Of a DNA stretch of 64,000 nt, positions 1 to 64,000 are shown piece by piece. The notes beneath the pieces were generated by a model that was not told the DNA's origin, did no database searches, and saw nothing but the letters and a program-made list of their open reading frames with translations. The DNA is taken from NCBI GenBank assembly GCA_000143165.1, contig CP002084.1, forward strand, positions 1,054,001 through 1,118,000, in the 5' to 3' direction. The stretch is from Dehalogenimonas lykanthroporepellens BL-DC-9 (lineage in GTDB: Bacteria; Chloroflexota; Dehalococcoidia; Dehalococcoidales; Dehalococcoidaceae). Position numbers and translations under genes: made by a program. Positions within the stretch are counted from its first letter, which is position 1. Every line of letters begins with the position of its first letter.

Positions 1-83
1 CCTACATGAGTGAAGACGGCGCCGAGAAGGCGCTGGAGCTGGCGGCGGCCACTTCCAACCGACTGCGGAGCCGCTATCTTTAA
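1..83 (+). CDS. C-terminal end of an unidentified gene
   Basis: An open frame enters from the left edge and stops at TAA 81-83. The visible tail is 26 residues and ends in SNRLRSRYL. Codons are rich in G/C at third positions like the neighbouring genes, which supports real coding. It is too short to assign a family, and the product is unknown. Confidence 0.55.
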   Translation, partial: YMSEDGAEKALELAAATSNRLRSRYL

Positions 84-121
84 ATAATCAAGCCAAAACA
101 AGACAGAGGGAGAGACTTCAG

Positions 122-568
122 ATGAACAAAAAGTCGCGCAACGCTCAACTCAAGCACAAAAAGCGCAAGGCGGTACTCAAGGAACGCGAAAGGGCGCTCC
201 GGCTGGCCGAATCCGGCGGACGGGTCACCCCCACCGCACCCAAGGTCCGAAAATATGAATTAGAGGAAACCGAAGCGCCGGTAGTGGAAGCCAAACCCAA
301 GGCGACGCCAAAGAAGAAAACCGAAACCGCCGCCGAGGCTAAACCAAAGGCGACCAAGACGGCAACCAAAGCCGGTGCCGAAACCAAGGCTGAAGCCAAA
401 CCGAAGACGGCTAAAGCCCCTGCCAAAGCCAAAGCCGAGGCGGAGACCAAACCGAAGACCGAAACCAAAACGAAGACTGCCAAAGCCAAGGCCGAGGCTG
501 ACGAATCCACGGCGGAAAAACCGAAAAAAACGGTGAAAAAGTCCGCCAAGACTGCGGAAACGGAATAA
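122..568 (+). CDS. Lys/Ala/Glu-rich histone H1-like protein
   Basis: A 148-residue protein of unknown exact function. The first 35 residues are strongly basic (MNKKSRNAQLKHKKRK) and predicted helical. From about residue 55 to the end it is low-complexity, made of imperfect KPKAT, KAEAKPKT and KTAKAKAEA units, resembling the tails of histone H1 or HU-type proteins. No enzymatic motif is visible. GGGAGA lies ahead of the ATG. Its place before an unrelated kinase gives no functional hint. Nucleic-acid binding is inferred from composition only. The internally repetitive DNA (about 290-560) may also be prone to slippage. Confidence 0.65.
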   Translation: MNKKSRNAQLKHKKRKAVLKERERALRLAESGGRVTPTAPKVRKYELEETEAPVVEAKPKATPKKKTETAAEAKPKATKTATKAGAETKAEAKPKTAKAPAKAKAEAETKPKTETKTKTAKAKAEADESTAEKPKKTVKKSAKTAETE

Positions 569-580
569 TCAGTCGTCAGC

Positions 581-2161
581 ATGAGCCGACTGCCTGAAGT
601 CATTACTGCCCTGCTGGACCCGGCGCAATATCCGAACGAAAATCCGTCCCGGGTGGAACTGCTCCAGACGCAGATGTCCTTCGTGTTACTGACTGACCGG
701 TACGCCTATAAAATCAGAAAACCGGTCAACCTGGGTTACGTGGATTATTCCAGCCTGGAAAAGCGACGCCATTTCAGCCGGAAGGAACTGGATCTCAACC
801 GGCGGCTGTGTCCGGACGGCTATCTGGACATGGTGGCCGTCACCCGCGACCACGGTAAAATCGTACTGGGGGGCGACGGGGAAATCATCGATTATGCCGT
901 CAGGATGAAACGCCTGCCCCAGGACGGCATGATGGACCGGTTGCTGGCCGAGGATGGGCTGACGTCCGATATGATTACGGCGGTAGCCCGCAAGATGGCC
1001 GAGTTCCACCAGGGGGCGGCCACCGGCGGCGATATCGACGAGTTCGGTTCGCTGGAAACCATCCGGGGCAATGTGGCGGAGAACTTCGAGCAGAGCCGGC
1101 CGTATATCGGGCGGGCTTTGAGCCAGGCTCATTTCGACGCTTTGAAAGCCTACTTCGACCGGTTCCTGGAGACCGGGGCGCCGTTGTTCGCCCGGCGGGT
1201 GGCCGAAGGCCGCATCCGGGACTGCCACGGCGATTTGCACTCCGCGCACGTCAATTTCAACGGCGACGAAATCTGCATCTACGACTGCATCGAGTTCAAT
1301 GACCGGTTCCGTTACGGCGATACCGCTTCTGAAATCGCCTTTCTGGCGATGGACCTGGACCGCCACGGGCGTAGTGACCTGAAACAGGCCTTTGTGGCCG
1401 AATACGCCCGCCACGCCAACGACCGGGGATTATACAGGCTGTTGAAATTCTACCAGGCCTACCGGGCGCATATCCGGGCCAAGGTGGCCTGCTTCAAACT
1501 GGACGACCCGTTCGTACCCGAAGAAGAGAAGACAGCCGAACTGTCCAAAGCCAGGGGGTATTTCGACCTGGCGCTGGCCTATACGCTGTCATCCCCCCTG
1601 TTGTTCATCACCAGCGGGCCGACCGGATGCGGCAAGTCCACCCTGGCCGGCACACTGACCCGTCACCTGGGCCTGCGGCATATCTCATCCGATATCACCC
1701 GAAAAAAACTGGCCGGCATCGAACCCGGTACGCCGGCGAGCGCCGCTTACACCGAAGGCCTCTACAGCCCGGAGATGACCCAAAGAACCTATGTCGCCAT
1801 GCTGGATTCAGCCGAAAAGGTGCTGGCCGGCGGTGGTTCGGTCATACTGGACGCCACTTTCCTGAAGAAGACCGACCGGGACCGGGCGCTCGGACTGGCG
1901 AAACGTTACAGCGCCCGGCCGGTCATCATCGAATGCCGGCTGGATGAAGCCGAAGCCAGACAGCGCTTGGAAAGACGGGCGACCGAGCCGGGCAATGTAT
2001 CCGACGGCTGTTGGGCGGTTTACCAACGCCAGCGGGACAGCGCCGAGCCGGTGGAAGAACTGCCGGAAGGGCGGAATCATGTTATAATTGATACCCGGCA
2101 CGACCCTGAAGAGGCGATACGGGACATTATCGCAATCCTCATCGAAACGCCGGGAAAATAA
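581..2161 (+). CDS. Two-domain protein: APH-like phosphotransferase fused to a P-loop kinase
   Basis: 526 residues. The N-terminal half (about 1-320) has the aminoglycoside/choline-kinase-like fold signature HGDLHSAHV near residue 218, followed by a metal-binding ICIYDCIEFND segment. The C-terminal half (about 335-526) is an AAA_33-type nucleotide kinase with Walker A GPTGCGKST near residue 345 and a downstream VILDATFLKK segment. This pairing matches a known bacterial family whose substrate is not established, so antibiotic resistance should not be assumed. The start is 13 nt after the previous stop and lacks a clear Shine-Dalgarno. It precedes ahcY by 21 nt. Confidence 0.8.
   Translation: MSRLPEVITALLDPAQYPNENPSRVELLQTQMSFVLLTDRYAYKIRKPVNLGYVDYSSLEKRRHFSRKELDLNRRLCPDGYLDMVAVTRDHGKIVLGGDGEIIDYAVRMKRLPQDGMMDRLLAEDGLTSDMITAVARKMAEFHQGAATGGDIDEFGSLETIRGNVAENFEQSRPYIGRALSQAHFDALKAYFDRFLETGAPLFARRVAEGRIRDCHGDLHSAHVNFNGDEICIYDCIEFNDRFRYGDTASEIAFLAMDLDRHGRSDLKQAFVAEYARHANDRGLYRLLKFYQAYRAHIRAKVACFKLDDPFVPEEEKTAELSKARGYFDLALAYTLSSPLLFITSGPTGCGKSTLAGTLTRHLGLRHISSDITRKKLAGIEPGTPASAAYTEGLYSPEMTQRTYVAMLDSAEKVLAGGGSVILDATFLKKTDRDRALGLAKRYSARPVIIECRLDEAEARQRLERRATEPGNVSDGCWAVYQRQRDSAEPVEELPEGRNHVIIDTRHDPEEAIRDIIAILIETPGK
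2080..2088 (+). promoter_or_regulatory. Possible internal extended -10 promoter before ahcY
   Basis: TGTTATAAT, an extended -10 element, lies inside the end of the kinase gene about 95 nt before the ahcY ATG. The same motif precedes thiL and glyA in this window. No good -35 hexamer is visible and the site is also coding sequence, so this is tentative. Confidence 0.3.
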
Positions 2162-2182
2162 GTCAACGAAGAAAGGTTTTAC

Positions 2183-3439
2183 ATGACATCTGTATCGGAT
2201 ATCAAGGATCCCGGCCTGGCCGGGCTCGGCAAAGAGCGGATCGCCTGGGCGGGACGTGAAATGCCGGTACTCAAACTTATCTCCGAGCGGTTCGAGAAGG
2301 AACAGCCCTTCAAAGGTGTCCGCATCGCCGCCTGTCTGCACATCACTACCGAAACGGCCAACCTGGCGCTGACGCTCAAGGCGGGCGGCGCCGACCTGAT
2401 GCTGTGCGGCTCCAACCCTCTTTCCACTCAGGATGACGCGGCCGCGGCGCTGGATGACTGGGGCATCCCGACCCATGCCATCAAGGGAGAGGATGACGCC
2501 ACCTATTACAAGCACATCATGTCGGCGCTGGAGACAGCGCCGCAACTTACCGTGGACGACGGCGCCGACCTGGTGACCACCCTGCATACCCGGCGCACCG
2601 ACCTGCTGGACGGGGTTATCGGCGGCACCGAAGAGACGACTACCGGCGTCATCCGGCTGAAAGCCATGGCCGCCGGCGGCGACCTGAAATATCCCATCAT
2701 CGCCATCAACGACGCCAAGACCAAATACCTGTTCGATAACCGCTACGGCACCGGCCAGAGCACACTGGACGGCATCACCCGGGCGACCAATGTATTATGG
2801 GCCGGCAAGACAGCCGTCGTTGTCGGCTACGGCTGGTGCGGTCACGGCGTGGCCATGAGAGCCAGAGGTATGGGCTCCCATATCATTGTGGTCGAGGTTG
2901 ACCCGGTGCGAGCGCTGGAAGCGGTGATGGACGGCTTCGCCGTCATGCCGATGCGGGAAGCCGCCCGGCTGGGCGATATCTTCGTTACCGTGACCGGAGA
3001 CAAGAATGCCATCGATGCCGATGATTTCGAGGTGATGAAAAACGGCGCCATTCTGGCCAACTCCGGTCATTTCAATTCAGAAATCAATATCCCGGCGCTG
3101 TCAGCGGCCGCGGTCGGCAAGCGGACGGTCAAGCCGTTTGTGGAAGAATACGCCATGGCCGACGGCCGGAAGATTTATCTGCTGGGTGAGGGTCGCCTGA
3201 TTAACCTGGCGGCCGCCGAAGGCCACCCGGCCAGTGTGATGGACATGAGCTTCGCCAACCAGGCGCTGGGGCTGGAATACCTGGTTAAAAACCGCGGTCT
3301 GAAACCCGGGGTGTATCCGGTACCGGCCGACCTGGACGACAACGTGGCCGTTCTCAAGCTGAGAAGCCTGGGCGTGACCATCGATACTCTGACCGAAGAA
3401 CAGAAAGAATACCTGTCCAGCTGGCAGGAAGGAACTTAG
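2183..3439 (+). CDS. ahcY: Adenosylhomocysteinase
   Basis: 418 residues. Hydrolyses S-adenosylhomocysteine to adenosine and homocysteine with bound NAD, removing the product inhibitor of methyltransferases. Seen: the substrate-site region [11 protein letters not shown], the EETTTGV segment, and the NAD-binding loop GYGWCGHG around residue 217. The protein ends at [10 protein letters not shown] and lacks the Lys/Tyr-rich tail of eukaryotic-type enzymes, as in archaeal and thermophile forms. AAAGG precedes the ATG. It lies 8 nt upstream of metK, so the two activated-methyl-cycle enzymes are probably co-transcribed. Confidence 0.96.
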
Positions 3440-3447
3440 GAGGCAGA

Positions 3448-4650
3448 ATGTTAAGCTGTAAGGACTCAGCCAGATACCTTTTCACTTCGGAGTCGGTAAC
3501 CGAAGGCCATCCTGACAAGCTATGTGATCAGATTTCCGACGCCGTCCTGGATGCCATCATCGCCAAAGACCCATTTGCCCGCGTCGCCTGCGAAACCGCG
3601 GTAACCAACGGCCTGGTGTTCGTACTCGGCGAGATTACCACTCAGACCTACATCGAAATACCTGACCTGGTGCGCCAGGTAATCCATGATATCGGCTATA
3701 TCAACCCCGAATGCGGCTTCGATTACAAGTCCTGCGGCGTCATGGTTTCCATCAACCGGCAGTCTGCCGATATTGCCCTGGGCGTGGGACAGTCCGCCGA
3801 GGCCAAAGCCGGCTCCATCGACCCGATGGACGCGGTCGGCGCAGGGGATCAGGGCATGATGGTGGGTTATGCCTGTAACGAAACCCCTGAGTTGATGCCC
3901 TTACCCATCGCCCTCTCTCACCGGTTGACCCGCCAGCTGGCGCATGTCCGCAAGCAGGGCATAATCCCCTACCTGCGGCCTGACGGTAAAAGCCAGGTGA
4001 CGGTAGAGTACCGGATGGGAGTACCGGCCCGCATCGAAACCGCGGTCATCGGCGCTCAACACGATGACGGAGTGGATCAGAAACGGATTTTCGACGATGT
4101 GATGTCCCATGTCCTCCGGCCGATACTGCCGGTGGAACTGCTGGACGAAAACACCAATTATTATGTAAATACAACCGGACGTTTCATCATCGGCGGGCCG
4201 GCTTCCGATACCGGCTTCACCGGACGCAAGATACTGGTGGACACTTACGGCGGCTTCGCCCGTCATGGCGGCGGCGCCTTCTCCGGCAAGGACCCGACGA
4301 AGGTCGACCGTTCCGCCGCCTACATGGCCCGTTACGTTGCCAAGAATATCGTAGCCAGTGGTCTGGCCGACCAGGTGGAAATGCAGATTGCTTACGCTAT
4401 CGGCCGGGCTCAGCCGTTGTCGGTGTCGCTGGAGACCTTCGGGACCGCCCGCGTCAGCCAGGAGAAACTGGAAGAACTGGTGGCCAGACATTTCGACCTG
4501 CGCCCGGCGGCCATTATCGAAAACCTGGACCTGCGCCGACCGATTTACCGGCAGACAGCGGCTTACGGTCACCTGGGCCGAACCGACATCGACCTGCCGT
4601 GGGAACGCACCGACAAGGCGGCAGTGCTGAAAAACGAAGCGGGAATCTAG
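3448..4650 (+). CDS. metK: S-adenosylmethionine synthase
   Basis: 400 residues, normal family length. Makes S-adenosylmethionine from methionine and ATP in the cytoplasm. Diagnostic motifs: [17 protein letters not shown] near the N-terminus, [21 protein letters not shown], and the P-loop-like [17 protein letters not shown] perfect AGGAGG overlaps the ahcY stop and sets the ATG start. No SAM riboswitch can fit in the 8-nt gap to ahcY. Confidence 0.97.
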
Positions 4651-4661
4651 GCGGTTACGCC

Positions 4662-6101
4662 ATGCCAGATAACGAACGGAGCAACCCTGTCAAATTCGGT
4701 ACCGACGGCTGGCGAGCGCTGATTGCCCGTGACTTCACCTTTGACAACGTAGCGATGTGCGCCGCCGGTTATGCCGGATACCTGAAGGAAAAGGGACTGG
4801 CCGACCGGGAAATAGTCATCGGTTACGACACCCGCTTCCTGTCCGATGAATTCGCCCGGGAAACAGCGATGGTTCTGACCGCCGAAGACATCCGGGTGAC
4901 GCTGTCAACCGAAGCCGTACCGACCCCGACGGTGAGTTTCGCCGCCCGACACCGGGGGGCCGGCGGAGCGGTTGTCATTACCGCTTCCCACAACCCCGGC
5001 AGATGGAACGGTTTCAAGGTCAAGTCCGGCAGTGGTTCTTCCACCGCGTCGGAAGAAGTGGCCGTCATCGAAAAACACATCGACCGGATTTTCCAAAGTG
5101 GGCGGAGGCCGGAACGGCTCAGTCCGGACAAGGCGACTTCAGCCGGGTTGTTGCAACATGTCAACCTGGCGCCACCCTACCTGGAGCATCTGGGAAAACT
5201 GGTGGACCTGGACAAGCTTAAGAGAACGGGCACCTCCATTCTGCTGGATTCCATGCACGGTGCCGGCGCCGGTTATTTCCGACGACTGCTGGGTGAAGAT
5301 TATCCGCTGGTGGAGATGAAGGGCGAGCCGAACCCGGACTTCCCCGGCATGCACCAGCCGGAACCGATAGATATCAATCTGTCAGAGCTAAAACAGGCCG
5401 TTACCGAAGGCGGTTTTCAGGTGGGCCTGGCGACCGATGGCGATGCCGACCGACTGGGTGTGGTGGATGAGAACGGCCGGTTCGTCACCCAGCTCCAGGT
5501 GATGTCTCTCCTGGCGATGTACCTGCTGGAGGTGCGCGGACAACGCGGCGCCATCGTCAAGACAATCACCACTTCATCCATGCTCAACCGCCTGGCGGAG
5601 CTTTACCGCGTCCCCATATTCGAAACTGCTGTGGGTTTCAAGAATATCGCCCCCATCATGGCACGGGAAGACGCCGTTATCGGGGGCGAAGAAAGCGGCG
5701 GCTACGGGTTCCGCGGCCATGTCCTGGAACGAGACGCCATGCTGGCCGGATTATACTTCCTGGATTTCATAGCCACTACCGGTCGGACTCCATCCCAACT
5801 ACTGGCCGACCTGTATGACAAGGTGGCGCCGCACTATTATAACCGCATCGATATCACCTTCGATGAATCCCGACGCCGGACGGTGATGGAACGGCTGGAA
5901 CAGGCGAAGCCGGCGACCATCGACCGACGGCCGGTGAATCGTGATACCCTGGACGGCTTTCGATTCACCTTTGAGGATGGCGCCTGGCTGTTAATCCGGG
6001 CTTCGGGCACCGAGCCACTGTTACGCATCTATGCCGAAGCTGACTCCATGGAGCGAGTAGAACGCTTGCTGGAAGCCGGCAAATCACTGGCGGGAGTTTA
6101 G
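4662..6101 (+). CDS. Phosphoglucomutase/phosphomannomutase
   Basis: 479 residues from the ATG at 4662, because an upstream extension would run into metK. Alpha-D-phosphohexomutase superfamily, interconverting hexose 1- and 6-phosphates. Seen in order: the catalytic phosphoserine loop TASHNPGRWNG, the metal loop DGDADRLGV, the sugar-specificity loop GGEESGGYGF and the phosphate-binding loop RASGTEPLLRIY. Substrate preference (glucose or mannose) cannot be read from sequence. It sits 3 nt before an isomerase of the same pathway. Confidence 0.93.
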   Translation: MPDNERSNPVKFGTDGWRALIARDFTFDNVAMCAAGYAGYLKEKGLADREIVIGYDTRFLSDEFARETAMVLTAEDIRVTLSTEAVPTPTVSFAARHRGAGGAVVITASHNPGRWNGFKVKSGSGSSTASEEVAVIEKHIDRIFQSGRRPERLSPDKATSAGLLQHVNLAPPYLEHLGKLVDLDKLKRTGTSILLDSMHGAGAGYFRRLLGEDYPLVEMKGEPNPDFPGMHQPEPIDINLSELKQAVTEGGFQVGLATDGDADRLGVVDENGRFVTQLQVMSLLAMYLLEVRGQRGAIVKTITTSSMLNRLAELYRVPIFETAVGFKNIAPIMAREDAVIGGEESGGYGFRGHVLERDAMLAGLYFLDFIATTGRTPSQLLADLYDKVAPHYYNRIDITFDESRRRTVMERLEQAKPATIDRRPVNRDTLDGFRFTFEDGAWLLIRASGTEPLLRIYAEADSMERVERLLEAGKSLAGV

Positions 6102-6104
6102 ATT

Positions 6105-7172
6105 ATGAACGAAATCATGCTGGACCAGAACGAAACCTACGACAAGCTGGATCCTGAAGGTATGGGGGATCGTATCCGGGAACTGCCGGAAACCATCCTG
6201 AATGCCTGGAACCAGGCAGAGGCTTTTCCCCTGCCGCAATACACCAACCTCGACAAGGTTCTTATCCTGGGTATGGGCGGTTCAGCCATCGGCGGCGACC
6301 TGGTACGGCGGTTGCTGATGGAAGAATCCAAAGCGCAGATTACGGTTCTGCGTGACTATGACCTGCCGGGCTGGGTCGATGAGCGGACACTGGTGGTCGG
6401 CTCCAGTTATTCCGGAAATACCGAGGAAACGCTTTCGGCCTTCAGCCAGGCGCTGGATACACCGGCCCGAAAGCTGGTTATCACCACCGGCGGACGACTG
6501 CTGGAACTGGCTGAACAGCATGAAATCCCGGCGTTTGTCTTCGACTACCGGGCGCAACCGCGAGCCGCTGTTGCCTGGGGTGTCTTTCCTCTGCTGAGTT
6601 TCCTGGTGCGCCTGGGGCTGGCCGGAGACAAGAATGCCGACGTTTCTGAAGCGGCGGTGGTTACCGAGCAATTCGCCCGGAAAATTGAGCCTGGGAAGCC
6701 GCTGAGTCATAATCTGGCCAAGGAAACCGCCTATAGGTTATATGGGCGTCTACCGGTAATTTATGGCGCTGGAATCGCCACAGAGGTCGCCTATCGCTGG
6801 CAGACCCAGTTCAATGAAAACTCCAAGCAATGGGCTTTCACTCAGATTCTGCCGGAGTTGAATCATAACGCCATCGCCGGCTATCAGCTACCACAGGCGT
6901 TGGTACCCAGTCTATCGGTCATGATACTCCGGTCCAACCACCTGTCCCCGCGTATCGTCCGGCGGATGCAGGTCAGCGCTGAACTGCTGATGAAGGCCGG
7001 CGCCAGAGTCGGTTACGGCGACGGCCGGGGAATCAGCCCGCTGGCCCAGATGATGAGTCTGGTACTGCTCGGAGATTATGTCAGCTATTACCTGGCACTC
7101 CTGAACAATGCCGACCCGTCGCCAGTGGAAAACATCAGCTATCTGAAACAGAAACTGGCTGGAACCGAATAA
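6105..7172 (+). CDS. Bifunctional phosphoglucose/phosphomannose isomerase
   Basis: 355 residues, two SIS domains. The first has GMGGSAIGGD and SSYSGNTEETL, and the catalytic region contains NENSK and ELNHNAIAGY, typical of the archaeal/actinobacterial PGI/PMI family rather than classical Pgi. It interconverts fructose 6-phosphate with glucose 6-phosphate or mannose 6-phosphate. Starts 3 nt after the mutase stop, so it is surely co-transcribed, and is followed by a strong terminator. Confidence 0.92.
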   Translation: MNEIMLDQNETYDKLDPEGMGDRIRELPETILNAWNQAEAFPLPQYTNLDKVLILGMGGSAIGGDLVRRLLMEESKAQITVLRDYDLPGWVDERTLVVGSSYSGNTEETLSAFSQALDTPARKLVITTGGRLLELAEQHEIPAFVFDYRAQPRAAVAWGVFPLLSFLVRLGLAGDKNADVSEAAVVTEQFARKIEPGKPLSHNLAKETAYRLYGRLPVIYGAGIATEVAYRWQTQFNENSKQWAFTQILPELNHNAIAGYQLPQALVPSLSVMILRSNHLSPRIVRRMQVSAELLMKAGARVGYGDGRGISPLAQMMSLVLLGDYVSYYLALLNNADPSPVENISYLKQKLAGTE

Positions 7173-7203
7173 ACCCGCGGGTTATCGGTAACGGAAAATG
7201 CTA

Positions 7204-7235
7204 CTGCCCGCCCGGATCACCGGGCGGGCAGTTTC
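7204..7235 (+). terminator. Rho-independent terminator after the isomerase gene
   Basis: A perfect 12-bp GC-rich stem (CTGCCCGCCCGG / CCGGGCGGGCAG) with a 4-nt loop is followed by TTTCTT. It lies between convergent operons and best serves the plus strand, since the minus side lacks a clear T tract. Confidence 0.85.
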
Positions 7236-7257
7236 TTCATGAGTTAATAAAACTAAA

Positions 7258-7653
7258 CTAACGCTTGGTGTACTGAGGCGCCTTGCGGGCCCGTTTGAGA
7301 CCGGCCTTCTTGCGCTCCTTCTTACGGGAATCCCGAGTCAGCAGACCGCTCGCCCTCAGACTTTCCTTGAATTTCTCATCAGTGGCCAGCAAAGCCCGGG
7401 CCAGCCCCATGGCTATGGCATCCGACTGTCCGGAGATGCCACCGCCGGAGCACTTGACCATGACGCTGAATTTGCCGACTGTCTCGGTTACCTCAAAGGG
7501 TTTCATGACCGCTCTCAGATATTCCGGCCGATTGTAGCGTTCTTCGAATGGCTTGCCGTCAACGACAATAGCGCCTTTGCCGGGTGTCAGCCGTACCTGA
7601 GCCACTGCTGTCTTGCGGCGACCGGTTCCCTGAAAGTAATTCTTTTTTTCCAT
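7258..7653 (-). CDS. rpsI: 30S ribosomal protein S9
   Basis: 131 residues. Starts with GTGRRKTAVAQVRL and ends with the conserved basic tail KKAGLKRARKAPQYTKR, whose terminal Arg reaches the P-site tRNA anticodon region in known ribosomes. Last gene of the long minus-strand ribosomal array, 21 nt downstream of rplM, the usual L13-S9 pair. Confidence 0.97.
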   Translation of the reverse strand: MEKKNYFQGTGRRKTAVAQVRLTPGKGAIVVDGKPFEERYNRPEYLRAVMKPFEVTETVGKFSVMVKCSGGGISGQSDAIAMGLARALLATDEKFKESLRASGLLTRDSRKKERKKAGLKRARKAPQYTKR

Positions 7654-7674
7654 AATCTCTGTTCCTCTTCGCTG

Positions 7675-8103
7675 TTAGGCTTCTTTAGCGGCCGATACCT
7701 GGCCGAGGTGGGGATGCTCCGCACCGGCGTATACCCGAAGTTTACCGAACATGGCCGCGCCAAGCCGGTTGCGGGGGAGCATGCCGCGAATGGCACGTTC
7801 CAGGGCGAAGGTCGGTTTCTTGGCCATCATCTCATTCAGGCTGGCCTTGCGGAAACCGCCCGGATAACCTGAATGACGATAGTACATCTTATCGGTGCCT
7901 TTTTTGCCGGAAAACTCAATGGCGGCGGCATTGACGATAATAACGCCGTCACCGGTGTCCAGATGCCGGCAGAAGATGGGCTTGTGCTTACCCATCAGCA
8001 GGCGGGCGGCATCGGTCGCCACCTGACCCAGTACTTTGCCTTTGGCATCAATAACGTGCCATTCCCGGGTAATATCCCCGGCCTTTACACTATATGTCTT
8101 CAT
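7675..8103 (-). CDS. rplM: 50S ribosomal protein L13
   Basis: 142 residues from ATG 8103 (MKTYSVKAGDITREWHV), the normal L13 length. A longer frame to 8127 would extend further into truA. It contains DAKGKVLGQVATDAARLL and the Gly/Met-rich MLPRNRLG segment typical of L13. It overlaps the end of truA by 14 nt, so translation is probably coupled. Confidence 0.96.
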   Translation of the reverse strand: MKTYSVKAGDITREWHVIDAKGKVLGQVATDAARLLMGKHKPIFCRHLDTGDGVIIVNAAAIEFSGKKGTDKMYYRHSGYPGGFRKASLNEMMAKKPTFALERAIRGMLPRNRLGAAMFGKLRVYAGAEHPHLGQVSAAKEA

Positions 8104-8875
8104 TAAATTCCCCCAAGTCCTTTGCATAATTAACTTTGATCAGACACAGTCCTTTACCCGGCGCCGCCGGCCCGGCCGATCCCGGCACGGCCGCCGACAA
8201 GAGTTTTTCGAACTCAGCTACGGTCAGCCTTCCGGTACCGATCTTAACCAGTACCCCGACGATATTCCGCACCATGTGAGGCAGAAACGATTTGGCTACA
8301 ATGCGAAATACGAGTTCTTCACCTTCACTGGTCAGCCCCGCCGCCAGAATTCGCCGGATGGTAGTCCCCGGTCGTCGTCCCAGTTTACTGGCGAAGGCCG
8401 CCAGGTCATGCTCACCGACCAGTTTCCCGACGGCCTGTTCTATGGCCGCGATATCCAGTTCCCCATACACCCGATAACTGTGGCGCTCCCTGAGCGGCGA
8501 CGGTATTCGGGTATTCAGTATCCGGTATCGGTACTCCCGGCTGACGGCGTGGCGCCTGACGTCGAAAGTATCAGGAACCCTGAACACTTTCTTGACGGCA
8601 ATATCGGCCGGCAGAAAGTGATTCAGCGCGTCAGCGACGGTCCGCCCGGGCAACCGGAGGCTAGTTCTGAAGCTGGCTACCTGTTCAGCGGCTGAAACCC
8701 CGGCATCGGTCCTACTGGCCAGGTGGATTCTGATTTTTTCCCCTGTCAGCCGGGCAACAGCGGTTTCCAACTCCGATTGTACGGTCGCCCCGTGACCCTG
8801 GGCCTGGGAACCCCTGTATTGTGCCCCATCATATTCGATTGTTAAAACCAGTTTATGAGTATCCCCGGCAGACAC
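8090..8875 (-). CDS. truA: tRNA pseudouridine synthase A
   Basis: 261 residues. Converts uridines 38-40 of the tRNA anticodon stem to pseudouridine. The catalytic aspartate sits in SRTDAGVSA, and EYDGAQYRGSQ near the N-terminus and FLPHMVRNIVG near the C-terminus are family hallmarks. Located between rplQ and rplM, the common order in Firmicutes and Chloroflexota. Its 3' end overlaps rplM. Confidence 0.95.
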   Translation of the reverse strand: MSAGDTHKLVLTIEYDGAQYRGSQAQGHGATVQSELETAVARLTGEKIRIHLASRTDAGVSAAEQVASFRTSLRLPGRTVADALNHFLPADIAVKKVFRVPDTFDVRRHAVSREYRYRILNTRIPSPLRERHSYRVYGELDIAAIEQAVGKLVGEHDLAAFASKLGRRPGTTIRRILAAGLTSEGEELVFRIVAKSFLPHMVRNIVGVLVKIGTGRLTVAEFEKLLSAAVPGSAGPAAPGKGLCLIKVNYAKDLGEFNEDI

Positions 8876-8881
8876 GTTGAG

Positions 8882-9235
8882 CTACTTTACCAGCTCCACT
8901 ACTGCCATCGGCGCGGCGTCTCCCTGCCGCGGGCCGAGCTTGATTACCCGGGTGTAGCCGCCGTTGCGTTCAGCGTAACGTCCGGCCAGCTCATCAAAAA
9001 GCTTGGATACCACCTTTTCATCATAGATGAAAGCCAGCGCCTGCCGACGGGCATTCAGGTCACCCTTCTTGCCCAGAGTAACCATTTTATCGGCAATCCG
9101 GCGGATTTCTTTCGCCCGGGATTCGGTGGTAGTGATCTTTTCATACCCGAGCAGGTCGGTAACCATACCGCGGAACAAAGCCTGCCGCTGGCCGGAATCA
9201 CGATCAAACCTCTTGCTTCTAATTGCGTGTCGCAT
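8882..9235 (-). CDS. rplQ: 50S ribosomal protein L17
   Basis: 117 residues. The N-terminus [20 protein letters not shown] and the core [27 protein letters not shown] are unmistakable L17. Follows rpoA by 11 nt in the alpha operon and precedes truA by 6 nt. Confidence 0.97.
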
Positions 9236-9246
9236 ACAATATCACC

Positions 9247-10248
9247 TTATTCTGTTGCCGCTTCGGCGGTCTTACGCCGGGGCTTGGTTGATTCTTCCTC
9301 ATCGGAAACACCCTCTTCCTGATGGTTAAAAGACAGCCCGTTGGCCTGGAGACGTTCTTCAAGTTCATTCAGGCTTTTGAGGCCAAAATTACGAAGGCTC
9401 ATCAGTTCATCAACACCCTTGCTCAACAATTCACCAACGGTGTTGAGGCCGGCGTGGCGCAGACAGTTAAGAGAACGAACCGACAAATCCAGCTGTTCGA
9501 TGGGCATATTGTATTTTTCGTCGGGAATGGACAGTTTTTCCTGTTTCTTTTCCTGTATTATGGGCAGACTTCCTCCGATGGCGGTGAACGGCTGGAAGTG
9601 GTTAACCAGTATCGCCGCCGACTGGGCCAGTGCGTCCGTCGGCGCCAGGGTGCCGTCGGTCCAGATTCTCAGATGGAGCCGCTCATAGCTCATTTCCTGT
9701 CCCATGTGAACCGGTTCGATTTCGTAGTTGACCTTCTCAACCGGATTGAAGATGGCGTCCTGAGGGATGGTGCCGATAGCGACGTTGTCGGCCGAAGTAG
9801 CTTCAACGAAACCACGACCGACTTCGACTTCCATCTCAACATAGAGATGTGATTCGGCATCGTCCAGCGTTACCAGATACAGATCCGGATTGGCAATTTC
9901 ATATTCACTGGAAGCTTCAATATCAGCCGCAGTGACCTCCCTGGGGCCCTTGACGTCCAGTATCAGACGACCGGGACGACCAAACAGCGGTTTCAAATGC
10001 AGGTTCTTGAGATTCAGCAGGAAATCCATGGTGTCTTCCTTAGCCCCGGGCAAAGGAGAAAACTCGTGCTGAACACCCTCGATGCGCACCTGGGCCACCG
10101 CGGCGCCGCTGAGCGAACTGAGCAACACCCGTCTCAGGGCATTGCCCAGAGTGGTACCGAAACCCTTTTCCAGCGGCTCCACAGTGAAATGGGCGAAAGA
10201 CGCCCCCGATTCTTTTGTTTCAATAACGGGCTGGGCAATATCTGTCAC
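9247..10248 (-). CDS. rpoA: RNA polymerase alpha subunit
   Basis: 333 residues. The N-terminal domain contains EPLEKGFGTTLGNALRRVLLSS and directs dimerisation and core assembly. A linker leads to the C-terminal helix-hairpin-helix domain (LDLSVRSLNCLRHAGLNTVGELL and LRNFGLKSLNELEERL), which contacts upstream promoter DNA and activators. A basic tail (KPRRKTAEAATE) follows. Alpha operon position between rpsD and rplQ. Confidence 0.98.
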   Translation of the reverse strand: MTDIAQPVIETKESGASFAHFTVEPLEKGFGTTLGNALRRVLLSSLSGAAVAQVRIEGVQHEFSPLPGAKEDTMDFLLNLKNLHLKPLFGRPGRLILDVKGPREVTAADIEASSEYEIANPDLYLVTLDDAESHLYVEMEVEVGRGFVEATSADNVAIGTIPQDAIFNPVEKVNYEIEPVHMGQEMSYERLHLRIWTDGTLAPTDALAQSAAILVNHFQPFTAIGGSLPIIQEKKQEKLSIPDEKYNMPIEQLDLSVRSLNCLRHAGLNTVGELLSKGVDELMSLRNFGLKSLNELEERLQANGLSFNHQEEGVSDEEESTKPRRKTAEAATE

Positions 10249-10275
10249 AGCCTAACCTCCTTTAGAACGAACAAC

Positions 10276-10899
10276 CTAACGTGAATAGTATTCCACCGCC
10301 GCCTGAGCGTCCAGTTTCTGTTCCAGGTCGCCGGGAGTCGGCAAAGACGACACTTTGCAGACCAGGGTCTTGCGGTCAACGGACAGCCAGTCCGGTACAA
10401 CCTTGGTTTCGATGACCTCAACCACCCGCTTATAGTACCCGGTTTTACGACTCTGCTCACGGAAGGTTATTTCATCTGACTCTTTGACCAGGTATGAAGG
10501 AATATCCAGTTTCCGACCATTTACCGTAATATGACCGTGTCGCACCAGCTGTCGCGCCTGAGCGCGGGAATCGGCCAGACCGAGCCGATAAACGACATTA
10601 TCCAACCGGCGCTCCAGCAGAACGATGAAATTGTCACCGGTGACCCCGGCCAGGCGTTCGGCATCGGCGAAGACGCGACGAAACTGCCGCTCCAGCACGC
10701 CATAGGTGTAGCGAATTTTCTGCTTTTCGCGTAACTGTGTACCACGGTCGGACAACCGTCGGGGCCGGCCCAGTTGGGGACCGGGCGGCTTGGGCCGCTT
10801 GTCAAAAGTACACTTGGAAAGGCACTTGTTACCCTTGAGCATCAGTTTTTCGCCGCTACGGCGGCACTGCCGACAAACTGCTAAATAATATCTTGCCAT
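10276..10899 (-). CDS. rpsD: 30S ribosomal protein S4
   Basis: 207 residues. An N-terminal Cys pair (CRQCRRSGE) plus CLSKCTF could form a zinc site, as in C+ type S4 proteins. The S4 RNA-binding domain follows ([32 protein letters not shown]). Primary 16S rRNA-binding assembly protein. Follows rpsK by 6 nt. Confidence 0.97.
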
Positions 10900-10905
10900 A
10901 ATCCT

Positions 10906-11298
10906 CTATACCCGCCTTCTCTTGGGAGCCCGGCAACCGTTGTGCGGAATGGGCGTCACGTCCCGGATACCGGTGACCACCAGCCCGGATGCCTGAAGCT
11001 GACGAATAGCCGCTTCCCGCCCGGAACCGGGGCCCTTAACGAACACCTCAACCTGTCGCAATCCGCTTTCCATTGCTTTCTTGACACAGTTCTGCGCCGC
11101 CATCTGAGCGGCGTAGGGAGTGCTCTTGCGCGAACCCTTGAAGCCGGCGTTGCCGGCACTGGTGGTGGCCAGCGCGTTTCCCTGCAGGTCGGTCAGCGTG
11201 ATGATGGTGTTGTTGAAGGTGGCCTGGATAAAAGCCTTGCCAACCGGTATATTCTTCTTTTCTTTTTTCTTGACGCCCGTGCGTTTCTTGGTCGCCAT
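10906..11298 (-). CDS. rpsK: 30S ribosomal protein S11
   Basis: 130 residues. A Lys-rich start, then [20 protein letters not shown] and [13 protein letters not shown], with the conserved end [13 protein letters not shown]. Platform protein of the small subunit. Lies 34 nt after rpsM. Confidence 0.97.
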
Positions 11299-11332
11299 TA
11301 AAGCCTCCTAATCGGTGTAACTGACATCATAT

Positions 11333-11722
11333 TTACTTCTTGGCCATGCCGCGTTTCTGGCCGCGTCCGGCAACCGTCTTGCGCGGGCCGCGTCGTGTCC
11401 GCGCGTTGGTTTTGGTGCGCTGGCCGTGCACCGGCAGACCACGGCGATGCCTTTGCCCCCGGTAAGAGCCGATATCGGTCAAGCGCTTGACATTAAGGGT
11501 TATTTCCTTGCGCAGGTCACCTTCCACGCGGTATTCCTTATCGATAACCTCACGCAGTCTGTTGAGTTCTTCCTCGGTCAGGTCACTGACCCTGGTGGTT
11601 TTTTCAATGCTCAATCTATCCAGTATGCGGGCAGACAGAGTCGGCCCGATACCGTAAATATACGGCAGTGAATATACCACCTGTTTGTTTCTGGGAATAT
11701 CAACGCCGGCAATACGCGCCAT
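11333..11722 (-). CDS. rpsM: 30S ribosomal protein S13
   Basis: 129 residues. [15 protein letters not shown] start, helix-two-turns-helix [13 protein letters not shown], and a long basic tail [25 protein letters not shown] that reaches the P-site tRNA. Preceded by rpmJ, 9 nt upstream. Confidence 0.97.
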
Positions 11723-11731
11723 TTCTGCCTC

Positions 11732-11845
11732 CTAACCCTGTCTCTGTTTATGTTTGACGTTAGGGCAAATATTCCGTACCACGCCCTTGCGTCTGATTAT
11801 TCTGCATTTTTCGCATCTCGGTTTAACCGAAGCTCTGACTTTCAC
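11732..11845 (-). CDS. rpmJ: 50S ribosomal protein L36
   Basis: A 37-residue gene starting at GTG 11845 and ending at TAG 11732-11734. It reads [20 protein letters not shown] then ends VKHKQRQG. The zinc ligands C-x2-C, a later Cys and His (C-x4-H) are all present, so this is the zinc-bearing form. GGAG precedes the start. Located between infA and rpsM as usual. Confidence 0.95.
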
Positions 11846-11864
11846 AATGATCTCCTTACCGTAA

Positions 11865-12086
11865 TTAGGACTTGAACCGATAGGTTACCCGACCGCGGGT
11901 CAGGTCATAAGGTGACAAAGCCACCAGTACCCGGTCGCCGGGCAGAATCCTGATATAATGCACCCTCATTTTCCCTGATATATGCGCCAGCACCTCGTGT
12001 CCGTTGGACAGTTCTACCCGGAACGTAGTATTGGGTAGCGCCTCCAGTACAGTTCCTTCAACCTCTATAGCATCTTTCTTGGGCAT
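11865..12086 (-). CDS. infA: Translation initiation factor IF-1
   Basis: 73 residues, a single S1/OB-fold domain. Seen: [24 protein letters not shown], then [19 protein letters not shown] and the conserved end [10 protein letters not shown]. Binds the ribosomal A site during initiation. Lies between map and rpmJ. Confidence 0.98.
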
Positions 12087-12100
12087 AATACGCGGTGGCT

Positions 12101-12853
12101 TTAGCCAGCTACCGTCAACACCTCCGCTTCGCCGTCGTTAATAGCTATGGTATGCTCAAAATGAGCCGACAGCTTACCGTCTCCGGTGAAAACCGTCCAG
12201 GCATCAGGGCCAACCATGGTGCGCCAGGTGCCGAGATTCAACATCGGCTCCAGCGCCAGAGTCATCCCCTTCTTCAGCAAAGCACCGCTCCCGGGCCGGC
12301 CAACATTGGGCACTGACGGATCCTCATGCATTTCCCGGCCGATACCGTGACCGGAGTATTCCCGAACCACACCGTATCCACGCGATTCGGCAAACTGCTG
12401 AATGGCGGCGCCAACGTCACCCAGTCGCCGACCTGCCCTGGCCGTGGCTATACCGGCTTCCAGCGCCGCCTGGGTATCTCTGATAAGCGCGGCCGCCGCC
12501 TCGGAAATATGACCGACACCTGATGTAATGGCGGCATCACCCTGGAAGCCTTCAACTACGGCTCCCAGATCCAGCGATACGATGTCGCCTTCCTTCAGCA
12601 CCCGGGCGCCGGGAATGCCGTGTACTATTTCTTCGTTTACCGAGACGCATAGACTGCCGGGGAAACCACGATAACCCTTGAACGAGGGAACCCCGCCCAG
12701 GGCGCGAATCATGCTTTCGGCCTGTCTATCCAGATCTATGGTTTTCATACCGGGTTTCAATTGGTCTTTCAACTCCGCCAGCACCGTACCGACTATCCGT
12801 CCGGCCCGGCGCATGCTGGCGATTTCACGTTCCGATTTAATAATTATACCCAT
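12101..12853 (-). CDS. map: Type I methionine aminopeptidase
   Basis: 250 residues. Removes the N-terminal methionine from nascent proteins. The pita-bread metal ligands lie in [18 protein letters not shown] (two Asp), [14 protein letters not shown] (His) and [10 protein letters not shown] (Glu), with a last Glu near the C-terminus. [10 protein letters not shown] holds the substrate-site His. Its start codon touches the adk stop in the secY-adk-map-infA order. Confidence 0.96.
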
Positions 12854-13497
12854 CAGGCCAGTCCCAGTTCCCCTGTGATACGGGAGGTGATGTCTTCGAC
12901 TTTTCCAAGCCCGTCCACCCGTCTCAGAACGCCCAGACCGAAGTAGTATTCGATAAGCGGCGCAGTTTCCCGAAAATATACTTCCAGCCTATTCCGGACC
13001 GTCTCCGGGGTATCGTCAGGCCGCTGATACAGCTCACCGCCGCATTTACGGCAAGCGGCCGAAGCCTCACGATCAGCGCCGGCGTAAGTGGCCTGACACG
13101 ACCGGCATACCCACCGGTCAGACAAGCGCCTTTCCAACTCTTCCCTGGGCACCTCAATATACACGGCCCGGTCGACCTGCTGTCCCTGCGCGCTCAAAGC
13201 CTGACTCAACGCTTCGGCCTGGGCCAGGGTACGGGGAAAACCATCAAGGATTACCCCTTTTACGCTTTCCAGTTCGCCGATTCGGCGAAGTACCATATTC
13301 ACCGTAACCTCGTCGGGTACCAGTTGCCCCTGCTCCAGATAGGATTTCACCTGCCGGCCAAGGTCATCGTTTTTTTCGATGGCTTTCCGAAACAGGTCGC
13401 CGGAAGCCAGATGAGCCAGATTGCCCATTTCAGCCACTAGTGCCGCCTGTGTACCCTTACCGGCGCCGGGAGCGCCCAGAAAAACTACATTATACAT
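12853..13497 (-). CDS. adk: Adenylate kinase
   Basis: 214 residues, the long LID form. Interconverts ATP + AMP and 2 ADP. P-loop FLGAPGAGKGTQA, then the conserved GVILDGFPRTLAQAEAL. The LID carries two Cys pairs (CRSCQ and CRKCGG), implying a structural zinc as in Gram-positive and thermophile enzymes. Follows secY by 9 nt and overlaps map by 1 nt. Confidence 0.97.
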   Translation of the reverse strand: MYNVVFLGAPGAGKGTQAALVAEMGNLAHLASGDLFRKAIEKNDDLGRQVKSYLEQGQLVPDEVTVNMVLRRIGELESVKGVILDGFPRTLAQAEALSQALSAQGQQVDRAVYIEVPREELERRLSDRWVCRSCQATYAGADREASAACRKCGGELYQRPDDTPETVRNRLEVYFRETAPLIEYYFGLGVLRRVDGLGKVEDITSRITGELGLA

Positions 13498-13506
13498 GAA
13501 TATGCC

Positions 13507-14823
13507 TTACTTGATAAAGCCTTCATAGCGTCGCATTACCAGCTGGGCTTCCAACTGCTTCATGGTGTCTAGCACCACACCAACCACGATCAACATACCG
13601 AAACTGGACAACTGAAGTGTCTGAATAGAGGTTATTTCCCGGGCGAAGAACGGCATGACCGCCACAGTAGCCAGGAACAAGGCACCGGCCCATGTAATGT
13701 TACGGATAACCCCGTTAAGATAAGTGGAAGTCTGTTTGCCGGGACGTATCCCGGGTATGAACCCGCCTTGTTTCTGCAGGGTACCGGGCAAATCCTGTTG
13801 TTGGAAGACAATCATAGTATAGAAGAAAGCAAAGGCAACTGTCAGCAGGAAGAACATACCCCAGTAGAACAGCCCGATGGGAAGCTCGGCGCTGGGACTG
13901 AACCAGTTGACTATGGTGTTGGCGAAATTGGGATCATTGCCGACAGGAGCGGCGAAATAGCTGGCTACCGTACCGGGGAAAATGATCAGCGCTGAAGCGA
14001 AAGTAAGCGGAATCATGCCCGCGGTGTTGACGCGCAGGGGGATATGAGAAGCACCACTCTGCCGGTACATCCGGCCGCTTTTGATGACCGTTTTGGCGTA
14101 CTGGACAGGCACCCGCCGATGCGCCTCGGTGAATATGACGATAAGAACCGTTGTCGCCAAAGCTATCAGGGCGTAAACCGCCAGCCCAAGGAACTGTTCC
14201 TGAGCCAGGAAGCCCTGCCCGATGAGTTCCGGCAAACCGGCGACGATACCAGCGAATATTATGATGGAAACGCCGTTGCCGATACCGTACTGGGTAATCT
14301 GCTCACCCAACCACACCAGGAATAGCGTGCCGGCGGTAAGCGATACGATTATAGCCGCGGTGACCAGCGGTTCCGAGGCGGCCACCACCCCCTCGCGCTG
14401 AAGAAGAACCAGTTGACCCCATCCGCCCATGGCTGCCAGCGGCACCGTAATCCAGTGAGTTATCATATTAATCCGATTGCGTCCACTTTCGCCTTCCTGA
14501 GAAAGCCGCTGTAAAAAAGGGATTACCGGAGTCATCAGCGTCATAACGATGCTGGCGGTGATATAAGGATACACACCCAGCGCCACCAGGGAGAAATTGC
14601 GCAGGGCACCGCCGGAAAAGATATCAAGCATGCCCAGCACAGCGTTGGACCCCATCAGGTCGCTCAAGGCTTGAGAGTCAACGCCGGGCATTGGTACATG
14701 GGCGATGAACCGGAAAGCCACCAGAATACCGAGAGTAATCAGAATGCGCCGCCGGAGATCCGGCAGGCTGAAGGCATCCATCATCGCCTGCAGTAGTTTG
14801 GGGCGGCTCGATTTCTCGGCCAT
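13507..14823 (-). CDS. secY: Protein translocase subunit SecY
   Basis: 438 residues, about ten transmembrane helices. The plug/pore region MPGVDSQALSDLMG, TM segments GALRNFSLVALGVYPYITASI and the cytoplasmic loop HRRVPVQYAK are diagnostic. A late loop (GFIPGIRPGKQTSTYL) interacts with SecA and the ribosome in known systems. Inner-membrane channel. In the spc operon, 1 nt after rplO. Confidence 0.97.
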   Translation of the reverse strand: MAEKSSRPKLLQAMMDAFSLPDLRRRILITLGILVAFRFIAHVPMPGVDSQALSDLMGSNAVLGMLDIFSGGALRNFSLVALGVYPYITASIVMTLMTPVIPFLQRLSQEGESGRNRINMITHWITVPLAAMGGWGQLVLLQREGVVAASEPLVTAAIIVSLTAGTLFLVWLGEQITQYGIGNGVSIIIFAGIVAGLPELIGQGFLAQEQFLGLAVYALIALATTVLIVIFTEAHRRVPVQYAKTVIKSGRMYRQSGASHIPLRVNTAGMIPLTFASALIIFPGTVASYFAAPVGNDPNFANTIVNWFSPSAELPIGLFYWGMFFLLTVAFAFFYTMIVFQQQDLPGTLQKQGGFIPGIRPGKQTSTYLNGVIRNITWAGALFLATVAVMPFFAREITSIQTLQLSSFGMLIVVGVVLDTMKQLEAQLVMRRYEGFIK

Positions 14824-14824
14824 A

Positions 14825-15268
14825 TCAGATTACCTCTGCCTTGCCGCCGGCAGTTTCGATCTTACTTCTGGCGGCGACGGTGAAAGCGTTGGCCTTGACC
14901 ACCAGGGCCCGGTCTATTTCGCCATCAGCCAGTATCTTTACCGGCGACTTGGTATTTCTTATCAGGTTCCTGGCCGCCAGCAGTTCCGGGGTAATCTCGG
15001 TGTCGGCCTCAAATGAATTAAGGTCGCCCACGTTAACAACGGCATACTCGACCCTGAAAGGATTGACAAAACCTCGCTTCTGCGGCAGTTTCTTAATCAG
15101 GGGGTTCTGCCCACCTTCGAAACCAGGGCGGACACCACCACCGGCGCGAGCCTTCTGGCCTTTCAAACCTTTACCGGAATAAGTGCCATGACCGCTGGCA
15201 TCGCCGCGGCCGATACGCTTGCGTTCCTTGCGGGCGCCCGGTGAAGGAAACAATTCATGTTCTTTCAT
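14825..15268 (-). CDS. rplO: 50S ribosomal protein L15
   Basis: 147 residues. Glycine/basic N-terminal extension ([24 protein letters not shown]) typical of L15, then the globular domain. Its ATG shares one base with the rpmD stop (TAATG), suggesting coupled translation. Confidence 0.97.
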
Positions 15269-15450
15269 TATTCTGCCTCCGCCACTTCGACGAGATGTCT
15301 GACTTTCTGAATCATGCCCCGAACGGATTGGCTGTCCTGATGCACCACTGTCTGGCGCAATCTTTTGAGACCGAGGGAGGCGATTGTCGCCTTCTGGTCA
15401 GCCCGGTAGCCGATATCGCTTTTAACCCAGGTAACTGCGATCTTAGCCAT
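15268..15450 (-). CDS. rpmD: 50S ribosomal protein L30
   Basis: 60 residues from ATG 15450 ([20 protein letters not shown]), the usual short bacterial L30. The longer frame upstream lies inside rpsE and is not used. Contains [29 protein letters not shown]. Overlaps the end of rpsE by 8 nt. Confidence 0.94.
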
Positions 15451-15967
15451 TGGAAACCTCCTGAACCGTCTCGCCGTGGCGTCGCGCTCGACCGGCACGG
15501 GGGTCCTTGACCCGGGACAGGGCTTCAACGGTCGCCCGGGCGACATTGGTCTTATTGGCAGAGCCCAGCGATTTGGTCAGAACATCCTTGATACCGGCTG
15601 TTTCCATAACCGCTCTTACACTGCCGCCGGCTATAATACCGGTACCCGGGGCCGCCGGCTTGATGAAAACCTCGGCGCCGCCGTAACGGACTCTCATTTC
15701 GTGATGGATGGTATGGCCTTTCATGTCAACCTTAATCAGGTTCTTCTTGGCCGTAGCGCTGGCCTTGGCGATCGCTACCGGCACTTCCTTGGCCTTGCCC
15801 AGCCCAACTCCGACATGCCCGGCCCCATCACCGGTCACCACCAGGGCGGAAAACGCCATGCGCTTACCACCCTTAACCACTTTGGTTACCCGGTTGATGT
15901 AAATGAGCTTATCATTCAGCACCAGTTCTTCCGGGTCTATTTTTGAAATAACTTCTTTAGTAGCCAC
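15443..15967 (-). CDS. rpsE: 30S ribosomal protein S5
   Basis: 174 residues. Double-stranded-RNA-binding-like N-terminal domain ([21 protein letters not shown]) and the C-terminal S5 domain ([26 protein letters not shown]). Involved in decoding fidelity. Follows rplR by 8 nt in the spc cluster. Confidence 0.97.
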
Positions 15968-15975
15968 ATAGCCTC

Positions 15976-16338
15976 CTAGAACGACAATCCAGCCGCGCGA
16001 GCGGCCTCCGCCAGGGCTTTAACCCGGCCGTGATATTTAAAACCGCCGCGATCGAATACAACTTCCTTGATACCGGCATCCTGGGCGCGCCGGGCGATGG
16101 CCGTGCCGACCAGTTCAGCTTGAGATATCTTGGTACCGTTGGCTTGTTCCTTGAGTTCAGCGTCCAGCGTGGAGGCCTGAACCAGGGTCATTCCCCGGCT
16201 GTCATCGATAACTTGAGCGTAGATATGCTCCAGTGAACGAAAGACGCACAGCCGCGGACACGCTGTGGTGCCTTCCAGCTTCTTACGAAGCCGAATGTGC
16301 CGCAATTTGCGGGCATAACGTGAATCGGTGCCTGCCAT
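15976..16338 (-). CDS. rplR: 50S ribosomal protein L18
   Basis: 120 residues. Basic N-terminus ([21 protein letters not shown]), then [15 protein letters not shown] and the end [22 protein letters not shown]. Binds 5S rRNA. Its ATG overlaps the rplF TAA by one base. Confidence 0.97.
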
Positions 16339-16886
16339 TATTTACCCGCCTTTCCGACCGCTTTACCGGGCTTGAGCTTTATAACCTCACCAGCGTAACG
16401 GATGCCTTTGCCTTTATACGAATCAGGTTTGCGCACACTCCGAATTTCAGCGGCGACCTGACCGACTTTTTGTTTATCTATACCTGAAACCTTGAGTTTG
16501 GTCGGGGTCTCGACGGTAAAAGTCACCCCATCGACCGCCGGAATCTCAACTACATGAGAGTAACCCACCCGAAGAATGAGTTTTTCACCGGCCTTTTCAG
16601 CCTTGAAACCAACGCCGACAATATCAAGCCCCTTTTCATAACCGTCACTGACGCCTTTGACCATATTGGCCAGAAGCGACCGTGTCAATCCATGCATGGC
16701 TCGATGCGCAGGAGCGTCGGAAGGCCTTTCAACCACCAGTTTGCCATCTTCTTCTTTGATTATCATCACCGGGTCAAAGGAGCGTTTTAATTCACCTTTC
16801 GGTCCGCTCACGGTTACACCGCTGTCTGCGATGGTCACCTTGACCCCCTGTGGCAACGCCACCGGCAATTTCCCAATTCGTGACAT
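16338..16886 (-). CDS. rplF: 50S ribosomal protein L6
   Basis: 182 residues, two repeated L6 domains. [17 protein letters not shown] start and the signature [16 protein letters not shown] near the C-terminus. Lies near the GTPase centre of the large subunit. Follows rpsH by 18 nt. Confidence 0.97.
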
Positions 16887-16904
16887 CGTATTATCCTCGA
16901 CTCT

Positions 16905-17297
16905 TTACCAGACTTTCAATAGCAATTCGCCGCCGACTCCCTGCCGCCAGGCCTGGTAGCCGGTCATCACACCGCGTGAGGTGGACACCACAGCAACACC
17001 CAGACCGCCGTATACACGAGGTATTTCGCCCCGTTGAACGTATATCCGCAGACCCGGCTTGGAAATACGCTCCAGACCGTTAACCATCGGGACGCCTTTT
17101 TCATCATACCGCAAAGCGATTTTAATCTGTCGCTTGGGCTTGTCGCCAACAACTTCAAAGCCGGAGATGAACCCTTCCTGCTTCAGTAACCGGGCAATAT
17201 TTTGCTTGATCCGTGATTCCGGAATCAAAGTAACTTCATGGCCGGCCATAGTGGCGTTACGAATCCGTGTGAGCATATCGGCAATTGGATCAGTCAT
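16905..17297 (-). CDS. rpsH: 30S ribosomal protein S8
   Basis: 130 residues from ATG 17297 ([20 protein letters not shown]), the family start. An upstream in-frame ATG at 17321 adds eight atypical residues. Ends with [22 protein letters not shown]. Binds 16S rRNA and, in E. coli, represses the spc operon. The 42-nt gap to rpsN is the largest in the array. Confidence 0.96.
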
Positions 17298-17339
17298 TCC
17301 AATCCCCCTGAATTTATACAATCATAAATATTTTTCATT

Positions 17340-17525
17340 TTACCAGCTCGACTTCCTGACCCCGGGAATATTGCCCTGAAGGGCCAATTCCCGGAAACAT
17401 ACGCGACAGATTCCGAACTGCCGCATGTAACCCCGCGGCCGCCCGCATTTCAGACAGCGGTTATGCTGTTGCACCGGGTATTTCGGCGTTCGGCGCGATT
17501 TGGCGATTTTAGATGTTTTAGCCAT
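17340..17525 (-). CDS. rpsN: 30S ribosomal protein S14, zinc-binding type
   Basis: 61 residues, the short S14 form. Four cysteines in [20 protein letters not shown] form the C-x2-C-x12-C-x2-C zinc site. Conserved position between rplE and rpsH. Confidence 0.96.
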
Positions 17526-17534
17526 ATTTGTCCC

Positions 17535-18080
17535 CTATTCCTTCGCAAACGGCATCCCGATACCCTCGAGCAGGGTACGGCTTTCCGCATCAGTCTTGGC
17601 GGTTGTTACGATACAAACTTCGAGTCCGCGTATTTTATCGATTTTGGAAAAATCAATCTCCGGGAAAACGGAGTGTTCCTTCAGCCCCAGAGCATAGTTC
17701 CCTCGACCATCGAAAGCATCCTGGGGCACGCCCTGGAAATCCCGCAGTCGCGGTAATACGACACTGATAAGCTTATCCAGAAAGTTGTACATATTATTGC
17801 CCCGCAGGGTTACCTTAAGACCGACCGGCATGCCTTCCCTCAGTTTGAAGTTGGCGATGCTTCGCTTGGATCGGGTAATCACCGGGTGCTGACCGGCGAT
17901 GGCCGCCAGATCTTCCTGTACGGTTTCCACCACTTTGGGATTGGAGGATGCCTCCTTACCGACACCGACATTGATAACGACCTTGGTCAACCGCGGCACT
18001 TCCATGATATTGCGATAACCATAAGCTTCCGTGAGCCTGGTTACCGTTTCATTGAGATACTTTTCTCTGAGTCCAGCCAT
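17535..18080 (-). CDS. rplE: 50S ribosomal protein L5
   Basis: 181 residues from ATG 18080 ([13 protein letters not shown]). A TTG three codons upstream lies inside rplX and is less likely. Contains [14 protein letters not shown] and the conserved [12 protein letters not shown] loop. Binds 5S rRNA and contacts P-site tRNA. Starts 1 nt after the rplX stop. Confidence 0.95.
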
Positions 18081-18081
18081 A

Positions 18082-18390
18082 TCAGTCAATTACCTCGCCA
18101 CAGGATTTACAGAAGCGCACCTTTTTCCCGTCGGCCAGGGTCCGTTTGCCCAATCTGGCGGGCTTGCTACACTTGCTGCACAGTAGCATCAGATTGGATG
18201 CGTGAATGGGAGCTTCGCGTTCGATTATGCCGGCCTGCCGTGCCTGAGCCCGGGGCCGGGCGTGCTTCTTGACCATATTCACGCCTTCAACCATCACCCG
18301 GTCTTCCGACGTCACCTGGCGTACCTTGCCGCTTTTACCGCGATCCTTGCCGGCAATCACCAGTACATTATCATCTTTCTTGATTTTCAT
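18082..18390 (-). CDS. rplX: 50S ribosomal protein L24
   Basis: 102 residues. N-terminal KOW motif ([18 protein letters not shown]), then the L24 core [12 protein letters not shown]. The C-terminal half has CSKC and CKSCGE pairs that form a zinc ribbon, common outside Proteobacteria. Assembly initiator of the large subunit. Confidence 0.96.
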
Positions 18391-18396
18391 ATTGCC

Positions 18397-18765
18397 TCAC
18401 AATACCTCGGGAGCCAGCGATACGATTTTCAGAAACTTCTTGTCCCGCAGTTCCCTGGCCACCGGGCCAAAAATGCGCGTACCCCGCGGCTCATTCTTGT
18501 CATTGATGACTACGGCGGCGTTCTCATCGAACTTGATATACGATCCATCGGACCGTCGCAGAGGAGCAACCTGCCGCACCACCACCGCCTTGACGACACT
18601 ACCTTCCTTGATAGCGGCATCGGGCGCAGCACGTTTGACGGAGCAAACGATAACGTCGCCGATACGAGCCCGCAATTTTCGCGAACCCCCGAGAACGTTA
18701 ATGCACATCAGCGATTTGATACCGGTGTTGTCAGCCGCTTTCAGACGGGTATATGATTGTATCAT
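18397..18765 (-). CDS. rplN: 50S ribosomal protein L14
   Basis: 122 residues, the standard length. [21 protein letters not shown] start and [20 protein letters not shown] core. Located at the subunit interface, where RsfS (also in this window) binds in known systems. Immediately follows rpsQ. Confidence 0.97.
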
Positions 18766-19056
18766 TTAGGTTGTCTCCTTCAATTCCGCCGATTCAGCCA
18801 CTTCACCCCGACTCAATATTTGGCCCAGACGCCAGTGCTTGGTACTGGATAGAGGGCGGGTCGGAATGATCTCAACGGTATCTCCGTAGGCCGCTTCGCC
18901 CTTTTCATCATGAACCTTATACTTCTTGACCACCTTATAGGATTTCTTGTAAATGGGATGCTGACGGCGGGTTTCGATAGCCACCACAATGGTCTTGTTC
19001 ATTTTATCGGAAACTACCCGCCCGACGGATTTCTTAACTTTACGAGCCTGTTCCAT
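18766..19056 (-). CDS. rpsQ: 30S ribosomal protein S17
   Basis: 96 residues, OB fold. KSVGRVVSDKMNKTIVVAIE and KKYKVHDEKGEAAYGDTVEIIPTRPLS split over the two halves are diagnostic. Slightly longer C-terminus than E. coli. Follows rpmC by 9 nt. Confidence 0.96.
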   Translation of the reverse strand: MEQARKVKKSVGRVVSDKMNKTIVVAIETRRQHPIYKKSYKVVKKYKVHDEKGEAAYGDTVEIIPTRPLSSTKHWRLGQILSRGEVAESAELKETT

Positions 19057-19065
19057 GATTCTTTC

Positions 19066-19263
19066 CTACCTTATTCCCAAAGTGCGTTCCCGGAGAACAG
19101 TCTTGAACCGGGCGATATTCTTCTTGAGTCGCGGCAATTCGCGATGATTCTGCAACTGTTTGGTAGCCAGTTTAAACCGGGTATCCATCAACTCGCGATA
19201 AGCGCTGTCAAGCTGTTTCTGGATTTCTTCTCCGGACAGAGATCGGATTTCTTCTATCTTCAT
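19066..19263 (-). CDS. rpmC: 50S ribosomal protein L29
   Basis: 65 residues, all helical. MKIEEIRSLSGEEIQKQLDS and the signature KNIARFKTVLRER. Located at the nascent-peptide tunnel exit. Two bases after the rplP stop. Confidence 0.96.
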   Translation of the reverse strand: MKIEEIRSLSGEEIQKQLDSAYRELMDTRFKLATKQLQNHRELPRLKKNIARFKTVLRERTLGIR

Positions 19264-19265
19264 TA

Positions 19266-19703
19266 TTAAGCTACCTCCTCAACAGCCGCCGCTTCAGCTT
19301 CCTTGACTACGAACTTTGTCTGCAGAGGCAGTTTGTGAGAGGCCAGACGCATGGCCTCCCGGGCGACTTCTTCAGCCACCCCGGTCATCTCGAACATCAT
19401 CCGCCCTCGCTTAACCACGGCTATCCAATGGTCAGGCGAACCTTTGCCGGAACCCATACGGGTTTCAGCCGGTTTCTTGGTCACCGGATGATCCGGGAAT
19501 ATCCGGATCCATATCTTACCGCCTCTTTTAATGTAACGGGTCATAGCTCGCCGGGCGGCCTCAATCTGACGGGAGGTAACCCAGGCAGTGGATGTAGCCT
19601 GCATACCGTAATCGCCGAAATCCAGCTTGTTACCGGCCTGCGCCTCTCCGTGGCGATGACCTTTATGACTCTTGCGAAATTTTACTCTTTTTGGTTGCTG
19701 CAT
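19266..19703 (-). CDS. rplP: 50S ribosomal protein L16
   Basis: 145 residues. Starts [19 protein letters not shown] and contains [21 protein letters not shown] and [18 protein letters not shown]. Near the peptidyl-transferase centre. Standard S10-cluster position after rpsC. Confidence 0.97.
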
Positions 19704-19724
19704 GGTTTTCCTCTAAGCCCTCAA

Positions 19725-20576
19725 TCAGGCGTCTTCTGTATTCTCTTCAACGGCCTTGCGGACGCGGCGTTTCGGCTGTTGAGCTACCTCTTCTTCACCG
19801 GTCGGAGTCTCGACGACTACCGCTGTTCCAGCCTTTTCTTCACCGACACCATCGACCCCTTCGTTCTCCGTTAATGACTCTTCGGTCTCGGTGGCCGCGG
19901 CGGCGGCCTGAGCTTCGCTGATAAAATCCTGCTCGACCACAGCCTTGGCTTCAGGCAGGATATCGCCGCGATACACCCAGACCTTGACGCCTATGCGCCC
20001 CAGCGGTGTATGGGCTTCAGCAAAGCCATAGTCAATATCCGCCCGGATGGTATGCAGTGGAACCCGACCGTTATGCATCTCTTCCTGCCGGGCGATTTCG
20101 ACACCGCCCAGCCGGCCAGCGCACTTGATCTTGATACCCTGTGCCCCCGCCTGCCGGGTACGGAACATGGCCTGTTTCATGGCACGGCGGTAAGCGATAC
20201 GGCGTTCCATCTGGTCAGCAACCGACCTGGCAACCAGATAGGCATCCAGTTCGGCCTGGCCGATCTCGTGAATATTAAGCTGAATCTTCTTCCCGGAGAC
20301 CTCTTCCAGATAACGCCGCATTTCATCAACGCGCTGACCACCCCGGCCGATGACGATGCCGGGACGTGAAGTGGAAACAGTCACGGTAATCTTGGCCGCC
20401 TGCCGTTCTATCTCAATGTTGGAGATACCAGCATCGGCGTATTTTTTCTTGATGGCCTTTCTGATCTTGAGGTCTTCAAGCAGATTGGTCGAGAAATCCT
20501 TTTCAGCGAACCATTTGGAGTTCCATCCTTTGATGGCGCCGATACGAAAAGCGTACGGATGAACCTTGCGTCCCAT
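19725..20576 (-). CDS. rpsC: 30S ribosomal protein S3 with long C-terminal tail
   Basis: 283 residues, about 60-70 longer than typical S3. KH domain (SRPGIVIGRGGQRVDEMRRYL) and the C-terminal domain (ADIDYGFAEAHTPLGRIGVKVW) are normal. The extension after about residue 225 is low-complexity and acidic (AAAAATETEESLTENEG) and ends in a mixed RRVRKAVEENTEDA. Helps unwind mRNA at the entry site. Overlaps rplV by one base. Confidence 0.96.
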   Translation of the reverse strand: MGRKVHPYAFRIGAIKGWNSKWFAEKDFSTNLLEDLKIRKAIKKKYADAGISNIEIERQAAKITVTVSTSRPGIVIGRGGQRVDEMRRYLEEVSGKKIQLNIHEIGQAELDAYLVARSVADQMERRIAYRRAMKQAMFRTRQAGAQGIKIKCAGRLGGVEIARQEEMHNGRVPLHTIRADIDYGFAEAHTPLGRIGVKVWVYRGDILPEAKAVVEQDFISEAQAAAAATETEESLTENEGVDGVGEEKAGTAVVVETPTGEEEVAQQPKRRVRKAVEENTEDA

Positions 20577-20914
20577 TAACCCTCCTGGTCCGCTACGATG
20601 ACGGTAATATGACTTGACCTCTTGAGAATCGGCGACACCCTGCCACGCGAGCGGGGGCGGTGCCGTTTCATCATCGGCGCTCCGTCAGCGTAGATTTTGA
20701 TTATTTTTAATTCATTTGGTTCCATCTGATAATTGTTCTCCGCGCTGGCGGCGGCTGACTTAACAGTCTTGGCCACCAGCCCAGCGGTCGGCGACGGCAT
20801 ATACCGCAGTATCGACAGGGCCTCGTCGACCCCTTTCCCCCTTACCAGATCGACATACAACCGAACTTTCCGGGGGGAAACACCGGTGTTTTTGGACATT
20901 GCCTTAACTTGCAT
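20576..20914 (-). CDS. rplV: 50S ribosomal protein L22
   Basis: 112 residues. SPRKVRLYVDLVRGKGVDEAL start and the long hairpin MMKRHRPRSRGRVSPILKR, which lines the exit tunnel and is the site of some macrolide-resistance changes in other bacteria. Follows rpsS by 14 nt. Confidence 0.96.
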   Translation of the reverse strand: MQVKAMSKNTGVSPRKVRLYVDLVRGKGVDEALSILRYMPSPTAGLVAKTVKSAAASAENNYQMEPNELKIIKIYADGAPMMKRHRPRSRGRVSPILKRSSHITVIVADQEG

Positions 20915-20928
20915 CTCTCAAAGACCCC

Positions 20929-21216
20929 TTATTTCTTGCCCTTGGTTTTGACCTCGGATTTACCGAGGTGACCGCGATAGGTACGGGTAGGCGCAAACTC
21001 TCCGAGCTTATGCCCGACCATATTTTCGGTAACGAATACCGTCACATGACGCCGGCCGTCATGAACCCCGAAATTAAGCCCTACCATCTCCGGCAGAATC
21101 GTCGACCAGCGGGCCCAGGTTTTAATCATCACCTTTTTGCCGGCGCGGTTGGCCTGATCTACTTTTTTCATCAATTTGGGGCTGACTGCCGGCCCCTTTT
21201 TAACAGAACGTGACAT
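20929..21216 (-). CDS. rpsS: 30S ribosomal protein S19
   Basis: 95 residues. [19 protein letters not shown] start, [17 protein letters not shown] and [16 protein letters not shown] are diagnostic. Head protein of the small subunit. Nine bases after rplB. Confidence 0.97.
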
Positions 21217-21224
21217 TGATTACA

Positions 21225-22052
21225 TTACCTCCGACGTTTGACGATAAGCTTATTGGAAGCCTTGCTTTTCTGCCGTGTCTTGTAACCGAGGGCCGGCTTA
21301 CCCCAGGGAGTCTTCGGCCCGGGCATACCGATCGGCGACCGGCCTTCACCACCACCATGCGGATGATCAGCGGGATTCATGGCTGAACCGCGCACCTGTG
21401 GCCGCCAGCCCATATGACGCTTACGACCGGCTTTGCCGATAGACAGCGTCTGATGATCTTCATTCCCTACCTGACCGACAGTGGCGTAAGCACTGACGCG
21501 CACCCGTCTCATTTCGCCGGATGGTAGCCGTAGCAAAGCATAATCACCTTCCTTGGCCATCAACTGGGCTCCGGCACCAGCCGATCTGACCAGCTTACCG
21601 CCCCGACCGGGTTCCATTTCTATGTTGTGAATAACCGTACCGCTAGGCATGGAATTCAGGGGAAGGGCATTGCCGACACGCAACTCAGCTTCCGGTGAAG
21701 CCATGACGCGGTCATCGACCTTTAACCCCTGCGGAGCCAGAATATATCGTTTTTCACCATCAGCATAGAAGATGAGGGCGATGCGGGCGGAGCGATGGGG
21801 ATCGTATTCGATAGCCGCCACTCGGCCGGGAACGCCGATTTTATCGCGTTTGAAATCGATGACTCTGATCATCTTTTTGGCGCCGCCTCCCCGATGACGG
21901 ACGGTCATCCGCCCCTGGGAGTTGCGGCCGGCATTATTCTTGACACGCTTAACCAGGGATTTCTCCGGACGTGACTTGGTAACCTCGGAAAAATCAAACC
22001 CTGACTGATGGCGCCGGCCGGCGGATGTCGGTTTATATTGTTTTAGTCCCAT
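21225..22052 (-). CDS. rplB: 50S ribosomal protein L2
   Basis: 275 residues. [20 protein letters not shown] near the N-terminus and [18 protein letters not shown] near the C-terminus. The latter holds the conserved His important for peptidyl transferase assembly. Standard length and S10-cluster position. Confidence 0.98.
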
Positions 22053-22057
22053 ATCGC

Positions 22058-22342
22058 TTAGACCCCTTCAAACAGCTCAATCTTGTCGCCGGCTTTCAGC
22101 GTAACCAGTGCTTTTTTCCAATCAGGCGTCCGGTGATAACCCCGGCCCATCCGCTTGATCTTGCCCTTCACCCTGATCATATTAACAGCGGTCACCTGGA
22201 CCTTGAAAGCCGCTTCAACCGCCGACTTTACCTGTGGTTTGGTAGCTCTGTCAGCCACTTCAAAAGCGTAGACCCCTTTTTCGGATAGCCGAGCGCTTTT
22301 TTCGGTAATCAAAGGTTTTCTCAATACTTCTAATATCTGCAT
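22058..22342 (-). CDS. rplW: 50S ribosomal protein L23
   Basis: 94 residues from the second of two tandem ATGs (22342), which lies 6 nt after AGGAG. The first ATG at 22345 leaves only 3 nt. [21 protein letters not shown] is the L23 signature. Docking site for trigger factor and SRP at the exit tunnel. Confidence 0.95.
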
Positions 22343-22352
22343 CATATTCTCC

Positions 22353-22985
22353 TTAAGCGGCCTCTGCGACCCAGATCTGCTGGACAACTTCGAGGGCTTG
22401 CTCGGTCAGCAGGAGTGTGTCGTATTTCAGCAGGTCACCTACGTTTATCAGGTTAGCCGGGGTGGTCTTGACCCGGGGCAGGTTGCGGGCCGACAGCACG
22501 ACATTTTCGTCGACGCCGGCGGTAGCAATGATAGCCGAGGAGCCAATCTCCAGTGCTGTCAGCACCTGAGTCATTTCGCGGGTTTTGGGCGCATCCAAAG
22601 CCAAAGCATCAACCACCTTGAGTGAACCGCTGGCGACTTTATCCGACAGCAGGCACCTGATAGCCAGTCTCCGCATTTTCTTAGGCAGAGACTTGGAGTA
22701 ATCCCGAGGCTTGGGGCCGAATATTACGCCGCCGCCCGGACGCAAACCGCTCTTTCGCGAGCCGGCCCTTGCTTCACCGGTGCCTTTCTGCCGGAACATC
22801 TTCTGAGTGGTGCCGGAAACCTCGGAGCGGGTCCTGGTGCTGGAAGTTCCCTGACGAGCATTGGCGGCCTGGGCCACCATGGCCTGATGCACCACAGCAT
22901 CGTTCATGGGCACCGCAAACAGCTCATCGCTGACGGTGACGTTTCTCACTACTTGACCGCTGGTGTTATAAACCGGTATTTCCAT
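22353..22985 (-). CDS. rplD: 50S ribosomal protein L4
   Basis: 210 residues. [20 protein letters not shown] and [19 protein letters not shown] form the tunnel-lining loop, with [20 protein letters not shown] following. In E. coli L4 represses its own operon. Here no long leader precedes rpsJ, so that mechanism is not evident. Confidence 0.97.
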
Positions 22986-22986
22986 A

Positions 22987-23610
22987 TTACTTGCTCTTCT
23001 TCGATTTTTTTATCAATATCAACCCGTTCCTGGCGCCGGGAACGGCTCCCTTGACCAAAAGCAGATTTTTTTCGACATCGGTCTTAACCACTTTCAAACC
23101 ACTGACCGTCACCTGCTCGTTACCCATGTGGCCGGCCATGCGAGTGCCCTTGAAAACCCGGCCGGGGGTAGTGGTCGCGCCGATGGAACCGGGTGCCCGA
23201 TGACGGTCACTCTGACCGTGAGTCTTGGGGCCGCCGGCAAAACCGTGCCTCTTTACTGTTCCGGCGAAGCCCCGGCCTTTGCTGATACCGGTGACATCAA
23301 CGCGTTCGCCGTCAACGAACAGACTGGCGTCAACCCGGGCGCCGACTTCCACACCGTCGAGGTCATCGAGACGAAATTCCCGGAGATGCCGGAAATTACC
23401 ATATTCCTTGACGTGACCCTGCTCGGCCTTGGTCAGTTTTTTATCTTCGCCGAATCCCAGTTGAGCCGCGGTGTAACCATCCCTCTCCGGGGTCTTTACC
23501 TGTACCACGGTGCAAGGTCCAACCTGAAGCACGGTGACCGGCTCCATTTTTCCTTCGGTGCTGTATACCTGGGTCATCCCCAGCTTCTTACCGATAATCC
23601 CGTTAATCAT
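22987..23610 (-). CDS. rplC: 50S ribosomal protein L3
   Basis: 207 residues. [23 protein letters not shown] start and the [16 protein letters not shown] segment. The central extension [19 protein letters not shown] reaches the peptidyl transferase centre in known ribosomes. One base ahead of rplD. Confidence 0.97.
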
Positions 23611-23621
23611 CTTCAGTCTTC

Positions 23622-23930
23622 CTATAGCTTAATATCAATATCGACGCCAGCCGGCATGTTCAGACTGGTAAGAGAGTCGATGGTCTTGGATGTAGTTTCA
23701 ACAATATCAATCAGCCGCCGATGGGTGCGGATTTCGAACTGCTCCTGAGAATCTTTGTCGATGAAGGCGGAACGGATAACGCTGTATTTCTTAATCTTGG
23801 TCGGCAGGGGAACCGGACCGGAAATCACGGCGCCGGTACGCTCCAGAGCCTCGACTATCTGTACAGCCGACTGATCCAGAATCTTGTGGTCGAAACCCTT
23901 CAGTTTAATGCGGATTTTCTGTTTTCCCAT
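23622..23930 (-). CDS. rpsJ: 30S ribosomal protein S10
   Basis: 102 residues from ATG 23930 ([20 protein letters not shown]), normal length. The open frame continues upstream into fusA but that part is not S10. Contains [20 protein letters not shown]. Only 13 nt separate it from fusA, leaving no room for tuf. Confidence 0.96.
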
Positions 23931-23943
23931 TTTATTCAATCCC

Positions 23944-26034
23944 CTATTTGTTCGCTGCCTCGGTCTCCATGACCGTCTTGGCAATATTGGCTGGCAGTTC
24001 CAGGTAAGCGTGGAATTCCATCGATGAAGTCGCCCTACCCTTGGAAATACCCCGAATGGTGGTGGTATAACCAAAGGTTTCAGCCAGAGGCACCACGGCG
24101 TGAACCACGGCGGTATCGCCACGGGGTTCGATGGAAGATATCTGACCTCGCCGGGAATTAAGATCACCGATGATATCGCCCATATACTCTTCGGGAGTCA
24201 CTACTTCCAGCTTCATGACGGGCTCCAGCAGAACAGGCTTGGCTTTGTACACCACGTCCTTCAGCGCCATGGAACCAGCGGTCTTGAAGGCCATTTCATT
24301 GGAGTCAACCTCATGGAAAGTGCCGTCATAAATGGTGACCTTGATACCGACCATGGGATAACCGGCGTAAGCGCCGGTAGCTGCAGCCTCCTTGATACCG
24401 TTAGCTGCAGCAGTAATATAACTTTTAGGAATAGCGCCGCCTCGAATCCCATCGACCACCTCAACGGCGGTTGACTCGGCCAGCGGCTCGATATTGACCT
24501 TGACGTGGCCGTATTGACCGCGGCCGCCGGACTGACGGACGAATCGCCCCTCACCGGAAGCGGTACCGGTAATGGTTTCCCGGTAAGCCACACGAGGCTG
24601 GCCGATTTTCGCGGCGACCTTGAATTCAGTCAGCAAACGGCTGACCAGCACGTCCAGATGAAGCTCACCCATGCCGGAGATGATATTCTGACCGGTTTCT
24701 TCATTATAGGACACCTTGAATGTCGGATCCTCTTCAGCCAGTTTCTGTAAGGCGTCGACCATTTTGTCCTGGTCAGCGCGGGTTTTGGGCTCGATAGAAA
24801 TAGAAATCACCGGCTCAGGGAACTGGATGTTTTCCAGTATGACCGGGTGATTGGGGTCGCACAGAGTATCACCGGTAAAGGTATTCTTCAAACCGAGGCT
24901 GGCGATGATGGAGCCGGTATCAGCCTTATCGACCTCCTCGCGGCTATTGGCATGCATCACCAGCAACCGGCCGATACGTTCACGCTCGCCGCGAGTGCTG
25001 TTAAGGACACCGGCGGAGGCATTGATAATACCGGAATAAACCCGGAAATAGACCAACCGGCCAACAAACGGATCCGAAACGACCTTGAAAGCCAGCGCGG
25101 CGAAGGGGGCGTCATCGGCAACCTGCCGGGAGACCTCTTCCTGCGTCTTGGGATCGATACCGATAACGGGCGGCGTATCCAAAGGAGACGGCAGATAATT
25201 GACTACCGCGTCCAGAAGAACCTTGACGCCCTTCTGCCGAAAGGAACTGCCGCACAAAATTGGGATCCCCTTGTTAGCCAGGGTAGCCCGGCGCAAACCA
25301 GCGCGAATCTGTTCGACCGAAAGCTCTTCACCTTCCAGGTAGGCGCACATGATTTCATCGTCGACTTCAGCCAGACGTTCTATCATCTGAAGGCGGGCGG
25401 CTTCGTATCGTTCTTTTTCGGCTTCCGGTAACGGTATTTCCACCGGTTCCGGGTCGCTGGGTTCACCATCTTCCTTATAGGCTTTGCCGGTAATCAGGTC
25501 AATGACCCCACCGAAACATTCACCACTTCCGATGGGAATGACCACGGTGATGTGATGCGCCTTCAGGCGGTCTTCGATCATTTTGAGACAACGCCAGAAG
25601 TCAGCGCCGGTGCGATCCATCTTGTTGATAAAACAAATACGCGGCACCCCGTAACGGTTGGCCTGACGCCAGACCGTTTCCGATTGGGCTTCCACACCAG
25701 CAACCCCGTCAAAAACAACGACACCCCCATCAAGAACTCTGAGTGAGCGTTCCACCTCTGCTGTGAAATCCACATGTCCGGGGGTATCGATGATGTTGAT
25801 GCGATAGTCCCGCCAGTGGCAGGCGGTAGCCGCCGAAGTAATGGTGATACCCCGCTCGCGCTCCTGTTGCATCCAGTCCATGACGGTGTTGCCGTCATCT
25901 ATATTGCCGATCTTGTAGGTCCGACCGGTATAGTACAGGATGCGTTCGGTTGTGGTAGTCTTCCCAGCATCGATATGAGCAATAATGCCGATATTGCGTA
26001 TCTTATTAAGTTGAAAAGTTCTATCTTGACTCAT
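23944..26034 (-). CDS. fusA: Elongation factor G
   Basis: 696 residues. GTPase with G1 [14 protein letters not shown], switch [14 protein letters not shown]3 DTPGHVDF and G4 [10 protein letters not shown], then domains II-V including [14 protein letters not shown]. Drives ribosomal translocation. A single str-type fusA sits between rpsG and rpsJ. Confidence 0.98.
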
Positions 26035-26062
26035 GTAATCTCTTGTTATTCCTTAACCGGAC

Positions 26063-26536
26063 TTACCAGCGGTAGTGGGCGAAGGCACGGTTGGCCTCAG
26101 CCATCTTGTGAGTTTCTTCCCTCTTCTTGACCGCAGAGCCAAGACCCTTGGCGGCATCGGACAATTCAGCGGCCAGTTTTTCCGACATGGATTTGCCGGT
26201 TCGAGCACGTGAATACTTGGCCAGCCAGCGAAGAGCCAGGGAAAAAGCCCTGTCCGGACGCACCTCGACCGGCACCTGGTAATTGGCGCCACCGACGCGA
26301 CGGGCCTTGACCTCAATCAGGGGCGTGATATTCTTGATGGCCTGCTCCACCAGAGTAACGGCATCCTTGCCTTCCTGTTCGGCGATAATCGTCATGGCAT
26401 CATACACTACCCGCTCCGCAGTACTCTTTTTACCGGAATACATCAGACGGTTTATCATTTTGGCGACCATGACGCTGTTGTACTTAGCGTCAGGCGCGGC
26501 CGGATGGTTCTTGATGCCTGAATTACGTCTTGCCAT
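26063..26536 (-). CDS. rpsG: 30S ribosomal protein S7
   Basis: 157 residues. [22 protein letters not shown], then [20 protein letters not shown] and the end AFAHYRW. Nucleates assembly of the 30S head and represses the str operon in E. coli. Lies 37 nt after rpsL. Confidence 0.97.
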
Positions 26537-26573
26537 TTTTCTTTATTAGCCTCCCCTGATTATCAGAGCCTTA

Positions 26574-26999
26574 TTACTTCTTTGCCGCCTTGGCTACCTT
26601 GGCACCGTACTTGGAGCGTCCCTGCTTGCGATTAGCTACACCGGAAGTATCCAGCGTGCCACGAATGATGTGATAGCGGACACCGGGCAGGTCAGGTACC
26701 CGGCCGCCCCGGATAAGAACCACCGAGTGCTCCTGCAGATTGTGGCCTTCACCCGGAATATAAGCGGTAACTTCCATATGGTTGGACAGACGCACCCTGG
26801 CAATCTTGCGCAGGGCTGAATTAGGTTTCTTGGGAGTAGTGGTCTTCACCTGAAGGCATACACCCCGCTTCTGCGGCGAACCTGCACCGTACACATTCTT
26901 ATTCTTGAGAGCATTGAAATTGTAATGTAGAGCCGGAGTCTTAGCCTTCTTACTGAGCTTACGGCGCCCTTTTCTGACCAGTTGATTTACCGTCGGCAT
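26574..26999 (-). CDS. rpsL: 30S ribosomal protein S12
   Basis: 141 residues from ATG 26999 ([20 protein letters not shown]), with AAGGAG upstream. [18 protein letters not shown] and [20 protein letters not shown] are intact, with wild-type Lys residues at the usual streptomycin sites. First gene of the 37-gene array, with a promoter about 130 nt upstream. Confidence 0.97.
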
Positions 27000-27070
27000 T
27001 TGTTTTGTACTCCTTATCAATTTCCGGACAATATAAAAGGATGAGTCGAGCTCACCCTCCAACAAGCCCG

Positions 27071-27103
27071 TGGCAGACTGCTTCGATATCGCATCATCTG
27101 CCA
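27071..27103 (-). promoter_or_regulatory. Hairpin in the rpsL leader
   Basis: A 7-bp inverted repeat (TGGCAGA / TCTGCCA) with a 19-nt loop holding a palindromic CGATATCG lies in the roughly 130-nt leader between the rpsL promoter and start codon. No T tract follows, so it is not a classical terminator. A regulatory role is speculative. Confidence 0.3.
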
Positions 27104-27134
27104 TTTGCGGTATTCAAACCACAAACAATCGGTT

Positions 27135-27163
27135 AGTGTATCATGGCGTATTCCCGATGTCAA
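27135..27163 (-). promoter_or_regulatory. Sigma-70 type promoter of the ribosomal array
   Basis: On the minus strand TTGACA (27163-27158) and TACACT (27140-27135) are separated by exactly 17 nt. This is the only near-consensus promoter seen upstream of rpsL and would start transcription near 27128. Confidence 0.75.
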
Positions 27164-27239
27164 CATATGGAACCTGCGGGCCGCAAGTCGGCTGAAAAAG
27201 GAGCGTTAACGGGAGCTATCCCCGGTATTTCTGTTTCGT

Positions 27240-27245
27240 TATAAT
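27240..27245 (+). promoter_or_regulatory. Candidate -10 of the ECF sigma operon
   Basis: A perfect TATAAT lies 74 nt before the GTG start of the sigma factor gene. The 17-nt-upstream hexamer is poor, so only the -10 is proposed. It is divergent from the rpsL promoter across a 319-nt intergenic region that otherwise shows nothing besides the rpsL leader. Confidence 0.4.
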
Positions 27246-27318
27246 AGTCGCACCGGCCAAAACCGGAATCGCCGGTAACACCAATCAGACTACTTAATCG
27301 GCCAGGGGGTTTGCCCAG

Positions 27319-27867
27319 GTGCAACAACAGGACGAGAGGGACATTATAGCGCGAGCTCAAGCGCGGGATAGCGAGGCCTTCGGCCAAATATATGAAGCTT
27401 ACTTCGACAGAATATTCCGATATATCGGACTCAAAACCGGTTTTGGGCCGGAAGCAGAAGACTTGACACAACAGGTATTTCTGAAGGCGCTGGAATCCAT
27501 CGGGTCTTACCGGGTTAAGGGGGATGTTCCCTTCAGTGCCTGGCTGTACCGGATTGCCCATAACCAGGTGGTGGATCACCTCAGGAAGCGTTCGCGGCGG
27601 CCGACTGCCGAACTGGATGAAAACCTGCCTCTGCCGGCCAAAGATGACCCAGCGGGAGAAACCGAACTCAAAATGGCGAGCCAGGCCTTGATGGCCGCCA
27701 CCCGTCACCTGACCACGGCCCAGCAGGAGGTAATTGCCCTCCGATTCGGTGCTGAACTGTCGATCACCGAGGTCTCCAGACTGACCGGACGCACCGAAGG
27801 CGCCGTCAAGGCGATGCAACACGCCGCCATTACCTCATTACGTAAATTGATGGTAGATGCCTTATGA
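27319..27867 (+). CDS. ECF-type RNA polymerase sigma factor
   Basis: 182 residues from GTG 27319, with AGGGGG upstream. Region 2 is seen as FGQIYEAYFDRIFRYIGLK, AEDLTQQVFLKALE and AWLYRIAHNQVVDHLRKR (-10 recognition). Region 4 is LTTAQQEVIALRFGAELSIT plus the helix-turn-helix RTEGAVKAMQHAAITSLRKL (-35 recognition). Its TGA overlaps the ATG of the next gene (ATGA), so the partner is translationally coupled. The regulon cannot be deduced. Confidence 0.93.
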   Translation: MQQQDERDIIARAQARDSEAFGQIYEAYFDRIFRYIGLKTGFGPEAEDLTQQVFLKALESIGSYRVKGDVPFSAWLYRIAHNQVVDHLRKRSRRPTAELDENLPLPAKDDPAGETELKMASQALMAATRHLTTAQQEVIALRFGAELSITEVSRLTGRTEGAVKAMQHAAITSLRKLMVDAL

Positions 27868-28694
27868 AAGAAACAACCGGCGACAATATGAACAGCCAGA
27901 CCATTGAAGATATTCTTGACGAATGTCTGGATGAGCTCATCTCAGGAACGTCTTCGATAGAGCAGTGTCTGGCGCGCTATCCGGAACATTCGGTGGAACT
28001 GCGCTCTCTGCTGGAAACCGCCATCATTCTTAAACAGTCACCGGAAATGACGCCGTCAACTGGAGCACGTCAGAGAGTGCGTTACGCCTTGAATGAGCGC
28101 ATGGCCGAGATGGCTAAGAAGAAAAAAGCCGGAAGGCCGTTCTTCAGATTGGGGCTGGCCAATATCATGGTCAGTCTGATACTCAGTATCACCTTGATCG
28201 GCGGCGGCCTGGCCTATGCCGCCTCCGGCGCCATGCCTGACCAGACCCTGTATTCACTCAAGATCGGGCTGGAAAAGGTAATGCTGTCTCTGGCACCGGG
28301 CGAAGACGCCCGAATCAGTCTTTACACCTCGTTCAACGATCGGCGGGTGGAAGAAATCATCTATCTGGCCGGCAAGGGTAATTCGCTGGCCATCGCTGAA
28401 ATCACATCACGGATTGCCGACGGATTCAGCCAGATTGAAACGGCCCGCCGATATTCGGAGAATGATCTGCAGGCAGAGCCGCCGGGATTCGCCACGACAG
28501 CCAATGGTAGTGACGACCCCGATAGGCTCAACGGGAACAAAGACAATCTGTCTTCCCTGTTGACCGAGGCACAGACATCACAACTGGCAATTCTGTCGGA
28601 CATCCCGGCCGGCGCGTCTCCGGCAGTACAAAAAGCACTGGAGCAGGCGGCGACCGTACTGCGGGAAGGCTATTCTGCTCTGGTAGATGATTAA
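27864..28694 (+). CDS. DUF5667-like membrane protein, likely sigma-factor partner
   Basis: 276 residues. The N-terminal cytoplasmic part (1-95) is helical (DECLDELISGTSSIEQCLARYP), followed by one transmembrane segment around residues 98-118 (LANIMVSLILSITLIGGGLAYAA, split here by its Gly run). The exported part begins MPDQTLYSLKIGLEKVMLSL, the DUF5667 pattern, and continues as helices. Gene coupling to an ECF sigma and the single-TM layout suggest an anti-sigma or signal-receiving role, but no zinc anti-sigma motif (H-x3-C-x2-C) is present. Confidence 0.7.
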   Translation: MKETTGDNMNSQTIEDILDECLDELISGTSSIEQCLARYPEHSVELRSLLETAIILKQSPEMTPSTGARQRVRYALNERMAEMAKKKKAGRPFFRLGLANIMVSLILSITLIGGGLAYAASGAMPDQTLYSLKIGLEKVMLSLAPGEDARISLYTSFNDRRVEEIIYLAGKGNSLAIAEITSRIADGFSQIETARRYSENDLQAEPPGFATTANGSDDPDRLNGNKDNLSSLLTEAQTSQLAILSDIPAGASPAVQKALEQAATVLREGYSALVDD

Positions 28695-28729
28695 AAACTC
28701 AACTTTGTTAAGCTGACGTCCGCTGATAC

Positions 28730-28765
28730 AAAGAGGGAAGCCTTTACAGGCTTCCCTCTTTAATG
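28730..28765. terminator. Bidirectional terminator
   Basis: A perfect 13-bp stem (AAAGAGGGAAGCC / GGCTTCCCTCTTT) with a 6-nt loop lies between the convergent sigma operon and GH3-like gene. A and T tails at each side make it usable from both directions. Confidence 0.85.
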
Positions 28766-28787
28766 TTTCAACGCGTGAAATCCCGGG

Positions 28788-30419
28788 CTAGACGGTCACT
28801 TTTTCCGGTTCGGCTACCCTGACCCGTCCAGCGGTGCCGGTCAGAAACTCTATGATTTCCGGTGAGGGATTGATGTGAGGCGGCGACAGGTGAGCCAGTT
28901 CTGCCCCGGCGGCCTGCTGTTTCAGTTTGTAAAGCTTGAAAGCCCCCTGTGGCAGTACAGTCACCTCCAGCGGACACAGACCGGTAAAGTCTTCCAGTTC
29001 TGAGTAGGGCTGATCCATTTGCTTTAATTGCGCGTGGATGGCCGCCGCCGCTTCGGACGGATTGATGCGGCTGTCCCGGGATGGCTCCAGGAAGTAGCGG
29101 AGTACCGGGCGGCCGTTGTCGGTTTCCTTATGGGCGGTCCAGCTCTGATAGGCTACCCCGGAATTTTCCAGGGCTTTCCACAGCACCTTCTCCGACAGAC
29201 GGGTAAAACCGGCGATATCTATCTGGTCATCGACCCGGGTCAGGAAACGCATCTGCGGTATGTCAATATCAAGTTCATCGTTACGTAGTGAAGTAATCTG
29301 CACCAGATGCCCCAGGCGGTAACGGACGAAGGCGCCACCATGGAAATTGGTTATCACCAGTTCATAATTACCCGGCTTCAGTTCGTTCATCAGATAGGTG
29401 CGTGGCTGATAGGACGGATCCTGCCAGCATTTGACCGCTTCAGCTTCCGGGATGAACTCAAAGAAATTCAGGTGCGGTATGAAGCTCATCCCTTTATGAT
29501 CCCAGGTCTGCATGGCGATAATGGGAGCTTCGGTACAGCCGTGGAAATCCAGCGGGTAGCAACCCCACATCTCCTTGATTTTATCCCGGAACACCTCGCC
29601 GTCGATGCCATAGGTAATCACGCCTTTCAGCTTCCAGAGATCACGCGGTAGCATGGGCCGGCCGGCCAGCCGGGCCTTCATCTTGCCCTTGAGGAGCCGC
29701 ATCATCATCCCAGGTTTACGTACCAGTTTTCGCATATCGACCTTGCCGCCGGACTGCTTGAATTTCTCACCGATGGCCACGGTAACGCTGGACATGGAAA
29801 GACAATAATCCAGTCCTTTTTCCAGCCCCATCTTGAAACCCTGCGCGATGCGGTCTTCAAAGGAGATTTTTTCGGCCTCTTCAACCGGCGGCAGGAATTG
29901 GAAGCGTTCGTGCGGGAAAACCCGTGTCATGGTACCGGTAGCGTAAGGCGGTGGCGCCATGCCGTAGAGCACCCGGTCACCGGGCCTGATGGCGATGTCA
30001 TAGCGTTTTTTGGCGCCGGAGAAGAACGCCAGCGCGAAAACCAGGGCTTCGGTTTCGTCCATCATCCTGGCGGTTACCGGCGCCCAGCGATACGAATACT
30101 CGTTGCTCTTACCGGAAGTATATTGCCAGATGATGGGTTTACGAGGGAGAACCTCCCAGCGACGTTTGAGCAGATACGGAGCGTAATCCTCGTAACTGGT
30201 CAAAGGTACCATCCGGCGAAATTCATCGACAGTGGTGGGATTGGCCCCGTTGAAAATCCCTTTACCCAGCGGGCAGTTCTTGAGTAGTTCGATCTGCTCC
30301 ATGAGCAACCGTTTCTGTATGTCCATGAATTGCTCCAGGGACAGGTCGATGAAGCCGCAACAACGGTCCCACATTTCATCATATTTGCCTTGTTCCAGCA
30401 TGTCGCCTAACTGACTCAT
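28788..30419 (-). CDS. GH3-like acyl-adenylating enzyme
   Basis: 543 residues, GH3 (auxin-responsive) branch of the ANL adenylate-forming superfamily. Seen: a degenerate phosphate loop YTSGKSNEYSY (about 110), DFHGCTEAPI in place of the usual Y-G-x-T-E motif, the hinge region RYRLGHLVQ, and a late GAFKLYKL with the candidate catalytic Lys. Plant members couple carboxylic acids to amino acids, and the bacterial substrate is unknown. It begins 1 nt after a membrane methyltransferase gene, so the two are co-expressed. Confidence 0.75.
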   Translation of the reverse strand: MSQLGDMLEQGKYDEMWDRCCGFIDLSLEQFMDIQKRLLMEQIELLKNCPLGKGIFNGANPTTVDEFRRMVPLTSYEDYAPYLLKRRWEVLPRKPIIWQYTSGKSNEYSYRWAPVTARMMDETEALVFALAFFSGAKKRYDIAIRPGDRVLYGMAPPPYATGTMTRVFPHERFQFLPPVEEAEKISFEDRIAQGFKMGLEKGLDYCLSMSSVTVAIGEKFKQSGGKVDMRKLVRKPGMMMRLLKGKMKARLAGRPMLPRDLWKLKGVITYGIDGEVFRDKIKEMWGCYPLDFHGCTEAPIIAMQTWDHKGMSFIPHLNFFEFIPEAEAVKCWQDPSYQPRTYLMNELKPGNYELVITNFHGGAFVRYRLGHLVQITSLRNDELDIDIPQMRFLTRVDDQIDIAGFTRLSEKVLWKALENSGVAYQSWTAHKETDNGRPVLRYFLEPSRDSRINPSEAAAAIHAQLKQMDQPYSELEDFTGLCPLEVTVLPQGAFKLYKLKQQAAGAELAHLSPPHINPSPEIIEFLTGTAGRVRVAEPEKVTV

Positions 30420-30420
30420 T

Positions 30421-30999
30421 TCAGGATACCTCCAGGTTTTTATTCCGTTGTCGGAAATATTCTCTGATGCTGTTCCGGTTCGGAATCAGCATGGGAGTGC
30501 TTTTTTGATAAGCGGTATAGCCGGGAAACATACGGGGGAAGACGTACCGGTCCTGGAGATAGACCAGAATTACCGACCATACCGACCATACGATAAAGGC
30601 ACCTAGTACAGTCACGGATCCGGTACCAAGCCAGATGCCGGCCATGGTAACGATGAAGAATAATAACCAGGGATGTCGCGTCAACCGATAAAGCCCGCTG
30701 GTCACCAATGTACTGCCGGTGCCTTTATTGACATAGGTATCACGCACCGGCAGGTCGAAATACAACGCTTTGACCGTTAATAACAAACCGAAAACCGCAA
30801 TTGCCCAACCGGAGACCGACAGCCACAACGGCATATTCAGCTTGTCTCCGGTTACTGCGGCCATGGCAGTGGCGCCCACTACAAGTACGGTACCGCTCAG
30901 CCAGACCAACGACTTGAATACAGACCAGCGCCGCAGTGATACGACATCCAGCCCATGAAGCAAGCCGAATCCAACCATGCCGAGGATGATGTAAGTCAT
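30421..30999 (-). CDS. ICMT/PEMT-family membrane methyltransferase
   Basis: 192 residues, about five transmembrane helices. The GLYRLTRHPWLLFFIV segment near residue 105 and the C-terminal FPGYTAYQKSTPMLIP match isoprenylcysteine/phospholipid methyltransferase-like proteins, in which R-H-P binds the SAM carboxylate. Could also be an NnrU-type member. No Shine-Dalgarno is evident. Paired with the adenylating enzyme, suggesting modification of a lipid or hydrophobic acid (inference). Confidence 0.7.
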   Translation of the reverse strand: MTYIILGMVGFGLLHGLDVVSLRRWSVFKSLVWLSGTVLVVGATAMAAVTGDKLNMPLWLSVSGWAIAVFGLLLTVKALYFDLPVRDTYVNKGTGSTLVTSGLYRLTRHPWLLFFIVTMAGIWLGTGSVTVLGAFIVWSVWSVILVYLQDRYVFPRMFPGYTAYQKSTPMLIPNRNSIREYFRQRNKNLEVS

Positions 31000-31038
31000 G
31001 GAGATACTATGACAACCGCAGTGGCCTATTGGAAGGTA

Positions 31039-31061
31039 TATAATACTAGAACAATGTTCTA
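31039..31061 (-). promoter_or_regulatory. Promoter region with a perfect 15-bp palindromic operator
   Basis: TAGAACAATGTTCTA (31047-31061) is a perfect inverted repeat around one central base. On the minus strand it directly precedes a TATTAT/TATATA -10 candidate (31045-31039), so a bound repressor would block the promoter of the methyltransferase/GH3-like pair. The -35 is weak. The regulator is unknown. It differs from the Bacillus LexA box in half-site spacing. Confidence 0.5.
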
Positions 31062-31079
31062 TTCATAGCTGAGCTACGA

Positions 31080-31112
31080 ATAAAAAAATTCTCCCCCGTT
31101 CGGGGGAGAATT
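31080..31112 (-). terminator. Terminator after the RHH/winged-helix operon
   Basis: An 11-bp stem (AATTCTCCCCC / GGGGGAGAATT) with loop GTTC is followed, on the minus strand, by a run of T (seen as the A run at 31082-31088). It ends the operon whose last gene stops at 31155. Confidence 0.85.
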
Positions 31113-31154
31113 AATCATCCGGGATGATAAACCGGTTTCAGCCGGGCTTTCCGG

Positions 31155-31571
31155 TTACTTCCACTTGATTTTGACTTCCCGTCCTGGCTCAGGCTGGGGT
31201 TCCTGATCTGAGCCGGTGAACCTGGCAGTCATCTCTTTCAAATCCAGCGGGCCTTCCTTGCCAAGCTCAAGCCCGTATCCAATGAAGAAATCGACGAAAC
31301 TCTTCATCAATTTCTTGGTGTCTTCCTGAAACCCGGCCATTTCTTCCTTCAAGGCATACTTATAGCTTTCCTTGTTCAGCATCTTGGCAAACTCCGCCCT
31401 GAGCTGAGCCAGGTCTTCCTCGCTAACACCGCTACCGGTGGGCTGAGACCCGCCATTAAGCTGGTTTTCAATCAGAAAGTCCAGGAATTCCGCCTGGGAC
31501 AAGTCGCCGCGGTTCTCGTCGATTTTCTTTACCAGTTCCGCCGGCAGGATCAACATGCGTTTGTCGGTCAT
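31155..31571 (-). CDS. Unknown protein with ribbon-helix-helix-like N-terminus
   Basis: 138 residues. The N-terminus MLILPAELVKKIDENRGDLS then QAEFLDFLIENQL resembles a ribbon-helix-helix (CopG/MetJ-like) DNA-binding unit. The rest is charged and helical (LAQLRAEFAKMLNKESYKYAL, split by a turn) and ends in a Pro/Glu-rich REVKIKWK tail. Its ATG overlaps the stop of the upstream winged-helix gene (ATGA). Likely a regulator; target unknown. Confidence 0.6.
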   Translation of the reverse strand: MTDKRMLILPAELVKKIDENRGDLSQAEFLDFLIENQLNGGSQPTGSGVSEEDLAQLRAEFAKMLNKESYKYALKEEMAGFQEDTKKLMKSFVDFFIGYGLELGKEGPLDLKEMTARFTGSDQEPQPEPGREVKIKWK

Positions 31572-31864
31572 AATACTCCCATCGGGGACGATTCTTCATC
31601 GTCTTCTTTTAGGTTAAGAGTATCGAGTATCTCGTCAATGTGACGCAGGAGAGTCAACCCCTTGCCGGTAACACGGTAAGTAACCGAAGGATTACCCAGC
31701 TTCACTTTATCCACCAGGCCGCGCTCAATCATAAAATTAAGGTACTTCTGAAGCTGGAAGTAACTCATGTTGACGGAATACATGATTTCCGTCTTGCCGG
31801 CTTCACCCAGCCTCAGCATGTCGGCGATGATCTCTATGCTCGACCTTCGGCGATCCAATCTCAT
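31568..31864 (-). CDS. Archaeal-style winged-helix regulator
   Basis: 98 residues. SIEIIADMLRLGEAGKTEIM, then NMSYFQLQKYLNFMIERGLV and YRVTGKGLTLLRHIDEI match the HTH_45 / ArnR1-like winged-helix family, most familiar from archaea. Divergent from pilT with overlapping promoter DNA and coupled to an RHH-like gene, so it may control one or both of these units (inference). Confidence 0.75.
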   Translation of the reverse strand: MRLDRRRSSIEIIADMLRLGEAGKTEIMYSVNMSYFQLQKYLNFMIERGLVDKVKLGNPSVTYRVTGKGLTLLRHIDEILDTLNLKEDDEESSPMGVL

Positions 31865-31893
31865 CGAGGTTTGCCTTACTTTAGTCCTTATTA

Positions 31894-31922
31894 TTGCGAA
31901 TTGCTACTAGTACTATTATACT
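31894..31922 (+). promoter_or_regulatory. Promoter of pilT
   Basis: TTGCGA (31894-31899) and TATACT (31917-31922) are 17 nt apart, about 70 nt before the pilT ATG. The region also reads TATAAT on the minus strand (31920-31915), so divergent promoters may overlap. Two TACTA-type short inverted repeats lie between. Confidence 0.55.
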
Positions 31923-31990
31923 ACCCACGTCAAGTATCTTTTCAGCTATCATTATAAACGTGATTAATTCGACCGGATACGGGAGGCAAC

Positions 31991-32283
31991 ATGAAGGCTG
32001 AAGAACTTCTAAGGGCTATGGTCAAGGCGGGTGCTTCGGATATGCATCTCAAGGTGCCCAACCCCCCGGTATTCCGCGTCGACGGAGTGCTCAAGCGTCA
32101 GTCCAATTACGGCCCCATCAACGCCGGGGACATGGAACGTTTATTCCGGGAAATTACCACCCCGCAACAACAGGAGCACTTCATCCAGGGCAAGGAACTG
32201 GACTTCGCTCTTTCGGTTCCGGATGTTTCCCGTTTCCGGGTCAATATCATGTATCAGCGCGGCACCATATCCATAGCCGTTCG
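31991..32283 (+). pseudogene. pilT: pilT 5' fragment, interrupted by IS256-family element
   Basis: The first 97 codons of a type IV pilus retraction ATPase: LLRAMVKAGASDMHLKVPNP and the PAS-like N-terminal domain, ending SVPDVSRFRVNIMYQRGTIS-IAVR. GGGAGG precedes the ATG. The frame then enters the IS and stops at 32308. Joining 32283 to 34614 restores an uninterrupted frame of about 363 codons (IAVR-QVPFHIMTIDML), so the break is a simple insertion. PilT normally needs both halves. Confidence 0.9.
32276..32283 (+). repeat. Left target-site duplication of the IS
   Basis: GCCGTTCG is directly repeated at 34606-34613, flanking the whole IS region. Eight base pairs is the usual IS256-family duplication. 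Confidence 0.9.
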
Positions 32284-33658
32284 GGTAGAATCCCCGTACG
32301 TGGTGTAAATTCTTGGAATTGAAAAAGCAGGCCATTGTGTGGTTTCTTGAAAGAAAATAACAACAAAGACTTTCAGGAGGTAACCACAACAATGGCCAAA
32401 GACAGGATGACACTTTTGGAACTGCTACGCAAGTCAGGAAGCGACGGTGATCTTGATTTTCTGAGAGAAGGGGTGAAGATGTTGGCTGAAGCGGTCATGG
32501 AGCTTGAGGTTAAGCAGAAGACCGGAGCTGAGAAACATGAGCGCAGTGACGGTCGTTTAACCTACCGTAACGGCTACCGGGGGCGTATCTGGGACACCCG
32601 GGCCGGCACGATACCTCTGGCGATTCCCCGGTTGCGGGACGGCAGTTATTTTCCCAGCTTACTCGAGCCCCGGCGCCGGGCGGAACATGCCTTGCTGGCG
32701 GTAATCCAGGAAGCCTATGTATTGGGCGTCAGCACCCGCAAGGTGGAATCTCTGGTTCAGTCACTGGGGCTTAACGGGGTCAGTAAGAGCGAAGTATCGC
32801 GAATATGCGGGGCTCTGGACGATGAAGTGGAGCGATGGCGCCACCGGCCGTTATTATGGCGTTATCCCTATCTGTGGCTGGACGCAACCTACGTCAAGGT
32901 CAGGGATTCAGGGCGGGTGGTCAGTCAGGCGGTAATTATCGCCTACGGCGTCCGGGAAACCGGGGAACGCGAGATCATCGGGCTTGAGGTCGGCCCCAGT
33001 GAAGACGGTGTATTCTGGAAAGAGTTTCTGCGGGGGCTGGTTAGCCGTGGTTTGAGCGGGGTGATGCTGGTAATCAGTGATGCTCATCTGGGGCTGAAGG
33101 AAGCCATCAGCACGGTACTCACCGGGGTATCGTGGCAACGCTGCCGGGTGCACTTCATGCGCAATGCGCTGGCCAGAGTGCCGCGGGGCGCCCAGGCTAT
33201 GGTATCTGCCGCTATCCGGACCATTTTCGCTCAACCTGACCGCGATAGCGCTTGCAGCCAACTCCGCCGGGTAGCCGATAACCTCAGACTCCGATTCGGT
33301 CCTGTGGCCGACCAATTGGAAGAGGCAGAACCGGATATCCTGGCCTATACCGCCTTCCCGCGGGAACACTGGCGGCAACTGTACTCTACTAATCCCCTGG
33401 AGAGACTGAATAAGGAAATCAAGCGCCGCAGTAATGTGGTCGGCATCTTTCCCAACAGCAAATCGGTGATCAGGCTGATTGGGGCGGTACTGATGGAACA
33501 GCAGGACGAGTGGGAGGTCGGACGACGCTACTTTTCTTTGGATTCGATGAAGAAAACGCTGGAAGGGGCGCAGGAGGAACCCCTTATCATGGCTTTACAA
33601 GCATAACCATTCAGGAAACCACCAATGATGAATTTACACCACTTGACGGGACACTACC
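32284..33658 (+). mobile_element. Complete IS256-family insertion sequence (copy A)
   Basis: 1375 bp. The left end (from 32284) and right end (33630-33658) start with GGTAG and share about 22 of 29 positions as imperfect terminal inverted repeats, both containing GTGGTGTAAATTC. It carries one transposase gene. Its right end abuts directly on truncated copy B rather than on chromosomal DNA. Confidence 0.9.
32392..33606 (+). CDS. IS256-family (mutator-type) transposase, complete
   Basis: 404 residues from ATG 32392, preceded by CAGGAGG. RNase H-like DDE catalytic core: Asp in YLWLDATYVKV, Asp in LVISDAHLGLKEA, Glu in STNPLERLNKEIKRR. An N-terminal domain with RNGYRGRIWDTRAGTIPLAI precedes it. 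All catalytic residues and the ends are present, so this copy may still be active. Confidence 0.95.
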   Translation: MAKDRMTLLELLRKSGSDGDLDFLREGVKMLAEAVMELEVKQKTGAEKHERSDGRLTYRNGYRGRIWDTRAGTIPLAIPRLRDGSYFPSLLEPRRRAEHALLAVIQEAYVLGVSTRKVESLVQSLGLNGVSKSEVSRICGALDDEVERWRHRPLLWRYPYLWLDATYVKVRDSGRVVSQAVIIAYGVRETGEREIIGLEVGPSEDGVFWKEFLRGLVSRGLSGVMLVISDAHLGLKEAISTVLTGVSWQRCRVHFMRNALARVPRGAQAMVSAAIRTIFAQPDRDSACSQLRRVADNLRLRFGPVADQLEEAEPDILAYTAFPREHWRQLYSTNPLERLNKEIKRRSNVVGIFPNSKSVIRLIGAVLMEQQDEWEVGRRYFSLDSMKKTLEGAQEEPLIMALQA

Positions 33659-34605
33659 AGCCTATGTGTTGGGCATCAGCACCCGCAAGGTGGAATCTCT
33701 GGTTCAGTCACTGGGTCTTAACGGGGTCAGTAAGAGCGAGGTATCGCGAATATGCGGGGCTCTGGACGATGAAGTGGAACGATGGCGTCACCGGCCTTTG
33801 TTATGGCGTTATCCCTATCTGTGGCTGGATGCGACCTACGTCAAGGTCAGGGATACCGGGCGGGTGGTCAGTCAGGCGGTAATTATCGCCTACGGCGTCC
33901 GGGAAACCGGAGAACGCGAGATCATCGGGCTTGAGGTCGGCCCCAGTGAAGACGGTGTATTCTGGAAAGAGTTTCTGCGGGGGCTGGTCAGCCGTGGTTT
34001 GAGCGGGGTGATGCTGGTAATCAGTGATGCTCATCTGGGACTGAAGGAAGCCATCAGCACGGTACTCACCGGGGTATCGTGGCAACGCTGCCGGGTGCAC
34101 TTCATGCGCAATGCGCTGGCCAGAGTGCCGCGGGGCGCCCAGGCTATGGTATCTGCCGCTATCCGGACCATCTTCGCTCAACCTGACCGCGACAGCGCTT
34201 ACAGCCAGCTCCGCCGGGTAGCCGATAACCTCAGACTCCGATTCGGTCCTGTGGCCGACCAATTGGAAGAGGCAGAACCGGATATCCTGGCCTATACCGC
34301 CTTCCCGCGGGAACACTGGCGGCAACTGTACTCTACCAATCCCCTGGAGAGACTGAATAAGGAAATCAAGCGCCGCAGTAATGTGGTCGGCATCTTTCCC
34401 AACAGCCAATCGGTAATCAGGCTGATTGGGGCGGTGTTAATGGAACAGCAGGACGAGTGGGAGGTCGGACGACGCTACTTTTCTTTGGATTCGATGAAGA
34501 AAACGCTGGAAGGGGCGCAGGAGGAACCCCTGATCATGGCTTTACCAGCATAACCATTCAGGAAACCACCAATGATGAATTTACACCACTTGACGGGACA
34601 CTACC
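33659..34605 (+). mobile_element. 5'-truncated IS256-family copy (copy B)
   Basis: 947 bp corresponding base for base to 32712-33658 of copy A with substitutions but no length change. It lacks the left inverted repeat and the first 428 bp but keeps the right inverted repeat (34577-34605), next to the pilT target duplication. Confidence 0.92.
33660..34553 (+). pseudogene. N-terminally truncated IS256-family transposase
   Basis: The remnant begins at AYVLGISTRKVE, about residue 107 of the intact protein, and runs to the normal end. The DDE residues are kept. It differs from copy A at five residues (V/I, S/T, C/Y, K/Q and Q/P). No proper start exists: the open frame upstream reads copy A out of frame. 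Confidence 0.9.
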
Positions 34606-34613
34606 GCCGTTCG
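34606..34613 (+). repeat. Right target-site duplication of the IS
   Basis: GCCGTTCG, identical to 32276-32283, immediately after the right inverted repeat of copy B. Confidence 0.9.
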
Positions 34614-35412
34614 CCAGGTGCCGTTTCATATAATGACCATCGATATGCTAAATCTGCCGGGTATTTTTAAAAGTCTGATTATGAAGCCACGCGGACTGAT
34701 CCTGGTTACCGGTCCGACAGGTTCCGGCAAGTCCACCACACTGGCGGCCATGCTACAACACCTAAACGAAAACCGCCATTCCAGCGTTATAACCATCGAG
34801 GATCCCATCGAGTATGTGTTTCAGGATAACAAGTGCATCATCGCCCAGCGCGAACTTGGCGGCGATACCACTTCCTACCCTATAGCTTTACGGCACGCTC
34901 TGAGACACGACCCCGACGTCATCGTCGTCGGCGAAATACGGGATGTGGATACGATCACTACAGCCATCGCCGCGGCTGAGACCGGCCACCTGGTGCTGGG
35001 AACGCTACACACGATTAACGCCGTTCAGACAGTTGATCGTATAATCGACATGTATCCGCCATCTCAACAGCACCAGATACGCATGCAGTTATCACAGGTG
35101 CTGGAAGCGGTAATTTCACAGACACTGATCATCCGGGCCAACGGCCGCGGGCGGGTGGGTTGCTTTGAAATATTACTGACAACTGGCGCAGTCAGAAACC
35201 TTATCAGGGAAGGCAAGACCTTCGAACTGCATTCCATCATGCAGTTGAACCGGCAGGCCGGTATGCAGACCCTGGATCAGAACCTGGCTGAGCTGGCGGC
35301 CAACGGCGTAGTCACCAAAGAAGAAGCCTTGATGAAAAGCGACAATCCGGACCGTCTGGAAAGACTCATCGAAGACACCAAACGGCATGTCAGAGGCCCG
35401 AATCCATTCTGA
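34614..35412 (+). pseudogene. pilT: pilT 3' fragment with intact ATPase core
   Basis: The remaining 266 codons of pilT. Walker A GPTGSGKSTTLAAML, Asp box TIEDPIEYVF, Walker B region RHDPDVIVVGEIRD, and the His box ETGHLVLGTLHTINAVQT, with the PilT-type AIRDLIRE-like motif as AVRNLIREGK. A GTG at 34618 or ATG at 34633 could initiate a C-terminal fragment, but it would lack the N-terminal domain. Confidence 0.9.
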
Positions 35413-35468
35413 CAATGATTCGATAACTTTTTCTTGACGTGATGCCCATCCATTACGAATGTACGGCT

Positions 35469-35497
35469 TTGACATACACTACCGACTCGGACATAAT
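35469..35497 (+). promoter_or_regulatory. Promoter of the GGDEF/HD-GYP gene
   Basis: TTGACA (35469-35474) and CATAAT (35492-35497) with a 17-nt spacer, placing the start of transcription near 35504, about 38 nt before the TTG start codon. Confidence 0.75.
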
Positions 35498-35541
35498 GAG
35501 CCGGGCATGAGTGTGATAACTGGACTGGAGACCGAGTTGAT

Positions 35542-38500
35542 TTGACCGTCTGGGCTACGATACCACTTATTACGTCATTGGCCTATCTGGTTCTTCTAGT
35601 GATACTTCTGCCGAACCTGGAGCGAAAAATCGGCCGGGCTCTGGCATATTTCGCCGGGACAGCTTCGGTTTGGGGTTTTACCTCCTTCATGCTCCACCTC
35701 GATGCCCCTGAATCGCAGAGCCTTTTCTGGAACAAGCTTCTTATCATAGCTCTTACCTGGACGCTGGTGGCTTTTTTCCACTTCATCCATGTCTATACCG
35801 GTAAGAGCAAAGCCCCATCCCTGGCCGCCAGCTATGTCGGACTGGGCATTATTGCTTACCTGTCACTGAGTGGCAATATCATAACCCAGGTTCAAGTTAC
35901 TCAGGGACTGATTACCCAGACGACAACACCATATATCTGGCTGATCGCCCTGATGGCAGTCATTCTGACAATCTTGAGTGTTCTGGCACTGATTCGAGTT
36001 TACCGCTCGTCTGCCAGAAACGAACAGCGGATACCCCCGATAATAATACTGACCGGCATGTTGATTTCGGTCACCGCCGGTTTCACCAATCTCAGTAATA
36101 ACCCAATGGTATACGGACTGCCCATAGACCAGCTGGCCAGCCTGGTAAACCTGGTACTGATAACTTACCTCATTTTTCAACACCGTCTTGTCAGACTCAA
36201 CAATTTCAACCTGCAAAAAAGATTCTCCTACGTTCTGTTGACACCACTGGGTCTGTTTTCCCTGGGAGGACTGGTATCCATTACCATGGCCTTGAACGGT
36301 AACACTCCCGAAATCCTCGGCTTCAACGCCTGGGCCGTCATCCCGCTGGTGGCCAGCATAGTTTATGTAATTCTACTATTGCTGGTACTCCAGGACACCG
36401 AAAAGAAAGCCAGCCGGTATTTCGCCTATTTTTTGAGTGTGGCCGCCTTCTGGGGATTCAGTTCCTTCATGCTGGTTTTCAACTCCGAAGCCACCTCGGG
36501 TCAACTACAGTTCTGGAATGAAATGGTCGTGGTGGCTATCGCCTGGATTGGCGTCGCTTATTACCATTTCGTAAGAATTTACATCAACAAAACCGGCGGA
36601 ATCTGGGTCTATCTTGGCTACGGCTTTACCCTGGCAATCCTGGTTCTGGCCTTGAACGGGGTGGTGGTGTCGAATGTCAGCCTGGAAAACGGTTATATCG
36701 TCCATGATATCAGGCCTTGGGACATCATCATCGGTTCAGTGATAGCGCCATTTGTCCTATCAAGCGTTTACATGCTGGTGCGCCGTTACCGGCAATCTAC
36801 GGATCCGGTCGACCGTAATCGGACAATTTATCTGATACTGGGTTCCGGAGCCCTTATTCTTTTGAGCTACCTGACACCATTTACTCCGGCTTTGGCTGGC
36901 TTGACCACCGACCATATCGGCAACATCATCAATGCCGCTCTGATAGCGTACGCAATCTCCCGTTTCCACCTGCTGGATATCAAGCTGGTTGCCCGGCGGG
37001 GCATAACCTTACTGGTGCTAATCCTCGGACTGGCAGGAATTTACGGCGGTGTTTTATTCATAACACTGCGAACCTTTCCTGATATACCTCAGATAACCAT
37101 GATGGTAATCACCGGGGTCATCGTAACCTTGCTGGCCTTGACCGCCCGACCGCTGGCTCACTTCATCGCCATTACCGTCGACCGTTTGTTCTACCGGGAA
37201 AACTATGTTCACCGGCAGGAACTGCTCAATTTTTCCAACCGGATGAGTTATATCCTGAATCTGGAAGAGCTTTCCCAGGCTATACTGCCGCCTCTGGCTA
37301 AAGCGTTGAATATCACCCATGCGGCGCTTCTCTTCCAGAACAACCCGGCGGCGGATTTCAATGTCCAGTACATCTACCCGGACGAACATGAACTGAAGAA
37401 TACCTTCCGAATGCCCACCGACAATCCTATCGTGGAATGGATGGACCGCAAAAACCGGGCCATCTCGCCATCACAAATACACTCCATGGCCGAATTCAAG
37501 GGGCTGTGGCAATCAGAAAAAGAGCAGTTGGCCAACGCCGACCTGGCACTCATTCACCCCATCAAGAGCCGGGACAAACTGGTGGGCATTATCGCAACCG
37601 GCCACAAGATAAATGGCGGCGTTTATTCAACGGAAGATCTGGAGCTTATCAACCGGATATCATCACAGGCAGGGGTCATCATTGAAAACGCCCAATTGTT
37701 CATCCAGGCCAACACCAGAGCCAATACCGATGAATTAACGGGACTGTACAACCACCGCCATTTCCATGAAAGAGTGGAACAGGAAATCAGCCGGGGCAGT
37801 CGTTTCGGTATAACGTTTTCATTGATTCTGCTGGATCTGGATCTGTTCAAGGTTTATAACGATATCTACGGCCACCTGGCTGGAGACCAGTTGTTACGCA
37901 AAGTCGGCCAGATGATACAGAGTTCCATTCGTAACATTGACCTGCCTTTCCGTTACGGCGGCGAGGAATTTGCCGTCCTGCTTCCGGAAACCCGCATCGA
38001 TGACGCTTACCGGGTTGCCGAACGTCTGCGCAAGACCATCGAAGCCCGTTCCAGTTTCCGGGAAATGCCGGTTACCGCCAGCCTCGGAGTGTCCAACTGG
38101 CCGAATGATGGTCTGTTGAAGGAAGAATTGATTCATCGAGCCGATACCGCCTTATATCGGGCCAAACGGACAGGACGCAACCGTACCTGCCTGGCATCGG
38201 AAACAGGGGGACCGGAGTCTCTTGACCCGGGCACAGAACCGGAAGCCCAGCCGCAGGCGCTTTCCATCATCTACGCGCTGGCGGCCACCGTGGATGCCAA
38301 GGACCATTACACCTACGGGCATTCCCGAAAAGTGAGCGAATACGCTGTATCCATTGCCGAAGCAATGAACATGCCGGAAGAAACTGTACATTTCATTCGA
38401 GCGGCCGGTCTGCTCCATGATATCGGTAAGATCGGCGTGCCCGATTCCATTCTTTCCAAACCAACTGCGCTGGACCTCAAGGAATGGGAACCAATTCGCA

Positions 38501-38868
38501 CCCACCCGGAACTGGGGGTGGAAATTCTGAAACATGTGGTGGACCTGTCGAAATGCCTGCCGGCTATCCTTCATCACCACGAACACTGGGACGGAAGCGG
38601 GTATCCCCACAAACTGAAGGGAGAAGCCATACCGCTGGAGGCCCGCATACTGACCGTTGCTGACGCTTATGATGCCATTACTTCGCCCAGACCTTACCGA
38701 GACCAGTTGTCGCTGAATGAGGCTCTGGCAGAACTGCGAAGATGTGCCGGAACCCAGTTCGACCCGCAGTTGGTTGAAGTCTTCTGCCAGGTTATGCAAC
38801 CGAACAACGAAACGCATGACGGTACTGAACGTCGCACGGACAGCAAAATACCCGAGCCGGAAGAATAA
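35542..38868 (+). CDS. Membrane c-di-GMP enzyme: double 7TM-like, GAF, GGDEF and HD-GYP domains
   Basis: 1108 residues from TTG 35542. Residues 1-530 hold some 14-16 transmembrane helices arranged as two similar halves (both contain a WGF-SSFML/TSFML segment), like duplicated HisKA_7TM sensors. A GAF domain spans about 555-720. The GGDEF domain (728-890) has an active RYGGEEF site and an inhibitory-site RNID five residues before it. The HD-GYP domain (905-1090) has LLHDIGKIGVPD and HHEHWDGSGYP. Thus both cyclase and phosphodiesterase look intact. Its ligand is unknown. It follows pilT, which fits pilus or surface control. Confidence 0.92.
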   Translation: MTVWATIPLITSLAYLVLLVILLPNLERKIGRALAYFAGTASVWGFTSFMLHLDAPESQSLFWNKLLIIALTWTLVAFFHFIHVYTGKSKAPSLAASYVGLGIIAYLSLSGNIITQVQVTQGLITQTTTPYIWLIALMAVILTILSVLALIRVYRSSARNEQRIPPIIILTGMLISVTAGFTNLSNNPMVYGLPIDQLASLVNLVLITYLIFQHRLVRLNNFNLQKRFSYVLLTPLGLFSLGGLVSITMALNGNTPEILGFNAWAVIPLVASIVYVILLLLVLQDTEKKASRYFAYFLSVAAFWGFSSFMLVFNSEATSGQLQFWNEMVVVAIAWIGVAYYHFVRIYINKTGGIWVYLGYGFTLAILVLALNGVVVSNVSLENGYIVHDIRPWDIIIGSVIAPFVLSSVYMLVRRYRQSTDPVDRNRTIYLILGSGALILLSYLTPFTPALAGLTTDHIGNIINAALIAYAISRFHLLDIKLVARRGITLLVLILGLAGIYGGVLFITLRTFPDIPQITMMVITGVIVTLLALTARPLAHFIAITVDRLFYRENYVHRQELLNFSNRMSYILNLEELSQAILPPLAKALNITHAALLFQNNPAADFNVQYIYPDEHELKNTFRMPTDNPIVEWMDRKNRAISPSQIHSMAEFKGLWQSEKEQLANADLALIHPIKSRDKLVGIIATGHKINGGVYSTEDLELINRISSQAGVIIENAQLFIQANTRANTDELTGLYNHRHFHERVEQEISRGSRFGITFSLILLDLDLFKVYNDIYGHLAGDQLLRKVGQMIQSSIRNIDLPFRYGGEEFAVLLPETRIDDAYRVAERLRKTIEARSSFREMPVTASLGVSNWPNDGLLKEELIHRADTALYRAKRTGRNRTCLASETGGPESLDPGTEPEAQPQALSIIYALAATVDAKDHYTYGHSRKVSEYAVSIAEAMNMPEETVHFIRAAGLLHDIGKIGVPDSILSKPTALDLKEWEPIRTHPELGVEILKHVVDLSKCLPAILHHHEHWDGSGYPHKLKGEAIPLEARILTVADAYDAITSPRPYRDQLSLNEALAELRRCAGTQFDPQLVEVFCQVMQPNNETHDGTERRTDSKIPEPEE

Positions 38869-38881
38869 CGCGGTCTCCAGG

Positions 38882-39748
38882 TTATTCCTGAGCGGGGGGT
38901 TGGCGGGTTACAAACTCCAGATTGAAATCCATGGCTCTGGCTGAATGAGTGATGGAACCGACGGAAATGAGATCGATGCCGGTTTCCGCAATCGCCCGGA
39001 CGTTATCGAGATTGACTCCACCTGAAGCTTCCAGGCTGATGGACGACGGTACCAGCTTTACTGCCTGTTTCATATCTTCAATCGACATGTTATCCAACAT
39101 GATACGGTCAGGTTCGGCGGCAATAGCCTGTCGGAGTTGTTCCAGATTCTGAACTTCGATTTCAACCTTCATTCCCTTGGCATCTTCCTTGGCTTTGGCA
39201 ACACCCTCAGCGATACTGATACCCTTGGCGGCCATGGCCACCAGGTGATTGTCCTTGATCAGAATGCCACTGGCCAGGTCAGGACGGTTATTCTGACCGC
39301 CGGCGGCGTAAACCGCATATTTTTCAAGCAGGCGTAACCCGGGCAGTGTTTTTCGGGTATCGCCGATCTTCACCCCTGTTTCACTGACCTGTTCGACATA
39401 TTTGGCGGTCAGAGTAGCCACTCCGGACAGGTGAGAAAGAAAGTTCAACACTACTCTTTCACCTTTGAGAATGCTGGCTACGCGGCCGGTTACCACCATT
39501 ACCACATCGCCGGCTTTGGCTTTGTTGCCATCTTGGATTTCTATCTTGACCTGAAGACTCTGGTCGACTTTCAGATAGGCGATACGGGCAATCTCGCCGC
39601 CGGCTACCAGACAGTCTTCCTTGGCAATTACCGCCGCGGTTCCCCCCATATTGGGAGGAATTATCAATTCAGTAGTTCGGTCGCCGCGGGCGACATCTTC
39701 TTCAAGAGCGATATCGATTACTCTTTCAATCTGGTTGTGAGTTCCCAT
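38882..39748 (-). CDS. nadC: Nicotinate-nucleotide pyrophosphorylase
   Basis: 288 residues. Converts quinolinate and PRPP to nicotinate mononucleotide in de novo NAD synthesis. Seen: EDVARGDRTTELI, HLSGVATLTAKYV, the active-site DTRKTLPGLRLLEKYAV and IKDNHLVAM, and EASGGVNLDNVRAIAETGID. Follows nadB by 20 nt. nadA is not in this window. Confidence 0.96.
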   Translation of the reverse strand: MGTHNQIERVIDIALEEDVARGDRTTELIIPPNMGGTAAVIAKEDCLVAGGEIARIAYLKVDQSLQVKIEIQDGNKAKAGDVVMVVTGRVASILKGERVVLNFLSHLSGVATLTAKYVEQVSETGVKIGDTRKTLPGLRLLEKYAVYAAGGQNNRPDLASGILIKDNHLVAMAAKGISIAEGVAKAKEDAKGMKVEIEVQNLEQLRQAIAAEPDRIMLDNMSIEDMKQAVKLVPSSISLEASGGVNLDNVRAIAETGIDLISVGSITHSARAMDFNLEFVTRQPPAQE

Positions 39749-39768
39749 TCGTAGTGTTTCCTTCCTGT

Positions 39769-41307
39769 TCAGGTGACGTTAAATACAACATGGTGCCGCC
39801 AGGCATCCGAAGGGATCGGATAATCGATCCGGAAATGGGCTCCCCGGCTTTCACGCCGGTTAAGCGCCGCTTCAACCAGCAACCTGCCGGTTAGAATCAG
39901 GTTGGCCAGCTCCCAGCTTTCCCTGTCGAATGGGGCTGAACTTCTGACTGCCGCCTCCCAACCGGCCAACCTGCCGGCGGTTTCATTCAAAGAGGCCTCC
40001 TCTCTGAGGATACCGGCGTGTTGCCACATCAGGCTTTGCAGTTCCTCCCTGTCGGGTAAAGATAGTACCTCATGCGGCGTGATGTCGGCAAGTCGCAGAC
40101 GGCTCGTCGGGGGTAAACCGGACTTCCTGGAGATTTTAGAACGAGAATGATCGACGATTCGTCGCGCGAAAACCAGCACTTCCAAAAGAGAATTAGAGGC
40201 CAGACGATTGGCGCCGTGAACTCCGGTACAGGCAACCTCTCCGGCGGCGTAAAGACCCGGCAGGGAAGAAGCGCCCCATTCATCGACCCGAACACCGCCG
40301 ATCATGTAGTGAGCCGCCGGAGCAACCGGTATCAGGTCACGGGTAATATCCAGACCCTGAGCCAGACAATGACGGTATATCTGAGGGAAGCGGGCAAGCA
40401 CCAGTGCCTCAGGCAGATGGGTTACATCCAGCAGGACATGGTCGGTACCGCTTTTAGACATTTCCGAGACAATCGCCCGCGAAACAATATCCCGAGCGGC
40501 CAGTTCGGCCTGTTCGGAATAATCGGGCATAAACCGACGCCCATCGACATTTCGCAGGAGACCACCCTCGCCACGAACGGATTCCGAAATGAGAAAAGGC
40601 GGCACTCCGTTTATCTTAAGAGCTGTCGGGTGAAACTGAAAAAACTCCATATCCTGGATATCGGCTCCGGCGCGATAGGCCAGAGCCACACCATCACCGG
40701 TGGCGATTTCAGGATTGGTGGTCAGGCTGTAGAGCCGTCCGGCGCCCCCGGAAGCCAGAATCAGGCAACGGCATGACAACCGGCGTTCCTGTCCGTCCCT
40801 GGTGAGCGTTTTCACACCGCACGCCCGGCCCCGGTCGACGACAAGTGAACTCACCAGGCAGTGCTCGATGATGGGAATGTCTTTGGCTCGAACCTGCGCC
40901 GAGAGGGTTTCTTCGATGTGACGCCCGGTGGCATCACCACCGGCATGAAGAATTCTGGGTATCGAATGAGCCGCTTCCAGGGTCAGGGCGACTTCACCTT
41001 CAACGGTATCAAAGGGCACACCGAGTTCGATCAGGGACTTGATACCTTCAGCGGCTTCGTCAACCAGAATCCGCACGGCACGGGCGTCACTCAGGCCGGC
41101 CCCGGCTTTCATGGTATCCTGGTAATGCAACTCCGGAGAATCCCCGGCACCGATAGCGGCGGCAATGCCCCCCTGAGCGAATCGGGTATTGCATTCTTCG
41201 ATACTACCCTTGGTTACAATGAGAACAGAACCGTAGCGGGAAGCCAATAGCGCGGTATAGAGACCGGCAATGCCTGAACCGACGATTATATAATCGTATG
41301 TTGCCAA
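39769..41307 (-). CDS. nadB: L-aspartate oxidase
   Basis: 512 residues. Flavoenzyme oxidising aspartate to iminoaspartate. FAD-binding IVGSGIAGLYTALLA, the substrate segment ESVRGEGGLLRNVDGRRFMP and AAHYMIGGVRVDEWGASSLPG, split by a turn, are typical. In anaerobes fumarate usually replaces oxygen as acceptor (family knowledge). Upstream partner of nadC in the same operon. Confidence 0.96.
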   Translation of the reverse strand: MATYDYIIVGSGIAGLYTALLASRYGSVLIVTKGSIEECNTRFAQGGIAAAIGAGDSPELHYQDTMKAGAGLSDARAVRILVDEAAEGIKSLIELGVPFDTVEGEVALTLEAAHSIPRILHAGGDATGRHIEETLSAQVRAKDIPIIEHCLVSSLVVDRGRACGVKTLTRDGQERRLSCRCLILASGGAGRLYSLTTNPEIATGDGVALAYRAGADIQDMEFFQFHPTALKINGVPPFLISESVRGEGGLLRNVDGRRFMPDYSEQAELAARDIVSRAIVSEMSKSGTDHVLLDVTHLPEALVLARFPQIYRHCLAQGLDITRDLIPVAPAAHYMIGGVRVDEWGASSLPGLYAAGEVACTGVHGANRLASNSLLEVLVFARRIVDHSRSKISRKSGLPPTSRLRLADITPHEVLSLPDREELQSLMWQHAGILREEASLNETAGRLAGWEAAVRSSAPFDRESWELANLILTGRLLVEAALNRRESRGAHFRIDYPIPSDAWRHHVVFNVT

Positions 41308-41365
41308 TTAAGGCCTCCAGCTTAATCGATAGGGCAGGAGTTATCCCGGATGTTGACGTGTTTGG

Positions 41366-41650
41366 CTAGGACGTGGATTCTTCCTGTTCCTGTTTCATGG
41401 CCACGCCACCCCTTACCAGACGAAGCAGAGACCCGGATTCGGTCTTGATGACCAGGGTCTTTTCATCGATAGTCTCGATTTCACCGTAAATACCGCCGAT
41501 GGTGACAATTCGGTCACCCCGCTTCAATTCGGACAACATCTGCTGTTGCTTTTTCTGACGTTTCTGCTGAGGCCGGATAATCAGAAAATAGAACCCAACA
41601 AACATCAGCACCATAAACCCAAGAAGTGTCAGAGTTTCGTCGTTCATCAA
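41366..41650 (-). CDS. yajC: Preprotein translocase accessory protein YajC
   Basis: 94 residues. One N-terminal transmembrane helix (LTLLGFMVLMFVGFYFLII) followed by RPQQKRQKKQQQMLSELKRG and DRIVTIGGIYGEIETID. Membrane partner of SecDF; secD and secF are not visible here. Nine bases after miaB. Confidence 0.94.
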   Translation of the reverse strand: MMNDETLTLLGFMVLMFVGFYFLIIRPQQKRQKKQQQMLSELKRGDRIVTIGGIYGEIETIDEKTLVIKTESGSLLRLVRGGVAMKQEQEESTS

Positions 41651-41659
41651 TAATTCTCC

Positions 41660-42913
41660 TTAAGCACCGCCCTCCACGATCTCTCCCCGAAGCGACCATG
41701 GCCCGGTATCGGTTATTCTTACATTTACCAGCCGTCCGGACAACTCCATTCGGCTTTCAAAGAACACCAGTTTACCACGGATATCACGTCCCCGCCACCT
41801 GCCCCGGTTTTGGTTTTCAACCAACACCTCAACTGTTTCACCGGTCAGTGCCGCGTTGATTTCACCGGCAATACGGGCCTGCAATCGCTCCAGTTCGGCG
41901 AGCCGCCGCGATTTTTGATCTCTGGGAACATCATCCGGATATTTTTCCGCGGCTTCAGTACCGGGACGGGGTGAATAGACAGCGAGATGGACAGCATCAA
42001 AACGCACCTGTTCCATCAGTGACCGGGTATTCTGAAATTGGGCTTCGGTTTCACCGGGAAAGCCTACTATGATGTCGGTCGTCAGAGCCAGTCCGGGAAC
42101 TGCTTGCCGTAACCGTTTGACCAGATCAAGATATTCCCCGGCAGTATAACCCCGGCGCATGAGTTCCAACACCCGGTCATCCCCGGCCTGAACCGGCAGA
42201 TTGACAGCCGGACAGACCTTGTCCAATTCTGCCAGCGAACGCATTAAACGCTCGCTCATATCCTTGGGGTGGTTGGTCAGAAAACGCAGTCGCAACAGTC
42301 CTTCCTGCCGGGAAAGACTGGTCAGAAGATCAGCCAGATCCGGCTGACCAGGAAGGTCGTGGCCCCAGGCATTGACGTTCTGGCCCAGCAGAGTCACTTC
42401 GCGGACACCGCGGCTCACCAGTTCAGTTAATTCTGCCTGTAATTCTTCCAAAGTTCGTGACCTCTCCCGTCCCCGTCGGTAAGGCACGATACAATAGGAA
42501 CAGAAATTGTCACACCCTTGAATTATCGGTACGAACGCGGTGACACCCGGCTTTCCCGGGAGAATCATCGGTGGTATCTCATCGAGAAAATCCGGCATTT
42601 GCCCGGCACCGAAAAAATAGTCCACCATCGGGTAAGTCCGACGCATGGCAGAGGGGTCTTCGTCGACCATACAACCGGTCAAGGCAACCTTTAATCCCGG
42701 TCGGTCTTGCTTGAGCTTGTTAAGAACGGCTAATCGATTGATGATACGTTCTTCGGCGCTCTGACGAACCGCGCAACTTACCAGAAGAACCAGATCCGCA
42801 TCTTCAGGTTTTTCGACACCGGAGAAACCTTTTAATTCCATCAGGCTACCCAGTCGTTCGGCTTCAGCCTGATTCATCTGACAGCCTATGGTAAAGATAT
42901 GATATTTGGGCAT
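41660..42913 (-). CDS. miaB: tRNA-2-methylthio-N6-dimethylallyladenosine synthase
   Basis: 417 residues. Radical-SAM methylthiotransferase acting on tRNA A37. N-terminal cluster Cys in IGCQMNQAEA, LVSCAVRQSA and LTGCMVDE; radical-SAM C-x3-C-x2-C in GCDNFCSYCIVPYRRGRE; C-terminal TRAM domain (GETVEVLVENQNRGRWRGRD). Start ATG 42913. No miaA is in the window. Confidence 0.95.
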   Translation of the reverse strand: MPKYHIFTIGCQMNQAEAERLGSLMELKGFSGVEKPEDADLVLLVSCAVRQSAEERIINRLAVLNKLKQDRPGLKVALTGCMVDEDPSAMRRTYPMVDYFFGAGQMPDFLDEIPPMILPGKPGVTAFVPIIQGCDNFCSYCIVPYRRGRERSRTLEELQAELTELVSRGVREVTLLGQNVNAWGHDLPGQPDLADLLTSLSRQEGLLRLRFLTNHPKDMSERLMRSLAELDKVCPAVNLPVQAGDDRVLELMRRGYTAGEYLDLVKRLRQAVPGLALTTDIIVGFPGETEAQFQNTRSLMEQVRFDAVHLAVYSPRPGTEAAEKYPDDVPRDQKSRRLAELERLQARIAGEINAALTGETVEVLVENQNRGRWRGRDIRGKLVFFESRMELSGRLVNVRITDTGPWSLRGEIVEGGA

Positions 42914-43084
42914 CAGTAGCCAGTGTTATCCCTTCAATTATCCACCAATATCGTAATTTGAACTCAACGCGAGAAAACGACATTACTGAGGGTGTCAGCA
43001 ATTTAGACGCTTTAGAGTTATTCAACGAACCGGCGTTACCCTATAAAGTAACCGAAAACACTGTTTCATTCAAGCAGCGGATAA

Positions 43085-43116
43085 GATTATCGCCCCCGAA
43101 AACAGGGGCGATAATC
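43085..43116 (-). terminator. Strong hairpin between the coiled-coil gene and miaB
   Basis: A perfect 12-bp stem (GATTATCGCCCC / GGGGCGATAATC) with an 8-nt loop lies 25 nt after the 43141 stop on the minus strand. Only TTAT follows, so it may act as terminator or RNA-stabilising end. The rest of 42914-43140 shows no gene. Confidence 0.55.
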
Positions 43117-43140
43117 CAGGAGGGCACAAGCGTTGGTTCT

Positions 43141-43686
43141 TCAGGATTGGTTTTTCGAAATAAAACTGGCAAAGTCGGAGGCGGTTTTCCCTGCAGTTCC
43201 AGGACCGGCGCCGGGAAGGTCGGAATCAGCCTTCGTTTGAGAATGTTTGGCTGTCGCTTCAATAGGCTCGGTTTGTTGTTCGACCCCGAATTCATTGACA
43301 GCAACCGGCGCTGGAGTCTCCTCCAACTCCAGCAAATCCGATTGCTCTTCCGGAACCAGAAGATTCCGCGCCAGATTTTCCGCTTCAGCCTGACGTCCAT
43401 GAACAAACTCATCGACCAGATCCAGTGCCTTTTCTTCGGCCTGCAAAAGAACTGCCTGGCGAATCTGCTCGGCCAGTCTGGCACCTTCTTCGCGAACGCT
43501 GTCCTGCATATCCAGGACGATTCCCTGTAGTTTGCGTCGATACTCATGCATCGCCAGAGTTCCGGCGCGCTGGGCCTGAGTTCGGGCTTGAACAGCAATC
43601 TGATCTATCATCGGAAAAGCGCTCTGAACCGCCATTTCCAGATCTCCGGCGGGCTGTTGGTAAGTTTCGGCTTTATCATTATGCAT
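43141..43686 (-). CDS. Unknown helical protein
   Basis: 181 residues; no family recognised. Residues 15-115 are predicted long amphipathic helices or coiled coil (AQRAGTLAMHEYRRKLQGIV and RLAEQIRQAVLLQAEEKALD), somewhat like ATPase stalk or phage-shock proteins. The remainder is acidic and disordered with a Gly/Pro stretch. No membrane segment. AGAGGTG lies 6 nt before the ATG. Flanked by tRNA-Ser and a hairpin, so probably its own unit. Confidence 0.6.
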   Translation of the reverse strand: MHNDKAETYQQPAGDLEMAVQSAFPMIDQIAVQARTQAQRAGTLAMHEYRRKLQGIVLDMQDSVREEGARLAEQIRQAVLLQAEEKALDLVDEFVHGRQAEAENLARNLLVPEEQSDLLELEETPAPVAVNEFGVEQQTEPIEATAKHSQTKADSDLPGAGPGTAGKTASDFASFISKNQS

Positions 43687-43810
43687 CGCAACACCTCTTG
43701 CAGGTTGAATTGCTCAATGATAAAACAGCCTGAACTGGGACACAATCGCCCGATAGTACCGGTATTGGAAGAAAATGGTACCGGTCAGGATTGTAATTAA
43801 GAAAAGGTGA

Positions 43811-43902
43811 TGGCGGAGGGAGGGAGATTCGAACTCCCGACCCCGGTTTCCCGAGGTAAGCGCTTAGCAGGCGCCCGCACTAGACCACTATGCGATCCCT
43901 CC
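43811..43902 (-). tRNA. tRNA-Ser (anticodon GCU)
   Basis: The acceptor stem GGAGGGA pairs with TCCCTCC, the discriminator is G and CCA is encoded. The anticodon loop reads CTGCTAA (GCU), the long variable arm of class II tRNA is present, and the T loop is GTTCGAATC. Length and long arm fit serine. Confidence 0.95.
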
Positions 43903-43918
43903 ATGGCAAGGAGCATAA

Positions 43919-43948
43919 AATGTATCACAAAATAAACTGTTTTCTCAA
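43919..43948 (-). promoter_or_regulatory. Candidate promoter of tRNA-Ser
   Basis: On the minus strand TTGAGA (43948-43943) and TACATT (43924-43919) are 18 nt apart, placing the start about 10 nt before the mature tRNA. Confidence 0.5.
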
Positions 43949-43983
43949 ACCGATGACCCGGATGTTTCGGATTATATAATGTC

Positions 43984-44154
43984 TTATTTATGCTGTTCTA
44001 TCTGCCGTTTACCGAACCAGTTGAGAATGTTACCGATAAGGCCGAGTGCTATACCGGAGATATAAAAAACCAGACCGTCACCAATGACAATGCCCGCCCC
44101 AATCGTCACCACCGAAGCCAAGATAAGCCCGAGGCCGATACTTCTCATTATCAT
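43984..44154 (-). CDS. Small two-helix membrane protein
   Basis: 56 residues from ATG 44154 to TAA 43984. It begins MIMRSIGLGLILASVVTIGA and ends WFGKRQIEQHK. Two hydrophobic segments (about 5-25 and 28-46) are joined by a short GDG turn, with a basic C-terminus. A G-rich stretch precedes the start. No family recognised. It lies just upstream of tRNA-Ser. Confidence 0.55.
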   Translation of the reverse strand: MIMRSIGLGLILASVVTIGAGIVIGDGLVFYISGIALGLIGNILNWFGKRQIEQHK

Positions 44155-44198
44155 CTAGTCTGCCCCCTTACTTTCGGATACCTGCCGAACAGCCTTTA

Positions 44199-44207
44199 TG
44201 ATATACT
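44199..44207 (+). promoter_or_regulatory. Extended -10 promoter of rsfS
   Basis: TGATATACT, an extended -10, lies 24 nt before the start region of rsfS. The -35 is weak. Confidence 0.5.
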
Positions 44208-44231
44208 AAAACTCGATAAAATTACAGGAGC

Positions 44232-44588
44232 GTGGTAGTTCTGGAAAGCATTGATTTAGCCCGGAGAATCGCCGACCTGGCCCTGGAAAAACAGGCCGAT
44301 AATATAATCATCACGGACGTCAGAGGATTGTCCAGTATCACTGATTATCAAGTCACATTGTCAGCCGATAATCACCGGCTGGCGCGCGCTGTATTCGATG
44401 AGGTCATCGACCGGTTGAAGAAAGAAAAGGTCAGGCCATTATCTTCAGAAGCCTCGGGCCAGGAATCCGATTGGCTGATTGTCGATTATGGCTCGGTTAT
44501 GCTCCATATTTTTACTCCGGCAAAACGAGCTTTGTACGACTTCGACCGTCTCTGGCCCGAAGCCAAGACAGTACTGGCCCTGCAGTAA
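44232..44588 (+). CDS. rsfS: Ribosomal silencing factor RsfS
   Basis: 118 residues. Binds L14 and blocks subunit joining in starvation. Family pattern: ARRIADLALEKQADNIIITDV, GLSSITDYQV, and the later SDWLIVDYGSVMLHIFTP and RALYDFDRLWP. The start is uncertain: AGGAG (44226-44230) is only 1 nt from GTG 44232, so a slightly later non-ATG codon could be used. Confidence 0.9.
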   Translation: MVVLESIDLARRIADLALEKQADNIIITDVRGLSSITDYQVTLSADNHRLARAVFDEVIDRLKKEKVRPLSSEASGQESDWLIVDYGSVMLHIFTPAKRALYDFDRLWPEAKTVLALQ

Positions 44589-44609
44589 AACTTTTACACC
44601 CTCTACCGC

Positions 44610-45143
44610 CGTTTTCTGTTGACTACTCCATCACTCGACGCCGCATTGTAAGCATGGCACCCAGGAACAAGACGATGGTGGTCGGCTGACCACGGCCAGC
44701 GAACCGGGACCTGCAGAGACGCTTCGTCCCCTCGGAGAGGATTTATATTCTGCCCTCGGCCTTACGCTCCACCTTGAACAGTTCCTGGATTTCTCAAGCC
44801 CGGCAAGTTGCTTCTCTGGGTGGAATATCAAAATAGCGGACAAACGATGGCAGGTTTTCCATCACCGAAAGCTCCGGATCAAGCTCCTCACCCCGAGGAA
44901 CAACCCCATAAGCGGCTTTAATACGGTTTGGGGCACGAGCTGGATCCATGCCCATGACCTGAATATTGCCCAAAGTAACGGGAGAAAGGGTAGTCATAAT
45001 CTTGACCAGGAGGGCTTGCCAGCTCCGTTTGGCACCAGCAGACCGTAGTCTTCCCCGCCCATAATATCAAGGGACAGGCCGTTTACAGCGACCAGTTCGT
45101 TGAACTGCTTGATGAGATGTCTGATCCAAATGACGGCTGACAT
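44610..45143 (-). pseudogene. Decayed ABC transporter ATP-binding gene
   Basis: Fragments of a NodI/DrrA-type ABC ATPase in different frames. From ATG 45143 the frame gives IKQFNELVAVNGLSLDI and LLVPNGAGKPS (Walker A with Pro for Thr/Ser) then a stop. A shifted frame gives KIMTTLSPVTLGNIQVMGMD and GVVPRGEELDPELSVMENL. A further frame gives LSEGTKRL (degraded signature LSGGM). Walker B is unrecognisable. Several frameshifts and stops make it non-functional. This explains the gene-free stretch 44589-45187. Confidence 0.8.
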
Positions 45144-45187
45144 CGGCCATTAAAATCACTGAAACAGGAATAATTCTAACACATTGT

Positions 45188-46885
45188 TCAACTCATGCGA
45201 CCTTCGCGCAAACTGTTGAGCAGATACTGGATTTCAGTAGATGGTACACCGTAACGATGAAGGGCATGGCGGGTAATTTCCAGGCTGGCTTCAAATTGAG
45301 GACGAACCAGCTCATTGACACCGATATCTTTCAGAACCTCGGCATCCCTGTCTTGCTCCACCCGGGCGACAATATCCAGGCGGGGGTTGATCCTGCGAGC
45401 GTTTTTAACCGTGAGTTCAACATCCATGAAACCGGGAAAGGTACACACCAGCAGTCTCGCCTTTTCAAGCTGGGCGCTACCCAGTATTTCAGGATTCGAC
45501 GCATCTCCATAAATACACGGTACGCCTTCCCGACGTAATTCGGCAATTTTTTTCGGGTCCAGTTCAATGACCAGATAGTTCAGATTCCGCCGCTTAAGCA
45601 CTTTGGTCAAGGCGGCCGCGGAACGTCCATGACCGCAGATTACGGCGTGTCCGGATAGCTCTGGAGTCGAACGGGCTCCGGATACTTCACCCCTCAAGTT
45701 GAAGAACCTCTGCCCGAACGCCGTCCTTTCCAGACGGTGATACACTCGGTTTCCCAAACTTATTACGAACGGTGTCAGCACCATGGTGGTAATCGCCGCT
45801 CCCAGAGTCAATGCGTAGGTGGAATCTCTCAGCACGCCTGAGGCCACGCCGACACCGGCCAGAACGAAACTGAACTCTCCAATTTGGGCCAGCCCAAATC
45901 CGGTAGCCAGAGAAGTCCTGGCACTGTAACCGAACAACCAGGGGACAGCGGAACAGATAATGAACTTGACAGCCAGAATGAACAGGACGACGCCGATTAT
46001 CAACAATGGGTTTTGATAGATGAATGAAAGGTCGGCCAGCGTACCCAGAGAAACGAAAAACAGCGCCCCAAAAGCATCCCGGAAAGGTACGATATCGGCC
46101 AGCGCCTGACGGGCGAAACTGGACTGACCGATGAGAAGACCGGCAATAAAGGCCCCGACCGCGGCGGAAACGCCGAAAAACTCAGCCCCGATAGCCGCCG
46201 CCAGCGATACAGAGACCACCGTGATCAGAAAAAGTTCCCGGGAACGTGACCGGGCAACCCTCTCCAGTATTCGGGGCAGTAACCAGAACCCAAATGCCGC
46301 CATACCGATGATAAAAACAAGAGCTTTACCACCGGCGCTCAACAAAGCTGGACCGATATCGGTATCGGTAGCGCCCAGGGTTGGCAGAATTATCATCAAC
46401 GGGATAAGCGACAGGTCCTGCACCAGCAGAATACCGGTCATGATCCGGCCGTGAGTCGTATCGAGTTCGCCCCTTTCCATCAGTAATTTCAAAACTATCA
46501 GGGTAGAACTCAAGGAAAGCAGGAATCCAAAGAAGATTGACTCCGCTACACCCCAGCCGAGAATCTGGCCCAGGCCGAAGCCGGCGCCCGCCGTCGCCAG
46601 TATCTGAGCTATCCCTCCCAGTATAGCTACCGCCCCGATGCGCCGGAGTTCCTCGAGAGAAAACTCCAGCCCCAGAGTGAACAGCAACAGGATGACACCG
46701 ATGCTGGCCATAGCCTCAATGGATTCAGTGTCCTGTATCAACCCCAGACCGTGAGGACTGACAAGCATACCGGCCACAAGATATCCCAGCAACACCGGCA
46801 GTTTCAGGCGATGCGCCAGAATACCCCCCAGTACGGCGGCGACCAGGGCGATAATTATTTCAGCGCCGAATCCCAGATGTCCCAA
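45188..46885 (-). CDS. CPA2 cation/proton antiporter with TrkA-N domain
   Basis: 565 residues from TTG 46885 with GGAG 6 nt upstream. Residues 1-385 form about 12-13 membrane helices of the Kef/CPA2 type (LGLEFSLEELRRIG and VFFGVSAAVGAFIAGLLIG-like segments seen as EFFGVSAAVGAFIAG). The C-terminal RCK domain starts at HAVICGHGRSAAALTKVLKR, a Rossmann nucleotide-binding motif. Likely K+ or Na+ efflux coupled to H+. The ion cannot be read from sequence. Confidence 0.92.
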   Translation of the reverse strand: MGHLGFGAEIIIALVAAVLGGILAHRLKLPVLLGYLVAGMLVSPHGLGLIQDTESIEAMASIGVILLLFTLGLEFSLEELRRIGAVAILGGIAQILATAGAGFGLGQILGWGVAESIFFGFLLSLSSTLIVLKLLMERGELDTTHGRIMTGILLVQDLSLIPLMIILPTLGATDTDIGPALLSAGGKALVFIIGMAAFGFWLLPRILERVARSRSRELFLITVVSVSLAAAIGAEFFGVSAAVGAFIAGLLIGQSSFARQALADIVPFRDAFGALFFVSLGTLADLSFIYQNPLLIIGVVLFILAVKFIICSAVPWLFGYSARTSLATGFGLAQIGEFSFVLAGVGVASGVLRDSTYALTLGAAITTMVLTPFVISLGNRVYHRLERTAFGQRFFNLRGEVSGARSTPELSGHAVICGHGRSAAALTKVLKRRNLNYLVIELDPKKIAELRREGVPCIYGDASNPEILGSAQLEKARLLVCTFPGFMDVELTVKNARRINPRLDIVARVEQDRDAEVLKDIGVNELVRPQFEASLEITRHALHRYGVPSTEIQYLLNSLREGRMS

Positions 46886-46913
46886 AAGCTACTCCGATTG
46901 TGACCGATGGACA

Positions 46914-46922
46914 ATTTTAACA
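46914..46922 (-). promoter_or_regulatory. Extended -10 promoter of the antiporter gene
   Basis: TGTTAAAAT on the minus strand lies about 29 nt before the TTG start codon. There is no clear -35. Divergent from the argC promoter. Confidence 0.45.
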
Positions 46923-46975
46923 TAATCTCATCTCCCATCGTAATACAGGCGGCTTTATCGCAGTAGTCGGCGGTG

Positions 46976-46984
46976 TGTTATACT
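46976..46984 (+). promoter_or_regulatory. Extended -10 promoter abutting argC
   Basis: TGTTATACT ends 8 nt before the argC ATG, so transcription should begin at or within about two bases of the start codon, giving a leaderless or nearly leaderless mRNA. No Shine-Dalgarno is present. Confidence 0.55.
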
Positions 46985-46992
46985 AAGCGGTC

Positions 46993-48015
46993 ATGAGCTT
47001 TATCAAAGCGGGAATACTGAACGTAACCGGGTATGCCGGGGTCGAGCTGGCACGGTTGCTGGCCGGACACCCTGAAGTAAAGCTGGTTTCAGTCACCGGG
47101 CGCAGTACTGCCGGTCAACCGCTGGGACAGATTTTCCCTCATCTTGACAGCCTGGGACTGACCATCGCTCCGGACATCGGAGAAGAAGCGGAGTTGGTTT
47201 TCTCCGCCCTGCCTCACCGGGAAAGCGCGGAACAGATATTGCCTCTCCTGTCCAGAGGAGTCAGAGTTATCGATATCAGCGCCGATTTTCGACTGAAAGA
47301 CCCTGCCCTGTATGAACAATGGTATGGTTTCACCCACCCGGCGCCGGATTTACTGGTGTCAGCGGTTTATGGCCTGCCGGAACTGCATCGTGAGGCAATA
47401 CAGACGGCAAGCCTTGTAGCCAATCCCGGCTGTTACCCCACCGCCTCGACGCTGGCCATGGCACCAGCGTTGTCAGCTGGTTTGGTGAACGGGCAAATCA
47501 TCATCGACGCCAAAAGCGGCGTTTCGGGTGCCGGCCGCAGTCTGAATATCAGGACACACTACTGTGAGGCCAATGAAGACGTTTCAGCCTATGCGTTGAC
47601 CGGCCACCGCCATCAACCCGAAATATCGCAGGAAATGAAACAGCTGAATCCGAAAGTCTCATCGGTCATCTTCACCCCCCACCTGGTACCGATGACCCGC
47701 GGTATTCTGTCTAGTTGCTATGCCTCACTGGCGGAAGATGTTTCCGAAGACGATATCCGGGACACCTACCGCAGATATTACGCCAATGAGCAATTCGTCC
47801 GGGTAACCGACCAGCCGCCGCACACCCGGGATGTTGCCGGAACCAACTTGTGTCTGATTCATCCGGTGGTCGACCGACAGTCCAAAACGCTGATCGTCAT
47901 CTCGGTTATCGACAATCTTATCAAAGGCGCCGCCGGCCAGGCAGTTCAGAACATGAATATCCTGCTGGGCTTGCCGGAGGCTACAGCCTTGCCCAGCCTG
48001 GCTCAATATCCCTGA
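46993..48015 (+). CDS. argC: N-acetyl-gamma-glutamyl-phosphate reductase
   Basis: 340 residues. NADPH-dependent third step of arginine synthesis. N-terminal ILNVTGYAGVELARLLAGHPE, the catalytic Cys in VANPGCYPTASTLA, and a conserved His in FTPHLVPMTRGIL. Other arg genes are absent here, so it is a single-gene unit ending in its own terminator. Confidence 0.96.
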   Translation: MSFIKAGILNVTGYAGVELARLLAGHPEVKLVSVTGRSTAGQPLGQIFPHLDSLGLTIAPDIGEEAELVFSALPHRESAEQILPLLSRGVRVIDISADFRLKDPALYEQWYGFTHPAPDLLVSAVYGLPELHREAIQTASLVANPGCYPTASTLAMAPALSAGLVNGQIIIDAKSGVSGAGRSLNIRTHYCEANEDVSAYALTGHRHQPEISQEMKQLNPKVSSVIFTPHLVPMTRGILSSCYASLAEDVSEDDIRDTYRRYYANEQFVRVTDQPPHTRDVAGTNLCLIHPVVDRQSKTLIVISVIDNLIKGAAGQAVQNMNILLGLPEATALPSLAQYP

Positions 48016-48029
48016 CCTTTATTACACTG

Positions 48030-48062
48030 AAAAAGGCCCCGGTTAAACCGGGGCCTTTTTTT
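48030..48062. terminator. Bidirectional terminator between argC and ftsH
   Basis: AAAAAGGCCCCGGTT pairs with AACCGGGGCCTTTTT around a minimal loop, with T runs on both strands. The convergent ftsH stop lies within its right edge. Confidence 0.9.
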
Positions 48063-50010
48063 ACGTAGCCGGAGAAGGCGCCGTCGCCGTTCCCGGGTCG
48101 GTCGGCCTTTTCCTTGTTCTGGTTCTTGTTTTGGGTTTGGCTGGTTCTGCCGGCTTGGCTTTTTCAGCCGAGCTGGTGTCAACTTCAGCCCATTCCGATT
48201 CCGGAGGTATCGGTTCGGTAAACAACGTATCCAGCTTATCCCCTTCCAGGGTTTCGATGGCCATCAGTTTTTCGGCTATATAGCGCAAACGGTCGAAGTT
48301 GTCAGTCAGAATAGTCTTCGCCTGCTCATATGCCGCTTGAATGATAGACTCAACCTCCTGATCTATAAGGTCGGCAGTTTTTTCTCCGTAATCCCTCTGC
48401 TCATGGATTTCCTTACCGAGGAAGACCATTTCTTCTTTACTGCCGAAGGTTCGCGGTCCCAGCTTTTCACTCATGCCGTAGGACGTAACCATCTTCTTGG
48501 CCAGGTTGGTGGCTTCCTTGAAATCCTGAGAAGCGCCGGTGGACATCTCATTGAACCTCAGTTCCTCGGCCAGACGTCCGCCCATGGCGATGGCAATTTT
48601 AGCGGTAAACTGGGTCTTGGTAGCGATATACCGGTCTTCCGTCGGTAATTGCCGGGTGTAGCCACCGGCCATTCCCCGGGCAACGATGGTAATCTTATGA
48701 ACCGGGTCGGCCGCCGGCAACATCCGCGCCACCAGGGCGTGGCCGGCCTCATGATAGGCGGTAATCTCCTTTTCATGCTGGCTGACCTTGCGACTCTTGC
48801 GTTCAGGGCCGGCGATAACGCGATCGATGGCTTCTTCAAGATCTTCCATACCGATATTGGTTTTACCGGCGCGGGCGGCCAGAATGGCGCCTTCGTTCAT
48901 CAGGTTAGCCAGGTCAGCGCCGGAAAAACCGATGCTCTGCTTGGCCAGTGCCTCCAGGTCGACATCATCGGCCAGTGGCTTGCCCTTGGCATGAATGTTG
49001 AGAATCTGGTGTCTCCCATTGAGATCCGGCATATCCAGCACCACCCGGCGGTCAAACCGGCCGGGACGCATCAGCGCCGGGTCGAGCACATCAGGCCGGT
49101 TGGTAGCGGCGATTACAATAACGGAGGTACTAGCTTCAAATCCATCCATCTCCACCAGTATCTGGTTAAGGGTCTGTTCCCTCTCATCGTGTGAACCGCC
49201 CAGACCGGCACCACGCTGGCGGCCGACTGCATCGATTTCATCGATAAAGATGATACAGGGAGCATTGCGTTTAGCCTGCTCAAAAAGGTCCCTGACTCTG
49301 GAAGCACCGACGCCGACGAACATCTCCACGAATTCGGACCCGGAGATGGAAAAGAACGGAACACCGGCTTCGCCGGCAATCGCCCGGGCCAGCAAAGTCT
49401 TGCCGGTGCCCGGATAACCGATAAGCAGAACACCCTTGGGAATCCGGGCTCCCAGCGCCTGAAACCGTTCCCGTGATTTCAGGAATTCCACGATTTCCTG
49501 AACTTCCTGCTTGGCTTCGTCAACGCCGGCTACATCATTGAGCGTGGTAGTCGGCTTGTCTACATTGAACATCTTAGCCTTTGAACGACCAAACTGCATC
49601 GCCTGGGAATTAGCGCCGCGAGCCTGTGAAAACATGAAGATAATGATACCGCCGATTATCAGAATCGGTATGAAGTTGATGAAAACGGCACCCCAGTCGA
49701 TACCGGCATCACCCTTGGGCTTGATATCAATACCCGTCGGGTCGAAACCCGGTATGGCATAAATTGAAGTCAAGGGTTCTTTATAGGTGAATAGTTCCCG
49801 GGGTTCCGGTTCATTGGTTATTATGTCAATGCGTTCGCCTTCAATTATAATTCTGGCAATCTTGCCTTCCTGCGATAATTGAACCAGCTGGTTCTGGCTG
49901 ATTTCCACCGGCTGGTCGCTGGACGGCGGCAGAAATATGGTAAATATCGCGATGCTGGCAACCAGCATGACGATGTAGACGATGGTAGTTTTTCTCCAGT
50001 TGAATTTCAT
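48061..50010 (-). CDS. ftsH: ATP-dependent zinc metalloprotease FtsH
   Basis: 649 residues. Membrane-anchored AAA+ protease degrading misfolded membrane proteins and regulators. TM helices at about 8-26 and 112-132. Walker A is [19 protein letters not shown] (Tyr instead of the usual Pro after the first Gly), Walker [14 protein letters not shown], second region of homology [20 protein letters not shown], zinc site HEAGHALVA. The C-terminal 45 residues are Lys/Pro/Thr-rich. Confidence 0.97.
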
Positions 50011-50063
50011 GTTAGCCTCGAAGTATTTTCCGTCTAAGTAAAGAGTGGCGGAATATTACGCTT

Positions 50064-50072
50064 ATTATACCA
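50064..50072 (-). promoter_or_regulatory. Extended -10 promoter of ftsH
   Basis: TGGTATAAT on the minus strand, 53 nt before the ftsH ATG, with TTTCAG as a partial -35 at 17-nt spacing. Confidence 0.55.
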
Positions 50073-50095
50073 GAATTCCCCGATTACTGAAACGA

Positions 50096-50986
50096 TCATG
50101 CCTTGAGTGGTCCAGGCGAAAGTTCTCTCCAGGTACTTTGCAGTAACAAGGCGTCATCCTCTATATTGGGACTCTCACAGATAACCAGACCGGAGGCTTG
50201 AAAATCTATCAGTGCCTGGATCAATTCTTCATATCGGTAGCTGGTTTCAAGCAGATTCCGGTGACGCCGCTCTCCGCCATTGCCGGATTCTATACCGGAA
50301 ACATGAAGATGGAGGTTCTTGAGCGCATCCGGCCCTAAAACCTCACCGATTTTTTCCAGTACCTGGGCAAATTCAGGGTAACTGTTATACCGGCCCGTCG
50401 CGGCATACAGATGAGCGAAGTCAATGGCCGGAGCCACTCCCGGTATCTCCTTCGACAACCGCAATATTTCCGACAGCGTCCCGAATTGTGACGTTTTACC
50501 GGCCAGTTCCGGCCTTAATTCAATAGACACGCCCTCATCATTCAGTTTGTCGACGATCATTTCCAGCTGATGTTTTATCCTGAAATAAACGGTTTCCGGC
50601 GCCTCCTTGAGATAGTAACCGGGATGAAAAACCAGGGTTCGAGCTCCGGCTAAAGAGGCGATGCGAGCCGATTGACGAATCATCACCGCTGACTTGCGAA
50701 GTTTCTCCTCGTCTGATGCGTTCAGATTAAGATAATATGGCGCGTGACAGGACAGACGCAACCCCAGCTTACCGCCGACACAGGCCACCGGCGGGGCAGT
50801 ATTATCCCGCAGGTAAATGCTACGCACGAATTCTATTTCCATCGACCCCAAACCCAGCTGGCTCACCTGTCTGAGGCCGGCTATGGTATCACCGGATGGA
50901 GGGGTGCTGAGCGGAATGCCGGCGGTTCCGAATATAAGCATAAAGGCAAGTATAAGCGGTGTTACCGGGTATGGGCAAACATTCAA
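50096..50986 (-). CDS. Endonuclease IV-like TIM-barrel protein
   Basis: 296 residues from ATG 50986 (AAGG 7 nt upstream); an internal ATG at 50941 gives MLIFGTAGIPLSTPP, the more usual family start. Apurinic endonuclease IV / sugar-isomerase barrel: SCHAPYYLNLNA, LVFHPGYYL, SIELRPELAGK, AIDFAHLYA and LHLHVSGIE hold the candidate metal His, Glu and Asp residues. Glu replaced by ELRPEL context differs from canonical Nfo, so the repair function is likely but not certain. Last gene of the thiL operon. Confidence 0.75.
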   Translation of the reverse strand: MNVCPYPVTPLILAFMLIFGTAGIPLSTPPSGDTIAGLRQVSQLGLGSMEIEFVRSIYLRDNTAPPVACVGGKLGLRLSCHAPYYLNLNASDEEKLRKSAVMIRQSARIASLAGARTLVFHPGYYLKEAPETVYFRIKHQLEMIVDKLNDEGVSIELRPELAGKTSQFGTLSEILRLSKEIPGVAPAIDFAHLYAATGRYNSYPEFAQVLEKIGEVLGPDALKNLHLHVSGIESGNGGERRHRNLLETSYRYEELIQALIDFQASGLVICESPNIEDDALLLQSTWRELSPGPLKA

Positions 50987-50992
50987 ACGCCT

Positions 50993-51886
50993 TCAAGGAA
51001 CGATAAAATCTATCGCCCGGGGTAACACTCGAATGGTAACGGGGGTCACTCCAATCAAATCACCGTCGCCCTGGACCGGCATCGGCTGAGCGCAATCGAT
51101 GAATATTTCCTGACCGGCACCGATCAGCTGAATAGCCCGGCGCCGGCGTCGTAGCAGAATATCCAAAGCCGTGTTCAAAATATTGGGCGGTGTCCAACTG
51201 CTGATACCCAGTACTTCGGCTCGACCATCAACCAGCAGGGAACGCTCATACAGGTGAAACTGGGGGACTCCCAGCACTCCGTTATTGGTAACATGAATTT
51301 CGACACCCCGGTAAGAACAGGCTTCGGCATCAGTGACCAATGAATAATCGCACGGCGAAACGCGAAGGCTGGCTTTGGCGGCACCAATGACATAGGAGAA
51401 CATACCCGCCGCCGTTTTCTGGGCCTCATTCAACCCGGCCAGAGATCTGGAAGAAACCCCGGCGGAAACGTTCAACAGACACAGCCGTCCTTCAACCGAG
51501 AGTGAATCGACCCGGCGGGTATTTCGGGAGGTGGCGACAATGACCGCGGCTTGACGGATATTCATGGAAATACCCAGCACCCGGGCCATCGTATTGGCAG
51601 TACCGGCGGGAATGATTCCCAATTCATGCGGTTTGCCGTAGAGAAGACTGGCCAATCTGGAAACGGTACCGTCACCGCCGACGGCGAGAAAACGGCGGCA
51701 TCCGGCAGACACCGCCCGGCTGACAGATGTCTCCAGCCCTTCCGGTGACTCGATAACATGCCACTGCAAATCCCAGCCATGCCGGCTGAGTTCGCTTTCC
51801 AGGGTCCGCCGCACTCCCGACCGGAACCGGCCGGCCCCGGGAGATGCGACCACCATGACCTGCCGGCCTTTATCGTCCATTACCAA
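50993..51886 (-). CDS. Diacylglycerol kinase-family lipid kinase
   Basis: 297 residues. The DAGK catalytic domain has RRFLAVGGDGTVSRLASLL with the nucleotide-binding GGDGT, and LGIIPAGTANTMARVLGI. A C-terminal beta domain follows. Probably phosphorylates a membrane lipid such as diacylglycerol; YegS/BmrU-type alternatives cannot be excluded. Follows ndk by 36 nt. Confidence 0.88.
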   Translation of the reverse strand: MVMDDKGRQVMVVASPGAGRFRSGVRRTLESELSRHGWDLQWHVIESPEGLETSVSRAVSAGCRRFLAVGGDGTVSRLASLLYGKPHELGIIPAGTANTMARVLGISMNIRQAAVIVATSRNTRRVDSLSVEGRLCLLNVSAGVSSRSLAGLNEAQKTAAGMFSYVIGAAKASLRVSPCDYSLVTDAEACSYRGVEIHVTNNGVLGVPQFHLYERSLLVDGRAEVLGISSWTPPNILNTALDILLRRRRRAIQLIGAGQEIFIDCAQPMPVQGDGDLIGVTPVTIRVLPRAIDFIVP

Positions 51887-51922
51887 AACCCACCTGGCGG
51901 ACAGTTACCTGTGGAATGGTGA

Positions 51923-52345
51923 CTAATTACCGGAATAAATCTCTTCCGGTCGGAAGTACAACGGAATTTCATAAGCCGCCGTTTCCGGTGAATCGGACCC
52001 GTGAACAGCGTTACGCTCGATGCTTTCAGCGAAATCCTTGCGAATGGTGCCCGGTTCCGCTTTCGCCGGATCCGTAGCCCCCATCGCTGTCCTTACGGTG
52101 GAGATTACGTCCTGGCCTTCGAAGACGGCGGCTATCGACGGGCCGGAGGTGATATATTCAACAACGCTGTTGAAAAAGGGTCGCTGACGATGCACATCGT
52201 AATGCTTTTCGGCGGTTTCACGAGAGATTTTGAGCATGCGAGCCGCCACCAGTCTGGCGCCGGTTGCCTCAAGTCGATGCAAAATAGCCCCCGAATGACC
52301 GTTAGCCACCCCGTCAGGTTTTATCAGTACCAGAATTTGTTCCAT
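51923..52345 (-). CDS. ndk: Nucleoside-diphosphate kinase
   Basis: 140 residues. Transfers the gamma phosphate between nucleotides through a phosphohistidine, seen in IERNAVHGSDSPETA. QILVLIKPDGVANGHSG start. The C-terminus FRPEEIYSGN is standard. Shares one base with the tsaB stop (TAATG). Confidence 0.97.
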   Translation of the reverse strand: MEQILVLIKPDGVANGHSGAILHRLEATGARLVAARMLKISRETAEKHYDVHRQRPFFNSVVEYITSGPSIAAVFEGQDVISTVRTAMGATDPAKAEPGTIRKDFAESIERNAVHGSDSPETAAYEIPLYFRPEEIYSGN

Positions 52346-53712
52346 TATGACTCCTTTTTATTTTGATTGCGGTTTATCATTTCCAGAATCGAGGCCACGT
52401 CGACCACCTGAAGAGTGTCGGTAACCCGGTCGGCATCGGCCAGTGCGGCAACTCCGTGAGTGTTGCTGACCGCCAGAACTGCCATCCCGGCCTGGCGAGC
52501 GCCGATGACGCCGGCTACAGCGTCTTCGATTACCAGACAATTATCCGGAGACAATTCCAGAGCCGCCGCCGCTTTGAGAAACACCTCGGGATCGGGCTTG
52601 CCCCGGGACACCTGTGTGCCATCGACTACGGCGAAGATAAACTCCTTCAACCTCAGCTCTTCGATAACCAGGGAAATATTTTCCGGCGGCGCCGAGGAGG
52701 CGATAGCCTGCCGGAAGCCGCTTTCCCCAAGCGCCTTTATCAAATCCATTACTCCAGGGAAAACCCGGAGACTTCCGGCCGCCAGGCGGCGAAAAGCCAA
52801 CTCCTTAGCCTCACCGATTGCCTTTATCTTGCTGTCCGGCACCGGCTCCGGGGCTACAGCCGCGATAATATCATCGTTGCGTCGCCCGAAAGTGGCATCG
52901 AACTGTTGACGGCTCATCTCCAGCCCGTGCCGGGACAGGGCTTCGCGCCATGAGATGAAATGTAAATCAGCCGAATCGATTATAACACCGTCCATGTCCC
53001 AGATGACACCGGCGGAAGGCACCCCCGTCAGATTCAATGGTTTCCGGGCCGGCGTTATCTGCGGCCGTCGCAGGTAAAGCGGCTGGAGAGAGCCAGCGGT
53101 TTCCGACCGGCCTTCGCCCCACTCCTCGAGGACGATATGACCGAGGGCAACCGCGCGTGAGAGCCGCGGAGTAGACGAATAACGCAGGTCGGGACGAACC
53201 ACTGAAAGACTCTCCAGAAGCCTCTCCGGCAGTTCACCGACCACCAGACACCCGTCCGGCAAGCTTGCGGCCAGGTCCTCTGCCGTGAGTGCCTGATCCG
53301 TTGTTTTTGAGTGAATACCGGTTTCGTCGGCCGTAAACCCCGCCACGGCATAATCACGACCCAGAGGCAGTACCGACCAGATGTCAGACTGCGCAGACGG
53401 GTAACGTCGAGCTTCAGCCATCAGGGTGCTTACCCCGACCAAAGGTTTATCGAGAGCATAAGCCAGCCCTTTGGCAGTAGCCATACCGACCCTGACCCCG
53501 TTATAACTGCCCGGGCCACGGCATACCCCGATGACGTCGATATCGTCCATAGTCAGACAGGCATCGGTCAATAAAGCACTGAGACGCGGCATGAGTTCGA
53601 CGGTCTGGTTGTGCCGGGTCAGCCAGACGCTTTCACCGACCACACTGCCGGATGACACGATGGCCAGCCCGGCATGTTCCGTAGCCGCATCAATAGCCAG
53701 CACGAACGTCAC
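52345..53712 (-). CDS. tsaB: TsaB fused to a HAD-superfamily phosphatase
   Basis: 455 residues from GTG 53712, chosen because it overlaps the tsaE stop as GTGA. Residues 1-215 are TsaB: VLAIDAATEHAGLAIVSSG and CRGPGSYNGVRVGMATAKGL, the structural partner of TsaD in t6A37 tRNA synthesis. Residues 236-455 are a beta-phosphoglucomutase-like HAD: nucleophile WDMDGVIIDSAD, motif II IASSAPPENI, Lys in SRGKPDPEVF, acidic CLVIEDAVAGV. All HAD residues are present, so both parts look functional. Such a fusion is unusual. Confidence 0.88.
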   Translation of the reverse strand: MTFVLAIDAATEHAGLAIVSSGSVVGESVWLTRHNQTVELMPRLSALLTDACLTMDDIDVIGVCRGPGSYNGVRVGMATAKGLAYALDKPLVGVSTLMAEARRYPSAQSDIWSVLPLGRDYAVAGFTADETGIHSKTTDQALTAEDLAASLPDGCLVVGELPERLLESLSVVRPDLRYSSTPRLSRAVALGHIVLEEWGEGRSETAGSLQPLYLRRPQITPARKPLNLTGVPSAGVIWDMDGVIIDSADLHFISWREALSRHGLEMSRQQFDATFGRRNDDIIAAVAPEPVPDSKIKAIGEAKELAFRRLAAGSLRVFPGVMDLIKALGESGFRQAIASSAPPENISLVIEELRLKEFIFAVVDGTQVSRGKPDPEVFLKAAAALELSPDNCLVIEDAVAGVIGARQAGMAVLAVSNTHGVAALADADRVTDTLQVVDVASILEMINRNQNKKES

Positions 53713-54188
53713 GATGAACCCTCCCAGCGACCCGCTAATTGGTATAACAAATGCCGATAACGCTCCCCCCGAGCCGAGTGTTTGAAGCTTCGGGATTGTT
53801 CTCCATGATAGTCGATAACGATTGCCAATCTCTCCTCGGGAAGCAGGGCTTCGGCCCGGTCTGCCCATTCGACCACGGTAACTCCGTCGCCGTAAAAATA
53901 ATCATCCAGGCCCAGGTCGGCGATTTCCGACAGGTCATCCAGGCGGTACAAATCGATATGATAAAGGGCCAGTCGCCCTTGCAATTCGCGCATCAGAACG
54001 AAAGTAGGGCTCATTACCTCTGCCGATATTCCCAGCCCCCGGGCAATGCCCTGTGTCAGGGTGGTCTTACCGGCGCCGAGCGGGCCGGTCAGAAACAAAA
54101 CATCACCCGGTTCCAGTATCTCTCCAAGAAGATATCCAAGCCGGCGGGTGCCGGCGGCAGATTCGGTTATAACTTGCATAGTTTCCAT
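53709..54188 (-). CDS. tsaE: tRNA threonylcarbamoyladenosine synthesis ATPase TsaE
   Basis: 159 residues. P-loop LTGPLGAGKTTLTQGIARGL, then SPTFVLMREL and LYHIDLYRLDD, and VTVVEWADRAEALLPEERL. ATPase partner of TsaB/TsaD. Five bases after thiL and overlapping tsaB/HAD by 4 nt. Confidence 0.95.
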   Translation of the reverse strand: METMQVITESAAGTRRLGYLLGEILEPGDVLFLTGPLGAGKTTLTQGIARGLGISAEVMSPTFVLMRELQGRLALYHIDLYRLDDLSEIADLGLDDYFYGDGVTVVEWADRAEALLPEERLAIVIDYHGEQSRSFKHSARGERYRHLLYQLAGRWEGSS

Positions 54189-54193
54189 ATCAA

Positions 54194-55183
54194 CTATAAA
54201 TGCCGCCAGCCTGTTTCCCGAAATGAAACAGACCGGCCATGTTCATCCAGTAATTCTATTTTCCCGGGTTGAGCAGTTATCTCTCCGATAACGGTTATGG
54301 GCACCGCTGAATCCCGCCTCAACCGGTCAGCGACCGCTACCGGCGCAGTGAACAACAGTTCATAATCCTCGCCTCCGCTCAAGGCCACCTGCAAAGCCGG
54401 CTCATGACCCAGGACAGTTACGGCTGTCGGGTTGACCGGTATTCGAGACGCCTTCAAACGCGCCCCGACACCGGAGGCTTTCACAATGTGTCCCAGGTCT
54501 GAGAGAAGACCATCGCTGATGTCGATGGCACAGCGGATACCGGCATCGACCAGTTTCTGTCCTGTTTCCAGCCTCGGTTGCGGCCGCCAGAAAGCTTCGG
54601 TAAGCACGCCGACAGACTCGCTACCGGCAGTCACCCGGCCTTCCAGACATTTCAAACCGGTAGCGGCGCCCCCCAGGGTGCCGGTAACACAAATGACCTC
54701 GCCGGGACGGGCGGAGCTCCGTACCATGACACGGTCTTCCCTATTTGCCTGACCGATGAGGGTTACATGAAGAGCCAGTTCACTGCCCCGGCTGAGGTTG
54801 CCGCCGATAATTGACGTGGCGGTAAGAGAAGCCAGCGCTGACAGACCTCGGTAAATCCGGACAATGTCATCAGCGGCCAGACCGGCCGGTACCACCAGTG
54901 ACACCAGGGCGTGCCGGGGCTGTCCGCCCATGGCGGCAATATCCGAAAGATTGACGGCCAGCGCTTTCCAGCCCAAGCCCTCAAGGTCCAGGTAACGGCG
55001 CTCGAAATGAGAGCCTTCTACCAGCGCGTCAACGGTGTAAAGGTGCAACCCGGCTTCAACCCGGACAACCGCAGTATCATCGCCAATGCCGACCTCAACA
55101 CGTTCGTCATCCGTTGTTAAACGACGGATTTCCGCCGCCAGTGCGTCTATCAGCTGGAACTCATCGGTATCGCCCGTAAGCAC
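54194..55183 (-). CDS. thiL: Thiamine-monophosphate kinase
   Basis: 329 residues from GTG 55183. Phosphorylates thiamine phosphate to the active diphosphate. GIGDDTAVVRV, the metal-binding LSDIAAMGGQPRHALVSL, and AIDISDGLLSDLGHI are diagnostic of the AIR-synthase-like fold. The -10 element lies 6 nt before the start codon. First gene of the thiL-tsaE-tsaB/HAD-ndk-dagK-TIM barrel operon. Confidence 0.95.
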   Translation of the reverse strand: MLTGDTDEFQLIDALAAEIRRLTTDDERVEVGIGDDTAVVRVEAGLHLYTVDALVEGSHFERRYLDLEGLGWKALAVNLSDIAAMGGQPRHALVSLVVPAGLAADDIVRIYRGLSALASLTATSIIGGNLSRGSELALHVTLIGQANREDRVMVRSSARPGEVICVTGTLGGAATGLKCLEGRVTAGSESVGVLTEAFWRPQPRLETGQKLVDAGIRCAIDISDGLLSDLGHIVKASGVGARLKASRIPVNPTAVTVLGHEPALQVALSGGEDYELLFTAPVAVADRLRRDSAVPITVIGEITAQPGKIELLDEHGRSVSFRETGWRHL

Positions 55184-55189
55184 CTGCGA

Positions 55190-55198
55190 ATTATAACA
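55190..55198 (-). promoter_or_regulatory. Extended -10 promoter abutting thiL
   Basis: TGTTATAAT on the minus strand ends 6 nt before the GTG start, so the predicted transcript begins at or next to the start codon. No Shine-Dalgarno can fit. Confidence 0.6.
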
Positions 55199-55228
55199 TA
55201 TCCGGTTTCATGGGCGCGTTGAAGAAGC

Positions 55229-55257
55229 TTGCCTGATGAAACAGATTCCGGTAATCT
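55229..55257 (+). promoter_or_regulatory. Candidate promoter of the immunity-like gene
   Basis: TTGCCT (55229-55234) and TAATCT (55252-55257) at 17-nt spacing, 31 nt before the ATG at 55289. Confidence 0.35.
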
Positions 55258-55288
55258 TAAGTCAATTCTATTGACGGAGTGATTTTGA

Positions 55289-55495
55289 ATGGTGGAAGGT
55301 CTTTTCGGTTTCTTTTTTGCCAGCGTTTTCGGCTTTATCTCTTTTTTACTAACCTTAGCCATCTATTTTCTGCCCAGTATCATCGCCATCGCCGGTAAAA
55401 GGCGCAACGCCCTGGCGATTTTTCTGCTCAACTTCTTTCTGGGCTGGACATTCGTCGGCTGGGTCGTCGCCCTGGTCTGGTCGGTTAAAAAATAA
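55289..55495 (+). CDS. Superinfection immunity-like small membrane protein
   Basis: 68 residues, almost entirely two hydrophobic helices (FISFLLTLAIYFLPSIIAI and LAIFLLNFFLGWTFVGWVVA) joined by GKRRNA and ending in VWSVKK. This matches the T4 Imm-like superinfection-immunity family, which is widespread in bacterial genomes and not proof of phage defence. GGAG is 9 nt before the ATG. Confidence 0.8.
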   Translation: MVEGLFGFFFASVFGFISFLLTLAIYFLPSIIAIAGKRRNALAIFLLNFFLGWTFVGWVVALVWSVKK

Positions 55496-55512
55496 CTCCA
55501 GATTATCTTTAT

Positions 55513-55542
55513 TTGTGAATGACCTGTTTTTCCGCCTATAAT
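55513..55542 (+). promoter_or_regulatory. Promoter abutting the prepilin peptidase gene
   Basis: TTGTGA (55513-55518), an 18-nt spacer and TATAAT (55537-55542). The ATG at 55551 is only 8 nt after the -10, so the mRNA is probably leaderless. There is no Shine-Dalgarno. Confidence 0.55.
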
Positions 55543-55550
55543 TGGCGCCG

Positions 55551-56321
55551 ATGGAAAGCGCCTATGCCGCCGTATTCTTTATTTTCGGGACTGTCATCGG
55601 CAGTTTCCTGAATGTACTGGCTGACCGATTGCCGCAGGAACAATCGGTGGTATCACCGCCTTCAAGGTGCCCGGCCTGCCAGCGGCGTCTGACTGTTATC
55701 GATATGATTCCGGTCATATCCTGGCTGGCGCTCAGAGGCAGGTGCCGCACCTGCGAGGCCAAAATCCCGGCCCGGGTTTTCTGGGTCGAAGCCGCTACAG
55801 GACTGATATTTGCCTATCTTTACCTTTACCTGGGGCTGTCGCCGCTGTTGTGGCTGAGCCTGTTCTATGCCGCGCTGATGGTGGTCATCTTCGTCATCGA
55901 CATGGAACATCAGGTTATTCTCAACAATATCCTGTTGCCGGCCATTATCATCGCCCTGGTCGTCAGCCTGTTCTCGGGACAAATCGAAACGGTGCCGTCG
56001 GTGCTGAACGCCATCATCGGCGCTGTAGCCGGTTTCGGCATTTTCCTGGTGGTGTATATCGTGTCCCGGGGCGGCATGGGCGAAGGCGACGTCAAGCTGG
56101 GAGCGCTGGCCGGGGCCATCACCGGCTGGCCCAACATCATGGCGGCTGTCATCCTGTCCTGGATAGCCTCAGGACTGGTGGCCATCGCTCTACTGGCCTT
56201 CCGCAGGAAAGGACGACGGGAAGCCATTGCCTTCGGCCCGTTCCTGGCGCTGTCAACCCTGATTACCTTCCTCTGGGGCAGTCAGCTGATAGACTGGTAC
56301 CTGGGGCTTTTCCTGAACTGA
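55551..56321 (+). CDS. Type IV prepilin peptidase / N-methyltransferase
   Basis: 256 residues from ATG 55551. Membrane aspartyl protease that cleaves and methylates prepilins. The methylase zinc site is CPACQRRL plus CRTC. The two catalytic Asp are in FVIDMEHQVI and GGMGEGDVKLGALAG. About seven to eight helices. Supports a pilus or pseudopilus system in this organism, whose pilT is interrupted here. Confidence 0.93.
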   Translation: MESAYAAVFFIFGTVIGSFLNVLADRLPQEQSVVSPPSRCPACQRRLTVIDMIPVISWLALRGRCRTCEAKIPARVFWVEAATGLIFAYLYLYLGLSPLLWLSLFYAALMVVIFVIDMEHQVILNNILLPAIIIALVVSLFSGQIETVPSVLNAIIGAVAGFGIFLVVYIVSRGGMGEGDVKLGALAGAITGWPNIMAAVILSWIASGLVAIALLAFRRKGRREAIAFGPFLALSTLITFLWGSQLIDWYLGLFLN

Positions 56322-56352
56322 ACCGATAGCACTATCGCCGCCCCTGGTGATT

Positions 56353-56361
56353 TGTTATAAT
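56353..56361 (+). promoter_or_regulatory. Extended -10 promoter of glyA-prs
   Basis: TGTTATAAT, 55 nt before the glyA ATG. The -35 is weak. AGAGGA provides the ribosome site. Confidence 0.6.
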
Positions 56362-56416
56362 ACGCCTATTCCCTTCGCCGTGCCCTGCCACGGCCTGAGC
56401 TGAGAGGAAAAACTCG

Positions 56417-57664
56417 ATGACAAGACTCCGTTTCGACGACCCGGTAATCTATAATGCCATCGCCGCCGAAGACACCCGACAACAGGAAACCATCAATCTT
56501 ATCGCCTCGGAGAACTACGCATCCCGCGCCATACTACAGGTCCAGGGATCATCTCTGACCAACAAGTACGCCGAGGGTTACCCCGCTAAAAGGTATTACG
56601 GCGGCTGTCATAACATGGATGACATCGAAACCCTGGCCATCGACCGGGCCAGAGAGCTGTTCGGCGCCGAACACGCCAACGTCCAGCCCCATTCCGGCGC
56701 CCAGGCTAATATGGCGGCCTATTTCGCCCTGATCAAACCCGGCGATACCATCATGGGCATGAGCCTGTCTCACGGCGGTCATCTGACCCACGGCGCCAAA
56801 CCGAACTTCACCGGCAAGATGTACAATGTGGTGGCTTACGGTCTTGACCAACAAAACGAACGCATCAACTATGCCGAGATGGAACACCTGGCTCTTCAAA
56901 GCCAGCCCAAGGTCATCATGACCGGAGCCTCGGCCTACCCGCGGATAATAGACTTCGAACGCATCCGTCATATCTGTGACCAGGTCGGCGCCAGGATGAT
57001 TGTGGATATCGCCCATATCGCCGGCCTGGTGGCCGCCGGCGTCCACCCGTCCCCGGTTCCCTACGCCGATATCGTCACCTCCACCACCCACAAGACACTG
57101 AGAGGGCCGCGGGGAGGCTTCGTGCTGTGCCGGGAAGAGTACGCCCGCGCGGTGGATTCAGCGGTATTCCCGGGCATCCAGGGCGGGCCACTGATGCATG
57201 TCATCGCCGGGAAGGCAGTAGCTTTCCGCGAGGCGGCCACCCCGGAATTCGGCGAGTATGCCCGACAGGTCGTAGCCAATGCCAAAGCCCTGGGTGACGC
57301 GCTGGAGAAAGCCGGCTTCCGCCTGATATCAGGCGGCACCGACAATCACCTGGTACTGGTGGACCTGACAGCCACCGGGGTCAACGGCCGGGACGCCGAA
57401 GAAGCGCTGGGACGATGCAACATCGTGGTCAACCGCAATACGGTGCCTTTCATCGCCGACCAGAAACCGACCTCCCCCAACGGCATGCGACTGGGGACGC
57501 CGGCAACCACCACCCGCGGCTTCAGAGAAGCCGAAATGGTACGCATCGCCGAATGGATCAGCGAGGTTATCAAGAACTTCGGCGATTGTTCCGTCGAAGA
57601 ACGGATTGCGGGCGAAGTCAAGGACCTGACAGCCAATTTCCCGGTACCGGGAATTACGGATTAA
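56417..57664 (+). CDS. glyA: Serine hydroxymethyltransferase
   Basis: 415 residues. PLP enzyme interconverting serine and glycine with tetrahydrofolate. [35 protein letters not shown], and the PLP Lys in [14 protein letters not shown]. Normal length. Supplies one-carbon units; prs follows 66 nt downstream in probably the same unit. Confidence 0.97.
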
Positions 57665-57730
57665 GAGCCGGCAACCACTAACACCTGACAAGATAACGAA
57701 AACACTAAGATAGCGCGAGGATAATTGTCG

Positions 57731-58678
57731 ATGGATGAACTGAAAGTATTTACCGGTAACGCCAACCCGGCTCTGGCCGGAGCGGTAGCCGACTACCTGG
57801 GCATCCCGCTGGGCAACTGCAAGGTCTTTCAGTTTTCCAATGAGAATACCTTCGTCCGCATCATGGACAATGTCCGCAATCGGGATACCTTCGTGATACA
57901 GCCGTTTTCGTCCCCGGTCAACCAGAGCATCATGGAAACGATGATCATGATCGACGCCTTGAAACGCGCTTCAGCCGGACGCATCACCGCCGTCATCCCC
58001 TATTACGGCTACGGCCGCACCGACAAGAAAGACCAGCCCCGGGTGCCCATCACCGCCCGGCTCATCGCCGACCTGCTGACCGTGTCCGGCGCCAACCGGG
58101 TGCTGACCGTAGACCTGCACGCGGCCCAGATTCAGGGTTTTTTCAACATACCGGTGGACGAACTGTCAGCCATCAACCTTATAACCAACCATGTGAAAAA
58201 GATGAACTTGGACAACCTGGTGGTGGTGGCCACCGACATCGGCATCACCAAACGGGCGCGGGACTTCGCCGAAAGGCTGGATGCCCCGCTGGCCATCATT
58301 GAAAAAAGAAGGCTGGGCAACGACGACCGCACCGAAACCATCAATATCATCGGCGACGTGAAAGGGAAGATTGCTCTGACCATCGACGATGAAATCGACA
58401 CCGCGGGTTCTCTGACCAACTCCGTCCAGACGCTCCTGAAAGCCGGCGCCACCGAAGTATACTCCTGCTGTACTCATCCCATTTTCTCCGGGCCGGCCAT
58501 TGAGCGCATCGCCGAATCCCCGGTCAAGGAAGTCATCGTCACCGATACCGTGCCGGTACCGCCGGAAAAGAAGCTGGACAAGATTACAGTGCTGTCCATC
58601 GCACCGCTACTGGGTGAAGCCATTCACCGCATCCATACCGGGCTTTCGGTGGGCGCCATGTTCCAGCAGGATGCCTAG
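57731..58678 (+). CDS. prs: Ribose-phosphate pyrophosphokinase
   Basis: 315 residues from ATG 57731 (AGGA 9 nt upstream); a TTG two codons earlier is less likely. Makes PRPP. YYGYGRTDKKDQPRVPITAR, VDLHAAQIQGFFNIPVD and the PRPP loop LTIDDEIDTAGSLTN. PRPP is used by nadC elsewhere in the window. Confidence 0.96.
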   Translation: MDELKVFTGNANPALAGAVADYLGIPLGNCKVFQFSNENTFVRIMDNVRNRDTFVIQPFSSPVNQSIMETMIMIDALKRASAGRITAVIPYYGYGRTDKKDQPRVPITARLIADLLTVSGANRVLTVDLHAAQIQGFFNIPVDELSAINLITNHVKKMNLDNLVVVATDIGITKRARDFAERLDAPLAIIEKRRLGNDDRTETINIIGDVKGKIALTIDDEIDTAGSLTNSVQTLLKAGATEVYSCCTHPIFSGPAIERIAESPVKEVIVTDTVPVPPEKKLDKITVLSIAPLLGEAIHRIHTGLSVGAMFQQDA

Positions 58679-58692
58679 GCAAGCCTTCGAAG

Positions 58693-58725
58693 GGCCAGTT
58701 TAATGAAGCCGCATAGCGGCTGGCC
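58693..58725 (+). terminator. Weak bulged hairpin after prs
   Basis: Outer GGCCA/TGGCC and inner GCCGC-ATA-GCGGC pairings lie between convergent prs and the Cys4 gene. There is no T tract. Confidence 0.35.
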
Positions 58726-58731
58726 GATGCC

Positions 58732-59103
58732 TCAATTGATGGAATGGGGAGGATAGTCTCCACCTTTATCATCCCCGGTTCCCTTTAACACTTCGTCAGC
58801 ATACTCCGGGTATAACTTCCGGACGCAGGCAGGGCATAAACCATGGGTGAAAGTGGCATCGGAATGGGATGAGACAAAAGTTTCCACCGTCTGCCAATAA
58901 CCTTGGTCATCTCTGACGTTTTTACAGGAAGCACAGATAGGCAACAGCCCTTCCAGAGTTTTCACCTGCGCCAACGCCTCTTCCAATTCAGCGTTTTTCT
59001 GCTGTAATTCCCGTTTGACCGAGATGAGCTCGTTCATAATACCGCTGATGGCTTCGTGCCAGTGGCTGTCGTCCCCGGATATATTCACGTTCTTATCCGA
59101 CAT
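58732..59103 (-). CDS. Short coiled-coil Cys4 protein (CASCK-type)
   Basis: 123 residues. Residues 20-52 are a heptad-rich coiled coil (ELQQKNAELEEALAQVKTLE). Then LLPICASCKNVRDDQGYWQT and HGLCPACVRKLYPEY, with C57, C60, C90 and C93 as probable zinc ligands. This module is usually the C-terminal end of response regulators or sensor proteins; here it stands alone and overlaps the cobalamin-binding gene by 11 nt. The function of the module is not established. Confidence 0.8.
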   Translation of the reverse strand: MSDKNVNISGDDSHWHEAISGIMNELISVKRELQQKNAELEEALAQVKTLEGLLPICASCKNVRDDQGYWQTVETFVSSHSDATFTHGLCPACVRKLYPEYADEVLKGTGDDKGGDYPPHSIN

Positions 59104-60217
59104 ATGTCCGAGCCTCCTCCGTCAACCGGGATAATACCACCGGGGCTTCATCCGCCTGATATGCGGCACCATCGGCGCCGAATGAAGCGGCATAGTCAGG
59201 GAATCGATTCAAGATGTAACCGCTGGCGATAACCCGAATACCGGGTGACGATTCCCGTCGCACCAGACCGATAATCTCCCACAACGCCGGGCCGGAAGAC
59301 GGCAAGGCCATTGACAAGGCCAGGGCGACAGCTTTCTGTTCACGGGCCAGATCAACCACCGCGGTAGCGGGTGTATTGGCGCCCAGGTACATGACCCGCC
59401 AACCGGCCATCTCCAGCAGGTCGGCAGTCATGCGGGAGCCGATTTCATGAAGTTCGCCGGTAACGCAGGCGACGACGACAGTACCCTTAACGGGCGAAGC
59501 GACCTGGCGACGGATACGGGGATACAACTCCGACATAATGAACTGAGTGGCGGCGCTGAAATAATGTTCATGGGCTACCGTAATCTTTCCCTGATGCCAC
59601 AGCGTGCCAACTTCATAGAGGCAGGGCTGGAAGATGTCCAAATACAGGTCACGAATGGACAGACCGTCATCAACAGCTTTGAATATCATCGCCGCCGCTG
59701 TTTCCCGGTCTCCGGCAAGAAGGGTTTTCAGGAAACGTTCAGCCAATTCGGGAAGAGGCTCCTCCGCAACGGCTCCGGCGACGGGCTTGTCTGCACCTGA
59801 CGCCAGCTCCCGACGTCCGGCCTCGATGACAGCTTCGGCTTCAATGAAGGCTTCCGACGGCAAATACCTCTTCAGAGCGGCTGACTCAGCATCCAGATTC
59901 ATCCCGATAAAGTGCGACGGCACCCCCCTGGTTGAAAGACCCTCTTTCAGCCAGGCAATCTTGTCGGTGAAAACACCGGGAACGCCGGAACGAATGGCTT
60001 CGCTCAGTTCTATCAGTTCCTGGCGGACATTGGCCGAATGCTTGCCGAAATCCATTCCGTGACGTTTGGAAACATCGCTCCTCAGGGATTGCTGGGCAGT
60101 GGTAATTTCGGTAGCCAGAAGGTCTAAATTAGAATAAATCAATTCAGCAATCTGTTTATGGTTGGGCATCAACACATCTCCCTGTGAATCATTTTGCGGG
60201 TCTTCCTTAATTACCAC
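59093..60217 (-). CDS. CarH-like cobalamin-binding sensor protein
   Basis: 374 residues (or 358 from the ATG at 60169, MPNHKQ). Residues 18-140 are a helical domain of unknown type. Residues 155-235 form the helical cap with W207 and E217-H218, an exact W-x9-EH signature. The Rossmann B12 domain follows with E255-L-H257-E-I-G260 (E-x-H-x2-G, H257 as cobalt ligand) and Ser302 at the expected 41-residue spacing. No MerR DNA-binding domain exists, so output is presumably by protein contact with its operon partners. A corrinoid methyltransferase-type role is the alternative. Confidence 0.85.
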   Translation of the reverse strand: MVIKEDPQNDSQGDVLMPNHKQIAELIYSNLDLLATEITTAQQSLRSDVSKRHGMDFGKHSANVRQELIELSEAIRSGVPGVFTDKIAWLKEGLSTRGVPSHFIGMNLDAESAALKRYLPSEAFIEAEAVIEAGRRELASGADKPVAGAVAEEPLPELAERFLKTLLAGDRETAAAMIFKAVDDGLSIRDLYLDIFQPCLYEVGTLWHQGKITVAHEHYFSAATQFIMSELYPRIRRQVASPVKGTVVVACVTGELHEIGSRMTADLLEMAGWRVMYLGANTPATAVVDLAREQKAVALALSMALPSSGPALWEIIGLVRRESSPGIRVIASGYILNRFPDYAASFGADGAAYQADEAPVVLSRLTEEARTYVG

Positions 60218-61120
60218 CTAACCAAGGCTACTGCGGTTTTTACCGGTCTTTTTGCTGAGATACATGAGTTCATCGGCCCGGCGTATGATGGTTTCTGAAT
60301 TATCGCCGGGTCGGGCCACAGTTACCCCGGCAGACACGGTGACGCTCAATTCCAGATCATTTTGCGTCAACATAGAGCAGGAGACCAGATTCCTCATCCG
60401 CTCCGCAATATCGTAAAGTTGCAGGCCGTTCACATTAGTACCCACGATAACAAACTCCTCACCGCCCCACCTGAAGAATAACGATTGCGGGCTTCGGATA
60501 TTAGCCATAATCGTCCGCGCAACCATCTTCAGAACTTCATCGCCGATATCATGACCGTAGTTATCATTAACTGCCTTGAAGTTGTCAATATCGAACAGGA
60601 TAACTCCAAAAGGCCAATCATAACGATTAAACTCATTAAACTTGGTATCAAGGGTAATATTGGCATAACGCCGATTACCAGACCGGGTCAATTCATCGAT
60701 AAGAGACAGCTTTTCCAGTTCAGAAATTTGTTCCTGAAGCTGGAAATTCTTTGAATTATCGCTGAAAGTCTCAATACCTCCGATTATTTTCCCGTCATCA
60801 TTACGTATCGGCATCACCTTTACCGTAACCGGCACGCGGTGTCCGTCCCGGTGAAGCATGAACACGGAGGCCTGATGGGGCTTACCATCGGTCATCGTAG
60901 CTGTCAGCGGACACCCGTTCAGACAAAGCCGGGTTCCCTGGTCGTCGGTGTGGACCAGGATATTATCGGCGCATCTGAAGCCGAGGACTTCATCTGCAGT
61001 CCGCCCGGTCAGCTCCGCCGCGGCCTTATTCCAATAAGAGATTCTTTTGTCGCAATCAACAAAATAGACACCTTCGCTCAGATTGTCCAACAAGTTTTTA
61101 TACAGTTCCGCCTGCATCAT
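60218..61120 (-). CDS. PAS-GGDEF diguanylate cyclase
   Basis: 300 residues. PAS domain at 1-125 (LLDNLSEGVYFVDCDKRISY and CLNGCPL with Cys near the sensing pocket), a short coiled linker (QLQEQISELEKLSLIDELT), then GGDEF with intact FRWGGEEFVIVG near residue 218. No RxxD inhibitory site precedes the motif, unlike the other GGDEF protein here. Cytoplasmic. Overlaps the kinase gene by ATGA and abuts the cobalamin gene without a gap. Confidence 0.9.
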   Translation of the reverse strand: MMQAELYKNLLDNLSEGVYFVDCDKRISYWNKAAAELTGRTADEVLGFRCADNILVHTDDQGTRLCLNGCPLTATMTDGKPHQASVFMLHRDGHRVPVTVKVMPIRNDDGKIIGGIETFSDNSKNFQLQEQISELEKLSLIDELTRSGNRRYANITLDTKFNEFNRYDWPFGVILFDIDNFKAVNDNYGHDIGDEVLKMVARTIMANIRSPQSLFFRWGGEEFVIVGTNVNGLQLYDIAERMRNLVSCSMLTQNDLELSVTVSAGVTVARPGDNSETIIRRADELMYLSKKTGKNRSSLG

Positions 61121-64000
61121 AATAAGGCATTTACCTTCTCTTCCAGCTCATGTCGTTCAAAAGGTTTACTGATATAGGGTATGTTATGGGTATTGAGGTA
61201 AGTTCTGGTAGACAGGTCTGACGTATCGCCGGTGATAAACAGCACCCGGGAAACCATTTTCGGCCAGCGGACCTTGATCTCATCGAGTAACTCTATGCCG
61301 CTCATACCTGGCATCCTGATATCCAGAATGACAATGTCATAGGTGTTATCCACCAACTTGTCCAAAGCTTCCTGGGGCCCGTAGCATTCCTGTACTTCAT
61401 GCCCCTGGCGGGTCAGGATTACTCTGATCAATGCCCCGACCGACCTTTCATCATCCACCACCAGTATTTTGGCGCTTCGTATAGCCTTTACCGGTTGAGT
61501 CTCCTGATTCTCAACCGCAGATACTGTCTCCACCGGGGTCATCGGTAATTCAACGATAAATGTGGTGCCTTTTCCCACAACAGTCTTTACCGAAATACTG
61601 CCACCGTGTTCCTTAATAATACCCATGGACAAGGCCAGCCCCAGACCGGTGCCTTCACCCGGGTCTTTGGTGGTAAAGAACGGCTGAAACAGTTTGCTTT
61701 TAACCTCATCAGACATGCCAGGCCCGTCATCAGTAATCAGAACGCGAATATGACCATCAGATTTTTCCGTTTTGACAACCAGGACACCCTTATCATGCGC
61801 TTTCTTCATCGCGTATTCAGCATTGACAATGATGTTCAGAAACACCTGTTGCAACTGGCCGGCGTCAGCGACGACTTCGGTAATATCCCGGGCGTAGTCC
61901 CTGACAATGGAGATATTGGAGGTTTCCAGTACATACCGGCGCATCTCAATGGTGTTTTCCAGCACATCTATTATGTTGACTGCCGATTTCACCGGCTTCG
62001 ACTGACGGGCAAAAGTCAGCATCCGGCGCACTATGTCCTTGACCCGCTGACTGCCTTCATTGATGATATGCAGGTCTTCCTTCATGTCATCGGGAACATC
62101 GGGCCGGGTCATCAGTAGTTCAGAGAAGCCTATAACACCGGTCAGCGGGTTGTTGATTTCGTGGGCGATACCGGCGGCCATTTCACCGACCGCCGCCAGG
62201 CGGCTGGACATTTCGGCTTTTTCACGAAGCAGGCGTTCATTTTCCTCCGCCCGTTTCCGGCCGGAAACATCCTTGATGATATGTACCGACCCCACCATGT
62301 TACCGTCGACGTCCATTATCGGCGAAGCGGTAGCCTCCACCCACAAACCCAGCTTTTCATCGAAATACTCGCTGGTTTCCACCTGTCGGGTGGTCAGAGC
62401 GCGGGCATAGGGACAATCCGGGTGCGGCCCTTTAAGCCCGTGAATCACCTCATAGCATCGCTTACCCAGCAGTTCACCGGGTTTTCGGCCCAGCACCCGG
62501 GCGAAAGCCTGGTTAACCCTGGTTATTCTGTGCCCGGTATCGACCAGAGCGACCATATCGGTGATGGAATCGAAGGTGGCCAGCCATTCGGCGGCCGAGC
62601 GCAAAGCCTCTTCTTCCGCCTGTTTACGCTCGGTGATGTCTATCATGATACCGCGAAGCTTAACCGGCTGACAGCCGGCTTGCTCCACGCTGACAATGTT
62701 CCTCAGCCAGACAGATTTGCCGTCTTTTTTCAGAAACCGATATTCCAGCGAGTGGTCCCGACCGGCCCGGGCGGCGGTAAGACAATATTTCGGCGCCCAG
62801 TCCCGGTCTTCCGGATGGATATGATCCGCCCAGAACTGTAAATCGGTGAACTCCTCCGGACGGTAGCCCAGAATCCGTCCGACCTGTGACGCCAAATAGG
62901 TCCACCTGTCCTGTTCGATATCATATTCCCAGGAGATGGACTCGGTGTTTTCCGCCAGTTGACGGTATTTTTCTTTCGACTCCGCCAGCGCTCGTTCCCG
63001 GTTAATCTGCTCTGTAATCACTTCAGTATAAACGATGATACCACCGACAGAGCCATCCTTTTCGAACCAGGGACGACATTCCCAGCGAGTCCACTCGACG
63101 GTGCCGTCCTCTCGGACGAATTCGTCACGGTCGGCACGGCAGATTTCACCGGCCAGGGCTCGTTGATGTACATCACGCCATTTTTGTGGCAGGTCAGGAA
63201 AGACATCATAATGGTGCCGGCCGATGATATTCCGAGGACCTAAATTGTATTCATCAAGGTATCGCTGGCTGACGTAGATGTAGTTCAGATTACGGTCATG
63301 AACCGCGATACCGGCCTGGTCGTGTTCAATGATATAACGCATCAAATTCAGGGTGTGGTTCAATTCACGGCGCGCGCTTACAGCTTCGGTCTCATCCCGA
63401 ACCGTGGAAACCATTACTCCCTGGTCCGGTATCGGGATATTGGCCGCGGCGACGACGCGCTTTCCCCCGTCTTTCCGGGTTATCTCAATGTCTTCCCAGT
63501 GCATCCGGGCTGGATCGCTACTTTCGATATCGGCCATAATACGGGACACGATAGCCTCGCGGTACCCGGCGTCAGGATAAACCTTCTCAAAAAAGGTGGC
63601 TATATCGGTGATTTCTTCCTTCGGCCAGCCGTATATCTCTTCGAAACGCGAATTCATGTAGGTAACCTGGCCGTCACCTGTATTGTTGATGGCCAGACCG
63701 ATGGGCAACTGGTCGATTATGGTCTGAATGAAAAGATTGCGATTTTTCAGTTCATCAGCTTGCAGTTTTAATTCTTCCTCGGCTTTTTTACGCTTGGTAA
63801 TATCCCTCGCCAGCGTCAACACAGCGGGTTTACCCTGCAATTCAAACCTGTGGATAACGACTTCAACAGGAATCTCGTGTCCATCCTTGTGTCGAAAAGC
63901 GGATTCCCGGGTGACTTTCTTTACAGCTTCCAGTATTTTCATGATATCCGGAGGAGTTACTCCGAATTTTTCCCAAACCACAATGTCCCTTGGGCCAAGT
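61117..64000 (-). CDS. Multi-PAS hybrid histidine kinase with receiver domain (5' end outside window)
   Basis: At least 960 residues; the frame is open to the window edge (GPRDIVVWEKFGV), so the start is missing. At least four PAS/PAC units are seen, with ends such as LTLARDITKRKKAEEE and RGIMIDITERKQAEEE. The H-box is LAAVGEMAAGIAHEINNPLT, the HATPase boxes are NIIVNAEYAM, DDGPGM and GEGTGLGLALSMGI, and the C-terminal receiver has VVDDERS and phospho-Asp in IVILDIRMPGMSG. No membrane helix is visible in this part. Heads the signalling operon. Confidence 0.93.
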   Translation of the reverse strand, partial: LGPRDIVVWEKFGVTPPDIMKILEAVKKVTRESAFRHKDGHEIPVEVVIHRFELQGKPAVLTLARDITKRKKAEEELKLQADELKNRNLFIQTIIDQLPIGLAINNTGDGQVTYMNSRFEEIYGWPKEEITDIATFFEKVYPDAGYREAIVSRIMADIESSDPARMHWEDIEITRKDGGKRVVAAANIPIPDQGVMVSTVRDETEAVSARRELNHTLNLMRYIIEHDQAGIAVHDRNLNYIYVSQRYLDEYNLGPRNIIGRHHYDVFPDLPQKWRDVHQRALAGEICRADRDEFVREDGTVEWTRWECRPWFEKDGSVGGIIVYTEVITEQINRERALAESKEKYRQLAENTESISWEYDIEQDRWTYLASQVGRILGYRPEEFTDLQFWADHIHPEDRDWAPKYCLTAARAGRDHSLEYRFLKKDGKSVWLRNIVSVEQAGCQPVKLRGIMIDITERKQAEEEALRSAAEWLATFDSITDMVALVDTGHRITRVNQAFARVLGRKPGELLGKRCYEVIHGLKGPHPDCPYARALTTRQVETSEYFDEKLGLWVEATASPIMDVDGNMVGSVHIIKDVSGRKRAEENERLLREKAEMSSRLAAVGEMAAGIAHEINNPLTGVIGFSELLMTRPDVPDDMKEDLHIINEGSQRVKDIVRRMLTFARQSKPVKSAVNIIDVLENTIEMRRYVLETSNISIVRDYARDITEVVADAGQLQQVFLNIIVNAEYAMKKAHDKGVLVVKTEKSDGHIRVLITDDGPGMSDEVKSKLFQPFFTTKDPGEGTGLGLALSMGIIKEHGGSISVKTVVGKGTTFIVELPMTPVETVSAVENQETQPVKAIRSAKILVVDDERSVGALIRVILTRQGHEVQECYGPQEALDKLVDNTYDIVILDIRMPGMSGIELLDEIKVRWPKMVSRVLFITGDTSDLSTRTYLNTHNIPYISKPFERHELEEKVNALL

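Follow-up and report, generated by a model that had tools for sequence, protein, structure and literature searches.

The four minus-strand genes at the end of the 64,000-nucleotide stretch of DNA analysed here (the window) are two separable pairs run together in one operon, a kinase with a PAS-GGDEF protein and a B12 protein with a Cys4 protein. By its sequence, the B12 protein is of the photocobilin type with its B12 domain at the C-terminus, and the Cys4 protein carries a helix that is shared with partners of other B12 sensors. We regard it as somewhat probable, from sequence comparison, that this helix relays a signal in trans from the B12 protein to the Cys4 domain.

Organization of the operon

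The ORF list gives four real, tightly packed genes in the order kinase, PAS-GGDEF, B12 protein, Cys4, and as co-directional ORFs they bear out the original prediction of one compact operon. The hybrid histidine kinase (61117..64000, minus strand) has several PAS repeats, HisKA, HATPase_c and a C-terminal receiver by Pfam. Its 5' end lies 566 bases beyond the window; the full ORF (L005:7117-10566) encodes 1149 aa and starts at the equivalent of window position 64566. The kinase stop overlaps the start of the PAS-GGDEF gene (60218..61120, minus strand, 300 aa) by 4 nt (61117-61120), and the B12 gene (59093..60169, minus strand) overlaps the Cys4 gene (58732..59103, minus strand, 123 aa) by 11 nt (59093-59103). 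Both overlaps had been noted before. The zero gap that was also noted between the GGDEF and B12 genes arises only with GTG 60217, a mechanical ORF start, and is probably a start-codon artefact. The true start is likely ATG 60169 (358 aa), from which relatives align; GGAG lies 8 nt upstream, and a gap of 48 nt is left.

An Rfam search at gathering thresholds of the window and L005 gave one tRNA only (43814-43902) and no B12 riboswitch near the operon. Scanning L005:4600-10900 returned 10 promoter candidates versus 6.3 +/- 2.8 in shuffles, and 5 terminator candidates versus 7.2 +/- 3.1, neither of which is informative. GC content is 0.559 for the B12 gene, 0.495 for Cys4, 0.485 for GGDEF and 0.520 for the kinase, compared with 0.547 for the window; we rejected base composition as a demonstration of acquisition, since the B12-Cys4 pair is not distinct.

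A CarH-like B12 module with the complete light-sensing signature

The best solved relatives of the B12 domain are photocobilins (8j2w/8j2x, E 6.7e-23; 8j2y, 3.3e-20), followed by the light-responsive CtMerR (8jbs, 7.1e-17) and CarH (3e-13), and corrinoid methyltransferase proteins trail CarH at 1.4e-9 and weaker. GxxW/EH/GxxH/GxxxP is the CarH/photocobilin light-sensing signature (PMC11796333). All of its elements are present here, including the W-(about 10)-EH and E/DxH of a CarH-like photocobilin module, and the Trp is followed by a His, as CarH H132. The W, EH and ExH align with their CarH and photocobilin counterparts. This pattern suggests AdoCbl binding, and it supports reading the cobalamin sensor named in the original prediction as a B12 protein related to AdoCbl-based light sensors.

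The protein is not a CarH: the MerR-type DNA-binding domain is absent, and Pfam matches B12 domains only (B12-binding_2 and B12-binding). CarH is its best NCBIfam model, at 80.1 bits against a cut-off of 400, and hhalign of its N-terminus with the N-termini of B12 proteins taken as CarH-like gave 0.57%. In fold comparison 3ezx (Z 24.0) ranks above CarH, so fold alone cannot separate photocobilins from methyltransferase corrinoid proteins.

A globin domain of the bilin type, probably without bilin

An N-terminal bilin-type globin domain (about residues 1-125) is followed by a four-helix cap and the B12 Rossmann domain with the signature. A profile of 12 sequences of the N-terminal domain, run against 177,635 PDB sequences, placed photocobilins first (E 0.002). 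Of the eight matches at E<=10, seven belong to photocobilins or to phycobilisome proteins of the allophycocyanin type. Aligned by hhalign with the C-terminal domain of canonical photocobilins, the domain scored 74.7%, against at most 5.0% for 10 column shuffles and less than 1% for four other control pairs. These comparisons argue for a fused globin-fold domain of the bilin type, as in photocobilins. A small gene adjoining the B12 gene in L097 (811-1224) also looked like a globin, but hhalign scores of 2.6% and 0.08% against the two globin profiles do not support this.

The biliverdin anchor is not conserved: where SasPcob has its bilin-contacting Asp270, the B12 protein has Asn47 in the alignment, and Asp occupies this position in four of 12 globin-first relatives. 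The equivalent of Trp296 is W73, which is kept in 11 of the 12. Because AbDPcob has His at the Asp270 position and is still termed a photocobilin (PMC10979010), the Asn lowers the expectation of bilin binding, not of kinship. Heme oxygenase gave no match in any of the 11 genomes of the family, host included. Given the Asn in place of the anchoring Asp, and a genome in which heme oxygenase has no match, the B12 protein probably uses B12 only, its globin domain holding no bilin.

A helix shared among partner proteins

Each of the 13 loci examined, the window among them, has a co-directional output gene directly downstream of the B12 gene, at gaps of -131 to 154 nt. Nine of these partners are GGDEF proteins, two of which (L038, L042) lack an intact GG[DE]EF motif; two are kinases and two are Cys4 proteins. 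The helix of our Cys4 protein spans 27 residues (58969..59049, minus strand; ISGIMNELISVKRELQQKNAELEEALA; G000:C1:1112969-1113049). A 27-residue helix HMM, trained on four GGDEF/kinase partners and on no Cys4 protein, was run over 700 ORF records; beyond the four training partners it found just the two Cys4 partners (5.9e-7 and 1.1e-8). The next-best record had an E of 0.68, and 20 other Cys4 proteins lie within those records. Profile A7, which includes sequences that it refinds and was applied to seven hand-picked genomes, placed the helix once per genome in five of five genomes with a B12 gene, each time in the gene that follows it, and in neither of the two without.

The strict helix occurs in only six of the 13 partners. 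Six GGDEF partners (L070, L093, L094, L098-L100), which all belong to a single other family of Chloroflexota, have a different helix that only looks similar, and the L092 kinase matches at E 2.4. A search of open-licence literature by topic words found no paper describing the operon, the helix of the partners or the domain of the Cys4 proteins.

Beyond the helix, the Cys4 protein consists of a CxxC...CxxC domain, and no Pfam family matches it. In other proteins this domain forms the C-terminal end, behind receiver, PAS, GAF, HAMP or membrane sensor domains, which suggests an output-like domain that has no Pfam model. Its predicted structure (mean pLDDT 77) has no Foldseek PDB match better than E 0.54 and a best VIA-align Z of 3.9, on the helix; a new fold is not implied. 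The Cys4 profile had no match in G640 and G641 (the genomes of L042 and L044), a search run with no positive control.

Two separable modules

The PAS-GGDEF protein has the intact GGEEF active-site motif and a Pfam GGDEF score of 135 bits, as expected of a diguanylate cyclase; read by eye, it has no RxxD, the inhibitory site of diguanylate cyclases, at the usual place. The kinase has the domains of a CckA-like hybrid histidine kinase. It is not CckA itself, as the part of it within the window scored 205.1 and 220.6 bits with the CckA equivalog models against a cut-off of 1000.

In a congener (G007), the kinase and PAS-GGDEF genes are present and the B12 and Cys4 genes absent; in another (G010), the kinase and PAS-GGDEF genes are split by frameshifts and followed by a truncated Cys4 remnant. 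Conversely, in another genus of the same order (G220) the B12-Cys4 pair stands alone, with no kinase or GGDEF gene adjoining. The B12 gene occurs in one of the 11 family genomes, so the whole four-gene set is also limited to one of 11; a second genome has what remains of a decayed set. We therefore reject a conserved four-gene pathway. The single pathway of the original prediction is not supported, since the comparison with related genomes that it named as its own refuting check shows the genes to be separable. Operon structure alone suggests coupling of the kinase/GGDEF pair to the B12/Cys4 pair, coordinated expression included. Searches of wider collections gave three phage records with partial B12-domain matches, one partial plasmid match to the Cys4 protein, and four loci in genome contigs searched with the B12 protein, of which L042 matched most of the protein.

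Proposed mechanism and alternatives

On the observed anatomy, signature, gene pairing, helix sharing and module separability we build the following model. The hybrid kinase and the PAS-GGDEF protein would form a phosphorelay/c-di-GMP pair. In the other module, the photocobilin-type protein would hold adenosylcobalamin between its CarH-like helical cap and Rossmann domain, and loss of the adenosyl group, through light or through cobalamin turnover or redox, would change the cap and the oligomeric state. Trans-docking would then pass this change from the B12 protein to its partner via the partner's NNELVNxQRELAKKNxEL-type helix, and on to the catalytic domain in GGDEF and kinase partners or to the Cys4 domain here, which elsewhere appears to occupy the C-terminal place of the output domain in sensory proteins. 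As the host is an obligate anaerobe of groundwater, light sensing has no obvious use for it. A precedent for signalling in trans comes from isolated photocobilins, which act on a separate DGC (PMC10979010); the sign of that effect varied with bilin, so the direction of the effect here is not predictable.

A more integrated circuit, in which the B12 protein directly regulates the PAS-GGDEF protein and/or the kinase to give B12- or light-controlled c-di-GMP with Cys4 as an accessory, seems to us unlikely. It would fit the tight co-directional packing, the GGDEF genes that follow B12 genes of the same architecture in Chloroflexota and Sphaerochaeta, and the decayed set in G010, which suggests that the arrangement is older than this species. 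The predicted tie between B12 and c-di-GMP is supported outside the genus by gene order, GGDEF genes following in nine of the 13 loci. However, the local GGDEF gene lies upstream of the B12 gene and its protein lacks the helix that the HMM finds in three B12-linked GGDEF partners, which leaves a direct B12-to-GGDEF link here hypothetical; each pair also occurs without the other (G007, G220), and the host genome has no PilZ and no EAL match. Far less probable still is that the B12 protein serves a methyltransferase system as its corrinoid protein and lies by chance within a signalling operon. The fold is shared and MtgC/MtbC/MtaC/MetH models do match, but all far under their cut-offs (the best at 60.3 against 215.3 bits), photocobilins score far better, and among NCBIfam models CarH scores highest. 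No methyltransferase gene adjoins the B12 gene here, and none was noticed among the listed neighbours of related loci. We reject this assignment.

The signal itself may be cobalamin status (AdoCbl level or redox) and not light, a possibility that we hold with some reserve and that is compatible with signalling from the B12 protein to Cys4. The host is presumably an organohalide respirer with corrinoid-dependent respiration, which such a role would fit; the organohalide-respiring host that the original prediction raised as a condition is compatible with our results. The absence of heme oxygenase matches across the family and the Asp270-to-Asn47 change likewise indicate that the bilin photosensing half is probably missing. 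Against this, the protein retains the residues by which the adenosyl group is held for photolysis, and also the His following Trp, which in CarH gives rise to the bis-His light state.

Returning to trans signalling through the helix, we tentatively propose, with less confidence, that the helix is a portable socket by which one B12 photosensor family might drive interchangeable outputs as separate proteins (GGDEF, HWE kinase, Cys4, perhaps HisKA). Cys4 could then be an unrecognised bacterial signalling output, B12-controlled and bilin-free, in an organohalide-respiring anaerobe.

Comparison with known systems

Photocobilins were named in 2024 in PMC10979010, which terms the function of stand-alone members less clear. 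The shared helix is a concrete candidate, open to mutation, for the means by which they find partners, and with a B12 photosensor in an anaerobe that depends on corrinoids, the choice between light and B12 status becomes directly testable. SasPcob and AbDPcob (8J2W, 8J2Y; PMC10979010) have the same CarH-type AdoCbl module and bilin-type globin domain, and their DGC partner is either fused or acts in trans, whereas here the partner is a separate Cys4 protein. Our protein also differs from them in its N-terminal globin domain, an order that the same paper already mentions for some photocobilins, and in the Asn in place of Asp270 of SasPcob. CarH (5C8D) shares GxxW/EH/GxxH/GxxxP, with a His following the Trp, but has a DNA-binding domain where ours matched none and has a globin domain instead; we propose no DNA target for our protein. 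Photoglobins, or bilin-biosynthesis-associated globins (PMC10151467), likewise join a bilin-type globin to B12 domains; in contrast, our globin domain has no Cys and the genome no heme oxygenase match. A like gene order was found in other Chloroflexota (L070, L091, L093, L094, L098-L100), in which a B12-globin gene is followed by a GGDEF output gene, whereas here the output is Cys4 and the local GGDEF gene is upstream and separable.

Operon structure and separability of its genes

Our re-reading of the ORFs and junctions confirmed the tight packing of the four minus-strand genes in the original prediction, namely the hybrid kinase (61117..64000), the PAS-GGDEF protein (61120..60218), the B12 protein (60169..59093) and the Cys4 protein (59103..58732). 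The kinase ORF extends 566 bases past the window; its full length, seen in the longer host locus (L005:7117-10566), encodes 1149 aa and is divergent from hisA. At the other end, the operon converges on a ribose-phosphate pyrophosphokinase gene (57725-58678), which like hisA was named from reading its translation. The mechanical start of the B12 ORF is GTG 60217, while relatives start at the equivalent of ATG 60169, with GGAG upstream. Beyond the window, on the far side of hisA, is a two-component pair (L005:11922-13389; by reading, a kinase and a LuxR-type regulator overlapping by 44 nt) that has close relatives in G007, a congener.

The same prediction placed all four genes in a single pathway, with B12 state or light feeding a kinase phosphorelay and c-di-GMP, which our comparison of family and order genomes does not support: conserved co-occurrence was not found, the B12 protein being matched in one of 11 family genomes and the pairs being found apart. 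GGDEF matches, including long frames of 840-1122 aa, are present in 11/11 family genomes. Relatives of the short PAS-GGDEF protein were recognized in three genomes other than the host's (G006, G007 and G010), with a weak second match in G005; G006 has one without the kinase. G007 keeps the order pyrophosphokinase, PAS-GGDEF (81.5% identical), hybrid kinase (44.9%) and hisA, and the 65 bases between PAS-GGDEF and pyrophosphokinase hold no trace of a B12 or Cys4 gene. G220, a genome of the same order, has the B12 and Cys4 genes as a pair (43% and 64% identical to the host's), with neither a kinase nor a GGDEF gene beside it; the two frames overlap by 19 nt when the Cys4 ORF is read from TTG, its mechanical start, and lie 2 nt apart when it is read from its ATG. 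Because kinase-GGDEF stands alone in G007 and B12-Cys4 alone in G220, these are separable units. Base composition is no help on this point (GC 0.559 for B12, 0.495 for Cys4, 0.485 for GGDEF, 0.520 for the kinase and 0.547 for the window).

In the second congener, G010 (L058, G010:C3:122000-138000), the kinase and PAS-GGDEF genes are both broken into two frames and no B12 gene is present; PAS-GGDEF is directly followed by a remnant of the Cys4 C-terminus (residues 71-114, 70% identical). The frameshifts could be sequence errors, since this is a 40-contig draft, but loss of the B12 gene is harder to explain in that way, and the operon seems to be decaying. The Cys4 remnant suggests that the two units were already together when the lineages of the host and G010 diverged.

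The only other GGDEF protein of the host genome, also within the window (35542-38868, plus strand; 1108 aa), has HisKA_7TM, GAF, GGDEF and HD (HD_5 family) domains; searches of that genome for PilZ and EAL gave no match.

The B12 protein as a probable photocobilin variant

The B12 protein contains the Pfam domains B12-binding_2 and B12-binding. Its PDB sequence matches are led by the photocobilins 8j2w/8j2x (E 6.7e-23) and 8j2y (3.3e-20), then CtMerR 8jbs (7.1e-17) and CarH (3e-13), with methyltransferase corrinoid proteins behind photocobilins and CarH, from 1.4e-9 downward. The signature of light-responsive domains given in excerpts of PMC11796333 (GxxW, EH, GxxH, GxxxP) is complete (G188..W191, E201-H202, G238..H241, G263..P267), and H192 follows the signature Trp, as H132 does in CarH. 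In the AlphaFold model (mean pLDDT 89.9), residues 137-355 superpose on photocobilins with Z 26.5-27.4 and rmsd 1.7-2.0 over 208-213 residues, although the fold alone is not decisive, because other corrinoid proteins also superpose well (3ezx, Z 24.0).

Residues 1-125 are modeled as seven helices. A profile of this domain from 12 sequences, searched against 177,635 PDB sequences, gave eight matches at E up to 10. Three are photocobilins (8j2x and 8j2w at 0.002 each, 8j2y at 0.11) and four are phycobilisome proteins of the allophycocyanin type (0.063-0.16); the eighth, at 0.36, is an unrelated enzyme. When aligned by hhalign with the C-terminal domain of eight canonical-order Chloroflexota proteins, the domain scored 74.7%, compared to at most 5.0% for ten column shuffles and under 1% for four unrelated pairs; one of the eight proteins matches 8j2x over its residues 12-313. 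On these profile and hhalign matches, the host protein is predicted to be a photocobilin with the globin domain in front. That the AdoCbl domain of photocobilins may lie at one terminus or the other has already been noted (PMC10979010, in excerpt).

Asp270 of SasPcob, which contacts biliverdin (PMC10979010, in excerpt), is chain position 264 (the offset of 6 was checked on Trp61, His108 and Trp296) and is replaced by Asn47 in the host protein. Among the 12 globin-first sequences, this column is Asp in four, Asn in three (window included), Leu in two, and Tyr, Thr or Gln in the others, while the equivalent of Trp296, W73 in the host, is kept in 11. Heme oxygenase (PF01126) had no match in any of the 11 family genomes, with 3/14 control genomes positive. 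Given Asn47 and no heme oxygenase match, bilin use by the host protein appears unlikely.

The Cys4 domain

The Cys4 domain is covered by no Pfam model and was matched in 15/289 class genomes and 22/400 phylum genomes. Residues C57, C60, C90 and C93 are invariant in 12 sequences, along with K61, R64, D66, W70, E74 and H87, and the domain is probably zinc-binding; its structural model is insufficient to assign a fold. In each of 13 longer Cys4-bearing proteins run against Pfam, Cys4 is C-terminal. Eleven of them carry receiver, PAS, GAF, HAMP, HisKA_7TM, MASE1 or VUPS domains (L114 only below cut-offs), and two (L118, L149) show no recognized family. Membrane sensors ending in Cys4 include a MASE1-Cys4 protein (L115:1480-2616) and a VUPS-PAS-Cys4 protein (L106:1504-2874). 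From its position in the longer proteins, we infer that Cys4 is an output or docking domain. The short form, helix plus Cys4, is seen in the host and G220, each time beside the B12 gene; other short Cys4 frames are one of 156 aa (G303:C50) and partial matches in G008, G010 and G451.

Downstream partner genes and a shared helix

We compared 13 loci: the 12 of globin-first architecture in a subset of the listed B12 matches, plus L038, where a contig end cuts the B12 gene. A co-directional ORF lies directly downstream of the B12 gene in 13/13, with gaps of -131 (probably a mis-set start) to 154 nt. Nine partners are GGDEF proteins (with the GG[DE]EF motif not intact in L038 and L042) and two are Cys4 proteins; the remaining two are kinases, of HWE type in L037 and of ABM-PAS-HisKA architecture in L092. 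At L092:5709-8416, the globin-B12 gene overlaps by 4 nt the kinase with the N-terminal ABM (antibiotic biosynthesis monooxygenase) domain.

A segment like ISxxNNELVNxxRELAKKNxELxRLN is common to the partners in L037, L038, L042 and L091, none of which has Cys4. An HMM of these four was searched against 700 ORF records (the loci supplied 625 distinct ones and the window the remainder, a few of them repeats). Beyond its four, it matched only the two Cys4 partners, those of G220 (1.1e-8) and the window (5.9e-7; 58969..59049, minus strand), and the next E was 0.68. The best of 20 other Cys4-domain proteins among the records reached E 4.8, and the window GGDEF protein had no match at E up to 5. A profile of six rows, built in part from the sequences it refinds, was run on seven genomes of our choosing; it found the helix once each in the host, G220, G118, G269 and G584, always in the gene that follows the B12 gene, with remaining matches at E 0.345 or weaker and none in G007 or G010. 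The exact helix is absent from the other seven of the 13 partners.

We propose that the B12 protein would act on its partner in trans, with the helix as the point of contact. Isolated photocobilins modulate a separate DGC domain, and whether the effect on its activity was positive or negative depended on the bilin (PMC10979010, in excerpt). The common helix suggests how stand-alone B12 photosensors pair with different outputs. The most interesting part of the operon is the B12-Cys4 pair, a putative photocobilin variant in an organohalide-respirer-type genome with a partner of unrecognized type. At three other Chloroflexota loci, a B12 gene that lacks the globin domain adjoins a STAS-PAS gene (L095:5542-7262; L096:4179-6144; L097:1208-3264), with a further short PAS-like gene beside them in L096 and L097. 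This arrangement resembles a B12-controlled stressosome branch and is consistent with the proposal that SasPcob has a STAS link (PMC10979010, in excerpt).

Follow-up and report, generated by a model that had tools for sequence, protein, structure and literature searches.

What would a protein with an adenosylcobalamin (AdoCbl) light-sensing signature sense in a strict anaerobe, and to what would it report? The gene that raises this question belongs to Dehalogenimonas lykanthroporepellens BL-DC-9, a groundwater bacterium that respires chlorinated compounds and a host that agrees with the strict anaerobe supposed in a preliminary description of the locus, in which the product was taken for a CarH/LitR-type photosensory B12 protein devoid of a DNA-binding domain. 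The window analyzed here is the whole stretch of 64,000 nucleotides (contig CP002084.1, positions 1,054,001 to 1,118,000). We add to that description that the minus strand is the coding strand of the B12 sensor gene, and residues are numbered throughout on its 374-aa reading frame. The features of the locus are the following:

61117..64000, minus strand: multi-PAS hybrid histidine kinase gene, running past the window (1149 aa in L056; ORF list, Pfam)
60218..61120, minus strand: PAS-GGDEF protein gene, with GGEEF, its stop abutting the B12 ORF (ORF list, Pfam)
59093..60217, minus strand: B12 sensor gene, 374-aa ORF (ORF list, translation, Pfam)
60029..60040, minus strand: degenerate bilin motif HSAN in place of CxxD, residues 60-63 (alignment)
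59798..60160, minus strand: putative photoglobin (phycobiliprotein-fold) domain, residues about 20-140 (profile and fold matches)
59525..59746, minus strand: B12-binding_2, helical half, residues 158-231 (Pfam, E 2.6e-16)
59564..59608, minus strand: GxxW and W-x9-EH, residues 204-218 (motif comparison)
59156..59482, minus strand: B12-binding, Rossmann half, residues 246-354 (Pfam, E 4.1e-14)
59447..59458, minus strand: GxxH, residues 254-257, with H257 as the predicted lower cobalt ligand
59369..59383, minus strand: GxxxP, residues 279-283 (motif comparison)
58732..59103, minus strand: gene of the proposed partner, 123 aa, which combines a coil with CxxC...CPxC (ORF list)

The 374-aa frame opens at a GTG directly after the stop of the upstream gene. 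Because the ATG at 60169 (codon 17) is preceded by GGGAG at about 10 bases on its 5' side, and because the B12 proteins of relatives begin near this same position, this ATG is probably the real start, which would give a 358-aa protein.

Light-responsive B12 domains share a published signature made of GxxW, EH, GxxH and GxxxP (PMC11796333), and all four elements were identified in the B12 protein: G204-T-L-W207, W207-x9-E217-H218, G254-E-L-H257 (which can also be read as E255-x-H257-x2-G260) and G279-A-N-T-P283. Ser302 is located 41 residues past G260, and the adenosyl-contacting residues are invariant across the protein's own clade. The AdoCbl photosensory signature reported in the preliminary description was thus found with every one of its motifs, and W-x9-EH is distributed beyond chance in our comparison set of 59 proteins: the 16 corrinoid-carrier-like proteins, which come from the same order, all lack it, and the 43 others all have it. 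Position 208, beside the signature Trp, is a His that matches His132 of TtCarH; this position is variable in photocobilins and CtMerR, and the nearest relatives have Gln there. The genome encodes two adenosyltransferases of the CobA/BtuR family. It is very likely that the protein binds AdoCbl, and a light response in vitro is likely too. The earlier statement that a DNA-binding domain is missing also held, as no MerR or other HTH domain scored above the Pfam cut-off.

The CarH/LitR family did not prove to be the nearest kin, since photocobilins are the closest solved structures both by sequence and by fold. In PDB sequence searches the photocobilins 8j2w, 8j2x and 8j2y, together with CtMerR, took the top ranks; CarH came ahead of the carriers in the single-sequence search, and some carriers overtook CarH in the profile search. 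Only the B12 module is confident in the full-length AlphaFold model. Its best alignment was with 8j2y (Z 23.4 over 213 residues at 2.8 A), followed by 8j2w (Z 22.7), the carriers (about 20-21) and CarH (about 18), and the gaps between these Z values are modest. The NCBIfam CarH model scored 80 bits, short of its 400-bit cut-off. The protein shares with CarH/LitR the B12 signature, including the His beside the signature Trp, but it has a photoglobin-like domain in place of MerR and its gene stands beside kinase and GGDEF genes instead of carotenoid genes. In a maximum-likelihood tree it falls in a four-member clade (support 100/100) nested in an 11-member clade of globin-B12 proteins (99/95), outside the carriers, 14 of which (out of 16) form a separate clade while the remaining two attach elsewhere. 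Its closest relatives are therefore not methyl carriers, the outcome that the preliminary description had named as the first half of its refuting condition. That it is itself a corrinoid methyl carrier of the MtbC, MttC or MtaC type, with which it shares the two-part B12-binding fold with its His ligand and weak matches to carrier models, is extremely improbable, as all NCBIfam carrier families remained far below their cut-offs, the tree sets it apart, carriers have no globin domain and none of the 16 has W-x9-EH, and no methyltransferase gene was found in the 17-kb region analyzed.

The N-terminal domain alone gave no sequence match in Pfam or PDB and was revealed only by profiles that included relatives or by fold search. 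With a profile of five full-length relatives, the globin at the C-terminus of photocobilins was matched (domain i-E 0.013 for 8j2y and 0.16 for 8j2w), and allophycocyanin gave a weak match. Five of seven N-termini of sister proteins matched the Pfam Phycobilisome family (best value 6.5e-10), sister N-termini matched allophycocyanins at 3.9e-7, and the N-terminus of the own clade aligned with the sister N-termini in a profile comparison with probability 98.4 and E 9.9e-15. Direct profile comparison with the C-terminal photoglobin-like domains of other Chloroflexota was weak for the clade N-terminus (probability 9.6) and reached a probability of 86 for the sister set. In a fold search with a single-sequence model of residues 17-141, of low confidence (pLDDT 59.7), 8j2w took the top rank, followed mostly by phycobiliproteins, at E-values no lower than 0.02. 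By profile and by predicted fold, the N-terminal 140 residues, which had been described correctly as not MerR-like, are best read as a degenerate photoglobin (phycobiliprotein-fold) domain, similar in fold to phycobiliproteins and photoglobins (PF00502) but missing their bilin attachment or binding motif.

From the identity of this domain it follows that the B12 protein would be a member of the photocobilin lineage whose globin precedes its B12 domain. Such an architecture is already known, as photocobilins with a C-terminal AdoCbl domain have been described (PMC10979010), and its domain order is opposite to that of the solved photocobilins. The closest known proteins are the photocobilins SasPcob and AbDPcob (PDB 8J2W, 8J2X, 8J2Y; PMC10979010), and in particular the group with the C-terminal AdoCbl domain. 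Like them, our protein joins a full-signature B12 domain to a photoglobin domain, and photocobilins too are stand-alone proteins or lie near signalling enzymes. Besides the reversed domain order, it differs from them in the loss of the bilin Asp and the CxxD motif, in the His that follows the signature Trp and in the coil-CxxC partner gene.

The bilin site deserves separate consideration. Biliverdin is held by Asp270 in SasPcob; AbPcob has a His at this position and binds biliverdin weakly; AbDPcob also lacks the bilin Asp, yet it is still called a photocobilin; and photoglobins carry CXQD at the bilin attachment site (PMC10151467). The five members of the clade all carry other residues in place of the Asp (HSAN, with N63, in the present protein, and YIEY, YREY, YREY and HSDY in the others), and all ten sister proteins keep it, nine from the initial set and one found later. 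As the clade is a single lineage, the five replacements count as one loss and not as five. Because AbDPcob counts as a photocobilin without the Asp, we file the protein in the photocobilin lineage with no claim of bilin binding. Searches for the heme oxygenase family PF01126, in which the positive controls matched, found none in the genome and none in eight relatives, including some that keep the bilin Asp, such as L004, L062 and L064 of the same order. Taken from the alignments, the bilin site appears to have decayed in this clade while the adenosyl pocket was kept.

The gene occupies an operon position between prs and hisA, and the same interval in congeners bears on whether it is native. 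In one of them (G001) the interval contains kinase and GGDEF but neither the B12 nor the CxxC gene; in another (G006) it holds kinase, GGDEF and a deletion scar (L081 10640-10800) in which the GTG start of the B12 gene is joined to the CxxC gene from codon 71 onward, the last third of that gene; in a third (G005) prs adjoins hisA. Since the scar is a fossil of the B12-CxxC pair, and since kinase and GGDEF genes are held at the same place in both G001 and G006, the pair appears to have been present in the ancestor of the genus or of some part of it, and to have been lost repeatedly, or to be in the process of loss. The kinase and GGDEF proteins do not need the B12 protein, because congeners keep both without its gene. 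Scans of viral contigs gave no relatives of the B12 protein. The RefSeq record of BL-DC-9 was suppressed by NCBI following a contamination warning and the gene was not found in any of seven Dehalogenimonas congeners, which could point to a contaminant or to a decaying gene without function in this strain; with the kinase and GGDEF genes at the prs-hisA site of G001 and G006, remnants of the pair in the G006 scar and an intact ORF that carries all the signature residues, we regard this as very unlikely.

The four genes of the run (hybrid histidine kinase, PAS-GGDEF, B12 protein and coil-CxxC, in this order) overlap or abut at their ends: the kinase and GGDEF genes overlap by 4 bases, and the start of the coil-CxxC gene overlaps the stop of the B12 gene by 11 bases. 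A coil-CxxC gene is located directly downstream of the B12 gene in five of five clade members, which, being one lineage, amount to one event as regards partner type. The directly downstream gene in sister lineages is mostly a coil-GGDEF (L005, L022, L062, L088) or a coil-kinase gene (L004, L066); in Ilyobacter it encodes a PAS-coil-GGDEF protein, and in Skermanella (L067) it is neither coil-GGDEF nor coil-kinase. The coil of the 123-aa protein is NELISVKRELQQKNAEL, and a coil pattern matched 9 of 354 distinct ORFs, all of them directly downstream of a B12 gene, the pattern having been derived from the same sequences that it matched. Given a similar coil across partners directly downstream of B12 genes, the coil may be a docking element common to the partner genes. 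Two further proteins of the genome with a CxxC module carry different coils. Operon and partner-gene association support the probable coupling to protein partners proposed earlier, and we infer the contact itself from them.

The CxxC...CPxC module looks like a general output module; it found no named match in Pfam, NCBIfam or PDB. The module (LLPICANCKQIRDDKGYW...) is also C-terminal in a membrane protein (L027 1459-2166, G000:C1 at about 980 kb) and in a response regulator (L028 1129-1746, G000:C1 at about 740 kb), both encoded outside the window. In the PAS-GGDEF protein (60218-61120) the GGEEF is intact and the inhibitory-site motif RxxD was not seen before it, and the genome gave no PilZ match that would point to a c-di-GMP receptor. 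On a plasmid of the anaerobe Ilyobacter polytropus (L068 4524-6567) a full-signature B12 sensor lies beside the PAS-coil-GGDEF gene.

Regulation of enzyme domains has been reported for photocobilins, as has action through protein contacts. On balance we consider it fairly probable that the present protein comes from the photocobilin lineage, has lost the bilin motif and serves as an AdoCbl-binding signalling protein that acts through its neighbors. AdoCbl would be bound base-off/His-on, with H257 below and the adenosyl group in a pocket formed by W207, E217, H218 and P283, and would favor a head-to-tail dimer. Loss of the adenosyl group, through light or through scarcity of AdoCbl, would alter this assembly, and protein contact would relay the change to the coil-CxxC protein, whose translation is coupled, and possibly also to the PAS-GGDEF protein and the hybrid kinase of the operon. 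As the second, bilin-based light pocket has decayed, the protein may gauge coenzyme B12, or light via B12 alone.

A working green-light photoreceptor, with AdoCbl photolysis as its natural cue and no bilin antenna, would make use of the complete signature and the intact adenosyl pocket, and His208 corresponds to the TtCarH His132 that serves as upper ligand in the light state. Chemistry would allow an anaerobe to respond to light, since the ligand switch of CarH also runs without oxygen. However, the host lives in the subsurface, the bilin motif is gone, the nearest relatives have Gln at position 208, and neither photolyase (nine genomes searched, positive controls matched) nor heme oxygenase was found. 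In the library of papers searched, none mentions both Dehalogenimonas and a photoreceptor. We hold this reading as possible though doubtful, and place the likelihood of light as the natural cue somewhat below even.

Slightly favored over light is AdoCbl supply, sensed through a switch from the apo to the AdoCbl-bound form, a reading that is plausible but still tentative. The host is a corrinoid auxotroph with corrinoid-dependent dehalogenases, its protein has lost the antenna and retained the pocket, and no further light genes of the kinds searched were found. On the other hand, congeners share the need for corrinoids and do without the gene, light sensing is the main role known for B12 domains of this type, and neither a corrinoid gene nor a riboswitch was found in the 17-kb region; no Rfam family of any kind was detected in the operon region or in the corresponding regions of three relatives. 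A still more specific reading of AdoCbl supply as the cue supposes that, in organohalide respirers that are strict anaerobes and depend on corrinoids, a photoreceptor lineage came to gauge coenzyme B12 independently of light, the bilin antenna decaying, the AdoCbl pocket being kept and the output moving from GGDEF or kinase partners to the small coil-CxxC protein; we consider this rather unlikely.

The photocobilins characterized so far are two-color light sensors. A clade with an AdoCbl pocket but no bilin motif, in bacteria of the dark subsurface that rely on scavenged corrinoids, makes a natural test case for whether such proteins sense light or coenzyme supply. It also provides a concrete candidate for cobamide sensing in organohalide respirers, together with a candidate docking coil common to the partner genes.
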